Below, in pieces: positions 1 to 39,395 of a DNA stretch of 39,395 nt. Source of the DNA: Sulfurihydrogenibium sp. (lineage in GTDB: Bacteria; Aquificota; Aquificia; Aquificales; Hydrogenothermaceae); assembly GCF_028276765.1 (NCBI RefSeq), contig NZ_JAPYVU010000011.1:1-39395 (forward strand), given 5' to 3'. A program made the position numbers and the translations under genes. Every line of letters begins with the position of its first letter. The first letter of the stretch is position 1. Under the pieces are notes generated by a model. It searched no databases. It was not told where the DNA came from and worked only from the letters and a program-made list of their open reading frames with translations.

Positions 1-44
1 CGCTTTACAAGTTGTTTATTATATTCTTTCCAGTCTCTTTTCAT
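1..44 (-). CDS. 5' end of a transposase-like gene (partial)
   Basis: A leftward reading frame starts with ATG at 44-42 and runs off the window edge. It reads MKRDWKEYNKQLVK. A strong ribosome binding site, GGTGAGG on the minus strand (51-57), lies six bases before the start. The beginning 'WKEYNKQLV' resembles the N-termini of IS5-type transposases of thermophiles as I remember them, but 14 residues are too few to be sure. No terminal inverted repeat could be checked because the rest lies outside the window. Confidence 0.45.
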   Translation of the reverse strand, partial: MKRDWKEYNKQLVK

Positions 45-163
45 AAAAACCTCACCAATTTTTAAGTTTTTAGGTATAATTTTATATGATATTACAATTA
101 AATTGTAAAAGTTTTTGGACAATATCTACATTTATTGTTATAATATAAACAACACTTCGGAAA

Positions 164-291
164 GAGTGTTCTAAAATTCCCGTAAGTTTACCTTTCCGTG
201 TCATCCTGAGGACGTAAGTCCGAAGGATCTCATCTTTTGATTTTTTAATTTAAAAAGAAAAAAGAGATTCTTCGCCGGCTGCAGAATGACC
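164..291. repeat. Family B dispersed repeat copy
   Basis: The left end GAGTGTTCTAAAATTCC matches the ends of the other family B copies (15664, 18527). The inside is an imperfect long hairpin: GTCATCCTGAGG...GGATCTC on one arm and GAGATTCTTCG...AGAATGAC on the other, separated by a T/A-rich middle. The right terminal end GGAACAGTC seen in other copies is not recognisable, so this copy looks degraded. There is no coding potential. Confidence 0.7.
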
Positions 292-599
292 ATTGGATCG
301 TTTCTTCCATCCTAAAAACGAAAGTCCCAAGAATCTTCACCTCTTAAAAAAATTAAGAAAGTATGGCAATTCATGAATCGTCCCTAAAGCAGATAAGTAA
401 TGAATAAAATAAATTATGATTTTTGGACAGCTTTAGAATGACGATGTTGTTTTTTACTCATACGTTAATTGAATAAAAAAGCTTAGATTTTTAGCTGACC
501 ATTTAGAACTTATAAATTTATATGTGAAATCTCATACCCACCTAATCGCTTTTTTAATATATTCAATTTTCGTTAAATCTTAGAAATAACTTGATTTTT
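292..599. other. Non-coding region with repeat debris
   Basis: No plausible gene is visible. At 365-382 lies GGCAATTCATGAATCGTCC, a damaged version of the perfect palindrome found at 15932-15949. Around 420-445 there is another 'GAATGAC' core piece. Around 526-548 the sequence GAAATCTCATACCCACCTAAT resembles, on the minus strand, the end of a family A element with a four-base insertion, as in the copy ending at 9217. The rest is A/T-rich filler. Confidence 0.45.
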
Positions 600-627
600 T
601 TGGCTTTTAATGTTAAATTAGTATAAC
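600..627 (+). promoter_or_regulatory. Putative sigma70-type promoter of porGDAB
   Basis: A -35-like TTGGCT (600-605) and a -10-like TATAAC (622-627) are separated by 16 bp. They sit about 40 bp upstream of the porG start, which has its own AGGAGGT site at 654-660. The assignment is by consensus only. Confidence 0.45.
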
Positions 628-668
628 ATTGTTTTAATAAATTTTAAATTTTTAGGAGGTCAATTCTT

Positions 669-1265
669 ATGACAACCGCAATAGATAAGGCTTTAAAGGA
701 AATTAGATGGCATGGAAGAGGTGGTCAAGGTACCGTTACCGCTGCAAAAATGTTAGCTTCAGCTGCTATCATAAGAGGTAAATATGGTCAAGCAATGCCA
801 GAGTTTGGTCTTGAAAGGTCTGGAACGCCAGTTAAAGTCTCAACAAGAATATCAGATAATCCTATAAATACCAGAGCGCCTGTTGATCATCCAGAAATAG
901 TAATTATAACGGACCCATCATTAATGTTTACTATAAGAAATGTCATAGTAAGTGGTACAGACGAGAATACAATTTTTATAATCAATACAAGCTTCCCATC
1001 AGAAAAGGTTAGACAAATACTTGGCATACCAAATAACGAGCTTTGGATTGTTGATGCTTCAAAAATTGCGATGGAAGAGTTTGGAAGAAACATTCCAAAT
1101 ACCGCAGTTTTAGGAGCTGTAGCAAAAGCTACAGGCTTGGTAGACTTAGAAGCTTTAGAGCAAGAGATTACTGAAGCATTTGGTGCAAGTTCTAAACTAA
1201 GAAACGTTCTTGAACAAAACCTTAAAGCACTAAGAAGAGGATATGAGGAAGTTTATAAAGCTTAA
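669..1265 (+). CDS. porG: Pyruvate:ferredoxin oxidoreductase, gamma subunit
   Basis: Gamma subunit (198 aa) of the heterotetrameric pyruvate synthase that reductively carboxylates acetyl-CoA to pyruvate with reduced ferredoxin; cytoplasmic. The N-terminus has the family signature WHGRGGQGTVTAAKMLA, followed by EFGLERSGTPV. Length is typical for a stand-alone gamma subunit. The start is fixed by AGGAGGT eight bases upstream. It is the first gene of a four-gene operon (gamma, delta, alpha, beta) with short gaps of 23, 18 and 2 bases, each gene with its own strong RBS. In Aquificales this complex feeds the reductive TCA cycle. A related 2-oxoacid (for example 2-oxoisovalerate) oxidoreductase is possible, but the full set fits Por best. 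Confidence 0.9.
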   Translation: MTTAIDKALKEIRWHGRGGQGTVTAAKMLASAAIIRGKYGQAMPEFGLERSGTPVKVSTRISDNPINTRAPVDHPEIVIITDPSLMFTIRNVIVSGTDENTIFIINTSFPSEKVRQILGIPNNELWIVDASKIAMEEFGRNIPNTAVLGAVAKATGLVDLEALEQEITEAFGASSKLRNVLEQNLKALRRGYEEVYKA

Positions 1266-1288
1266 TTAATTTTAGGAGGTTAATTGTT

Positions 1289-1594
1289 ATGTATGAATTA
1301 AAAAAATGGTATGAAATACCTATAGGTTCAATAGTTCCAGAAGCCGGGTCAAGCATGATTAATAATACTGGTTCTTGGAGAATGCTTAGACCTGTATTAA
1401 ATACAGAAAAATGCACAAACTGTTTAATCTGCTGGATTTTCTGTCCAGACGATAGTATTCCCGTAAATAGAGAACAAAGATTTGAAACAGATTTTACATA
1501 TTGCAAAGGATGCGGAATTTGTGCTGTTGAATGTCCTTACGATGCGTTAGAAATGGTTCCAGAAATGGAAATTAAGTTAAAAGAGCTTGAGTAA
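1289..1594 (+). CDS. porD: Pyruvate:ferredoxin oxidoreductase, delta (ferredoxin-like) subunit
   Basis: A 101-aa polyferredoxin subunit carrying electrons between the TPP site of the beta subunit and external ferredoxin. Two classical 4Fe-4S motifs are visible: CTNCLICWIFCP near residues 36-47 and CKGCGICAVECP near residues 72-83, each CxxCxxCxxxCP. The N-terminal stretch with 'NNTGSWRMLRPV' is typical of delta subunits of this enzyme class. A perfect AGGAGGT-type RBS precedes the ATG. It lies between the gamma and alpha genes. Confidence 0.9.
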   Translation: MYELKKWYEIPIGSIVPEAGSSMINNTGSWRMLRPVLNTEKCTNCLICWIFCPDDSIPVNREQRFETDFTYCKGCGICAVECPYDALEMVPEMEIKLKELE

Positions 1595-1612
1595 TCATAG
1601 GAGGATATAAAC

Positions 1613-2803
1613 ATGCCAACAAAAGTAATAGCATTAACAGGTAATCAGGCTGCAGCTGAAGCAATGAGGCAAATTAACTTTGATGTAGCTGCAGTTTATC
1701 CAATATCTCCACAAACAGAATTAATGGGATTCTTTGCAGAATATGTTGCAAATGGTGAAGTAGACACAGATATGGTTGCTGTAGAAGGTGAACATTCAGC
1801 AATGGCTGCATGTATCGGTGCTGCAGCAGCCGGAGCAAGAGTAATAACAGCTTCGGCAGGTCCGGGTATTGCGTATATGGTTGAAAACTTATACATAGCT
1901 TCTGGCATGAGATTGCCAATAGTTTTAATTGATGTTAACAGAGCATTATCTGCTCCTTTATCTATCCACTGCGACCATGCAGATTCAATGCTAACAAGAG
2001 ATTCAAGCTGGATTTCTATTTTCTCAGAAAATGCTCAAGAGGCATATCATAATCTTATTATGTCTGTAAAAATTGCAGAAAAAGCAATGTTCCCAGTAAT
2101 TGTAAACTACGATGGATATATAGTTTCTCACTCTATCGAGAACGTGGAAGTTCTTGATGACGAAACAGTAAGAAATTTTGTAGGACCATCTGGCATCCAC
2201 AGAATCCCTTATCCATTGCTAGACGTATCTAAACCTGTAACTTATGGAGCAACTGCACAGCCAGACTATTACACAGAATGTAAATATCAACAACACGTAG
2301 ATTTCTTAAAAGTATACGATATCTTCAGAGAAGTTGCACAGGAGTTTGAATCTATCAGCGGAAAATATTATGACTTCATAGAAGAGTACATGACAGATGA
2401 TGCAGAATACATTGGAATTTCCATGGGTTCTTCTTTTGGTACATTAAAAGATGCAGTTAATGCACTTAGAGCACAGGGCAGAAAAGTTGGAGCTATTAAA
2501 ATTAGATTATACAGACCATTCCCTGTAAAAGAGGTGGCAAGGGCTTTATCTAATGCTAAGGGTGTTGCTGTATTTGATAGAGCAGACTCTTTTGATGGAA
2601 TTGGCGGTCCATTGTTTAAAGATGTTGCATCTGCAGTATTCCATAACCAAAATAGACCATTAATCCACAACTTTATCTATGGTTTAGGTGGTAGAGAAAT
2701 TCATGAAGAAGAATTTATGAGGGCCTTTGATAGAGTTGAAAGACTTGAAAAAGGCGTTGAATCAAGAGATTATTTAGTAGAATACTTACAAGTGAGGGCG
2801 TAA
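1613..2803 (+). CDS. porA: Pyruvate:ferredoxin oxidoreductase, alpha subunit
   Basis: Alpha subunit (396 aa), which forms the substrate pocket with beta. Conserved features seen are GNQAAAEAMRQ at the N-terminus, AAVYPISPQTELM, VEGEHSAMAACIGAAAAGARV and TASAGPGIAYM, the usual order for the pyrimidine-binding half of the TPP site. The C-terminal half contains the transketolase-C-like part (GAIKIRLYRPFPV, then FDRADSFDGIGGPLF). Length is normal for stand-alone PorA (about 390-410 aa). The RBS GGAGGA is close to the ATG. The stop is two bases before the beta gene start, which implies translational coupling. Confidence 0.92.
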   Translation: MPTKVIALTGNQAAAEAMRQINFDVAAVYPISPQTELMGFFAEYVANGEVDTDMVAVEGEHSAMAACIGAAAAGARVITASAGPGIAYMVENLYIASGMRLPIVLIDVNRALSAPLSIHCDHADSMLTRDSSWISIFSENAQEAYHNLIMSVKIAEKAMFPVIVNYDGYIVSHSIENVEVLDDETVRNFVGPSGIHRIPYPLLDVSKPVTYGATAQPDYYTECKYQQHVDFLKVYDIFREVAQEFESISGKYYDFIEEYMTDDAEYIGISMGSSFGTLKDAVNALRAQGRKVGAIKIRLYRPFPVKEVARALSNAKGVAVFDRADSFDGIGGPLFKDVASAVFHNQNRPLIHNFIYGLGGREIHEEEFMRAFDRVERLEKGVESRDYLVEYLQVRA

Positions 2804-2805
2804 TC

Positions 2806-3840
2806 ATGGCAAAAAAAGTAACTATTCAAATATTAGCAGATTTAGCTCAAGAAAGAGAGGAAAGATACCACTCTCATAATCCATTAGCTCCTGGTCATAG
2901 AATGTGTATCGGTTGTGGTATTCCACCAATCGTTAACGAAGTGTTATTAGCTATCGATAAGCCGGTAGTAGTATCAACTGCAACAGGTTGTCTTGAAGTT
3001 ACAACAGGAGTGTATCCATATACAGCATGGAATACGCCATGGATTCACGTTAACTTTCAGTCTGCGGCGGCTGTAATTGGCGGTGTGGAAGCTGCTTATA
3101 ATGTTCTTAAAAAGAAAGGTTTGATTGGTGAAGATATAGAGTTTGTTGCATTCGGTGGCGATGGTGGAACTTACGATATTGGATTCCAAGCATTATCTGC
3201 AGCAGTAGAAAGAGGTCATAACTTCCTTTATGTTTGCTACAACAACGAAGGATATCAAAACACAGGATATCAAAAATCTTCTGCAACACCTATTGGTGCA
3301 TACACTAAGACAACTCCGGTTGGTTCTGCCAAAGTAGGAAAACAAGAGCCAAGAAAAGACTTGACTATGATTATGGCTGCACATGGTATACCTTATGTAG
3401 CTCAAGCATCTCCTCATATCTATAGAGATTTAACAAGAAAAGTTAAGAAAGCTTTAACTTTTAAAGGTCCAAAATTTATTAACGTGCTTCAACCTTGCAC
3501 TCTTTCTTGGAGATTTGCTCCAGAAGATACAATGAGGCTTGCAAAGCTTGCCGTTGAAACAAGATATTGGCCGGTGTATGAAGTAATCCATGGTAAATAC
3601 TGGAAAGTCAACATTAAACCAAAAAGACCAAAACCAATTGAAGAGTATATTGCAGCTCAGCCAAGATGGAAACACGTATTAAAATATCCAGAAATCGTTG
3701 AAAGAATTCAAAAAGAAGTAGATGACAAATGGAACCATCTCTTAGCTTTAGAGGAAATGTCTAAAGCACTTGCTGAAAAAGAAGGAATAGATTACGAAGC
3801 ACTTTTCGCAAATCCTGAAGACAATAAAGAAAGCCAATAA
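2806..3840 (+). CDS. porB: Pyruvate:ferredoxin oxidoreductase, beta subunit
   Basis: Beta subunit (344 aa) binding the TPP diphosphate and one 4Fe-4S cluster. CIGCG near residue 35 and a third cysteine in ATGCLEV supply cluster ligands. The TPP motif is GDGGTYDIG followed by YVCYNNEGYQNTGYQ. The downstream 'SATPIGAYTKTTPVG' is characteristic of pyruvate/2-oxoacid beta subunits. The last cluster cysteine is probably the one in NVLQPCTLSW. It is the last gene of the operon and is followed immediately by a strong terminator. Confidence 0.92.
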   Translation: MAKKVTIQILADLAQEREERYHSHNPLAPGHRMCIGCGIPPIVNEVLLAIDKPVVVSTATGCLEVTTGVYPYTAWNTPWIHVNFQSAAAVIGGVEAAYNVLKKKGLIGEDIEFVAFGGDGGTYDIGFQALSAAVERGHNFLYVCYNNEGYQNTGYQKSSATPIGAYTKTTPVGSAKVGKQEPRKDLTMIMAAHGIPYVAQASPHIYRDLTRKVKKALTFKGPKFINVLQPCTLSWRFAPEDTMRLAKLAVETRYWPVYEVIHGKYWKVNIKPKRPKPIEEYIAAQPRWKHVLKYPEIVERIQKEVDDKWNHLLALEEMSKALAEKEGIDYEALFANPEDNKESQ

Positions 3841-3846
3841 TCGAAG

Positions 3847-3871
3847 AAGGGGGTTACTGCCCCCTTTTTTT
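3847..3871 (+). terminator. Rho-independent terminator of the por operon
   Basis: AAGGGGG (3847-3853) pairs with CCCCCTT (3860-3866) around a six-base loop TTACTG. The T-run continues to 3871. It begins six bases after the porB stop codon. On the other strand the same hairpin is followed by A/T-poor sequence, so it mainly serves the rightward operon. Confidence 0.9.
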
Positions 3872-3876
3872 CTTTT

Positions 3877-4149
3877 TCAATCCTTTGAATTTTTTTCTTC
3901 TAATTCAAGTAAATCTGTTTTAGGTTTTTCAACATCTTTAAAACTTCCTCTTAAGAATAAAGCAACAATGATTGCAAGAAAACCTAATAACGTTGCCAAT
4001 CTTGCAAAAACTACCACAACAAAAGGTCCCAAATCTGAGCCTTCAGTAAATTCTTGAACAGTTCTAATAACGATTGCAGTTCCAACAGAAAAAATTATAG
4101 CTAAAACGATTACTAAGATTATAATTTTTTCACTTTTTCTCATTTCCAT
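3877..4149 (-). CDS. Small membrane protein of unknown function
   Basis: A 90-aa protein with two predicted transmembrane helices: residues about 8-29 (IIILVIVLAIIFSVGTAIVI) and about 43-66 (FVVVVFARLATLLGFLAIIVAL). The C-terminal tail is charged (KDVEKPKTDLLELEEKN). A second in-frame ATG two codons later would also work; a GAGGG site precedes the first. It is convergent with the por operon and shares a short divergent upstream region with pabC. I do not recognise a family. A protein of this size with paired helices and an acidic tail could be an accessory subunit of a membrane complex, but nothing nearby supports that. Confidence 0.65.
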   Translation of the reverse strand: MEMRKSEKIIILVIVLAIIFSVGTAIVIRTVQEFTEGSDLGPFVVVVFARLATLLGFLAIIVALFLRGSFKDVEKPKTDLLELEEKNSKD

Positions 4150-4206
4150 TGCCCTCTGATATAATATATCTCAACTTGTAAATTTCAAATTTTCTGAGGT
4201 GTCAAC

Positions 4207-4947
4207 ATGGCGGAAAAAGTCTTTATAAACGGAAAAGAGTTTGAGCAAAAAAATTTGATTAGACCTCTTATGTATGGAGAAGGAGTTTTTGAAACCTTTA
4301 GATATAAAGGAAAATTGCCAAAATACATAGACTACCACTTCGAAAGATTAAATAAAGGTTGTGAAATTTTAAACATTCCTAAAATAACAAAGGAAGATTT
4401 TCTTTTTTATATAGAAGATGCAGTAAACAAATCAGAAGTTAAAGATTTATACGTAAAAATAATTATTTTATCAGAAGGGAATTCTTATTTTCCATTAAAG
4501 CCTTACGGAAAAAATGTTATGGTCATTACTAAGCCATATGAACCAATAAAAGAGGAGATAAAGCTTACAGTTTCACCTTACAAAGTTCATTCTTCAGACC
4601 CACTTTTAAAAATTAAATCTAATAATTATCTAAGAAATATCTTGATAAAAAGATATGCAAAAGAAAACGGATTTTTTGATTGCATCGTTTTAAATGAAAA
4701 TAACTTTATCACAGAAACATCTTCGGCGACTATTTATTGGATAAAAGGAAGGTATTTATACACTCCATCCCTTGATAATGGTGTTTTAGATGGTGTCTCC
4801 AGAAAAGTCGTTCTGCAAGAAGCAAAAACACAGGGTTTTATAGTTGTAGAAGGAAGATTCACATTAAAAGACATTAAAGAAGCAGACTTCATATTCATTA
4901 GCAATGCTTTACATGGTTTGATGAAAGTTAAAGAAATTAATATATAA
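4207..4947 (+). CDS. pabC: Class IV aminotransferase fold enzyme, probable aminodeoxychorismate lyase
   Basis: A 246-aa PLP enzyme of fold type IV. Likely role: conversion of 4-amino-4-deoxychorismate to p-aminobenzoate for folate. Visible signatures are LMYGEGVFETFRYKG at the N-terminus, the probable PLP lysine in LKIKSNNYLRN (about residue 137), the E-containing loop NNFITETSSATIYW, and LYTPSLDNGVLDGVSR. D-amino-acid or branched-chain aminotransferases share the fold; the length (short for IlvE) favours PabC. The RBS is weak (GAGGTG). The C-terminal codons VKEINI and the stop are duplicated 182 bp downstream, flanking a mobile repeat, which shows that the element inserted at the very end of this gene without changing the protein. 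Confidence 0.75.
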   Translation: MAEKVFINGKEFEQKNLIRPLMYGEGVFETFRYKGKLPKYIDYHFERLNKGCEILNIPKITKEDFLFYIEDAVNKSEVKDLYVKIIILSEGNSYFPLKPYGKNVMVITKPYEPIKEEIKLTVSPYKVHSSDPLLKIKSNNYLRNILIKRYAKENGFFDCIVLNENNFITETSSATIYWIKGRYLYTPSLDNGVLDGVSRKVVLQEAKTQGFIVVEGRFTLKDIKEADFIFISNALHGLMKVKEINI

Positions 4948-4961
4948 GATTGAAAGTAATA

Positions 4962-5108
4962 ACTTAGGCAAGAAATTAATGGTTTTTATAGAATTAAAAA
5001 AGAAGATTCTTCTGGTTTACGTTCTCAGAGATGACAGAAACCCTGTTAATACTGTCATTCTTATCGTAGCAAAGAATCTCGTACTTTTATTAAATTTCTT
5101 ACCGAAGT
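4962..5108. mobile_element. Family A MITE-like element with target duplication at the pabC end
   Basis: The left end ACTTAGGCAAGAAATTAA and the inverted right end AACACTTCGGTAAGAAATTT are degraded versions of the family A termini. After the left end comes the shared GGTTTTTATAGAATT segment. The core GAGATGACAG / CTGTCATTCTTA...AGAATCTC is present. It is flanked by a direct repeat: 4927-4948 and 5109-5130 agree at 20 of 22 positions. There is no coding capacity, so any movement must have used a transposase encoded elsewhere. Confidence 0.7.
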
Positions 5109-5173
5109 GTTAAAGAGATTAATATATGAGCCGAATTATTTGTAGGTAAAAACTTATTAGGGAGTTAGAAAGC

Positions 5174-6598
5174 TTGAGATATATAATCTTTCTTCTTGTT
5201 TTGATTTTTAGTTTTTCTGCATATTCTTCAGAGATTTTAAAGTATGAGCTTGAGTCTACAATTAGAGAAATAAATAATGAAAATGATGCAAAAGTTGGAA
5301 TATTTATAAAATCTCTTTCTGAGGAAGGTCTTGCATTTATGCACAATCACAGAGATCCATTTATTCCTGCTTCTAATCAAAAACTTATAACTACTGTATC
5401 TGCGATAGCAAATTTATCCCCGGATTTTAAGTACAAAACAACCCTTGCTACAGATGGCATTGTTAAAAATGGAGCATTATATGGAAATTTATATCTAATC
5501 GGTGGTGGAGACCCATCGCTTACAGTCCAGGACTTAGAAGATATGGTTAAAAAGCTTAAAGAATATGGAATAAATAGAGTTGAGGGAAACCTTATAGGAG
5601 ATAATTCATATTTTTCAGAAGAAGGTATAGGTCAAGGATGGCCGGAAGATGATTTAAACTACTGTTTTACAGCAAGATTTAGTGGGCTTTCAGTAAATGA
5701 AAACTGTTTGAAAGTTACGGTTAATATAAAAAACGGTAAAGTTTATGCTTCTATGGACCCTTTAAATAACTATTATCAAATCGTAAATAACATAAAGTTT
5801 TCGAAAAAATCCAGAAATGTAAGTTTAAAAGTTGAAGGTAATAAACTAATTCTAGAAGGTAAAGTTTCTTCAAAAAGGAATTTAAGCTTAGAGTTTTCTA
5901 TTCCGGTTAATCATCCATCCATGTTTACTCTATCAGTTTTATCAAAAATTTTAGATGAAAATGGAATTAAAGTTTCAGGAAAAACGTATTTAAGAAAGGC
6001 TACATCAAACAAATACTTAGTTATTCACCAGTCAAAACCATTAAGAGAATTAATCAAAAAAGCAAACAAGGACAGTAATAATTTTTATGCAGAACAGATT
6101 TTTAGAACGATAGGGAAGGAAGTTTATGGAGAAGGAAGTGCAAATGCATCAGCGAGAGCAATTATAGATACACTAAGAAAAATGGATATAGCAACCGAAA
6201 ATATACGAATTTATGATGGAAGTGGGCTATCAAGATATAATGCCACTACTCCGGAAGCTTTAGTTAAAGTTTTGGAATATATATACAAAACTCCTTATTT
6301 CCATGATTTTTTTGAATCTTTGGCAATCTCTGGAGTAGATGGAACTTTAAAACACAGATTAAATGACCAATTTTTAAAAGGAAGAATTATAGCCAAAACA
6401 GGTTATATTAAAAAAGTTAAGAACCTATCCGGTTATGTAAAGGCATCCAACGGCGAAGTATTTGTTTTCTCTATCTTGGTTAACGATTTAAAAACCACAG
6501 AGATAGCTAATAAACTTCAGGAAAAAATTTGCAGCATTCTTGCTCAGTATCCACACATGGTTGGAATAGGTAATTTGAATACACATAACAAAAATTAG
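5174..6598 (+). CDS. dacB: D-alanyl-D-alanine carboxypeptidase/endopeptidase, PBP4 type (peptidase S13)
   Basis: A periplasmic low-molecular-mass penicillin-binding protein (474 aa) that trims or cleaves peptidoglycan cross-links. A signal peptide is evident: MRYIIFLLVLIFSFSAYSSE. The three active-site motifs are present: SxxK as S67-N-Q-K70 (PASNQKLITT), SxN as SNN beginning near residue 301 (DSNNFYAEQ), and KTG at K408 (AKTGYIKKV). The large insertion between SxxK and SxN is typical of class C PBPs. The start codon is TTG, chosen because AGGGAG lies nine bases upstream and the signal peptide begins directly after it. It stands alone between repeat-filled gaps. Confidence 0.88.
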   Translation: MRYIIFLLVLIFSFSAYSSEILKYELESTIREINNENDAKVGIFIKSLSEEGLAFMHNHRDPFIPASNQKLITTVSAIANLSPDFKYKTTLATDGIVKNGALYGNLYLIGGGDPSLTVQDLEDMVKKLKEYGINRVEGNLIGDNSYFSEEGIGQGWPEDDLNYCFTARFSGLSVNENCLKVTVNIKNGKVYASMDPLNNYYQIVNNIKFSKKSRNVSLKVEGNKLILEGKVSSKRNLSLEFSIPVNHPSMFTLSVLSKILDENGIKVSGKTYLRKATSNKYLVIHQSKPLRELIKKANKDSNNFYAEQIFRTIGKEVYGEGSANASARAIIDTLRKMDIATENIRIYDGSGLSRYNATTPEALVKVLEYIYKTPYFHDFFESLAISGVDGTLKHRLNDQFLKGRIIAKTGYIKKVKNLSGYVKASNGEVFVFSILVNDLKTTEIANKLQEKICSILAQYPHMVGIGNLNTHNKN

Positions 6599-6971
6599 AT
6601 AGATTTTACTTTTTAAGGGTAATTAATCAAGACCATTTAGTCTTAGGTTTTTTGATTATCAAGCATCAGGGAAAGGTTGACATTTTGCTCATTCTGAAGC
6701 CGCGCGAAGAATCTCATTTTTTCTTTTCAAATTGAAAAAATCAAAAGATAAGATCCTTAGGACTAAAGCCCCCAGGATGACAGGGAACAATCTAATTTCG
6801 TCATTCTGAGAGTCAGCGTAGAATCTCATTTCCTCACTTTTTTAAACAGAAAATACTTCACTTCGTTGCTGAATGACAGAGGAAAAATTAACGTCATTAT
6901 GAAGCTGTGTGAAAAGTCCCTCCTGCTTATATTGAATTTATCACCCCTACATATATATTTTAAACTTTTCA
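6599..6971. repeat. Repeat-filled intergenic region (families A and B debris)
   Basis: No gene is visible. At least three core units occur in tandem: CTCATTCTGAAGCC...GAATCTCATTTTTTC (about 6690-6725), the opposing GATCCTTAGGACTAAAGCC...AGGATGACAG (about 6748-6782), and GTCATTCTGAGAGTC...GAATCTC with GCTGAATGACAG (about 6799-6880). The last stretch, TTGAATTTATCACCCC near 6932-6947, looks like a worn family A right end. The region is probably several nested insertions. Confidence 0.6.
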
Positions 6972-7556
6972 CTAACCTATCATTTCTTTTAACGTAATTT
7001 CTACTTCAGCTAAATAACCTTTTCTTGTGCTATCATCTACATATGGAACGCTGTAGAAAAATTTTGTTTTTACGAAATCAATCCCGCAAAATCTAAAAAT
7101 CTCCTCAAAAGTTTTGCTTAGACATTTATCAAAATTATCTCTTTTATATTCTTCTTCACTACCACCAAAGTTTGCAAAAATAACAACTTTTTTACCTTTC
7201 AAAAGACCTTTTATCTCATCACCTTCTTCAACGTAAGCAAAACCGTAAGAGAAAACCCTGTCTATGTATCCTTTTAAGATTGCAGGCATGTTATACCACC
7301 ATACAGGAAAAACCAAAACAATCAAATCCGATTTATTTATAATTTCTTGTTGCTTTTTAACATCTTCTGAAGCTGTCCCTTGCTGAATGTTTTCAAAATC
7401 TTTTGCAGATAGAACGGGATTAAAGTTTATGCTGTAAAGGTCTATCACTTCCACGTTAAAACCATTTTTTGATAGAAAATCATAAGCTTTTTCTTTTATA
7501 GCATTTGAAAAGCTTTTTGGATTTGGATGTGCGTATAGTATAACTGCGTTTTTCAT
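6972..7556 (-). CDS. NAD(P)H dehydrogenase (quinone)-like flavoprotein, flavodoxin_2 fold
   Basis: A 194-aa cytosolic protein of the KefF/MdaB/NQO1-like flavodoxin_2 family, expected to bind FMN or FAD and reduce quinones or similar acceptors with NAD(P)H. Key features are the N-terminal AVILYAHPNPKSFSNAI phosphate-binding strand-loop and the central FPVWWYNMPAILKGYIDRVF with GFAY, the family's most conserved block. The substrate cannot be told from sequence. The gene lies 21 bases downstream of the triheme cytochrome gene on the same strand, so the two probably share a transcript, hinting at a redox or electron-transfer role. Confidence 0.8.
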   Translation of the reverse strand: MKNAVILYAHPNPKSFSNAIKEKAYDFLSKNGFNVEVIDLYSINFNPVLSAKDFENIQQGTASEDVKKQQEIINKSDLIVLVFPVWWYNMPAILKGYIDRVFSYGFAYVEEGDEIKGLLKGKKVVIFANFGGSEEEYKRDNFDKCLSKTFEEIFRFCGIDFVKTKFFYSVPYVDDSTRKGYLAEVEITLKEMIG

Positions 7557-7577
7557 CTTTCACTCCTTTTTAATTAG

Positions 7578-8393
7578 CTATTTTAGCATCTCTTTTAAAT
7601 GAGCTGTTGTTTGGTGTGTATTATGACACTTAGAACAGTTATTTATTGATATCCAGCTTAGGTTTTTATAAACTTCCTGCTTATTTTTACTTTGGAGTGC
7701 TTTTGATAAAAGGTCTAACTTTTCATCAAGTTCCTTGCCTTGATAAATTTCTACAGACATTTTGTTAGTATGACAGTCATTACAGCTTTGAGATAAAGAT
7801 TTCAATCTTTTAACAAAATTATTTCCTTCTGCTATAGCTTTTTCCGGTTTGTTATCTTCTAAATAAATTCTTATCTTTTTCATAGAATCTGTCATTTTTT
7901 TCATGTAATCTTCAAACTCTAAATTACTTCTGCTAACAGGGTCTTCTAAATTTACTAAACTGAAAGATGGATAATGATACATAATTTTGGTTGTAATCTG
8001 TTGCTTTTGATGACATTGAGCACAAGATTTTCCGACAATATCAGCATTTAGTTTTACCTTATCAAAATTTTTCTCTTTAACAGCATTTACAAGCTGGTCT
8101 ATCTCAGATTTTTTCAAGGCTTTATCATACTCTGGAACAAGCTTTCCGATGTTAAGATAGTTTTCTCTCAAAATATTTGCCCATTTCAAAGCTTTATTCC
8201 AATCGTTTTCTTGAATGTTTACAAACATGCCTGTAAAAGCTGTAGACATTGCATACATAGAGTTTAAAAATTCAAACTTGTTAGAATTAGGTGGATAGTA
8301 TTTACTTAGTGTTTGAGGTGGTTTTTCTAACTTTATTTCTTGAGCAAAAGTCATTGATGCTAAAACTAAGGTTGAAATGATTACCTTTTTCAT
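7578..8393 (-). CDS. Periplasmic triheme c-type cytochrome
   Basis: A 271-aa exported protein: signal peptide MKKVIISTLVLASMTFAQ, then a mainly helical chain with three CxxCH haem-attachment sites, CAQCH (124-128), CNDCH (204-208) and CSKCH (253-257). The sites are widely spaced, with helical segments before each, which suggests repeated cytochrome c'-like or four-helix modules rather than a compact NrfB/c3-type multihaem fold. The partner is unknown. Transcription would run into the flavodoxin-fold gene. The start is supported by AAAGGGGG on the minus strand shortly upstream. I do not recognise a named family. Confidence 0.8.
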   Translation of the reverse strand: MKKVIISTLVLASMTFAQEIKLEKPPQTLSKYYPPNSNKFEFLNSMYAMSTAFTGMFVNIQENDWNKALKWANILRENYLNIGKLVPEYDKALKKSEIDQLVNAVKEKNFDKVKLNADIVGKSCAQCHQKQQITTKIMYHYPSFSLVNLEDPVSRSNLEFEDYMKKMTDSMKKIRIYLEDNKPEKAIAEGNNFVKRLKSLSQSCNDCHTNKMSVEIYQGKELDEKLDLLSKALQSKNKQEVYKNLSWISINNCSKCHNTHQTTAHLKEMLK

Positions 8394-8541
8394 AGCAAGC
8401 CCCCTTTTAAAAGTTTTTATAGCCTTATGATATAATGATAATTGTAATTAGTAAAAATTTCAATTAAATGATGAAATTCATATTTTAGAAATTGATAGAA
8501 TAAGATAATTATATTGTTTTTTAAACAATCAGGAGGACATC

Positions 8542-9027
8542 ATGTCAGAAATAAAGCCGGAAATTTTAGAAAAAATGATAAATTTTGCAAAAAACTTTGC
8601 TGAAAAATCCGGAACTGTGCCAAATCCTAATGAAGAAGTAAGAATGGCTGTAATTCAAGGATTGGCAGCTCATGTCCAGGAGCTTGGAAAACCACTTTGC
8701 CCTTGTAATTTTTATCCAAATAAAGAAGAGGAAGTTAAAAAAAGAAGATGGATTTGTGCTTGTGATGAGATGCAAATATTTAAATACTGTCATTGTCTTT
8801 TATTTACAACTCCAGAAGGACTGCCAATAACAGAATACTTGCCAGAATGGCATGAAGGCAGACAGATTTACGGTCTTGTAAAAGACCCAACTCCAGATAA
8901 AGGAAGAGCTTTATCTAAGGTAGAGAATATTATTGAAAACCTAAAAGAATTTGTTAAAGAGCATGGATTAGACATTCCGGAGGAAGAAATCGTAAAGTTT
9001 GCCCAAGAAACGGCGAAAAAGAAATAA
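8542..9027 (+). CDS. ftrB: Ferredoxin:thioredoxin reductase catalytic (beta) subunit
   Basis: A 161-aa iron-sulfur protein. The six cysteines follow the FTR catalytic spacing exactly: C53-P-C55, sixteen residues, C72-A-C74, eight residues, C83-H-C85. In the family these ligate one 4Fe-4S cluster next to a redox-active disulfide that takes electrons from ferredoxin and passes them to thioredoxin. The second motif is CAC rather than the plant-type CPC. No FTR alpha (variable) subunit gene is adjacent, as in other non-photosynthetic FTR-beta homologues. AGGAGG precedes the ATG by six bases. The C-terminal 45 residues are a charged helical extension beyond the core. Confidence 0.85.
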   Translation: MSEIKPEILEKMINFAKNFAEKSGTVPNPNEEVRMAVIQGLAAHVQELGKPLCPCNFYPNKEEEVKKRRWICACDEMQIFKYCHCLLFTTPEGLPITEYLPEWHEGRQIYGLVKDPTPDKGRALSKVENIIENLKEFVKEHGLDIPEEEIVKFAQETAKKK

Positions 9028-9039
9028 ATAGCTTAAATT

Positions 9040-9217
9040 AAGTCGGGTGAGAAATTCGTTAAAAGCATAGGATTCTTCGCCGGCCGTAGAATGACAAATA
9101 GGGTTGCACTGGTCAAGTATATAATTATCAAGTTTTCTTCGTCATCTTGAGGTCATAAGGCCGAAGGATATCCTTTTAAATTCTATAAAAACCGCCGATT
9201 TCTCATCCCCCCAAGGC
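9040..9217. mobile_element. Family A MITE-like element between ftrB and yicC
   Basis: The left end AAGTCGGGTGAGAAATTCG and the inverted right end CTTGGGGGGATGAGAAATC are recognisable family A termini; the right one has a four-base insertion. The interior has GGATTCTTCGCCGG...AGAATGAC and the opposing GTCATCTTGAGG...AAGGATATC. No clean target duplication is visible: the flanks (9022-9039 and 9218-9235) share only a gapped ATAAxTAxCTTA. The right end nearly touches the yicC stop. Confidence 0.65.
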
Positions 9218-9225
9218 ATAATTAC

Positions 9226-10089
9226 TTACTCAATGTTTTGAACTTGCTGTCTTATTTTTTCAAGTTCTGTTTTCATTTCTACGGTAAATTTGCTAAAATC
9301 AGGCATTTTGTTTCCAAGCGTGTTTATTTCCCTAAGCATCTCTTGACACATAAAATCAAGCTTCCTACCTATTGGCTCGTTTAGATTCAGTAGCTCTCTA
9401 AATCTTTGGATATGAGTTTTTAGTCTTACAACCTCTTCTGTTATATCAAGCTTATCAGCTAATAAAGTAGCTTCAATAAATGCTCTTTCAGAATAGTTTT
9501 CTCCAAGAAGTTGTTTAACTTTTTGATAAACTTTTTCTTTTACACTTTCTAAAACTTTCTCTTTTTTCTCTTCAATTTCTTTCAACATCTCTTCAATCTT
9601 ATTTAATCTACATTCTATATCTAATATTAAAGATTTTCCTTCTCTTTTTCTTTCTTCTTTCAAAGTGTTTAAAGCTTCTTTTACAGCATTTAGAATGTTT
9701 TCTTTAAGTGTATCATCAAGCTCTTCCTCTACGTTATTATTATTCATTATCATTCCGATTGTAACTTCGTAAAGTTTATCGTCTGAAAGGTTGATGTTTG
9801 CTTGTTTAGTTATCTCTCTGACTACGTTAACATACTGAGTAAGTTTTTCAGGCTCTACGATAAATTTTGGTGTTAGAGAATTTATATTTATGTAAAGCTG
9901 AAAGCTTCCCCTTTCAAAATACTGTTGAACTAACTTTCTTATCTCAAGGTCTAAATACATCAAAACGTTTTTATCACCTTTGATAGAGATATCGATTGAT
10001 TTATTGTTTAGACTTTTTACTTTTATGTTTATTTCATAATCATCAAACGCTTTTTTTACAAATGCAAAACCTGTCATACTATATGGCAT
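9226..10089 (-). CDS. yicC: YicC family endoribonuclease
   Basis: A 287-aa member of the YicC/YloC family, which has been characterised as an endoribonuclease acting on small RNAs in enterobacteria. The hallmark N-terminus MPYSMTGFAFVKK and the conserved C-terminal block KLDFMCQEMLREINTLGNKMPD are both present; the middle is strongly charged coiled-coil-like helix (KIEEMLKEIEEKKEKVLESVKEKVYQKV). Full length. It follows the transporter gene by 12 bases on the same strand and is likely the last gene of a waaA-mbfA-yicC transcript. Confidence 0.88.
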   Translation of the reverse strand: MPYSMTGFAFVKKAFDDYEINIKVKSLNNKSIDISIKGDKNVLMYLDLEIRKLVQQYFERGSFQLYININSLTPKFIVEPEKLTQYVNVVREITKQANINLSDDKLYEVTIGMIMNNNNVEEELDDTLKENILNAVKEALNTLKEERKREGKSLILDIECRLNKIEEMLKEIEEKKEKVLESVKEKVYQKVKQLLGENYSERAFIEATLLADKLDITEEVVRLKTHIQRFRELLNLNEPIGRKLDFMCQEMLREINTLGNKMPDFSKFTVEMKTELEKIRQQVQNIE

Positions 10090-10101
10090 AAAAATTCTCC
10101 T

Positions 10102-11187
10102 TTATATTTCAACATTAAAAAAATGCTGTAATATTTTACCAAAGGAAAAAGAAATAGCGGCTGCTGATAAACTTGCTATTATCATTTCTAAAACTTTTCT
10201 CTTTATAGAAATTCCCGAGAATAATGCAACAAAAACTCCAACAATAGATAAAACCAATAAAGCTAAAAAGAATGATGCTGTTAAAGCATAATAAGAATTT
10301 GAAAATATAAAAAATGGAGTTATTGGAAAAACTGTTCCAAGCAGGTATGAAAAACCTGTAAGCAAGCCTGACTTTATTTCGTTTTCTTCAATTTCTTTTA
10401 TAAAAATACTTGATAAATTTGCTTTCTTTTCTCTTAAAACATTTATAATTTCCTTTATTGCTTCTTGTGGTATATTGTCTTCTTTTAATTTTTCTTCAAA
10501 AAGTTCATAGCTTTTTTCTATGTTTGTGTTTAAAAGGATTTCATTTCTTTCGTTAATATGCGTATTGATTTGTTTTTGAGATTTAACAGAAAGATAAGCA
10601 CCAATACCCATAGACAAAGCTCCGGCAAGACCAACAACTATACCACTTATTCCAATTATCTGTGGATTTGTTGTGTATACTGCTGTCAAACCTGCAACTG
10701 CTCCCAAGATTTCTACCAACCCGTCATTCATTCCAAGGATCAAGTCTCTGACATTACTAAGCCCGAGATTTTCAGCTTGGTTTAAAAAATATGTTTCATG
10801 TTCTATCTCATCTGTGATGATATTTTTAAGAGAGCTTCTTTCATACTCTGTCAAACCTGCATTTTTGTAAAAGTCATAGTATTTTTTAACTGCACTATCT
10901 TCTCCAAGCTCTGCTAAGTATATAAAAATAATCGGGTTTAAAAACTTTGATAAAAACTTTAAAAGAAATAACTTTTTTCTATCTATCTTTTCTTTTGGCA
11001 GATGTCCACCTCTTGAAATAATAAACTTTTGCCAAAAATTTGCGTGCTTTTCTTCAGTTTTTGCTATTTTTAATATGTTTTCTTTTAATTCTTTATCAGA
11101 AATTAGATTTGCAAGTTCTGTGTATAAAACTTTATCGTTTATCTCACCGATATAAAACTCTTGTGCTATTTTGATTAAACTATCCAT
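10102..11187 (-). CDS. mbfA: Ferritin-like/VIT1 fusion: iron (manganese) exporter of MbfA type
   Basis: A 361-aa membrane protein with two domains. Residues 1 to about 140 are a rubrerythrin-like di-iron four-helix domain with E24, E45, H48 (TEEKH) and a second pair in ITDEIEHETYF. Residues from about 144 are a VIT1/CCC1 metal transporter, opening with RDLILGMNDGLVEILGAVAGLTAVY and containing about five transmembrane helices. The family (MbfA in alphaproteobacteria) exports iron and protects against iron and peroxide stress; the substrate here is inferred. The start codon overlaps the end of waaA by eight bases, so the genes are translationally coupled. Confidence 0.85.
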   Translation of the reverse strand: MDSLIKIAQEFYIGEINDKVLYTELANLISDKELKENILKIAKTEEKHANFWQKFIISRGGHLPKEKIDRKKLFLLKFLSKFLNPIIFIYLAELGEDSAVKKYYDFYKNAGLTEYERSSLKNIITDEIEHETYFLNQAENLGLSNVRDLILGMNDGLVEILGAVAGLTAVYTTNPQIIGISGIVVGLAGALSMGIGAYLSVKSQKQINTHINERNEILLNTNIEKSYELFEEKLKEDNIPQEAIKEIINVLREKKANLSSIFIKEIEENEIKSGLLTGFSYLLGTVFPITPFFIFSNSYYALTASFFLALLVLSIVGVFVALFSGISIKRKVLEMIIASLSAAAISFSFGKILQHFFNVEI

Positions 11188-12376
11188 TTAAAACCTCTTT
11201 TATTGATTTGATATAACAGTTATAAATATTTTTTCTTAAAGCCTCTAAGTCAATGTCAATGTTATTGTTTTTTAAATGTTTTAAAATTGTATTTTTAAGC
11301 TCTATTTCATTTTCTATGATATCAACTACATCAATGCTTTTGGCAAGTTCTACTAAGTCTTTGATTTTAAAGTAGTTTTTACCTATTATAACCTTTTTTC
11401 CGCTTAGAATTGGCTCTAAAATGTTATGTCCGCCGATGTTTGCAATCGTTCCGCCTACAAATACAGCATCGGCATATTTAAAAAACGATGTAAGCTCTCC
11501 CATTGTATCAATTATATAAACTTGGGCATCCAAGCTACTATTTTTACTTCTTAAACCATAGCTTAAACCATGATTTTCAATAAGATTAATAATCTCATTG
11601 ATTCTTTCTAAATGTCTTGGTGCAAGAATAAGCATTGTTTGGTCATCTTTTATCTCTTTGTAAACTTTGATCAATATCTCTTCTTCTGGACTATGAGTAC
11701 TTGCTCCAAGAATGATTTTTTTAGCTTTTTCTAAGTTTACTTCTTTATGCTTTACTTCTGACAATAATTTTAGATTTCCGCAGACATTTATTTTAGAAGG
11801 ATTTACAAACTGGGATAAAAATTCTTTATCTTCTTTTGTTCTAACAATAATTTTTGAGAAGCTGTTTAAAATGGGCTTAAAGTAAAATCTAAATCTTGTA
11901 ATATTTCTCTTTGATTTTTCTGAAATGCTTGTGTTTATTGAAACTACTGGAATGTATTTACAAGAAGTTGTAATTAAATTGAACCAAAATTCAGCCTCTT
12001 GGATGATTAAGATCTTTGGCTTGTAGTTTTTTATAAATTTTTTTATTAAAAATGATAAATCAAATGGAAGGTATGTAATTTTTATACCGTTTAGATTTTT
12101 GACTGCAAAATCGTAAGTTCTGACTGAAAAGATTGTAAGTAGTATTTCATAGTCCTGGCAAGATTTTAGATAGTTTATTATTGGTAGTGCTGTTTTTATC
12201 TCTCCAACGCTTGCACAGTGTATCCAAATTGTAGGCTTTTGTGTATTTAGTTTTTTTAGTAAAAATCTCTCTTTAAGATGAAAATCGTATCCTTTCTTTT
12301 TGTAGTATAAGTACAAAACAGGCAAGACAATTATTAAAGCTAATGCGTATACAAGGTTGTAAATCAGCTTAAACAT
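11180..12376 (-). CDS. waaA: 3-deoxy-D-manno-octulosonic acid (KDO) transferase
   Basis: A 398-aa inner-membrane GT30 glycosyltransferase that adds KDO to lipid A precursor. A single N-terminal membrane anchor (LVYALALIIVLPVLYLYY) is followed by the GT-B fold with conserved IWIHCASVGEIKTALPII, ILIIQEAEFWFNLI, LILAPRHLERI and VGGTIANIGGHNILEPI. These match KdtA/WaaA throughout. Length is slightly under the E. coli enzyme (425). Its presence indicates an LPS-bearing outer membrane. It is the first gene of the leftward three-gene group, and the upstream region is taken up by a family A fragment and an IS110 remnant. Confidence 0.9.
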   Translation of the reverse strand: MFKLIYNLVYALALIIVLPVLYLYYKKKGYDFHLKERFLLKKLNTQKPTIWIHCASVGEIKTALPIINYLKSCQDYEILLTIFSVRTYDFAVKNLNGIKITYLPFDLSFLIKKFIKNYKPKILIIQEAEFWFNLITTSCKYIPVVSINTSISEKSKRNITRFRFYFKPILNSFSKIIVRTKEDKEFLSQFVNPSKINVCGNLKLLSEVKHKEVNLEKAKKIILGASTHSPEEEILIKVYKEIKDDQTMLILAPRHLERINEIINLIENHGLSYGLRSKNSSLDAQVYIIDTMGELTSFFKYADAVFVGGTIANIGGHNILEPILSGKKVIIGKNYFKIKDLVELAKSIDVVDIIENEIELKNTILKHLKNNNIDIDLEALRKNIYNCYIKSIKEVLNG

Positions 12377-12419
12377 CTCAAACCTTTACGGGTTTATTAT
12401 TAACAAAATAATACAACAT

Positions 12420-12461
12420 CAGGCAAGGAATTCAGCAAAAGTAAGAGATTCTTCGTAGATG
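12420..12461. repeat. Family A fragment, cut at the IS110 junction
   Basis: The left-end-like CAGGCAAGGAATTCAGC continues as AAAAGTAAGAGATTCTTCG, closely matching the copy starting at 25127. It stops abruptly after TAGATG, where the next base of the core would be A (of ATGAC). From 12462 the sequence is the IS110 remnant. The missing right half of the element is not seen nearby. Confidence 0.6.
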
Positions 12462-12640
12462 TTTCATGTTAAATGTCAAGTGTAAAAATCGTATACAATA
12501 TTTGTTAAACCATATTGCTGATAATTGTGCCATGTATAGTATCTTTCTTGCATATAGATTTCCCATTTTATTTATCTTGCTACATTCACTTCTTGCAACA
12601 GACCCAAATGCTCCAAGTTGTTCATGATTGGTATCCATTA
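12462..12640 (-). pseudogene. IS110-family transposase remnant (C-terminal, internally deleted)
   Basis: The minus-strand reading contains KINKMGNLYARKILYMAQLSAI and WFNKYC, matching the remnant at 39016-39275 and the conserved C-terminal Transposase_20 region of IS110/IS116 proteins. Compared with that second remnant, about 120 bp encoding the 'YERLVSKGKAKKLALVA' segment are deleted. The outer end TTTCATGTTAAATGTCAAG matches 39016-39034 (TTCTATGTTAAATGTCAAG). It is not functional, and the N-terminal RuvC-like half is missing. Confidence 0.75.
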
Positions 12641-12693
12641 TTAGCACCTTTGTGTTAAACTAATTTTAGCATATCTTAAAAACAGGTTTTTTA

Positions 12694-13329
12694 ATGATTT
12701 TAGAGTATTTAATGATAACCTTAGCAGGTTTTTTAGGTTCCTATCACTGTATCGGAATGTGCGGTGCTATTCCTTCTATCATCTCATATAAAAACTTCTG
12801 GATTGGAAACATTCTTTACAATATGGGTAGAATTTTTACTTACTCCTTTCTTGGCTTTTTGGCAGGAATGCTTGGCATGTATTTTCATAAATTTGAGTTT
12901 CAGCTTATTCAAAAAGGTCTTTCTATCTTTGTTGGAGTTATGATGATTCTTTTTGGTCTTCAAATTACAGGTAATGTTAAAGAAAAAGGCGTACCGTTTT
13001 TAGATGTTGTATTTGAAGCTATCTCTGATTTATTATCAAATTTTAGACAATCTCCGTTTATTCTTGGAATGTTTAACGGTTTTTTGCCATGCCCATTAGT
13101 GTATGCATTTTTAATGAAGGCTGTTTTAGATAAAAATCCGTTGGATGGAATGCTGACGATGTTGTTTTTTGGAATTGGAACAGTTCCGGCTATGCTTTTT
13201 TCATCAAAAATCATAAATATGATTTCTCCAACTTCAAGAAAAAGTTTAGTTAAAATTGCCGGAATTATTGTTATTATTTTTGGCATGCTTACAATTTTAA
13301 GAGGTTTTGGAATAGGTCATCATCATTAA
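12694..13329 (+). CDS. TauE/SafE-like (DsbD_2-type) membrane protein
   Basis: A 211-aa polytopic inner-membrane protein with about six helices. The N-terminal motif GSYHCIGMCGAIP is the signature of the COG2836-type proteins often annotated as sulfite exporter TauE/SafE or cytochrome/heavy-metal biogenesis proteins; its paired cysteines may bind metal or be redox-active. A second motif GFLPCPLVYAFL has the repeat-like 'LPCPLV' found in this family. It ends GHHH, which may bind metal. No metallo-protein genes are adjacent to define the substrate. There is no strong RBS. The next gene starts ten bases after its stop. Confidence 0.75.
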   Translation: MILEYLMITLAGFLGSYHCIGMCGAIPSIISYKNFWIGNILYNMGRIFTYSFLGFLAGMLGMYFHKFEFQLIQKGLSIFVGVMMILFGLQITGNVKEKGVPFLDVVFEAISDLLSNFRQSPFILGMFNGFLPCPLVYAFLMKAVLDKNPLDGMLTMLFFGIGTVPAMLFSSKIINMISPTSRKSLVKIAGIIVIIFGMLTILRGFGIGHHH

Positions 13330-13339
13330 GGAGGAATAA

Positions 13340-14734
13340 ATGATAGTAAAATCTTTTGGCGGTGTAGAAGGTGTTACTGGCTCTTGTCATCTTGTTAATG
13401 TTGGACATCTAAATTTTTTAATAGATTGTGGAATGTTTCAAGGTGTAGATGAGGATAAAAATTATGAACCCTTTGGTTTTAATCCTGCAAAGATTGATTA
13501 TCTAATCTTAACCCATGCACATCTTGACCATATAGGAAGAGTGCCTTTATTAGTAAAACAAGGATTTAAAGGTAAGATTATCTCAACCCGGGCAACTTAT
13601 GCTTTAGCAAGAATTATGCTTCTTGATGCTGTTAAAGTAATGTCTGAAGAGTATAAAGTTAACTATAAAAAAGCTCTAAGAAGAGGAAAGCCTGAAGAAG
13701 TAAAGCCGGTTTTATATGATGAAGATGATGTATTCCAAGCAATGGAACATTTTAAAATATTCTTAGATTATGATGAGGCATACAAACTGTCTAAGGATGT
13801 GACTATCGCATTTAGAAACGCTGGACATATTCTCGGCTCTGCTTACGTAGAGCTTTTGGTTAATGATGAAGGAAGAAGTAAAAAAGTAATCTTTTCTGGA
13901 GACTTAGGAACAAATAATAAATTAGTTATAAGAGAGATAGAGTATCCCGAAAATGCAGATTTTATCTTTATTGAATCAACCTATGGAGATAGAAAGCACA
14001 AACCACTTCCTGAGACTATAAACGAGTTTAAAACAGCTATTATAGAAAGCTTTAAAGATGGTGGGAATGTAGTAATTCCAACCTTTGCATTAGAAAGAGC
14101 CCAAGAGATTTTGTTTATCTTACGAACGATGTATGACAACGGTGAACTTCCACCTTGTAAAATCTTTTTAGATAGTCCACTTGCAATAGCTGCAACAAAG
14201 CTATTTTTACAATTTCCAAACCAGTTAAATGATGAGGTCTTAAAACTTTTAAAACAAAATAAAAATCCTTTTGTTTTTCCATGGGTTTATTTTACAGAAT
14301 CTGTTGAGGAATCAAGAAAGATAAATGAGATAGAATCTGGTGCAATCATATTGGCTGGAAGTGGAATGTTTACCGGCGGAAGGATTAAACATCATCTAAA
14401 ACACAATCTATGGAGAGAAAACTCTTCGGTGATTTTTGTAGGCTACCAAGCAGAAGGAACTCTTGGAAGACAGATAGTAGATGGAGCTAAATATGTTAAG
14501 ATTTATGGTGAAGAGATAGCAGTTAAAGCTAAAATTTATACTATAAATGGATTTTCTGCCCATGCTGACCAAGAAAATTTATTAGATTTTATCAAGCAAA
14601 CAAAAGGTGTCGAGACCGTCTATCTTATTCACGGTGAGCCAAAAATTCAAGAAATTTTCAAAGAAAAGATAAAAGAAACGTTAAACCTGCCAACCCATAT
14701 TGTAAAAAGATATGAAAATGTTTATATTGTTTAA
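13340..14734 (+). CDS. MBL-fold beta-CASP RNA-processing exonuclease/endonuclease family protein
   Basis: A 464-aa cytosolic metallo-beta-lactamase fold protein with the beta-CASP and RMMBL domains (COG1236, YSH1/CPSF-like). Zinc motif 2 is HAHLDH (residues 59-64), a later histidine lies in NAGHILGSAYVEL, and GDLG supplies the metal-bridging aspartate. The beta-CASP middle contains VIPTFALERAQEIL. The C-terminal part has GFSAHADQENLLDF and YLIHGEPKIQ. Family members are RNA nucleases; bacterial copies of this type are distinct from RNase J and their target is unknown. GGAGG precedes the ATG. It sits between a membrane protein and thiG with gaps of 10 and 22 bases. Confidence 0.85.
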   Translation: MIVKSFGGVEGVTGSCHLVNVGHLNFLIDCGMFQGVDEDKNYEPFGFNPAKIDYLILTHAHLDHIGRVPLLVKQGFKGKIISTRATYALARIMLLDAVKVMSEEYKVNYKKALRRGKPEEVKPVLYDEDDVFQAMEHFKIFLDYDEAYKLSKDVTIAFRNAGHILGSAYVELLVNDEGRSKKVIFSGDLGTNNKLVIREIEYPENADFIFIESTYGDRKHKPLPETINEFKTAIIESFKDGGNVVIPTFALERAQEILFILRTMYDNGELPPCKIFLDSPLAIAATKLFLQFPNQLNDEVLKLLKQNKNPFVFPWVYFTESVEESRKINEIESGAIILAGSGMFTGGRIKHHLKHNLWRENSSVIFVGYQAEGTLGRQIVDGAKYVKIYGEEIAVKAKIYTINGFSAHADQENLLDFIKQTKGVETVYLIHGEPKIQEIFKEKIKETLNLPTHIVKRYENVYIV

Positions 14735-14756
14735 ACAAAATTTTCGGAGGTAAGGT

Positions 14757-15560
14757 ATGTTTGATTTAGAAAAGTTTTTAGAAAATGACAAGCTTGTAAT
14801 TGGGGGAAAAGAGTTTAAATCAAGGCTTATAGTAGGCTCTGGAAAGTACAAAGATTTTCAGCAGACAAAAGAGGCAACGGAAGCATCCGGTGCAGAAATG
14901 ATAACAGTAGCTGTTAGAAGGGTCAACATTACAGACCCAAACCAAGACAACCTTTTAAACTACATAGATACATCAAAAATAATGATTCTTCCAAACACTG
15001 CCGGATGTTATACAGCAGAAGAAGCTGTTTTAACAGCTAAGCTTGCAAGAGAAGCTCTTGGACATGGATTTGTAAAGCTTGAGGTTATCGGAGACCAAAA
15101 AACTTTATATCCTAACATGATAGAAACACTTAAAGCGGCAGAAATCCTTGTTAAAGAAGGTTTTACAGTTTTACCATACATAACAGATGACCCTGTAATG
15201 GCTAAAAGATTTGAAGATATAGGATGTGCAGCGGTTATGCCCTTGGCAGCTCCAATAGGCTCAGGACTTGGACTACAAAATCCTTATAATATTCTCTTTA
15301 TCAAAGAAGCGGTTAAAATACCTGTAATCGTTGATGCTGGAATTGGAACCGCATCAGATGCTGCGATAGTTATGGAGCTTGGAGTTGATGGAGTTTTAAT
15401 GAATACAGCAATTGCTCAGGCTAAGGACCCTATCAAAATGGCTGTTGCAATGAAGCATGCAGTAATAGCAGGAAGGCTTGCATACTTGGCAGGAAGAATT
15501 CCAAAGAAAATGTATGCTTCAGCATCTTCTCCAATGGAAGGTGTTATAGGAAGAAATTAA
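14757..15560 (+). CDS. thiG: Thiazole synthase
   Basis: A 267-aa TIM-barrel enzyme forming the thiazole phosphate moiety of thiamine from DXP, dehydroglycine and ThiS thiocarboxylate. Conserved blocks are [42 protein letters not shown] with the Schiff-base lysine K107, [16 protein letters not shown] and [11 protein letters not shown] with [10 protein letters not shown]. Full length. No thiS or thiamine-riboswitch-like element is visible upstream. It is the third gene of a rightward group, and its substrate DXP is made by dxs 3.4 kb downstream. Sulfur for ThiS might come via the MoeB/ThiF-like protein at 31445-32263, which is an inference. Confidence 0.93.
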
Positions 15561-16089
15561 TAATTCCCATCCCGAGGCTGAAAAGCCGAGGGATCATAAT
15601 TAAAATTAAAAATACTGACAATCATCAAATATCGGAAAGAAAGAGTATTTGCAAATATTCTTTGAGACTGTTCCAAAAACTCAAATTGTCATTCTGAGCA
15701 AAGCGAAGAATCTCATAATTTTTTTTCAAATCAAAAAATCAAAAACGATATCCTTCGACCTTACGGCCTCGGGATGACAAGGAAAGGTAAAACTTAAGGG
15801 AATTTTGGAACACTCTCATATTTTTTAGGCAGTGAAAAATTCTCCGTTTTCTACTCAAGTTAAAAAATTAAAATAGAAAATCCGTCGGACTATAAAGTCT
15901 TCAGATGGATAGTAAAGAAAACGAAATTAGAGGCAATTCATGAATTGCCATTACAGGATGAAGATAAGAATTTGTAGGTAAAGTATTATAATTAGCCGTT
16001 GGAAGAATCTTCTACTTTATTAATTTTCTCATTAACATCTAAGGTGTATTATAATTATATTCTAAGAAATCTAAAAAAGGAGTAGATAG
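15561..16089. repeat. Non-coding gap with a complete family B element (15664-15817)
   Basis: Family B here has clear inverted ends: GAGACTGTTCCAAAA at the left and, inverted from the right, GAGAGTGTTCCAAAATT. The interior is an imperfect hairpin with GTCATTCTGAGC...GAATCTC and GATATCCTTCG...GGGATGACA. The flanks ATATTCTTT (15655-15663) and ATATTTTTT (15818-15826) agree at 8 of 9, a likely target duplication. Further right lies the perfect palindrome GGCAATTCATGAATTGCC (15932-15949) and fragments such as TCCGTCGGACT. No gene is visible. Confidence 0.7.
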
Positions 16090-17604
16090 ATGGAGATAAA
16101 TTTAACAACAAAAAAGTTGGATAACGTTAAGACAGATGCAGTATTCTTTTTAATGTTTGAAGATAATAAAAAGCTTGAAGGAGAGTTAGAAAAGATAGAT
16201 AAAGCTTTAAATGGTGGAGTTTCTGATTTAATCAAATTACAAAAATACAAAGCTGAAGAAGGAAAGTTTTTAATAGTTCCAACTCTCGGAAAGATTAAGG
16301 CTAATTATGTGGCTATTGTTGGGCTTGGAAAGGAGAAAAAATTTGAAAATGATATTCTAAGAAGAGTTGCAAGCTACATAATAAGAAAAGCAAAAGAGCT
16401 TAAGCTATCTGATATCATCATTGATACAAATTTACAACAGTTTGAAAATTATGATGAAGTAGTTCAAGTCATCACAGAAGGGTTAATACTTGGAGATTAC
16501 TCATTTGATAAATATTTCTCTAAAAAGGATGAGCATAAAGTAAAAGAAGTTCAGATAAACATTCCAAAAAATCAAGATAAAGACAGATTGAATGAATTTG
16601 TTAGAATTGGAAAAATTCTTGCAGAAGCACAAAACTTTACAAGAGACCTTGTAAATGAGCCGGCTAACGTAATCAATACGATCCAATTTGCAGAAATTGC
16701 AGAAAAGCTTGCAAAAGAGTATGGCTTTGAAATCAAAATCTACGATGAAGAAGAGATTGAAAAAATGGGAATGGGTGCTTACTTAGCAGTTGCAAAAGGC
16801 AGTGATAATCCTCCAAGATTTATACATTTAACATACAGACCTAAAAACTCACAAGGTGAAGTTGCTATAGTTGGAAAAGGATTAATGTTTGATAGCGGTG
16901 GTTTAAATATAAAAACTGGCGATTTTATGCGATGGATGAAGTCAGATAAATCAGGTGCTTGTGCTGTTCTTGGAATTTTTAAAGCAATTGGAGAATTAAA
17001 GCCTGATATTACTGTTCATGGAATTGTGGCGGCGGCAGAAAATATGCCAAGTGGAAAAGCTTACAGACCGGACGATATACTAAGAGCAAAAAATGGTGTA
17101 ACAATAGAAGTTGGCAACACGGATGCAGAAGGAAGGTTAACCCTTGCCGATGCTTTATCCTACGCTTCTGAGTTAAAGCCGGATGCAATTATAGATATAG
17201 CAACATTGACCGGTGCTTGCGTTGTTGCTCTTGGAGAGTTTACTGCCGGAGTAATGGGTAATAATCAAAAATTTATAAATGAGATATTAAAAACTTCTGA
17301 AGAAACAGGAGAATGGATGTGGCAACTTCCATTTAATGATAAACTAAGAGAGCAGATAAAAGCTCCTCATGCTGATGTCTATAACGTTGGAACGACAAGA
17401 TACGGTGGTGCTATCACAGCCGGATTATTCTTAGAGAAATTCGTTGACCCAAAAATTCCATGGGTTCATGTAGATATTGCCGGACCATCTCATCATACAA
17501 GTGGTTGGTATTATCATCCAAAAGGTGCAACAGGAATACCTGTTAGAACAATAACTTGGTATTTACTAAAAAGATCAAAATTCTTTGATAAAATTGGTAA
17601 GTAA
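16090..17604 (+). CDS. pepA: Leucyl aminopeptidase (M17 family)
   Basis: A 504-aa cytosolic hexameric zinc/manganese aminopeptidase releasing N-terminal residues from peptides. The C-terminal catalytic domain shows VGKGLMFDSGGLNIK, the metal-binding DKSGACAVLG, and the family signature NTDAEGRLTLADAL; GEWMWQLPFND and APHADVYNVG are also conserved. The N-terminal domain (residues 1 to about 165) is the more variable macro-like domain. Length is typical (about 500). AAAAAGGAG precedes the ATG. It is monocistronic, with a hairpin after the stop. Confidence 0.93.
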   Translation: MEINLTTKKLDNVKTDAVFFLMFEDNKKLEGELEKIDKALNGGVSDLIKLQKYKAEEGKFLIVPTLGKIKANYVAIVGLGKEKKFENDILRRVASYIIRKAKELKLSDIIIDTNLQQFENYDEVVQVITEGLILGDYSFDKYFSKKDEHKVKEVQINIPKNQDKDRLNEFVRIGKILAEAQNFTRDLVNEPANVINTIQFAEIAEKLAKEYGFEIKIYDEEEIEKMGMGAYLAVAKGSDNPPRFIHLTYRPKNSQGEVAIVGKGLMFDSGGLNIKTGDFMRWMKSDKSGACAVLGIFKAIGELKPDITVHGIVAAAENMPSGKAYRPDDILRAKNGVTIEVGNTDAEGRLTLADALSYASELKPDAIIDIATLTGACVVALGEFTAGVMGNNQKFINEILKTSEETGEWMWQLPFNDKLREQIKAPHADVYNVGTTRYGGAITAGLFLEKFVDPKIPWVHVDIAGPSHHTSGWYYHPKGATGIPVRTITWYLLKRSKFFDKIGK

Positions 17605-17618
17605 TCGTTCAAATCAAC

Positions 17619-17645
17619 AAGGCAGGTTAAAACCCTGCCTCCTTT
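17619..17645 (+). terminator. Probable terminator after pepA
   Basis: GGCAGG (17621-17626) pairs with CCTGCC (17634-17639), with flanking A-T pairing, around a seven-base loop. The following TCCTTTATAA is a poor T-tract, so termination strength is uncertain. Confidence 0.6.
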
Positions 17646-17714
17646 ATAATCAAAGGTAATTACTCAAAATAATCCACCTATGCTATAATAAAAAATTATC
17701 ATAGAAGATAAAAC

Positions 17715-18266
17715 ATGAATTTAGTAGAATTACTACAGATAGCATCATCAGAAGAAAAAGCAGAGGAATTTTTAAGAGAATGAAGTGTTAGAAAAGACAG
17801 TATTCTTGAATATTTAAAAATTCCATTCTCTAAATTCATATTGACTTGTAAAACTATTCATCCTTGAAGCTGCTGCTTATAAAGCACATAAAGAGCTTGA
17901 TTTAGCTTACAATACTACACACAAAATCTACACAAAGCTTAGACAGTGTATATACAAATTTGTCTCAAAAGATGACCAGCTTTTATCAGGAGAAGTAGAA
18001 ATGGATGAAAGCTATTTTGGAGGAAAAAGAAAAGGCAGTAGAGAAAGAGGAGCAAAGAATAAAATTTCTGTGTTTGGAATTCTTGAAAGAAATGGAAAGG
18101 TCAAAGTTGAGATAGTAAAGGATGTATCTGCTGAAAGAGGCTACTAAAATTTCATGGTGTAAGTAAGGACAATTTTATTTACTATCTAAAAGAGCTTGAA
18201 TTTAGGTATAACCTTAGGGATAATATTGACGATAGTTTATATAAATGTTTAGGTGGAATAAATTGA
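17715..18266 (+). pseudogene. Degraded IS1595-type transposase
   Basis: Pieces of one protein are spread over the three forward frames: MNLVELLQIASSEEKAEEF at 17715; then, after stops and shifts, EAAAYKAHKELDLAYNTTHK; then GEVEMDESYFGGKRKGSRER with KISVFGILERNGKVKVE, the first catalytic Asp block of the IS1595 (IS1016-like) DDE family; then, after a jump, FHGVSKDNFIYYLKELEFRY, the C-terminal block. The zinc-ribbon region near the N-terminus and the stretch with the second catalytic Asp/Asn appear deleted. It is non-functional. No terminal inverted repeats or 8-bp duplication were found by eye. Confidence 0.85.
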
Positions 18267-18515
18267 GGAATCATCTAAGGATATAATGACTAAGACTTTC
18301 AACCCTTGTTTTATTGGTTAAATCCATAGATTCTTAATATGTAGATAACAATGTTGATATATCTTCTTGTCCAAAGGCGGTAAGAGAGTTTAAAGCTGTA
18401 ATAGAAGTTATTATCAATCTTTTATTTTTGTTGATAATCATGACCTGCCCTATTAGTGTTTTTTCTTATTTTTTCGACATATATAAATTTTAACATAAAC
18501 GTTTTGCAATGCTCA
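18267..18515. other. Gap with no recognised gene
   Basis: This A/T-rich sequence has many stops. A short open piece at about 18350-18420 reads SSCPKAVREFKAVIEVI but matches nothing I know. It may be leftover sequence from the IS1595 element or an eroded gene. Confidence 0.4.
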
Positions 18516-18526
18516 GTAGGAATTTT

Positions 18527-18670
18527 AAGGGTGTCCCAAAATTTTGTAAATTTACCTTATCCTTGTCATCCTGAGGCCGAAGGCCGAAGGATCTCTTTTT
18601 TGACTTGAAAAGAAAGGAAGAGATTCTTCGCTTCGCTCAGAATGACAGTGTGGATTATTGGAACAGTCTC
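18527..18670. mobile_element. Family B MITE-like element with direct flanking repeat
   Basis: The left end AAGGGTGTCCCAAAATTTT and the inverted right end GAGACTGTTCCAATAATCC form imperfect terminal repeats. Inside are GTCATCCTGAGGCC...AAGGATCTC and GAGATTCTTCGC...AGAATGAC, forming a long imperfect hairpin. GTAGGAATTTTA occurs at 18516-18527 and again at 18671-18682, directly flanking the element. A further half-copy (TTCAGGATGG and AGAATTTTAGAACACCC) lies at about 18718-18770. There is no coding capacity. Confidence 0.7.
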
Positions 18671-18876
18671 GTAGGAATTTTACAGTAACATTTGTATTCT
18701 ACCCATGAGGAACAAAGTCTTCAGGATGGTATGAAAAGGTCAACTTACAAGAATTTTAGAACACCCTTATTAAAATTGAGACTATTTACAAAAATCAACG
18801 TCATTTAACTTATATTCAAATTAAAAAGATAATAATCGAATCATACATCCTTTATTGCAAATTACATTAAGCATGT

Positions 18877-18902
18877 TTGAAAACTATATAAATTTGTATA
18901 AT
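18877..18902 (+). promoter_or_regulatory. Putative dxs promoter -10 region
   Basis: A consensus TATAAT (18897-18902) lies 33 bases before the GTG/ATG start region of dxs. TTGAAA (18877-18882) is a possible -35 but the 14-bp spacing is short. The -10 helps decide the dxs start: the ATG at 18855 would lie upstream of the transcription start. Confidence 0.5.
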
Positions 18903-18935
18903 ATATACTTCACTACCTATATGAGGTGCATTGAT

Positions 18936-20831
18936 ATGAGAGATTATCCAATGTTAGAAAAAATAAATAACTATAAAGATTTGAAAAATTTAAATAAAGA
19001 TGAGATAGAAAAACTCTGTGAGGATATTAGAAGTTATATTATTGATGTTACATCTTTAAACGGCGGGCATATTGGACCATCCCTTGGAACTGTTGAATTG
19101 ACTGTTGCTCTGCTTATGGCTTTTGACCCTGAAAAAGACAAAATTGTATGGGATGTAGGACATCAAACATACGCTTATAAAATTCTTACTGATAGAAAAG
19201 AACAGTTTAGAACATTAAGACAGTACAAAGGAATTTCTGGATTTTCTAAGATAAAAGAAAGTAAGTATGACCATTTTGGAACTGGACATAGCAGTACATC
19301 TATTTCAGCTGCACTTGGTTTTAGAGTTGGAAAAGATTTAAAAAAAGATGATGCTTATACTATTGCTGTTATTGGCGATGGGGCTATGACTGCTGGTCAA
19401 GCTTTTGAAGGATTAAACAATGCCGGCTGGCTTGACCCGTCAAGGTTTATCGTAATTTTAAACGATAATCAAATGTCTATATCTCCGAACGTTGGTGCTA
19501 TATATACTTACTTCAATAAGATAATCACAAAGCAAGTTTTCCAAAAACCAAGACAAAAATTAAAAGAAGCTATCAATAAAATCTTTGGAGAGCAAGGTGT
19601 GAAAATATTTAGAAAGATAGAAGAGTATACAAAAGGACTTTTTACACCTGGACTTATATTTGAAGAGCTTGGGTTTACATACGTTGGTCCAATAGATGGG
19701 CACAGTCTGTTTGATTTGAAACAAACCTTGGAAAATATTAAACAGATGAGGGGTCCGATTTTGCTCCATGTGATTACTCAAAAAGGAAAAGGTTATAAAT
19801 ATGCGGAAGAAAATCCAACCACATTCCACGGAGTATCTCCTTTTGACAAAATCTCTGGCGTGTTTAATAAATCATCAAACTTGCCAACTTACAGCAAGGT
19901 TTTTGGTGATGCGTTAGTAGAGCTTGCAGAAAAAGACGATAAGATTGTTGCCATTACGCCGGCAATGAAGGAAGGTTCTGGACTTGTAAAGTTTGCAGAA
20001 AAGTTTCCGGATAGATTTTTTGACGTAGGAATAGCAGAACAACATGCAGCAACATTTGCAGGAGCACTTGCACTTGAAGGCTTTAAACCTGTTGCAGCTT
20101 ACTACTCAACCTTCTTACAAAGGGCATACGACCAAGTAATACACGACATAGCACTTCAAGAACTACCTGTATTTTTTGCGATCGACAGAGGCGGTTTAGT
20201 TGGTGATGACGGTCCAACCCATCACGGTGTTTTTGATATTGCTTTTTTAAGACCAATTCCAAACATGATTATAGCTTCTCCAAAAGATGAACAAGAACTT
20301 AGAGATTTACTTTATACAGGATTAAACAGCAAAAGACCATTTGCTCTAAGATACCCAAGAGGTACGGGATACGGTGTAAAAATGGAAGGTTTTAATACAA
20401 TTGAGATAGGAAGCTGGGAAATCTTAGACGAAGGAAGAGACATTGCAATTCTTGCAGTTGGAAAGTATGTTTATAGAGCATTAGAAGCTAAAAAACAGCT
20501 AAGACTTAAAGGATTTAATCCAACAGTAGTTAACGCAAGGTTCATTAAACCAATGGATGAAAATTTATTAAATAAGCTTTTAAAAACTCATGAATTTGTG
20601 ATAACCGCTGAAGATGGAGTGTTAAACGGTGGCTTTGGTTCAGCCGTTGCTGAGTTTGTGATTGACAATGGTTATTCTAACAAAGTTTTAAGATTTGGCA
20701 TTCCGGATAAATTTATTGAACATGGAAAGGTAGAGCTATTGGAAAGAGACTTGGGCTTAGATGCAAACAGCATGGTAAACAAGATAGAAGAATTTCTAAA
20801 AGTTAAAAAAGCAGTTTTAAATACTGCTTGA
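18936..20831 (+). CDS. dxs: 1-deoxy-D-xylulose-5-phosphate synthase
   Basis: TPP enzyme (631 aa) condensing pyruvate and glyceraldehyde-3-phosphate to DXP, the entry to the MEP isoprenoid pathway and a precursor of thiazole and pyridoxal. Motifs are LNGGHIGPSLGTVELTVAL, WDVGHQTYAYKIL, the TPP motif GDGAMTAGQAFEGLNN...NDN, FEELGFTYVGPIDGHS, VGIAEQHAATFAG and DRGGLVGDDGPTHHG. An in-frame ATG at 18855 would add 27 residues, but I prefer ATG 18936 because GAGGTG lies seven bases before it, the family usually begins close to 'MLEKI', and a TATAAT at 18897 lies between the two. Confidence 0.92.
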   Translation: MRDYPMLEKINNYKDLKNLNKDEIEKLCEDIRSYIIDVTSLNGGHIGPSLGTVELTVALLMAFDPEKDKIVWDVGHQTYAYKILTDRKEQFRTLRQYKGISGFSKIKESKYDHFGTGHSSTSISAALGFRVGKDLKKDDAYTIAVIGDGAMTAGQAFEGLNNAGWLDPSRFIVILNDNQMSISPNVGAIYTYFNKIITKQVFQKPRQKLKEAINKIFGEQGVKIFRKIEEYTKGLFTPGLIFEELGFTYVGPIDGHSLFDLKQTLENIKQMRGPILLHVITQKGKGYKYAEENPTTFHGVSPFDKISGVFNKSSNLPTYSKVFGDALVELAEKDDKIVAITPAMKEGSGLVKFAEKFPDRFFDVGIAEQHAATFAGALALEGFKPVAAYYSTFLQRAYDQVIHDIALQELPVFFAIDRGGLVGDDGPTHHGVFDIAFLRPIPNMIIASPKDEQELRDLLYTGLNSKRPFALRYPRGTGYGVKMEGFNTIEIGSWEILDEGRDIAILAVGKYVYRALEAKKQLRLKGFNPTVVNARFIKPMDENLLNKLLKTHEFVITAEDGVLNGGFGSAVAEFVIDNGYSNKVLRFGIPDKFIEHGKVELLERDLGLDANSMVNKIEEFLKVKKAVLNTA

Positions 20832-21019
20832 TTTTAGGCAAGGAAGTGAAAAGTTAAGTTTATCATTCAACCTTTGGCTGTTATGTCGTGTAAACCTTAA
20901 AAGTTTCCGATTGGCATCACTTATTTCAATATCCTATAAGTAAGCTATGAACCCGTTGAGTTTTAACTCAAAAATAAGGTCGTAAAATCTTAGATGACTT
21001 TTTGTTTAAATTATCTAAT
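20832..21019 (-). CRISPR. Solo CRISPR-like repeat with leader tail (relict array)
   Basis: On the minus strand, 20952-20923 reads as a 30-nt sequence beginning GTTCATAGCTTAC and ending TATTGAAAT. This closely resembles the widespread I-B-type repeats of the form GTTTNTAGCTTACCTATAAG...ATTGAAAC, 23 of 30 by my alignment to a remembered consensus. The bases directly before it, 20983-20953, match the end of the leader of the large array (27945-27975) at 26 of 31 positions, including an unbroken TTATTTTTGAGTTAAAA. No second clear repeat follows, so this is a relict. The remaining sequence to the dxs stop shows no gene. Confidence 0.6.
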
Positions 21020-21178
21020 ACCTTGGAGGTAAAGGGTTAGCGTTTTTTATGGAATTTAAAAAGAATGACGATAACAGTCAAAGATTGAATAGTAAGCATA
21101 AGGTAAAGGTTAATCTTGTTTGTCGTTGTGAAGTCATGTGAAGGATCTCATACTCCTATTGAATTTCTCACCCGGCGT
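21020..21178. mobile_element. Family A MITE-like element beside the relict CRISPR leader
   Basis: The left end ACCTTGGAGGTAAAGGG continues as TTAGCGTTTTTTATGGAATTT, corresponding to GGTTTTTATAGAATTT in other copies. The right end GAATTTCTCACCCGGCGT is nearly canonical. The core is decayed (AGAATGACGATAACAG). The flanks 20999-21019 and 21179-21199 agree at about 14 of 21 positions, weakly supporting an old target duplication. It lies only about 37 bp upstream of the leader tail of the solo CRISPR repeat. Confidence 0.6.
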
Positions 21179-21306
21179 ATATTGTAAAAATTATATATGT
21201 AAAAAGCAAATACTGAACTTTAAAAGATCAAAAAATACACTTATAATATTTAATGAATTTACCGACTTCTAAAGTTATAGTATAAAAATATCTTAACGGA
21301 GTTTGG

Positions 21307-22218
21307 ATGTATAAATATATTTTCGGACCTGTTTTATCCAGGAGGTTTGGATTATCTCTTGGGATAGATTTATCGCCTGATGAAAAAAGCTGCAATTTTG
21401 ACTGTTTATATTGCGAGTTAGAAAAAGCAAAACCGATAGACTATATCAAACATCCGCCGAAAGTTGAAGATATAACCAACGAAGTTAAAGATTATCTATC
21501 AAAAAATCAATATCCGGATGTTATAACAGTTACAGCCAACGGAGAACCAACTCTTTATGAAGATTTAAATAACCTGATCGAGCAGTTAAACAAGATAAAA
21601 AATTCATCTAAAACTTTAATTTTATCCAATGGAAGCACTATAAATGATGCTTCAGTTAGAGAAGCTTTAAAAAAGTTTGATATAGTAAAATTATCTCTTG
21701 ATGCAGCAGACCAAGAAACATTTGAAAAAGTAGATAGACCATTGGAAGGAATAGAGATTGAAGATTTAATAAATGGTATGATTTCGTTTAGAAAAGAATA
21801 TAGCGGAACGCTTGTTTTAGAGGTTTTGATTGTTAAATATGTAAACGATAAGCCTCAAGCAATTCAAAAGATCATAGAAGCTGCGAAAAAGATTAATCCT
21901 GATAGAATTGACATTTCAACAGTTGATAGACCGCCGGCTTACAGAGTCTTTCCTGTAGATAATCAAACTCTTTATGAAATTGCAAAGATGTTTGAAGGTT
22001 TAAGTGTTAATGTTGCTGTTAGAAAAAACGGCGGAGATGTCAAAAAAGTTTCATTAGATAAGGAAGACATTTTAAATACTTTCAAAAAAAGAGCTTATTC
22101 TTTAAATGATATTCAAACTTTGTTTGATGAAGAAACTCAAAAAAGAATTCAAAATCTTCTAGCTACTGGCAAGTTAAAGAAAATAAATGTTGGAAATTTA
22201 GAGTTTATCAAGGGATAA
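21307..22218 (+). CDS. Radical SAM protein (COG0731-like)
   Basis: A 303-aa protein with the radical SAM cluster motif C29-NFD-C33-LY-C36 (CxxxCxxC) in the context FGPVLSRRFGLSLGIDLSP, the hallmark of the COG0731 group. The glycine-rich SAM-binding parts VITVTANGEPTLYEDL and TLILSNGSTI follow. The C-terminal about 65 residues form a helical domain resembling a winged helix. Related proteins include archaeal tRNA wybutosine enzymes, but bacterial members are mostly uncharacterised and no function is assigned here. It is isolated between repeats and is likely monocistronic. The RBS is weak (CGGAG). Confidence 0.8.
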   Translation: MYKYIFGPVLSRRFGLSLGIDLSPDEKSCNFDCLYCELEKAKPIDYIKHPPKVEDITNEVKDYLSKNQYPDVITVTANGEPTLYEDLNNLIEQLNKIKNSSKTLILSNGSTINDASVREALKKFDIVKLSLDAADQETFEKVDRPLEGIEIEDLINGMISFRKEYSGTLVLEVLIVKYVNDKPQAIQKIIEAAKKINPDRIDISTVDRPPAYRVFPVDNQTLYEIAKMFEGLSVNVAVRKNGGDVKKVSLDKEDILNTFKKRAYSLNDIQTLFDEETQKRIQNLLATGKLKKINVGNLEFIKG

Positions 22219-22244
22219 GTAAAAGTATGCTACAAAATTATTTA

Positions 22245-22322
22245 AGTTGTTCTAAAAATCCACGCTGTCATTCTGCAGCCGGCGAAGAATCTCATATTTT
22301 TATTGAATTTCTCACCCGACGT
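22245..22322. repeat. Chimeric repeat: family B-like left, family A right end
   Basis: TTGTTCTAAAAATCCACGC resembles the end of family B, then GTCATTCTGCAGCC...GAATCTCAT is the shared core, and the right terminus GAATTTCTCACCCGACGT is family A. The two families therefore appear joined at the shared core, either by recombination or by nested insertion and deletion. Confidence 0.6.
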
Positions 22323-22351
22323 ATAATAATATAATAACTAACCATTTACTC

Positions 22352-25063
22352 TCACTTTCTAAAGTACTTATAAAACTCTCTTCTTATAATATCTTTTGCA
22401 TTTTTTACTTCTTTAAAAAACTCTTCAAAGCTCATGTTGAAGGCGTCAATTATTCTCTCTGTTTGCAAGTCAGACTTAGAAATTTTTGAACTACCACTAC
22501 CTTTTACCAATCTTAATCTTGTCTCCACTTCCCTTAAAAATACATAATAATCAACTATGTCAGGATTTAAATCAAGAAGTCCTTCTAAAATGTTTGTTTT
22601 TCTTTGTTTTGTTTCAAGATAGTACAGCTGAACCATAAACTCTACATCTGCAATTCCGCCTTTTCCAAGTTTTATGTCCATTTCACTTTCTGTTTCTTTT
22701 GTCAATCCTTCTAATTTTAATCTCATCTCTAATAGGTCTATTTTTATGTCTTTTGTTATTTCTCTGCTAAGGATTTCTTCTTTTATAATCTCTTCAAACT
22801 TTTGTTTAACAGATTCATCTCCTGTAATAAATCTTGCTTTTGTCCATGCTAAGAATTCCCAAGGTCTTGCTTCGTTTTGGAAGTATTTCTTATAAAAATC
22901 AAGAGATGGTGAAAGCTCTCCTGCTTTTCCGTAGGGTCTTAGTCTTAAATCTAATTGATAGAGCTGTCCTTCTTTTGTGTATGTAGTTAAATCTTTTATT
23001 ATCTTTTGCGGAATTTTACTTAATGAAAATTTACTTTCTTCGTCTTTGAAAACAAAAACTAAGTCAAGGTCTGAGCCGATGTTCATCTCTCTACTGCCAA
23101 GCTTTCCAAGTCCATAAATAGCAAATTTGCTTCCTTCGTTAATCTTGTATAAACTTTCAAGAATAAAGTCAGCAAGGTTTGTGATTGTATTATTAAGTTT
23201 TTTCAGTCTTGCTATTGGACTATGGGTCTTTATTTTATGAAGATATTCCAAGGTTGCTAATATTTCGGTAATTTTCTTTAATTTTTTAAGGCTTTCAACT
23301 TTATCTTCAATCTTTATAATTTCAAGCTCTTTTTCAAAATCTTCTCTATTAGATAAAGGTCTTGAAGTGATAAATGCTAAATCTATAAGTTCTTTATCTT
23401 TTATCATAAGGTTTGTTGCATAGTCTGTTGTTTTCGCAACTTCAATGATAAAATCAACAAGCTTTGATTTGCTTTCTAAAGCTGTTGTAAAAAGTCTGTA
23501 AATCTTGCCTTCTGTAAAAAATTTATTCAGATTTATAAGCAAACTTTCTTTTGCTTTGGTCTCTTTAAGATATTCTTCTAATTTTGGCAAAAAGTCTATT
23601 AAAAGATTTTTATACTTTTCTGATAAGAGAAGATACTCTTCGTCTTCAAAGATTGAAGTAATCAAGTTCAGCGCCCATTTTGGGTCTTTAAAACCAAGAG
23701 ATTTAAGATATTCTAATGCAATTTCTTCATTTACTTTTGTAATGATGTAGGCTTGTATAGAAGTAAGTTCTTTTTTTTCTTCTCCCCCAAGACTTTCAAA
23801 TATTCTTTTAACATTTTTTCTTACAGATTCAAGCTTTTCTAAAAATTTTTCTTCTGAATCAAAGCCAAGTTTTTTAGCATATTCTGATACATTTTTTAGA
23901 TTTAAAATTTGTGTTTGAACGCAGTTTTTTAGCTGTATTACATGCTCTAAATTTCTTAAAAATATGTAAGCATCTTCTAAGAATTTACCTTTTTCTTCTG
24001 ACAAAAGCCCTTTTTCAACAATTTTTCTTAAAGCTCTTACTGTTTCTCTTTCTCTAAGGCTTGGGTCATGACCACCATGAAGTAGTTGAAATACTTGAAC
24101 TATAAATTCTATCTCTCTAATTCCTCCTTCTGATTTTTTAACGTCTATCTCATCCGGATTTTTTGGCTTAGAATGTTTCTCTATCATTTTTTTCATATTT
24201 AGTATGTCATCTATAATTTCTTTGCTTAAACTTTTCCTGTAAACAAAAGGAGTTATGACAGCTAAAAACTCTTTGGTAGTGTTTTCATCACCTGCTGCGT
24301 GTCTTGCTTTTATAAGCATATGTCTTTCCCAAGTCCTGCCAACAGACCAATAATAATTTTCTAAAAACGGAATGCTGTAGGTTAATAAACCTTTTCTTCC
24401 CTCTGGTCTTAAATCCAAATCTACATTCCAAGCTACTGTTTCAGCGTTTCTTCTTGTTAGATAAACTGTTGTATCTGTGAATACTTTAGTAAAAAATTCT
24501 CTGTTTGTGATACCTTTTTCAGTAGCTCCTTCTCCTGAATATATATACATCACATCAACGTCAGAGTAGTAGTTTAAATCTGTTCCTCCGTGCTTTCCAA
24601 GAGCTATGACACTTCCACCTGCCGGTTTGCCCGTAAGCTCATCTATTGGCATTCCAAATCTTTGCAAGTATTTTGAATATGCTTTTTGATATGCAACTTC
24701 AAAGCAAGCATCAGCTAAATATGAGTATTCTTCTGTAAGCTGGATAAGATGATGTTTTTTGTATATATCTTTTGCTACTATTCTTGCAAAGTGTTTCATT
24801 TTAAAAAATGTTAATTTTGTAATAAATTCATCTTCTTTTTCTATGTTTAAAAGCTCTAATGCTTCTTTGATTAGATTTTCTCTTCCAAGCAATGGTTTAT
24901 CAAGGCTTTCATACACATAAAACAGCTCTTGCGGATGTCTGAATATAAAATCCGTGATACATGAAGAGTAGAAAGAAAGATTCTCCAAAAGTTTATACTG
25001 GCTTGGATTTAGACTATTTAGAAAATCTTTTTTAAGTGTTTCGAATTTAAATAGGTTTGACAT
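22352..25063 (-). CDS. glnE: Bifunctional glutamine synthetase adenylyltransferase/deadenylase
   Basis: A 903-aa cytosolic regulator that adds and removes AMP on glutamine synthetase in response to PII and glutamine. Two nucleotidyltransferase domains are visible: ALGKHGGTDLNYYSDVDVMY (about residues 150-172), the adenylyl-removing half, and YGLGKLGSREMNIGSDLDLV (about 648-672), the adenylylating half. Each is followed by the helical GGIREIEFIVQ or GGIADVEFMVQ motif. Slightly shorter than the E. coli protein (946). Both active-site Asp pairs (DVD and DLD) are intact. It is monocistronic, transcribed toward the repeat at 22322. No PII or glnA gene is in the window. Confidence 0.92.
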   Translation of the reverse strand: MSNLFKFETLKKDFLNSLNPSQYKLLENLSFYSSCITDFIFRHPQELFYVYESLDKPLLGRENLIKEALELLNIEKEDEFITKLTFFKMKHFARIVAKDIYKKHHLIQLTEEYSYLADACFEVAYQKAYSKYLQRFGMPIDELTGKPAGGSVIALGKHGGTDLNYYSDVDVMYIYSGEGATEKGITNREFFTKVFTDTTVYLTRRNAETVAWNVDLDLRPEGRKGLLTYSIPFLENYYWSVGRTWERHMLIKARHAAGDENTTKEFLAVITPFVYRKSLSKEIIDDILNMKKMIEKHSKPKNPDEIDVKKSEGGIREIEFIVQVFQLLHGGHDPSLRERETVRALRKIVEKGLLSEEKGKFLEDAYIFLRNLEHVIQLKNCVQTQILNLKNVSEYAKKLGFDSEEKFLEKLESVRKNVKRIFESLGGEEKKELTSIQAYIITKVNEEIALEYLKSLGFKDPKWALNLITSIFEDEEYLLLSEKYKNLLIDFLPKLEEYLKETKAKESLLINLNKFFTEGKIYRLFTTALESKSKLVDFIIEVAKTTDYATNLMIKDKELIDLAFITSRPLSNREDFEKELEIIKIEDKVESLKKLKKITEILATLEYLHKIKTHSPIARLKKLNNTITNLADFILESLYKINEGSKFAIYGLGKLGSREMNIGSDLDLVFVFKDEESKFSLSKIPQKIIKDLTTYTKEGQLYQLDLRLRPYGKAGELSPSLDFYKKYFQNEARPWEFLAWTKARFITGDESVKQKFEEIIKEEILSREITKDIKIDLLEMRLKLEGLTKETESEMDIKLGKGGIADVEFMVQLYYLETKQRKTNILEGLLDLNPDIVDYYVFLREVETRLRLVKGSGSSKISKSDLQTERIIDAFNMSFEEFFKEVKNAKDIIRREFYKYFRK

Positions 25064-25126
25064 AGTGGTTGCTCCTTTTTAACTATTTATCAAATTCTCA
25101 ATATCGCTATAAAAATTCTCTAATAC

Positions 25127-25190
25127 GTTAGGTGAGAAATTCAATAAAAGTAAGAGATTCTTCGCTTTGTTCAGAACAACAAATAATGCT
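25127..25190. repeat. Family A left end (partial copy)
   Basis: ACGTTAGGTGAGAAATTC continues as AATAAAAGTAAGAGATTCTTCG and a decayed TTCAGAACAACA, where AGAATGACA is expected. A possible right end (TTAGGTGGAATATATTC on the minus strand, 25253-25237) overlaps the frameshifted reading frame at 25199-25343 and is not convincing. Confidence 0.55.
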
Positions 25191-25198
25191 GTCTTTCT

Positions 25199-25343
25199 CT
25201 AATACTTATCAAGCAAGTTTTCCTGACAGTCTGAATATATTCCACCTAAATATTTATTATTAGACACAAAATTATTGATAAGTTTCTCAATTTTTCCTAA
25301 TTTTGACTCTTTTAACAAGATTATAAAGCTCTGTTGTGTTCAT
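25199..25343 (-). pseudogene. Possible small frameshifted gene, unknown
   Basis: On the minus strand ATG at 25343 is preceded by AGGAG (25352-25356). It reads MNTTELYNLVKRVK, and after a single-base shift continues as LGKIEKLINNFVSNNKYLGG and IYSDCQENLLDKY to a stop at 25199. Total length would be about 48 residues. A TATACTATTG-type A/T block upstream might be a promoter. The two-frame continuity is suggestive only. I do not recognise the protein. Confidence 0.3.
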
Positions 25344-25411
25344 TACCAAAACTCCTATGTTGCATACAATAGTATAATATATCTTAGACTAACTTTTTCA
25401 ATTAGAAGCCT

Positions 25412-25999
25412 ATGTTAACATTTGAAGATATGAAAGATAAAATTGAAGATTTAAAAATTATTGGTGAAGGTTGGAGGGCTAAAGTTTACAGAGGAAAGTA
25501 TCAAAATAAAGACCTGTCTTTTAAAGTTGCATCTCAAGAAATCCATAAACATCCAATACAAAAAGAAGGGCAAATTTTAAAAATAGTCAATCAGTATGGT
25601 ATAGGTGGAAAGTTGTTTTTAACCGGTGAAGATTTTGTAGCCTATGAGTATATAGATGGAACCCATCTTAACAAGGTTTTAAATGAAGAAAATTTTAAAA
25701 TTCTTATAAGCCAGCTTTTAGACCAAGCATACTTATTAGATAAGCTAAAAATTGACAAAGGAGAGATGCACAAACCATACTCAAATGTTTTAGTTGATAA
25801 AAATTTAAAAGTATTTTTGATTGATTTTGAAAGGGCAACTAAAAGTTTAAAGCCAAAGAATGTTTTAAATTTAGTGCAATTTATAACAAGAGGAAGAGAA
25901 AAAAACGAAGAATTGATGAATATTTTAAAAGAATATAAAGAAAGACAATCAGAGGAAAATTATAATAAAATAAAATCGTATGTTTTAAATCTCAAATAA
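25412..25999 (+). CDS. Predicted serine/threonine kinase-like protein (COG2112 type)
   Basis: A 195-aa compact kinase-fold protein. A glycine-rich loop GEGWRAKVYRG (18-28), the ATP lysine in FKVA (K38), the helix-C glutamate E52 (QKEGQ), a short hinge AYEYIDG, the catalytic-loop equivalent DKGEMHKPYSNVLVD (Asp115, Asn125) and DFE (138-140) in place of DFG are visible. The HRD motif is replaced, as in the archaeal-type COG2112 and RIO/Bud32-like small kinases. The substrate is unknown. It is probably co-transcribed with the following rfbD-like gene, 16 bases away. The lack of a canonical HRD means activity should not be taken for granted. Confidence 0.75.
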   Translation: MLTFEDMKDKIEDLKIIGEGWRAKVYRGKYQNKDLSFKVASQEIHKHPIQKEGQILKIVNQYGIGGKLFLTGEDFVAYEYIDGTHLNKVLNEENFKILISQLLDQAYLLDKLKIDKGEMHKPYSNVLVDKNLKVFLIDFERATKSLKPKNVLNLVQFITRGREKNEELMNILKEYKERQSEENYNKIKSYVLNLK

Positions 26000-26015
26000 A
26001 GGGGGTATTTAAGTT

Positions 26016-26867
26016 TTGAAATATTTAATCTTGGGTAAAAATGGACAGCTTGGAAAAGAGTTTTTAAAGACTTTAGAGAATCAAAAAAAAGATGTTGTTG
26101 GATTGTCAAGATTAGAGTGTGATATAACAAATTTTGATATATTAAACCGAGTTTTGTCAGAGTATAAACCAACTGTAGTAATAAACTGTGCAGCGTATAA
26201 TTTAGTTGATAATGCTGAAAAACAATACTGGGAAGCAGTGAAAGTAAATAGCATTGCACTAAAGAATTTAGCTTATTTATCTAACGTTTACAAATTTAAA
26301 TTAATTCATTATTCAACAGACTATGTTTTTGACGGAAAAAAAGAGAATGGTCTTTATACAGAAGATGATGTACCAAACCCTTTAAATGAATATGGGAAAA
26401 GTAAACTTATGGGTGAAATTTTTCTAAAAGAAGAGACAGAAAATTATTTGCTTTTTAGAGTAAGCTGGGTTTATGGAGAAGGAAAGCAAAACTTTATCTA
26501 TAAGCTTTTAACATGGGTAAAAAGTAATGAATACCTGAAAGTAGCTTATAATGAAGTTTCAGTTCCAACGTCCACAAGAACCATAGTAGACATCACACTA
26601 AAAGCATTGGATAATGACTTAAAAGGAATGTTTCATCTTACAAATTCAGGCTATGCTTCAAGATATGAATGGGCTAAGGAAATTTTTAGAATTAAAAAAG
26701 TAGATAAATTCATCCTGCCAGTTTCAAAAGAAATTTTTAATCTTCCGGCGAAAAGACCTGATTTTTCAGCTATGAGCAATAGAAAAATCTCACAAATTTT
26801 AAATATAGAAATACCTTACTGGAATGAAGAGTTAAACGAATTTTTAAAAAATGTTTACGAAATTTAA
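26016..26867 (+). CDS. rfbD: dTDP-4-dehydrorhamnose reductase
   Basis: A 283-aa short-chain dehydrogenase/reductase making dTDP-L-rhamnose for surface polysaccharide. The NADP-binding motif is LGKNGQLG near the N-terminus. D in LECDITN, the NCAAYNLVDNAE block and the catalytic STDYVFDGKK plus Y-x3-K in NEYGKSKLMGE are typical, as is the C-terminal RPDFSAMSNRKI. The start codon is TTG at 26016, chosen because GGGGG lies ten bases upstream and the Rossmann strand begins immediately. No other rml genes are adjacent. Confidence 0.85.
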   Translation: MKYLILGKNGQLGKEFLKTLENQKKDVVGLSRLECDITNFDILNRVLSEYKPTVVINCAAYNLVDNAEKQYWEAVKVNSIALKNLAYLSNVYKFKLIHYSTDYVFDGKKENGLYTEDDVPNPLNEYGKSKLMGEIFLKEETENYLLFRVSWVYGEGKQNFIYKLLTWVKSNEYLKVAYNEVSVPTSTRTIVDITLKALDNDLKGMFHLTNSGYASRYEWAKEIFRIKKVDKFILPVSKEIFNLPAKRPDFSAMSNRKISQILNIEIPYWNEELNEFLKNVYEI

Positions 26868-27356
26868 GACTGTTCCAAAATTATTTTCTCAGTTAAAATT
26901 AAATACACAAAATTAAAAATGGAATGTTTGCATGAGAAAAACAAGAATATCTTTTAAACAAATCTATAAACTTACAAAAAGATTTTTTAGAAATTTATAA
27001 TAGCTATACACGTCGGGTGAGAAATTCAATAAAGTAGGAGATTCTTAACCGGCTACAGAATGACGCTATTTGATCTTTTTTGTCATCATGAACGAAGTGA
27101 AGGATCTCATTTTTTTATGTTTTTTGAAAAGAAATAAAAAGAGGAGATTCTTCGCTTCGCTCAGAATGACGGTGTGGATTTTTGGAACAGTCTCTACATC
27201 TGCTGAGGATATTCCAAAATTTTTGTAAACCTATCTTTCCGTGTCATCCTGAGGACTAAGGCTGAAGGATCTCTTTTTTGATTTTCGACTTGAAAAGAAA
27301 AATAGGAGATTCTTCGTCGAATGCAGAATGACGATGTGGATTTTTGGAACAGTTTC
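26868..27356. repeat. Mosaic of family A and B repeats
   Basis: A family B left end GACTGTTCCAAAATTATTTT starts at the rfbD stop. At 27010 a full family A left end (ACGTCGGGTGAGAAATTCA) begins. The core GAATGACGC and GTCATCATGAACG...GGATCTC follow, then GAGATTCTTCGC...AGAATGACGG with a B right end TTTTTGGAACAGTC near 27193. A second, nearly complete B element runs from about 27215 (ATATTCCAAAATTTTTG) to about 27354 (TTTTTGGAACAGTT). A 22-codon open piece at 26933-27001 (MRKTRISFKQIYKLTKRFF) is unrecognised. No gene is supported. Confidence 0.65.
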
Positions 27357-27975
27357 GACTTGACAGATAGAAAATTTTTTTGTATATTTATAATAGCTTT
27401 TTAATTTTATAACTGAACCTTGGCAATTGAATATGTAACCCACACAAGCTTATTTTAAGTGAAACGTGAGATGTGAGACGTTAAATATTGGTTTATCAAT
27501 AATTTAGTGATTTTTATTTGATTGTTTAAATGCTTAGTGAGATGACTTAGCAGTCAGTAAAGCTAAGGTATTGGTAATGTGATTTTATTTTTTGATGTTT
27601 GATTTAAGCTTGTGTAGTGATGGTTTGAAAGGGATTTTTTGAAGAGTAGTTGTAAGTGTTTGTTGAAATAAACTTTTTAATTTTGAAATTTGTAGTGTTT
27701 AATTTTTTGAAAATTTGCAGTTTTTTATTTTAAAATTTTTTAAGATCGGGAAGTTAAGGAGTGGTATTTGCAGCGGGCTTCTGAGTTTGTGGTTTTCAGC
27801 GGTTGGCTTGTGATGGGATGTTAAAGGATAAAATATAATAATATATTTTCTGTATATCGAGGTTTGCTGCAAAAAACTTCAACTTGCAGGTTTTTTAAAA
27901 ATTTGGTATAATGATTATCAGAATATTGATAGAGTAAGCTGAAAGCGATTTTATTTTTGAGTTAAAAGTTAACGG
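27357..27975 (+). promoter_or_regulatory. CRISPR leader with promoter
   Basis: About 620 bp of non-coding sequence with a T/G-rich plus strand precedes the first repeat. A good promoter is present: TTGCAG (27884-27889), 17-bp spacer, TATAAT (27907-27912), placing the RNA start around 27919, 57 bp before the first repeat. The leader tail TTATTTTTGAGTTAAAAGTT (27951-27970) recurs beside the solo repeat at 20923. An 11-bp perfect inverted repeat ACACAAGCTTA occurs at 27442-27452 and 27605-27615. No cas gene is present here. Confidence 0.65.
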
Positions 27976-29185
27976 GTTCCATCTGAACCGTGTGGGTTAT
28001 AAAGTTTAAAGTGATATATTTTATTATCTTTAAAAACATCGTTCCATCTGAACCGTGTGGGTTATAAAGATTCAATAATCTCAATAATCTCAATAATCTC
28101 TTTCATGTTCCATCTGAACCGTGTGGGTTATAAAGTTGTATCATTAAATACTATGTAGTTCTCTGTAATTAGTTCCATCTGAACCGTGTGGGTTATAAAG
28201 TCACATATGACAGGTAGGTGGTGTTATACAACACCGTTCCATCTGAACCGTGTGGGTTATAAAGTGCCACCAATCAGTAGCCATACTCCGCTGTCTGCGA
28301 CGGTTCCATCTGAACCGTGTGGGTTATAAAGCTTCTAAAGTTTGAAAAGTTGGAAAACAGGAACAATGTTCCATCTGAACCGTGTGGGTTATAAAGTAAT
28401 AAAGATTCTACCGAAATAAAAAGACCTACAAATCGTTCCATCTGAACCGTGTGGGTTATAAAGAGTCAACTTCAAATACTTCCCAGAAAAGCTTTCTTAA
28501 GTTCCATCTGAACCGTGTGGGTTATAAAGCTAAAAACCCCTGTTTATAAAAATAATTGTTAGACAAGTTCCATCTGAACCGTGTGGGTTATAAAGAATTA
28601 TACATCACCTACTCCTCAAGACAGAGACCCTGTTCCATCTGAACCGTGTGGGTTATAAAGTTTTTATACGAATGTCAAGTTCAAGATGCATATTTTGTTC
28701 CATCTGAACCGTGTGGGTTATAAAGCCTGAAGATATAATAGCAACTCTTAAATATATCCCCGTTCCATCTGAACCGTGTGGGTTATAAAGTCTGATAAAC
28801 AGATAGAGTTTGCAAAGAACTTAGCGTTCCATCTGAACCGTGTGGGTTATAAAGCTTTTGATATAGACGTAGCCTTTGAGAGTTCTTCTACGTTCCATCT
28901 GAACCGTGTGGGTTATAAAGATGTACCAGGGAGTTGCATAATTATTATTTTCGTCAGTTCCATCTGAACCGTGTGGGTTATAAAGTCTGGAAATACGAAT
29001 TTTCTCAACATTACACGTTACCGTTCCATCTGAACCGTGTGGGTTAGAAAGGATTTTGTTAGTGTATCAGCAAATAAATGGGATATGTGTTACATCTGAA
29101 CCGTGTGGGTTATAAAGGAAGAACTATTTGACAAGCCAAAATATATGCCATCTGTCGTTCCATCTGAACCGTGTGGTGGATTAAG
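27976..29185 (+). CRISPR. CRISPR array, 19 repeats and 18 spacers
   Basis: The 29-nt repeat begins GTTCCATCTG, has AACC and GGTT as a short possible stem around GTGTG, and ends ATAAAG. Repeats start at 27976, 28041, 28107, 28172, 28236, 28303, 28368, 28435, 28501, 28567, 28632, 28697, 28762, 28826, 28892, 28957, 29023, 29089 and 29157. Spacers are 35-39 nt. Repeats 1-16 are identical; repeat 17 has one change (GGTTAGAAAG), repeat 18 has GTTACATC, and repeat 19 diverges after GTGTGG. Decay at the right end and the promoter at the left put the leader at the left. The core ACCGTGTGG resembles repeats I recall from Aquifex-type thermophiles. Subtype cannot be assigned without cas genes. Confidence 0.98.
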
Positions 29186-29335
29186 ATACTATCTTAAAAT
29201 CACGACAGCTTTAAGACTGTCTCAGAGTTCTTCTAAGCTTACCTTTTTGTGTCGTTCATTATGCAAGCAGTATCTAAAAAGTAATTGATTAATTGAACGG
29301 ATTGAAAATTTTTTAAACTACTATTGTAAAACTTC

Positions 29336-30310
29336 TTATCTATTACTTTTCACTCTCTTTAACAAAATAGCCAGCTTTACAGCTTCTATTGTAGATGATG
29401 GGTCTGCTATGTTTTTACCTGCAATATCATAACCTGTTCCATGGTCAGGAGATGTTCTTATAAAAGGAAGTCCAAGAGTTATATTTACAGCTTTTCTAAA
29501 GCAAAGAAGTTTTAAAGGAATCAATCCTTGGTCGTGATACATTGCAACATAAATATCAAAATCTTTATATCTATTAAATGCAGTATCGGGAGATAACGGG
29601 TCTGTTATATCAATACCATCTTCTCTTAATGTTTTTACAGCCGGAAGAATTATATTTAACTCTTCATTGCCTATATTTCCATTGTCAGACGCATGGGGAT
29701 TTAGTCCAAGAATTGCAATTTTTGGCTTAGAAATGCCAAACTTTTCTTTAAACTCTCTGTTGATAAGTCTTACTTTTGAAATTATCTTTTCCTTAGTAAT
29801 CTGACTTGGAACATCTTTTAGTGGAATATGGGTTGTAATGAGGGCTACTTTTAACTTTTTACACATTAAGACCATTGCATACTCTTTAGCACCGCTAACT
29901 TCTGCTAAATAATCTGTGTGTCCTGCATAAGGAAAACCACTTTCCATAATCCACTGCTTGGAAATAGGAAGAGTAATCAAAGCATCTGCTTTCTTTTCTA
30001 AAACATCTTTAACTGCATTTTCAAGATAAACAACAGAGGCTTTTCCGGTTTCTTTAGAAGGACTTCCAAACTCAACATCTAAATCATAAAGATTTATAAG
30101 ATATATTCCGGATTTTACAACGTCGTTTATAGATTTTATCGCTTTTATGTTTAAATCTACGCCTGTTAGTTTTTTTGCCTTTTCTAAAGCTTTTTTTGAG
30201 CCATAGATGATGTATGAAATGTTTCTTTTTGGAAGTTTATCTAAAGCTTTAAGAAGAATTTCTGAATTTATTCCTGATGGGTCGCCAAGAGAGATGGCAA
30301 GTTTTACCAA
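29336..30310 (-). CDS. pdxA: 4-hydroxythreonine-4-phosphate dehydrogenase
   Basis: A 324-aa NAD-dependent enzyme of the DXP-dependent vitamin B6 pathway. Visible are [19 protein letters not shown] at the N-terminus, the metal-binding histidines in GHTDYLAEV and [19 protein letters not shown], and the C-terminal [16 protein letters not shown]. Full length (E. coli 329). It is the last gene of the leftward operon, overlapping dsrH by seven bases. Linkage to sulfur-relay genes is unusual, since PLP is the cofactor of the cysteine desulfurases that supply such relays; that functional link is inference. Confidence 0.93.
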
Positions 30311-30546
30311 ACAACCACCTTATTTGATTTTTCTATGAGATTTAATATCTCTTCATAATCAAGAAGTTTACTTTCTTGAATCTTAATTCCTCTTGCTATC
30401 ACATCTTCTTTGCAAGCATACCAATTATCAATAGAAGGTTGTCTAAGAACGCCATCTTGGATTAAGATTAAAACATCATTGTCTCCGATAATATCTAAGA
30501 TTGGAAAATCTGCAGGTTTTTTTATCAAGAATACTGTATCTACCAT
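30304..30546 (-). CDS. DsrH/TusB-like sulfur relay protein
   Basis: An 80-aa small protein of the DsrH/TusB family, expected to form a DsrEFH-type complex that transfers sulfane sulfur. The pattern [10 protein letters not shown], the strand [10 protein letters not shown] and the C-terminal [10 protein letters not shown] ending VVVW follow the family. Cys45 lies where many homologues have 'ALKEDxxARG', so it may not be the catalytic cysteine. It overlaps dsrF and pdxA by seven bases each. Sequence divergence is high, so the call leans partly on operon context. Confidence 0.72.
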
Positions 30547-30893
30547 GTTAGCACTACCTCTGCAGATTTAAGGATTTGACAAATCTCATCTTTTGTTTTT
30601 ATCTGTATTTCTACAGGAAATTCTTTTAGCTTTATGATTCCTCTTTCGCTTAAAGACTCTTTTTCAGCTATGATGGTTGCATTTAGCATGCCAAGGGCTT
30701 CTATAGATTTATCAGAAGAAGGAATGCCAATCATTTCCGGCTTCCAATCTGTTAGAGCAAACACGCCATCTTTTATGAAGATTACGTAAACTTTATGGTC
30801 CATAGCCATTCCGACGGCTTGCCTTAAAGCTTCAAAAGTTTTCCAGCTAAACGGATTTGATTTTATCAAGCTTACAGCTTTTTTCTTTGCCAT
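30540..30893 (-). CDS. DsrF/TusC-like sulfur relay protein
   Basis: A 117-aa protein of the DsrE/DsrF superfamily fold. SNPFSWKTFEALRQAVGMAM is the classical DsrF/TusC helix after the first strand, and VYVIFIKDGVFAL is the second strand. It contains only one cysteine, in DEICQIL, not at the DsrE active position, consistent with DsrF being structural. It stands between the DsrE-like and DsrH-like genes, in the order E-F-H seen in sulfur oxidisers. Confidence 0.75.
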   Translation of the reverse strand: MAKKKAVSLIKSNPFSWKTFEALRQAVGMAMDHKVYVIFIKDGVFALTDWKPEMIGIPSSDKSIEALGMLNATIIAEKESLSERGIIKLKEFPVEIQIKTKDEICQILKSAEVVLTW

Positions 30894-30902
30894 TTTTACA
30901 TC

Positions 30903-31205
30903 CTAAGATAAGCTTATGACTTTTTCACTTTCAGAAATGAGCTTAGAAAGTCCATACATGCTACTACTTTCAGCCCATGGTTGTGGTTCAATCTTTCTTT
31001 GGTTAGCATTATGGGCACAGTAGTATATTTTTGCTCCCTCTTCTGCTAACTTTTTAACATCATCGTGAAGTAAGCAGTAGGTTCCATTTGCCATAAAAAA
31101 TATGTTCACTTTATCGTTTCTTTTCAATCCAGCTCTTGCAAATTTTACTAAGGTGTTAAAATCTGCGGAGTAAGGATTGCTTGCCATTATTAAAAGTAAT
31201 TTCAT
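30903..31205 (-). CDS. DsrE/TusD-like sulfurtransferase subunit
   Basis: A 100-aa DsrE-fold protein: KLLLIMASNPYSADFNTLVKFA is the conserved start, KVNIFFMANGTYCLL the second strand, and KIYYCAHNANQRK carries Cys63 at the position expected for the persulfide-carrying cysteine of DsrE/TusD. Cys44 is additional. It starts within the tusA stop region (four-base overlap). It likely accepts sulfur from the TusA-like protein encoded immediately upstream, inferred from known TusA-TusBCD and TusA-DsrEFH partnerships. Confidence 0.78.
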   Translation of the reverse strand: MKLLLIMASNPYSADFNTLVKFARAGLKRNDKVNIFFMANGTYCLLHDDVKKLAEEGAKIYYCAHNANQRKIEPQPWAESSSMYGLSKLISESEKVISLS

Positions 31206-31435
31206 TTTACCTTTCTCACCAATACTTCCCAGAGGTTTTCACCGATTTGATTTACAGCTAAAACTTCTTGACCTTCCATTTCCATGCTTTTTGGCACATT
31301 TTCAACCGATGGCTTGTAATCTAAAATAACTCTTAAAACTTGACCTTTATCCATCTGTTCGATGATAAGTTTACTTTTTACGAAGGTGAACGGGCAAACC
31401 TCGCCTTTTAAGTCAAGTTCTCTATCTATCTGCAT
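31202..31435 (-). CDS. tusA: TusA/SirA-family sulfur carrier
   Basis: A 77-aa sulfur carrier. The active cysteine is Cys14 in LDLKGEVCPFTFVKSK. The family motif is CPxP; here the second proline is replaced (CPFT), as in some variants. The rest (KGQVLRVILDYKPSVENVPK) matches the SirA-like fold. It lies nine bases after moeB and overlaps the next gene by four bases. The likely job is to hand persulfide sulfur to the DsrEFH-like proteins, in biosynthesis or in cytoplasmic sulfur oxidation. Confidence 0.85.
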   Translation of the reverse strand: MQIDRELDLKGEVCPFTFVKSKLIIEQMDKGQVLRVILDYKPSVENVPKSMEMEGQEVLAVNQIGENLWEVLVRKVK

Positions 31436-31444
31436 ATCTCACCT

Positions 31445-32263
31445 CTAAAAATGAACTTCACAAGCTTGGTCGTATTCTATAAGCTCTTTTATTGTTGGGT
31501 TTTCTCCACATAAATTACACTTTTTATCTTTTCTTAATTTTACTGTTCTAAACTCTGTCGTTAAAGCATCAAATACTAATAGCTTACCAACCAAAGGCTC
31601 ACCAATTCCAAGAATAAGCTTTAATGCTTCATTTGCTTGAAGAGTTCCCATGATTCCACCTACTACACCAAGCAAGCCAGCCTCTTGACAGCTTGGTACT
31701 AAACCTGGTGGTGGTGGCTCAGGAAATAGACATCTATAACATGGTGAAGTTTCTTTATTTCTGTAGTCAAAGGTTGTAAGCTGACCTTCAAATCTAAGTA
31801 TTGCAGCAGATACCAAAGGTTTTCCAAGCATATAACATGCGTCATTAACTAAAAATCTTGTTGGAAAGTTATCTGAACCATCTAAAACAATATCATAATC
31901 TTTTATAATATCTAAAACATTTGATTTATCAATCTTTTGATTGTAAGGAATTACTTTTACGTCAGGATTTAATGCCTCTATTGTCATCTTTGCAGATTCT
32001 ACCTTAGGAATACCGACTCTTGAAGTGTTGTGTAATATCTGTCTTTGCAGGTTAGAAAAATCTACAACATCAAAATCAACTATTCCAATTGTTCCAACGC
32101 CCGCAGCTGCCAAATAGTATAAAGATGGAGAACCAAGTCCACCGGCACCTATAACAAGCACCTTAGCATCTAAAAGCTTCTTTTGACCTACACCACCAAC
32201 TTCCGGAAGTATTATATGCCTACTATATCTCTTGATCTGTTCTTCCGTAAATTGAAAAGACAT
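31445..32263 (-). CDS. moeB: MoeB/ThiF-type adenylyltransferase (E1-like)
   Basis: A 272-aa E1-like enzyme that adenylates the C-terminal glycine of a ubiquitin-fold sulfur carrier (MoaD or ThiS). The ATP-binding GAGGLGSPSLYYLAAAG, DFDVVDFSNLQRQILH, the DGSDNFPTRFLVND loop and two zinc CxxC pairs (CYRCLF and CNLCGE) are all present. The C-terminal rhodanese domain of MOCS3-type proteins is absent; length equals bacterial MoeB plus a short tail. It heads the sulfur-relay operon. The presence of a single general E1 next to tusA suggests it serves more than one carrier, which is inference. Confidence 0.88.
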   Translation of the reverse strand: MSFQFTEEQIKRYSRHIILPEVGGVGQKKLLDAKVLVIGAGGLGSPSLYYLAAAGVGTIGIVDFDVVDFSNLQRQILHNTSRVGIPKVESAKMTIEALNPDVKVIPYNQKIDKSNVLDIIKDYDIVLDGSDNFPTRFLVNDACYMLGKPLVSAAILRFEGQLTTFDYRNKETSPCYRCLFPEPPPPGLVPSCQEAGLLGVVGGIMGTLQANEALKLILGIGEPLVGKLLVFDALTTEFRTVKLRKDKKCNLCGENPTIKELIEYDQACEVHF

Positions 32264-32296
32264 TTAAGCCTCACCTCTCTAAATTACAATTAAATA

Positions 32297-32318
32297 ATTA
32301 TACCACTTTTGATATAAT
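32297..32318. promoter_or_regulatory. Divergent promoters, sulfur-relay operon and DUF4388-like gene
   Basis: On the minus strand a TATAAT (32302-32297) precedes moeB, which has a GAGGTGAGG-type RBS. On the plus strand another TATAAT (32313-32318) precedes the gene at 32350, which has TTGGAG as RBS. The -35 regions would overlap, so the two directions may compete. Confidence 0.5.
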
Positions 32319-32349
32319 TTATTATATCCATTTAGATTGGAGTTATAAT

Positions 32350-33126
32350 ATGATTAATAGCGGTGATCTAAAAACGTTTAGTCTCATAGATATATTTCAA
32401 ATCATCAAAGAAGGAGGAAAGAACTGTATTTTAGCTATCGAAAATAACGACAATGTATATGGAATATACTTTAAGGGTGGCGATCCTGTCTATGTAAGAA
32501 AGGTTAAACGAAGCTTTTTCCTTTATATGGATTTAGATTTTGAATCTGTTTTAAAAAGAGATAAAATCTCAAAGCAAGAGATTTTTAAAAACTTTGCAAC
32601 TTTACTACCCATAATCTTAAAATTTAAAGAAGGTAGGTTTTCTATAACATCAGGTTTTATAAAGTATTCTGAAGACATAAAGCCATTAATCAATACAGAA
32701 AAGCTTATCATTCTCCTTTCAAGAAATTTAAGCTTAGAAGAAGTAAACAGAAAAATTACAGACCCTGAACTGATTTTTGAAAAAACAGAAAAAGCTCAAG
32801 AATTGTCAGAATTAGCAGACCTTAGCAGTCAAGAAAGAGAGATATTAACTCTTATAGATGGAAAAAATAAAGTGAGTGATATCATTGCTAAAATTCACTT
32901 CAATAGAATCCTAAAAGATGAAAATATTTTAAATGTAAACGATGAAGATTATGTCAAAAAACTGTATGAAGACAGTGAATTGTTAGTAAAAAGAGCATTA
33001 TATGGATTTTTGGCAAGCGGTATAATAAGAAAATTAAGAAACATTAAAAAATCAGAATCAATAATAGAAAGAATTCTGTCTTACTTAGAATCAAAACCTA
33101 TCAAAGAAAGTTTAAAAGAAATCTAA
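32350..33126 (+). CDS. DUF4388 (PatA-like N-terminal) domain protein
   Basis: A 258-aa soluble protein. The N-terminal about 110 residues match the DUF4388 pattern: SGDLKTFSLIDIFQII, CILAIENNDNVYGIYFKGG, DPVYVRK, KFKEGRFSIT. The C-terminal half is helical with LSSQEREILTLIDGKNKVSDI, which looks like a winged-helix-type repeat often found behind this domain. In other bacteria such proteins go with gliding, type IV pilus or signalling systems, but no such neighbour is present here. It is 15 bases upstream of proA, probably one transcript. Confidence 0.7.
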   Translation: MINSGDLKTFSLIDIFQIIKEGGKNCILAIENNDNVYGIYFKGGDPVYVRKVKRSFFLYMDLDFESVLKRDKISKQEIFKNFATLLPIILKFKEGRFSITSGFIKYSEDIKPLINTEKLIILLSRNLSLEEVNRKITDPELIFEKTEKAQELSELADLSSQEREILTLIDGKNKVSDIIAKIHFNRILKDENILNVNDEDYVKKLYEDSELLVKRALYGFLASGIIRKLRNIKKSESIIERILSYLESKPIKESLKEI

Positions 33127-33141
33127 AAAAGGAGTAGAAAG

Positions 33142-34482
33142 ATGAACAGCAGACAGTATGCAGAAAGCATTGCAAAAAAAGCAAAAAGTACGGTGAGGAA
33201 ATTATCGTCATTAACTACAAAAATAAAAAATGATGCTTTACTAAGGACAGCAGAATTGCTATTAGAAAGAAAAAGTCAAATCATAGAAGAAAATAAAAAA
33301 GATTTAGAACTTGCTGAAAAGAAAGGATATTCAAAAGCTCTGCTTGATAGGCTCGCTTTAGATGATAAAAGAATAAATCAGATGGTTCAGGTTTTAAAAG
33401 ACGTTGCAGCATTGCCAGACCCGGTAGGTGAGATAATCAACATGTGGACAAGACCAAACGGATTAAAAGTTGGTCAAATGAGAGTGCCGCTTGGAGTAAT
33501 CTTGATTATATACGAAGCAAGACCAAACGTTACAATAGAAGCTGCGTCTCTTTGTATGAAATCTTCAAACGCAGTAATTTTAAAAGGTGGAAGTGAAACA
33601 ATCAATTCAAACAGAATATTGGTTGATATAATCAAACAAGCTTGCAGAGAGACTTGCTTTCCGGAGGAAGCAGTCCAGTTTGTAGATACAACAGATAGGG
33701 AAGTTGTAAACCATCTATTGAAGCTTGAAGGATTAATAGATGTGGCAATTCCAAGAGGTGGTGAAAGCTTAATCAGAGCAGTGGCAGAAAATTCAAAAAT
33801 CCCAGTAATCAAACATTATAAAGGTGTTTGTAATCTTTATGTTGATGATGAAGCAGACATGGAAAAGGCTTTAAACATTGCTTACAATGCAAAGGTACAA
33901 AGACCATCTGTATGTAATGCTATAGAAAATCTTGTAGTTCATAGAAAAATTGCAGATAAATTCCTACCGGAGATTGCCTACTACTTCGGAAAAGCAGGCG
34001 TTGAAATGAGATGTGATGAATACAGCTATAATCTGCTTATAAACCATCCAAAAGCAAAAGATACAGAAATAGTTCCGGCAAAAGAAGAAGATTATTACGA
34101 AGAGTTTTTAGACTTGATAATTGCTGTAAAAGTAGTAGATAGCTTAGATGAGGCAATAGACTTTATAGAAAAGTATGGTTCTCACCACTCGGACGCAATA
34201 GTTACAGAAAACTATACAAAAGGAATGAGGTTTATCCAAGAAGTAGACAGTGCAGCTGTTTATATCAATGCATCTACAAGATTTACAGATGGTAATGAGT
34301 TTGGGCTTGGTGCAGAGATGGGAATTTCAACTGACAAAATTCATGCAAGAGGACCAATGGCATTAAAAGAGTTAACTATTCCTAAATTCATAGTGTTTGG
34401 AAATGGCCAGCTTAGAGAAAATGTAGGAATACCAAAAGATGAAAGTGAAATAAAGATAGATACAAACGCATGTAATTTGTAA
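33142..34482 (+). CDS. proA: Gamma-glutamyl phosphate reductase
   Basis: A 446-aa NADPH-dependent enzyme of proline synthesis, reducing glutamyl-5-phosphate to the semialdehyde. The catalytic cysteine is C258 in the block RPSVCNAIENLVVH. Other conserved parts are VPLGVILIIYEARPNVTIEAASLC, LKGGSE, IPRGGESLI, HYKGVCNLYVD and ASTRFTDGNEFGLGAEMGIS. The length is close to the usual 415-430, with a short C-terminal extension. The RBS AAGGAG is well placed. The stop codon overlaps the ATG of the next gene (TAATG), coupling the two. Confidence 0.93.
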   Translation: MNSRQYAESIAKKAKSTVRKLSSLTTKIKNDALLRTAELLLERKSQIIEENKKDLELAEKKGYSKALLDRLALDDKRINQMVQVLKDVAALPDPVGEIINMWTRPNGLKVGQMRVPLGVILIIYEARPNVTIEAASLCMKSSNAVILKGGSETINSNRILVDIIKQACRETCFPEEAVQFVDTTDREVVNHLLKLEGLIDVAIPRGGESLIRAVAENSKIPVIKHYKGVCNLYVDDEADMEKALNIAYNAKVQRPSVCNAIENLVVHRKIADKFLPEIAYYFGKAGVEMRCDEYSYNLLINHPKAKDTEIVPAKEEDYYEEFLDLIIAVKVVDSLDEAIDFIEKYGSHHSDAIVTENYTKGMRFIQEVDSAAVYINASTRFTDGNEFGLGAEMGISTDKIHARGPMALKELTIPKFIVFGNGQLRENVGIPKDESEIKIDTNACNL

Positions 34483-35486
34483 TGTCAAAACAGATATTTG
34501 ATATAACGGTTAGAGATGTATTAAAAGACCCAATCTTAAAACTTATTGAGAGATTAGTAGGTAAAAAGATTGTAAGAAGCTTAGATATTTCTCTACCGTC
34601 TATAAAAGAAAGAAAAGTAGATATTTTATTGGAAGCAGAAGATAGAAGTTTAATTCATATAGAGCTACAATCAACAAACCATAAATATATGCACTATAGA
34701 ATGCTTGAATACAGACTTGAAATAACAAGGAAGTTTAAAACAAACAATATTATCCAATTTGTCATTTACTTAGGTGAGAAAAAATGTACAATGAAATCCG
34801 AAATATCGGAAAAAGATTTAATTTATAGATACAACTTGATTGACATAAAACAAATACCATGTCAGGATATTATAAAAGAAGATGATATAGACTCAATCGT
34901 TTTAGGTTTTTTGTGTAATCTAAAAAACAAAGAAAAACTTTTAGAAAAATTAAAAATTAAATTATCAACATTAGATGATGTAAAAAGAGCTGATTGGATT
35001 AGAGGAATATTGCTAATTCTTGGACTGAGACCTAAATTGAAAAAAGAATTTCAAAGATTGATAGATAGGGAGGAAATAAAAATGCCAATAACCATAAGAA
35101 TAAGAAGGGACTTAATAGAAGATTTGCCGGTGATCGGAGACCTACTAAGAGAAGCTGAAAGAGAAGCTATTGAGAAGGGAGTTGAAAAAGGTTTAAAAAA
35201 AGGTTTAAAAAAAGGTTTAAAAGAAGGTTTGCAAAAAGGCATGCAGAAAGGAATCAAAGAAGGCTTACAAAAAGGATTGCAGGAAGGATTACAGAAAGGT
35301 CTACAAGAAGGCATCGTTAAAGCAAAACAAGAAGATATAATTAAAGTGTTAGAGGCAAAATTTGGAAAATTAAGTAAAACAGTTAACAGTAAAATCAAGA
35401 AAATAAACGATCTAAATAAATTAGAAGCTTTACTTTTAGAAGCTGTAAAATCTGAGAGTTTAGAAGAGTTTAAAACAAAATTATAA
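34482..35486 (+). CDS. Rpn-like PD-(D/E)XK nuclease with tetrapeptide repeat tract
   Basis: A 334-aa protein of the Rpn/'transposase_31' superfamily. Nuclease core residues are visible: D in KVDILLEAED, then E and Q in LIHIELQST (the D-x-ExQ form of PD-(D/E)XK), with a conserved YRLEITRKF helix. Residues 231-278 are twelve copies of a four-residue unit (for example EKGL, KKGL, QKGM, QEGL), encoded by degenerate 12-bp repeats with three nearly identical adjacent copies. Known Rpn proteins have RecA-independent recombination-promoting DNase activity. Translation is coupled to proA (TAATG), an odd place for such a gene. panB follows 14 bases later. Confidence 0.8.
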   Translation: MSKQIFDITVRDVLKDPILKLIERLVGKKIVRSLDISLPSIKERKVDILLEAEDRSLIHIELQSTNHKYMHYRMLEYRLEITRKFKTNNIIQFVIYLGEKKCTMKSEISEKDLIYRYNLIDIKQIPCQDIIKEDDIDSIVLGFLCNLKNKEKLLEKLKIKLSTLDDVKRADWIRGILLILGLRPKLKKEFQRLIDREEIKMPITIRIRRDLIEDLPVIGDLLREAEREAIEKGVEKGLKKGLKKGLKEGLQKGMQKGIKEGLQKGLQEGLQKGLQEGIVKAKQEDIIKVLEAKFGKLSKTVNSKIKKINDLNKLEALLLEAVKSESLEEFKTKL

Positions 35487-35500
35487 AAACCGGAGCTTTT

Positions 35501-36289
35501 ATGAAATCAATAAACGAGTTTTTTAAAGCCAAGGAAGAAAATAAGAAAATAACTGTTATCTCAACTTACGACTACTGGTCTGCCAAATTATGCGAAGAAG
35601 CCGGAATAGATGCTATTCTTGTTGGAGACTCTTTGTCTATGGTAGTTCAAGGAAATGATTCCACCTTACCTGTTAGCTTAGATGAGATGATTTATCATAC
35701 AAAAGCCGTAAGAAGAGGAGCACCAAACACGTTTATCATCGTTGATATGCCGTTTTTGACATATCACACAACCATAGAAGAAACTGTTAAAAATGCCGGA
35801 AGGGTATTAAAAGAAACAGGAGCTAACGCAGTTAAGCTTGAGGGTGGAGAGCAGATAGCAAAAGCAGTAGAAAGGTTAACATCTCTTGGAATTCCTGTAA
35901 TGGGACATCTTGGACTTACTCCGCAGTTTATAAACATTCTCGGTGGTTATAAAGTCCAAGGTAAAACTCAAGATAGCAGGGAAAAAATAAAAAAGGATGC
36001 TAAAATTCTTCAAGAAGCCGGATGTTTTTCGATAGTTTTAGAAGCTATGCCATCAGACCTTGCTAAAGAAATAACAGAAAGTTTAAAAATTCCAACCATT
36101 GGAATAGGAGCCGGGAAGTTTACAGATGGACAAGTTTTAGTTTTTCATGATTTGATAGGAATCTTTCCAAAAACTCCAAAATTTGTAAAAAGATACTTAG
36201 AAGCGGGAAATCTTATAAAACAAGCACTTTCACAGTTTAAAGATGAAGTTTTAAAGGGCGATTTTCCAAGCAAAGAACATGAATATTAA
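35501..36289 (+). CDS. panB: 3-methyl-2-oxobutanoate hydroxymethyltransferase
   Basis: A 262-aa TIM-barrel enzyme making ketopantoate for coenzyme A. Conserved are ISTYDYWSAKLCEEAGIDAILVGDSLSMV (split by the metal-binding Asp), VDMPFLTYH, VKLEGGE, MGHLGLTPQ and IGIGAGKFTDGQVLVFHD. Length is typical. The RBS CGGAG lies shortly upstream. The end overlaps tsaC by 11 bases. Confidence 0.93.
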   Translation: MKSINEFFKAKEENKKITVISTYDYWSAKLCEEAGIDAILVGDSLSMVVQGNDSTLPVSLDEMIYHTKAVRRGAPNTFIIVDMPFLTYHTTIEETVKNAGRVLKETGANAVKLEGGEQIAKAVERLTSLGIPVMGHLGLTPQFINILGGYKVQGKTQDSREKIKKDAKILQEAGCFSIVLEAMPSDLAKEITESLKIPTIGIGAGKFTDGQVLVFHDLIGIFPKTPKFVKRYLEAGNLIKQALSQFKDEVLKGDFPSKEHEY

Positions 36290-36866
36290 CATTTCAACAA
36301 AATTAGACGATGCTATTGATGTAATAAAAAACGGCGGAATAGTAATTACTAAAACAGATACTATCTACGGAATTCTTGCTAATGCCTTAGATAAAGAAGG
36401 TATAGAAAAAATTTATGTAATCAAAGGAAGAGAAAAAGATAAGCCGTTTATAATCTTAATTCCAAATACCAAATTTTTAAAAAAATTTAAAGTTAAAGAA
36501 AATCCGCAAGCTGAAAAGATTTTAAATCATAAAGGAATCACTGTAATTTTTGATGTTAACGATCCGAATAACGAGTTTGAATATCTGCACAGAGGAACAA
36601 AAACCTTAGCATTTAGAATTCCGGATGATCCAGAGTTTTTGGGCTTTTTAAACAAATTAGATATTCCAGTAGTAGCACCAAGTGCAAATCCATCCGGTCT
36701 AACACCGGCTGAAGATATACATAAAGCAATAGAGTACTTTAAAGACAAAGTAGATTTATACATAGACAGAGGAAAGTCTGAGATAAATATCCCATCAACA
36801 ATAGTAAAGATTGAAAACTCAAAGATAAAAATTTTAAGACAGGGTTCGAAACAGATAGATTTATAG
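36279..36866 (+). CDS. tsaC: Threonylcarbamoyl-AMP synthase (YrdC/Sua5 family)
   Basis: A 195-aa YrdC-domain enzyme producing threonylcarbamoyl-AMP for the t6A37 modification of ANN-decoding tRNAs. GGIVITKTDTIYGILANA, KGREKDKPFIILI, TKTLAFRIPDDP, PVVAPSANPSGLTPAED and PSTIVKIENSKIKILRQG are the conserved blocks in order. The length corresponds to the short TsaC form, without the C-terminal Sua5 domain. It starts inside the panB coding sequence without a clear RBS, so translation is likely coupled. Confidence 0.9.
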   Translation: MNINISTKLDDAIDVIKNGGIVITKTDTIYGILANALDKEGIEKIYVIKGREKDKPFIILIPNTKFLKKFKVKENPQAEKILNHKGITVIFDVNDPNNEFEYLHRGTKTLAFRIPDDPEFLGFLNKLDIPVVAPSANPSGLTPAEDIHKAIEYFKDKVDLYIDRGKSEINIPSTIVKIENSKIKILRQGSKQIDL

Positions 36867-36887
36867 CGATAAGACAAATTATCATTA

Positions 36888-37092
36888 TCGTTTGGTAAGA
36901 AATTCAGCAAGGGCAGAGATTTTTCGTATGGCCACAGGATGACACTATTCAGAAGATTTTCGTTATCTGTAGCAAGTAAGCAAAAGTAGTATAAAAGTGT
37001 TAATTGCTGAAACCATTTATGAATCACTATACATAGAAAGTGTTTCAAAAATCACGTCGTCATTGCAAGCAAAGTGAAGAATCTCCTGTTTT
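36888..37092. repeat. Degenerate repeat debris between tsaC and ridA
   Basis: A worn family A left end CGTTTGGTAAGAAATTCAGC (36890-36909), core piece AGAGATTTTTCG...AGGATGACAC, and further right GTGTTTCAAAAATCAC with GTCATTGCAAGCAAAGTGAAG, AATCTCC, which resembles family B. No intact element and no gene are seen. Confidence 0.5.
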
Positions 37093-37123
37093 TTAAATCA
37101 AATGTATCATTTATTGTTTCTTC

Positions 37124-37498
37124 TCACAATCCGACAATCATTTCTATCTCTACTAATGCATCTTTTGGAAGCCTGCTGACTTCTACCGTTGACCTTACCG
37201 GTTTATGCTCAGTAAAGTACTGACCGTATACTTCATTAACTTTTGCAAAATCGTTTAAATCTTTTAAATAGATCGTTGTTTTTATTACATGATTAAAGTT
37301 TAATCCTGCTTCTTCAAGAATTGCTTTTATATTTTCCATAATGACTTTTGTTTGTTCTGCAGCATCTTTGCCTACAAGTTCATTTGTTTTTGGGTCTATT
37401 GCAATTTGTCCTGATAAAAATATTAAATTTTCGTACTTAACAGCTTGAGAATATGGACCTATTGGTTTTGGCGCATTTTCTGTGTATATTGCTTGCAT
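37124..37498 (-). CDS. ridA: RidA family reactive enamine/imine deaminase
   Basis: A 124-aa trimeric enzyme hydrolysing 2-aminoacrylate-type enamines released by PLP enzymes. Conserved are [25 protein letters not shown] (in two parts), [38 protein letters not shown] and the active-site arginine region [21 protein letters not shown]. Full length. It starts one base after hisA stops, so it is co-transcribed with it. Confidence 0.93.
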
Positions 37499-37499
37499 C

Positions 37500-38222
37500 T
37501 TAAATCTCCTTGAGATTTATTTTTCCTTCATATATAGCTTTGCCAACGACTACACCAAAAATTCCAAACTCTCTTTTTTCATAAAGCTTGATCACATCTT
37601 CTAAACTGCCAACGCCACCTGATGCAATAACCGGATGTTTTAGATTTTTTGCAAGTTCAACTGTTACTTCAACGTTTGCTCCTATCATCACTCCATCTCT
37701 GCTTACATCTGTAAATAAAAATCCAAATATATCTAAATCATCATATTTTTTAGCAAATTCTAATGGCGAAACTTCTGTTTTTTCTGTCCAGCCTTTAATG
37801 GCAACCTTTCCGTCTTTTGCATCTATTCCAACAATTACTTTACTTGGAAAGCTTTCAACTATTTTATAAAACTCCTCCGGATTTTGATAAGCCAAGCTAC
37901 CAATTACAACCCTTTCAACGCCTAAATCTAAAACAGCTTTAACAGCCTCAAAACTTCTAAGTCCCCCGCCAAACTCTATTGGAATATTAACAGACCTAAC
38001 AATACTCTCTAAGATTTTTATGTTTTTTGGCAGTCCTTCTAATGCACCGTCTAAATCTACAACGTGAATATGCTTAGCTCCTGCATCTTCAAAATATTTT
38101 GCCATATCGACAGGATTTTCATTATAAATCTTTACTTTATCAAACTCACCTTTATAAAGCCTTACAACTTTTCCATCTTTTATATCAATAGCCGGAATGA
38201 TAAACTCTTTTAATATCATCAA
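37500..38222 (-). CDS. hisA: ProFAR isomerase (histidine biosynthesis)
   Basis: A 240-aa TIM-barrel enzyme catalysing the Amadori rearrangement in histidine synthesis. Catalytic Asp in [18 protein letters not shown], second Asp in [14 protein letters not shown], and phosphate loops FGGGLRS and [11 protein letters not shown] are visible. There are two adjacent ATGs; the outer one (38222) is preferred, with GGAG six bases upstream. The RBS region is present twice because a 173-bp repeat element has inserted just upstream, carrying away the promoter-side copy; the natural promoter is likely beyond 38454. No other his genes are adjacent. Confidence 0.93.
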
Positions 38223-38454
38223 ATACTCCTACTTACTCTATATGTTAAAATACCTTGGGTGAGAAATTAATGGTTTTTATAATTTAAATAGGAGATCCTT
38301 TGGCCTACGAGCCCAGGATGACAGGAAAAGGTTGATTGATAAGTGTTAAAGGAAGGACAACCTTATTCGTCATTCTGCAGCCGGCGAAGAATCTCATACT
38401 CTTATTTAATTTCTCACCCGACGTAATACTCCTACTTACTCTATATGTTAAAAT
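38222..38454. mobile_element. Family A MITE-like element with a perfect 30-bp flanking duplication
   Basis: The element spans 38252-38424 (173 bp). Its left end ACCTTGGGTGAGAAATTAA and inverted right end ACGTCGGGTGAGAAATTAA agree at 17 of 19 bases. It is flanked by an identical 30-bp direct repeat (38222-38251 and 38425-38454) that begins AATACTCCTAC and ends ATGTTAAAAT. The duplicated bases include the hisA RBS, showing they are host sequence. The interior has the two opposed cores (GGATGACAG and GTCATTCTGCAG). No ORF is present. The identity suggests a recent insertion. Confidence 0.88.
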
Positions 38455-38522
38455 TTTATCATAACTATAAAAGGAGAAAAAGTTCCAAATTTTTACTAGG
38501 TCTAAAAATTAATTAACCTTCC

Positions 38523-38612
38523 AATCTGTCATTTTGAAGCCGGTAAAAAGATCCTTCGCTTGTACAAGCCTCAGGATAACAGTGTTGATTTTTAAAACAC
38601 TTTCAAAATATA
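38523..38612. repeat. Family B-like fragment
   Basis: CTGTCATTTTGAAGCC...AAGATCCTTCGC and CCTCAGGATAACAGTG, followed by TTGATTTTTAAAACACTTTC, resemble one B unit with both termini eroded. It lies just beyond the broken amt gene end. No gene is visible between 38455 and 38630. Confidence 0.5.
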
Positions 38613-38630
38613 ACGAGAAATCTCATCCTT

Positions 38631-38940
38631 TTAACTCAAAGCTCTTTCGCCATGTAATGCTTCATCAAGACCCACAACTTCCGTCTCTTCATCAGCTCTC
38701 GCACCACGAGATAAAGTTGATGTAATAAAGTATAAAATAGTTGTCATTATTCCAGTAAACAAAATTACAACCACTAAACCTAAAATCTGTATAAAAAACT
38801 GCTCTATATTTCCATATAACAAACCAGATTCCCCCTGGATTAACTTGTGAATTTGCAAAAATACCCGTTGCCAATGCTCCCCATATTCTGTTTAATCCAT
38901 GAACTCCAAATACATCTAAGGAATCATCATATTTAAATCT
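38631..38940 (-). pseudogene. 3' fragment of an ammonium transporter gene (amt), frameshifted
   Basis: Reading leftward from 38940, KYDDSLDVFGVHGLNRIWGA and LATGIFANSQVNPGG match the second half of Amt/Mep proteins. The frame then shifts by one at a G5 run (38831-38835) and continues GLLYGNIEQFFIQILGLVVV to the conserved C-terminal GLDEALHGERA. The upstream part of the gene is missing: at 38943 the sequence becomes a family A left end, followed by the IS110 remnant. The gene was therefore cut by a repeat insertion. A functional amt might exist elsewhere. Confidence 0.85.
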
Positions 38941-38942
38941 AT

Positions 38943-39015
38943 ACCTTGGCTGAGAAATTATCGGTTTTTATAGAATTTAAAAAAAGAGATCCTTCGGACT
39001 TACGTCCTTAGGATG
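38943..39015. repeat. Family A left half, cut at the IS110 junction
   Basis: ACCTTGGCTGAGAAATTATC continues with GGTTTTTATAGAATTT, then GAGATCCTTCGGACTTACG and CCTTAGGATG. It stops exactly before the A of the core ATGAC. The IS110 remnant starts at 39016. The right half of the element is missing. Confidence 0.75.
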
Positions 39016-39275
39016 TTCTATGTTAAATGTCAAGTGCAAAAATTTTCATCAAATGGTTTTCTATTCTTTAATACACCATATACCTGCCTTAATAACTTAT
39101 GTGCTACAGCTACTAAAGCTAATTTTTTAGCTTTACCTTTACTTACTAATCTTTCGTATAATTCTCTGCAGTATTTGTTAAACCTTATTGCTGATAATGC
39201 TGCCATGTATAGTATCTTTCTTGCATATGGATTTCCCATTTTCTTTATCTTGCCACTTCTCTTTACACGGGAGTT
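39016..39275 (-). pseudogene. IS110-family transposase remnant (C-terminal third)
   Basis: The minus strand reads from about 39275: SRVKRSGKIKKMGNPYARKI, LYMAALSAIRFNKYCRELYE, RLVSKGKAKKLALVAVAHKL, LRQVYGVLKNRKPFDENF and stop near 39030. This is the C-terminal Transposase_20 region (with the serine-type tail) of IS110/IS116/IS902 proteins. The N-terminal DEDD RuvC-like domain is absent, and sequence beyond 39275 is unrelated A/T-rich DNA. The terminal bases TTCTATGTTAAATGTCAAG are shared with the remnant at 12462. Confidence 0.8.
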
Positions 39276-39322
39276 AAAATAATGTTGTGTCTAAATAAAT
39301 CTAAATAAAATTACATGGAGGA

Positions 39323-39395
39323 ATGATGATGGATAAGAAAGAATACTTTGAAAAAATATTAGACAGATCAACTGAAGAATTGGTAAAAGAGCTTT
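39323..39395 (+). CDS. Start of an unrecognised gene (partial)
   Basis: Three tandem ATGs (39323, 39326, 39329) follow TGGAGG (39316-39321), which lies best for the second or third. The reading frame MDKKEYFEKILDRSTEELVK then runs to the window end without a stop. The residues are charged and helical. Too little is present to name a family. Confidence 0.55.
   Translation, partial: MMMDKKEYFEKILDRSTEELVKEL

Follow-up and report, generated by a model that had tools for sequence, protein, structure and literature searches.

A MITE with a 30-bp target-site duplication upstream of hisA in Sulfurihydrogenibium, and its IS982-related insertion sequence family with long, probably promoter-centred duplications

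In bacterial DDE transposases, the stagger is usually fixed and short. Long, variable duplications are best known from two elements, IS1549 and IS1634, whose direct repeats (DRs) of 8–514 bp have no proposed mechanism ("no mechanistic model"), and the IS1634 family is composed of elements of 1.5–2 kb that encode IS4-related transposases and have C as the first base of their ends (PMC2266710). An earlier note on the locus described here had placed very long duplications mainly in this group, but they also occur in the IS1202 group, with target-site duplications (TSDs) of 16–28 bp (PMC10132070), and, going by the values quoted in PMC7335449, in IS1182, with DRs of 2–60 bp. The IS1202 features, as described for the ISAjo2 group, are a length of about 1.5 kb, a TnsB-like transposase of 441–457 amino acids, and TGT ends (PMC10132070). 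The elements of the IS982 family are 845–1282 bp long, with ends that start with AC and DRs of 2–10 bp (PMC7335449, Fayad et al. 2020). Bacterial MITEs are short, non-coding, and present in many copies, with a TSD and inverted ends in common with an autonomous insertion sequence (IS) (reviewed in PMC10969869).

The locus lies in a stretch of 39,395 nucleotides of Sulfurihydrogenibium sp. (the window), which is contig C11 of the draft assembly of its own genome (G000; 84 contigs, 1.75 Mb). The target gene, hisA, is an open reading frame on the minus strand (37500–38222, ATG at 38219–38217), with orthologues in all seven genomes of the genus that were searched. Upstream of its start codon is a non-autonomous element of 173 bp (38252–38424, plus strand), with terminal inverted repeats, ACCTTGGGTGAGAAATTAA at 38252–38270 and, as read on the minus strand, ACGTCGGGTGAGAAATTAA at 38406–38424, that match at 17 of 19 positions, or at 18 of 20 by the repeat finder, which counts one extra base. 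The element is bracketed by a hisA-proximal segment of 30 bp (38222–38251) and a distal one (38425–38454), which are identical at 30/30 positions, and the hisA RBS (AGGAG, the complement of 38226–38230), six bases 5' of the ATG, is included in the duplicated segment. Both the element and the perfect duplication had been recognized in the earlier note, and both were confirmed here.

The empty-site comparison proposed in that note was provided by G005, a genome in which hisA is 96% identical. At the corresponding place, G005 has the 30-bp segment once, not twice, and lacks the element, with the site reading tcatca-AATACTCCTTATTACTAGATATGTTAAAAT-TTTATCATAG, which indicates that the duplication at hisA was made by the insertion. 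Judged from this comparison, the 30-bp repeat is a genuine TSD. The view that it was a pre-existing tandem duplication upstream of hisA, or is independent of the element, can be practically discounted, given that no supporting point was found, that the single copy of G005 refutes it, and that the pattern is repeated at dozens of unrelated loci.

The element forms one long imperfect hairpin, for which RNA folding of 38252–38424 gave an MFE of −53.3 kcal/mol (z −3.5), and this hairpin may be present within the hisA leader; the search of Rfam with the 173-bp element returned no match. The interior of the MITE (38275–38400) is made up of two REP-like hairpins, of the ATCCTTCGGCC..GGCCTCAGGAT and GTCATTCTGCAGCCGGCGAAGAATC types, which are also found outside MITEs, for example, just downstream, at approximately 38530–38590. 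Elsewhere in the window (34482–35486), a reading frame between proA-like and panB-like genes resembles, by eye, the Rpn/PDDEXK family of recombination-promoting nucleases.

The 173-bp element has 45 BLAST places in G000, with approximately 40 copies, and the 17-bp end motif, at no more than two mismatches, has 200 matches in this genome, in comparison with none for the reversed control. In the flanks of the copies, whose direct repeats the earlier note had proposed to measure, a DR of 25–38 bp was found at 11 of the 32 paired copies (perfect in seven of the 11), and at none of 2976 swapped-flank pairs, so the long DR of the hisA type is far beyond chance. Around two thirds of the copies have no detectable DR, and these are mostly diverged, which suggests that their DRs were lost through decay. 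The MITE at locus L004 has a 36-bp TSD, which is present as a single segment in G004 and G005, where the left flanks differ. For two further copies, the empty-site search recovered only other repeats with the flanks of L002, and left the left flank of L008 unmatched.

The hisA element thus resembles the bacterial MITEs in that it is short and non-coding, with inverted ends, many dispersed copies, a TSD proven by the empty site in G005, and ends in common with an autonomous element in G000 (ACCTCGGGTGAGAAATTC / ACGTCGGGTGAGAAATTA). Its family is unlike the typical bacterial MITEs (PMC10969869) in the length of the duplication and its centring on promoters. The same end motif is found elsewhere in the window, in complete, decayed, or solo form, at 9040–9236, 4961–5109, and 38943–38959, with single copies at 21162–21178, 22306–22322, 25125–25141, 27010–27026, and 36888–36904. 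Four further loci (L010, L011, L015, and L022) are half-MITEs joined at GATGACAGG to the end of another repeat (GTATATTAAATATACCAAAAATTTTTAAACTTTAAGAGAATAAGT), and are possibly the ends of another element or hybrid products of transposition.

An IS of full size that shares the ends of the MITE, which the earlier note had suggested looking for, is present, intact in the genomes G003, G006, and G031, and split at the contig ends in G000. The autonomous members are 963–966 bp long, have the same terminal sequence of approximately 17 bp as the MITE (family end motif ACSTYGGGTGAGAAATT), and encode one DDE-type transposase of 278–283 amino acids. In G000, a second type of end, ACCTCGGGTGAGAAATTCAAATATAAAT, leads into the transposase reading frame (MQNSNLYFTIFQK...), and the opposite end is ACGTCGGGTGAGAAATTACCTCCATAG. 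No intact, full-length transposase gene was found in the G000 assembly, where the copies are decayed or broken at the ends of contigs, and many contigs stop approximately 105 bp inside an IS end, as expected of a collapsed repeat. When the contig ends of these split copies were paired through their outer flanks, six left-end/right-end pairs were joined by perfect TSDs of 28, 24, 25, 30, 26, and 29 bp. The contig ends joined in this way (L220–L255) are C28–C73, C47–C29, C60–C69, C74–C72, C78–C18, and C28–C61, and TSD matches that bridge the collapsed copies can be used to scaffold the draft.

The intact copies have repeats of the same kind, with perfect DRs of 24, 26, and 33 bp in G003 (IS of 964 bp), 25, 27, and 32 bp in G006 (963 bp), and 23–38 bp in G031 (966 bp, approximately 20 copies), while the TSD of the G066 IS is 27 bp long, with one mismatch. 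A TSD of at least 23 bp is present in 13/21 of the G031 copies, 3/4 of those in G003, and 3/3 in G006, versus 3/1260, 0/36, and 0/18 of the swapped-flank pairs, respectively, and the three exceptions in G031 are recombined copies with exchanged flanks. Eight of the 21 G031 copies have no recognizable DR, and some of these match each other's flanks (L099/L123 and L089/L100), so recombination between copies explains the absence of the DR in part; two copies in G081 have exchanged flanks in the same way (L215/L216). Over all the measured TSDs (n = 37, five genomes), which are mostly perfect, the length is 23–38 bp, with a mean of 28.5 bp. As measured in these assemblies, the length of the TSD varies from copy to copy for both MITE and IS, which means that the family of short elements anticipated in the earlier note stands, with a variable duplication in place of one of about 30 bp.

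The edges of the TSDs follow the pattern M|(A/G)T on each strand, with every 3' end that is joined to the target placed at such a site on its own strand, and the TSD thus runs M|RT...AY|K. At the edges of 30 TSDs, with the joined target base as position 1, A occupies position 1 in 82% of cases and T occupies position 2 in 90%, while position −1 is A in 73% in G000 and C in 85% in G031. The terminus falls on the AT of the start codon of the downstream gene in five of 13 G031 TSDs. These edges bear on the proposal that the repeats arise through a replicative or repair route, such as template switching, or unequal exchange between neighbouring insertions, rather than through staggered strand transfer. 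The copy-to-copy differences in TSD length would be compatible with this route, as would the exchange seen in the pairs of copies named above, and the variable DRs of IS1549 and IS1634 likewise lack a proposed mechanism (PMC2266710). However, the same M|RT edges recur on both sides of the TSD at 37 sites, spread over five genomes, which points instead to ends made by the transposase, and the minimum of 23 bp and narrow range are unlike random repair, so this route is improbable.

The GC content of the TSDs is 11–19%, about half that of their loci or less (19% vs. 41% in G031, and 17% vs. 32% in G000). The hexamer TATAAT, on either strand, is present in 18 of 30 TSDs, mostly no more than 5 bp from the centre, where mononucleotide shuffles predict 6.1 ± 2.2 and dinucleotide shuffles 8.1 ± 2.3, with none of the 2000 shuffles of either type reaching 18. 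This hexamer had first been spotted by eye, and was therefore re-tested on flanks not used before, in which it was present in the adjacent 30 bp in 8/16, 7/28, and 9/31 cases, and in none of the 75 windows located 30–60 bp away in all three sets. The TSD of the hisA copy has no exact TATAAT. The orientation of the IS in relation to the downstream gene had seemed to be biased in G031, a candidate that was rejected when all copies were counted and the orientations proved to be mixed.

The centring on the −10 box might reflect survivorship alone, in which insertions into genes have been lost, the remaining gaps are so short and AT-rich that whatever inserts there overlaps the promoter, and the transposase merely favours AT-rich DNA with RT steps. 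The short, AT-rich edge motif is consistent with this, as are the GC content of only 16–23% in the adjacent 30 bp and the lack of a clear bias in how the −10 box and the IS are oriented to each other, and survivorship is given a substantial chance here, albeit one somewhat short of even. It accounts poorly for the excess over shuffles that preserve the dinucleotides of the same TSDs, and for the concentration of the hexamer near the TSD centre, with zero occurrences one window further out (30–60 bp) in each of the held-out sets. Real targeting, in which the insertions land preferentially on promoters, is likely rather than proven, and short intergenic regions and the survival of harmless insertions may contribute to the −10 enrichment. 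The transposase with widely separated cuts that the earlier note had called for fits these data, with putative cuts at M|(A/G)T and a duplicated stretch typically centred on a −10 box.

Three residues of the transposase are invariant (D117, D218, and E243 in the numbering of the G003 protein), and are assigned by alignment as the putative catalytic triad, D-100-D-24-E, with a short spacing between the second D and the E. The best NCBIfam match of the full-length relatives is IS982 (NF033520), with 48.2 bits (E = 1e-12), and another member scores 27.9 bits, both below the cut-off of 130 bits for this family. The alignment with the classical IS982 transposases of the phylum by hhalign has a probability of 97.4% (E 1.5e-11, 18% identity), and the long-TSD transposases are split from classical IS982 in the tree with full support. 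Based on these comparisons, this DDE transposase is a distant relative of IS982 and is not IS1634-like, so the comparison group named in the earlier note was not upheld. The transposase fragments of G000 have only weak matches to IS4/IS5/DDE_Tnp_1 in Pfam and NCBIfam, and the IS1182 profile of NCBIfam gives a sub-threshold match. The PDB gave no match by sequence, and a fold search with an alignment-based AF2 model of moderate quality (pLDDT 72.5) retrieved RNase-H-like transposases (Mos1 and Tn5) at non-significant levels; neither this model nor its fold matches revealed a structural basis for the wide stagger.

The family shares with IS982 the length of approximately 1 kb (963–966 bp), one DDE transposase of some 280–290 amino acids, ends that start with AC (ACG/ACC), and homology at the profile level. 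It differs in its TSDs of 23–38 bp, against the tabulated 2–10 bp (PMC7335449), in the much shorter D2-E segment, in forming a separate clade, and in scoring 48 bits, below the NCBIfam cut-off of 130 bits. Classical IS982 copies that score above the cut-off coexist in G003 (L204–L209), with DRs of 5, 9, 10, 13, and 15 bp, a range (5–15 bp) that is also wider than that tabulated (PMC7335449), and the long-TSD group looks like an extreme of flexible spacing rather than unrelated chemistry. Long, variable DRs are shared with IS1549 and IS1634, although the range here is narrower than 8–514 bp, and membership of that group was rejected on the basis of the length of 963–966 bp and the AC ends, in contrast with 1.5–2 kb and a terminal C. 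Unusually long TSDs are shared with the IS1202 group, for which no link to promoters has been reported, and membership was again rejected, given the length of 963–966 bp, the protein of 278–283 amino acids, and the AC ends. The searchable literature, which does not extend to ISfinder, contained no report of this Aquificota group, of promoter-centred TSDs, or of long, variable TSDs in IS982-like elements, and a member that is registered but unpublished is possible.

The family is present in 33 of 136 Aquificota genomes. Outside this phylum, it was found in just two MAG contigs (L138 and L139, labelled Omnitrophota and Aenigmatarchaeota), in which the flanks of the IS, itself the same, are identical, and which are probably a misbinned contig of one organism.

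Taken from genome sequences, through which alone transposition is known here, the evidence makes it very probable that the hisA element is a MITE of an IS982-related IS family largely confined to Aquificota, with TSDs of 23–38 bp produced by a long stagger at promoter-centred M|RT sites. The MITE would be mobilized in trans by the transposase of the IS, and the two transposon ends would attack opposite strands of the target, each at an M|RT site of its own choice. The 5' stagger of 23–38 nt would be long and variable because these sites flank an easily melted promoter, and would be easiest to make in AT-rich promoter DNA that has become melted or distorted, whether spontaneously or by RNA polymerase. 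Gap repair would then copy the promoter and leader onto both sides of the element. At hisA, a complete RBS adjoins the gene and a second copy lies beyond the MITE, and insertions of this type would be nearly harmless, because the duplication of the promoter and RBS leaves the gene its own RBS beside the start codon. A more specific version, in which the target of the transposase is the −10 region as melted in the RNA polymerase open complex, with the ends attacking the separated strands that flank the bubble, is speculative and rather unlikely. If true, it would explain both the variable duplication of 23–38 bp and the preserved expression of the host gene, given that every insertion would duplicate the promoter.

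The family is compact, with one protein of approximately 280 amino acids and ends of approximately 17 bp, as well as being multicopy and thermophilic, and a sister group with duplications of 5–15 bp is found in the same genus, so that its mechanism lends itself to direct tests in vitro and with chimeras. The centring on promoters suggests a route by which a mobile element may settle upstream of genes that the host needs and yet leave them active.
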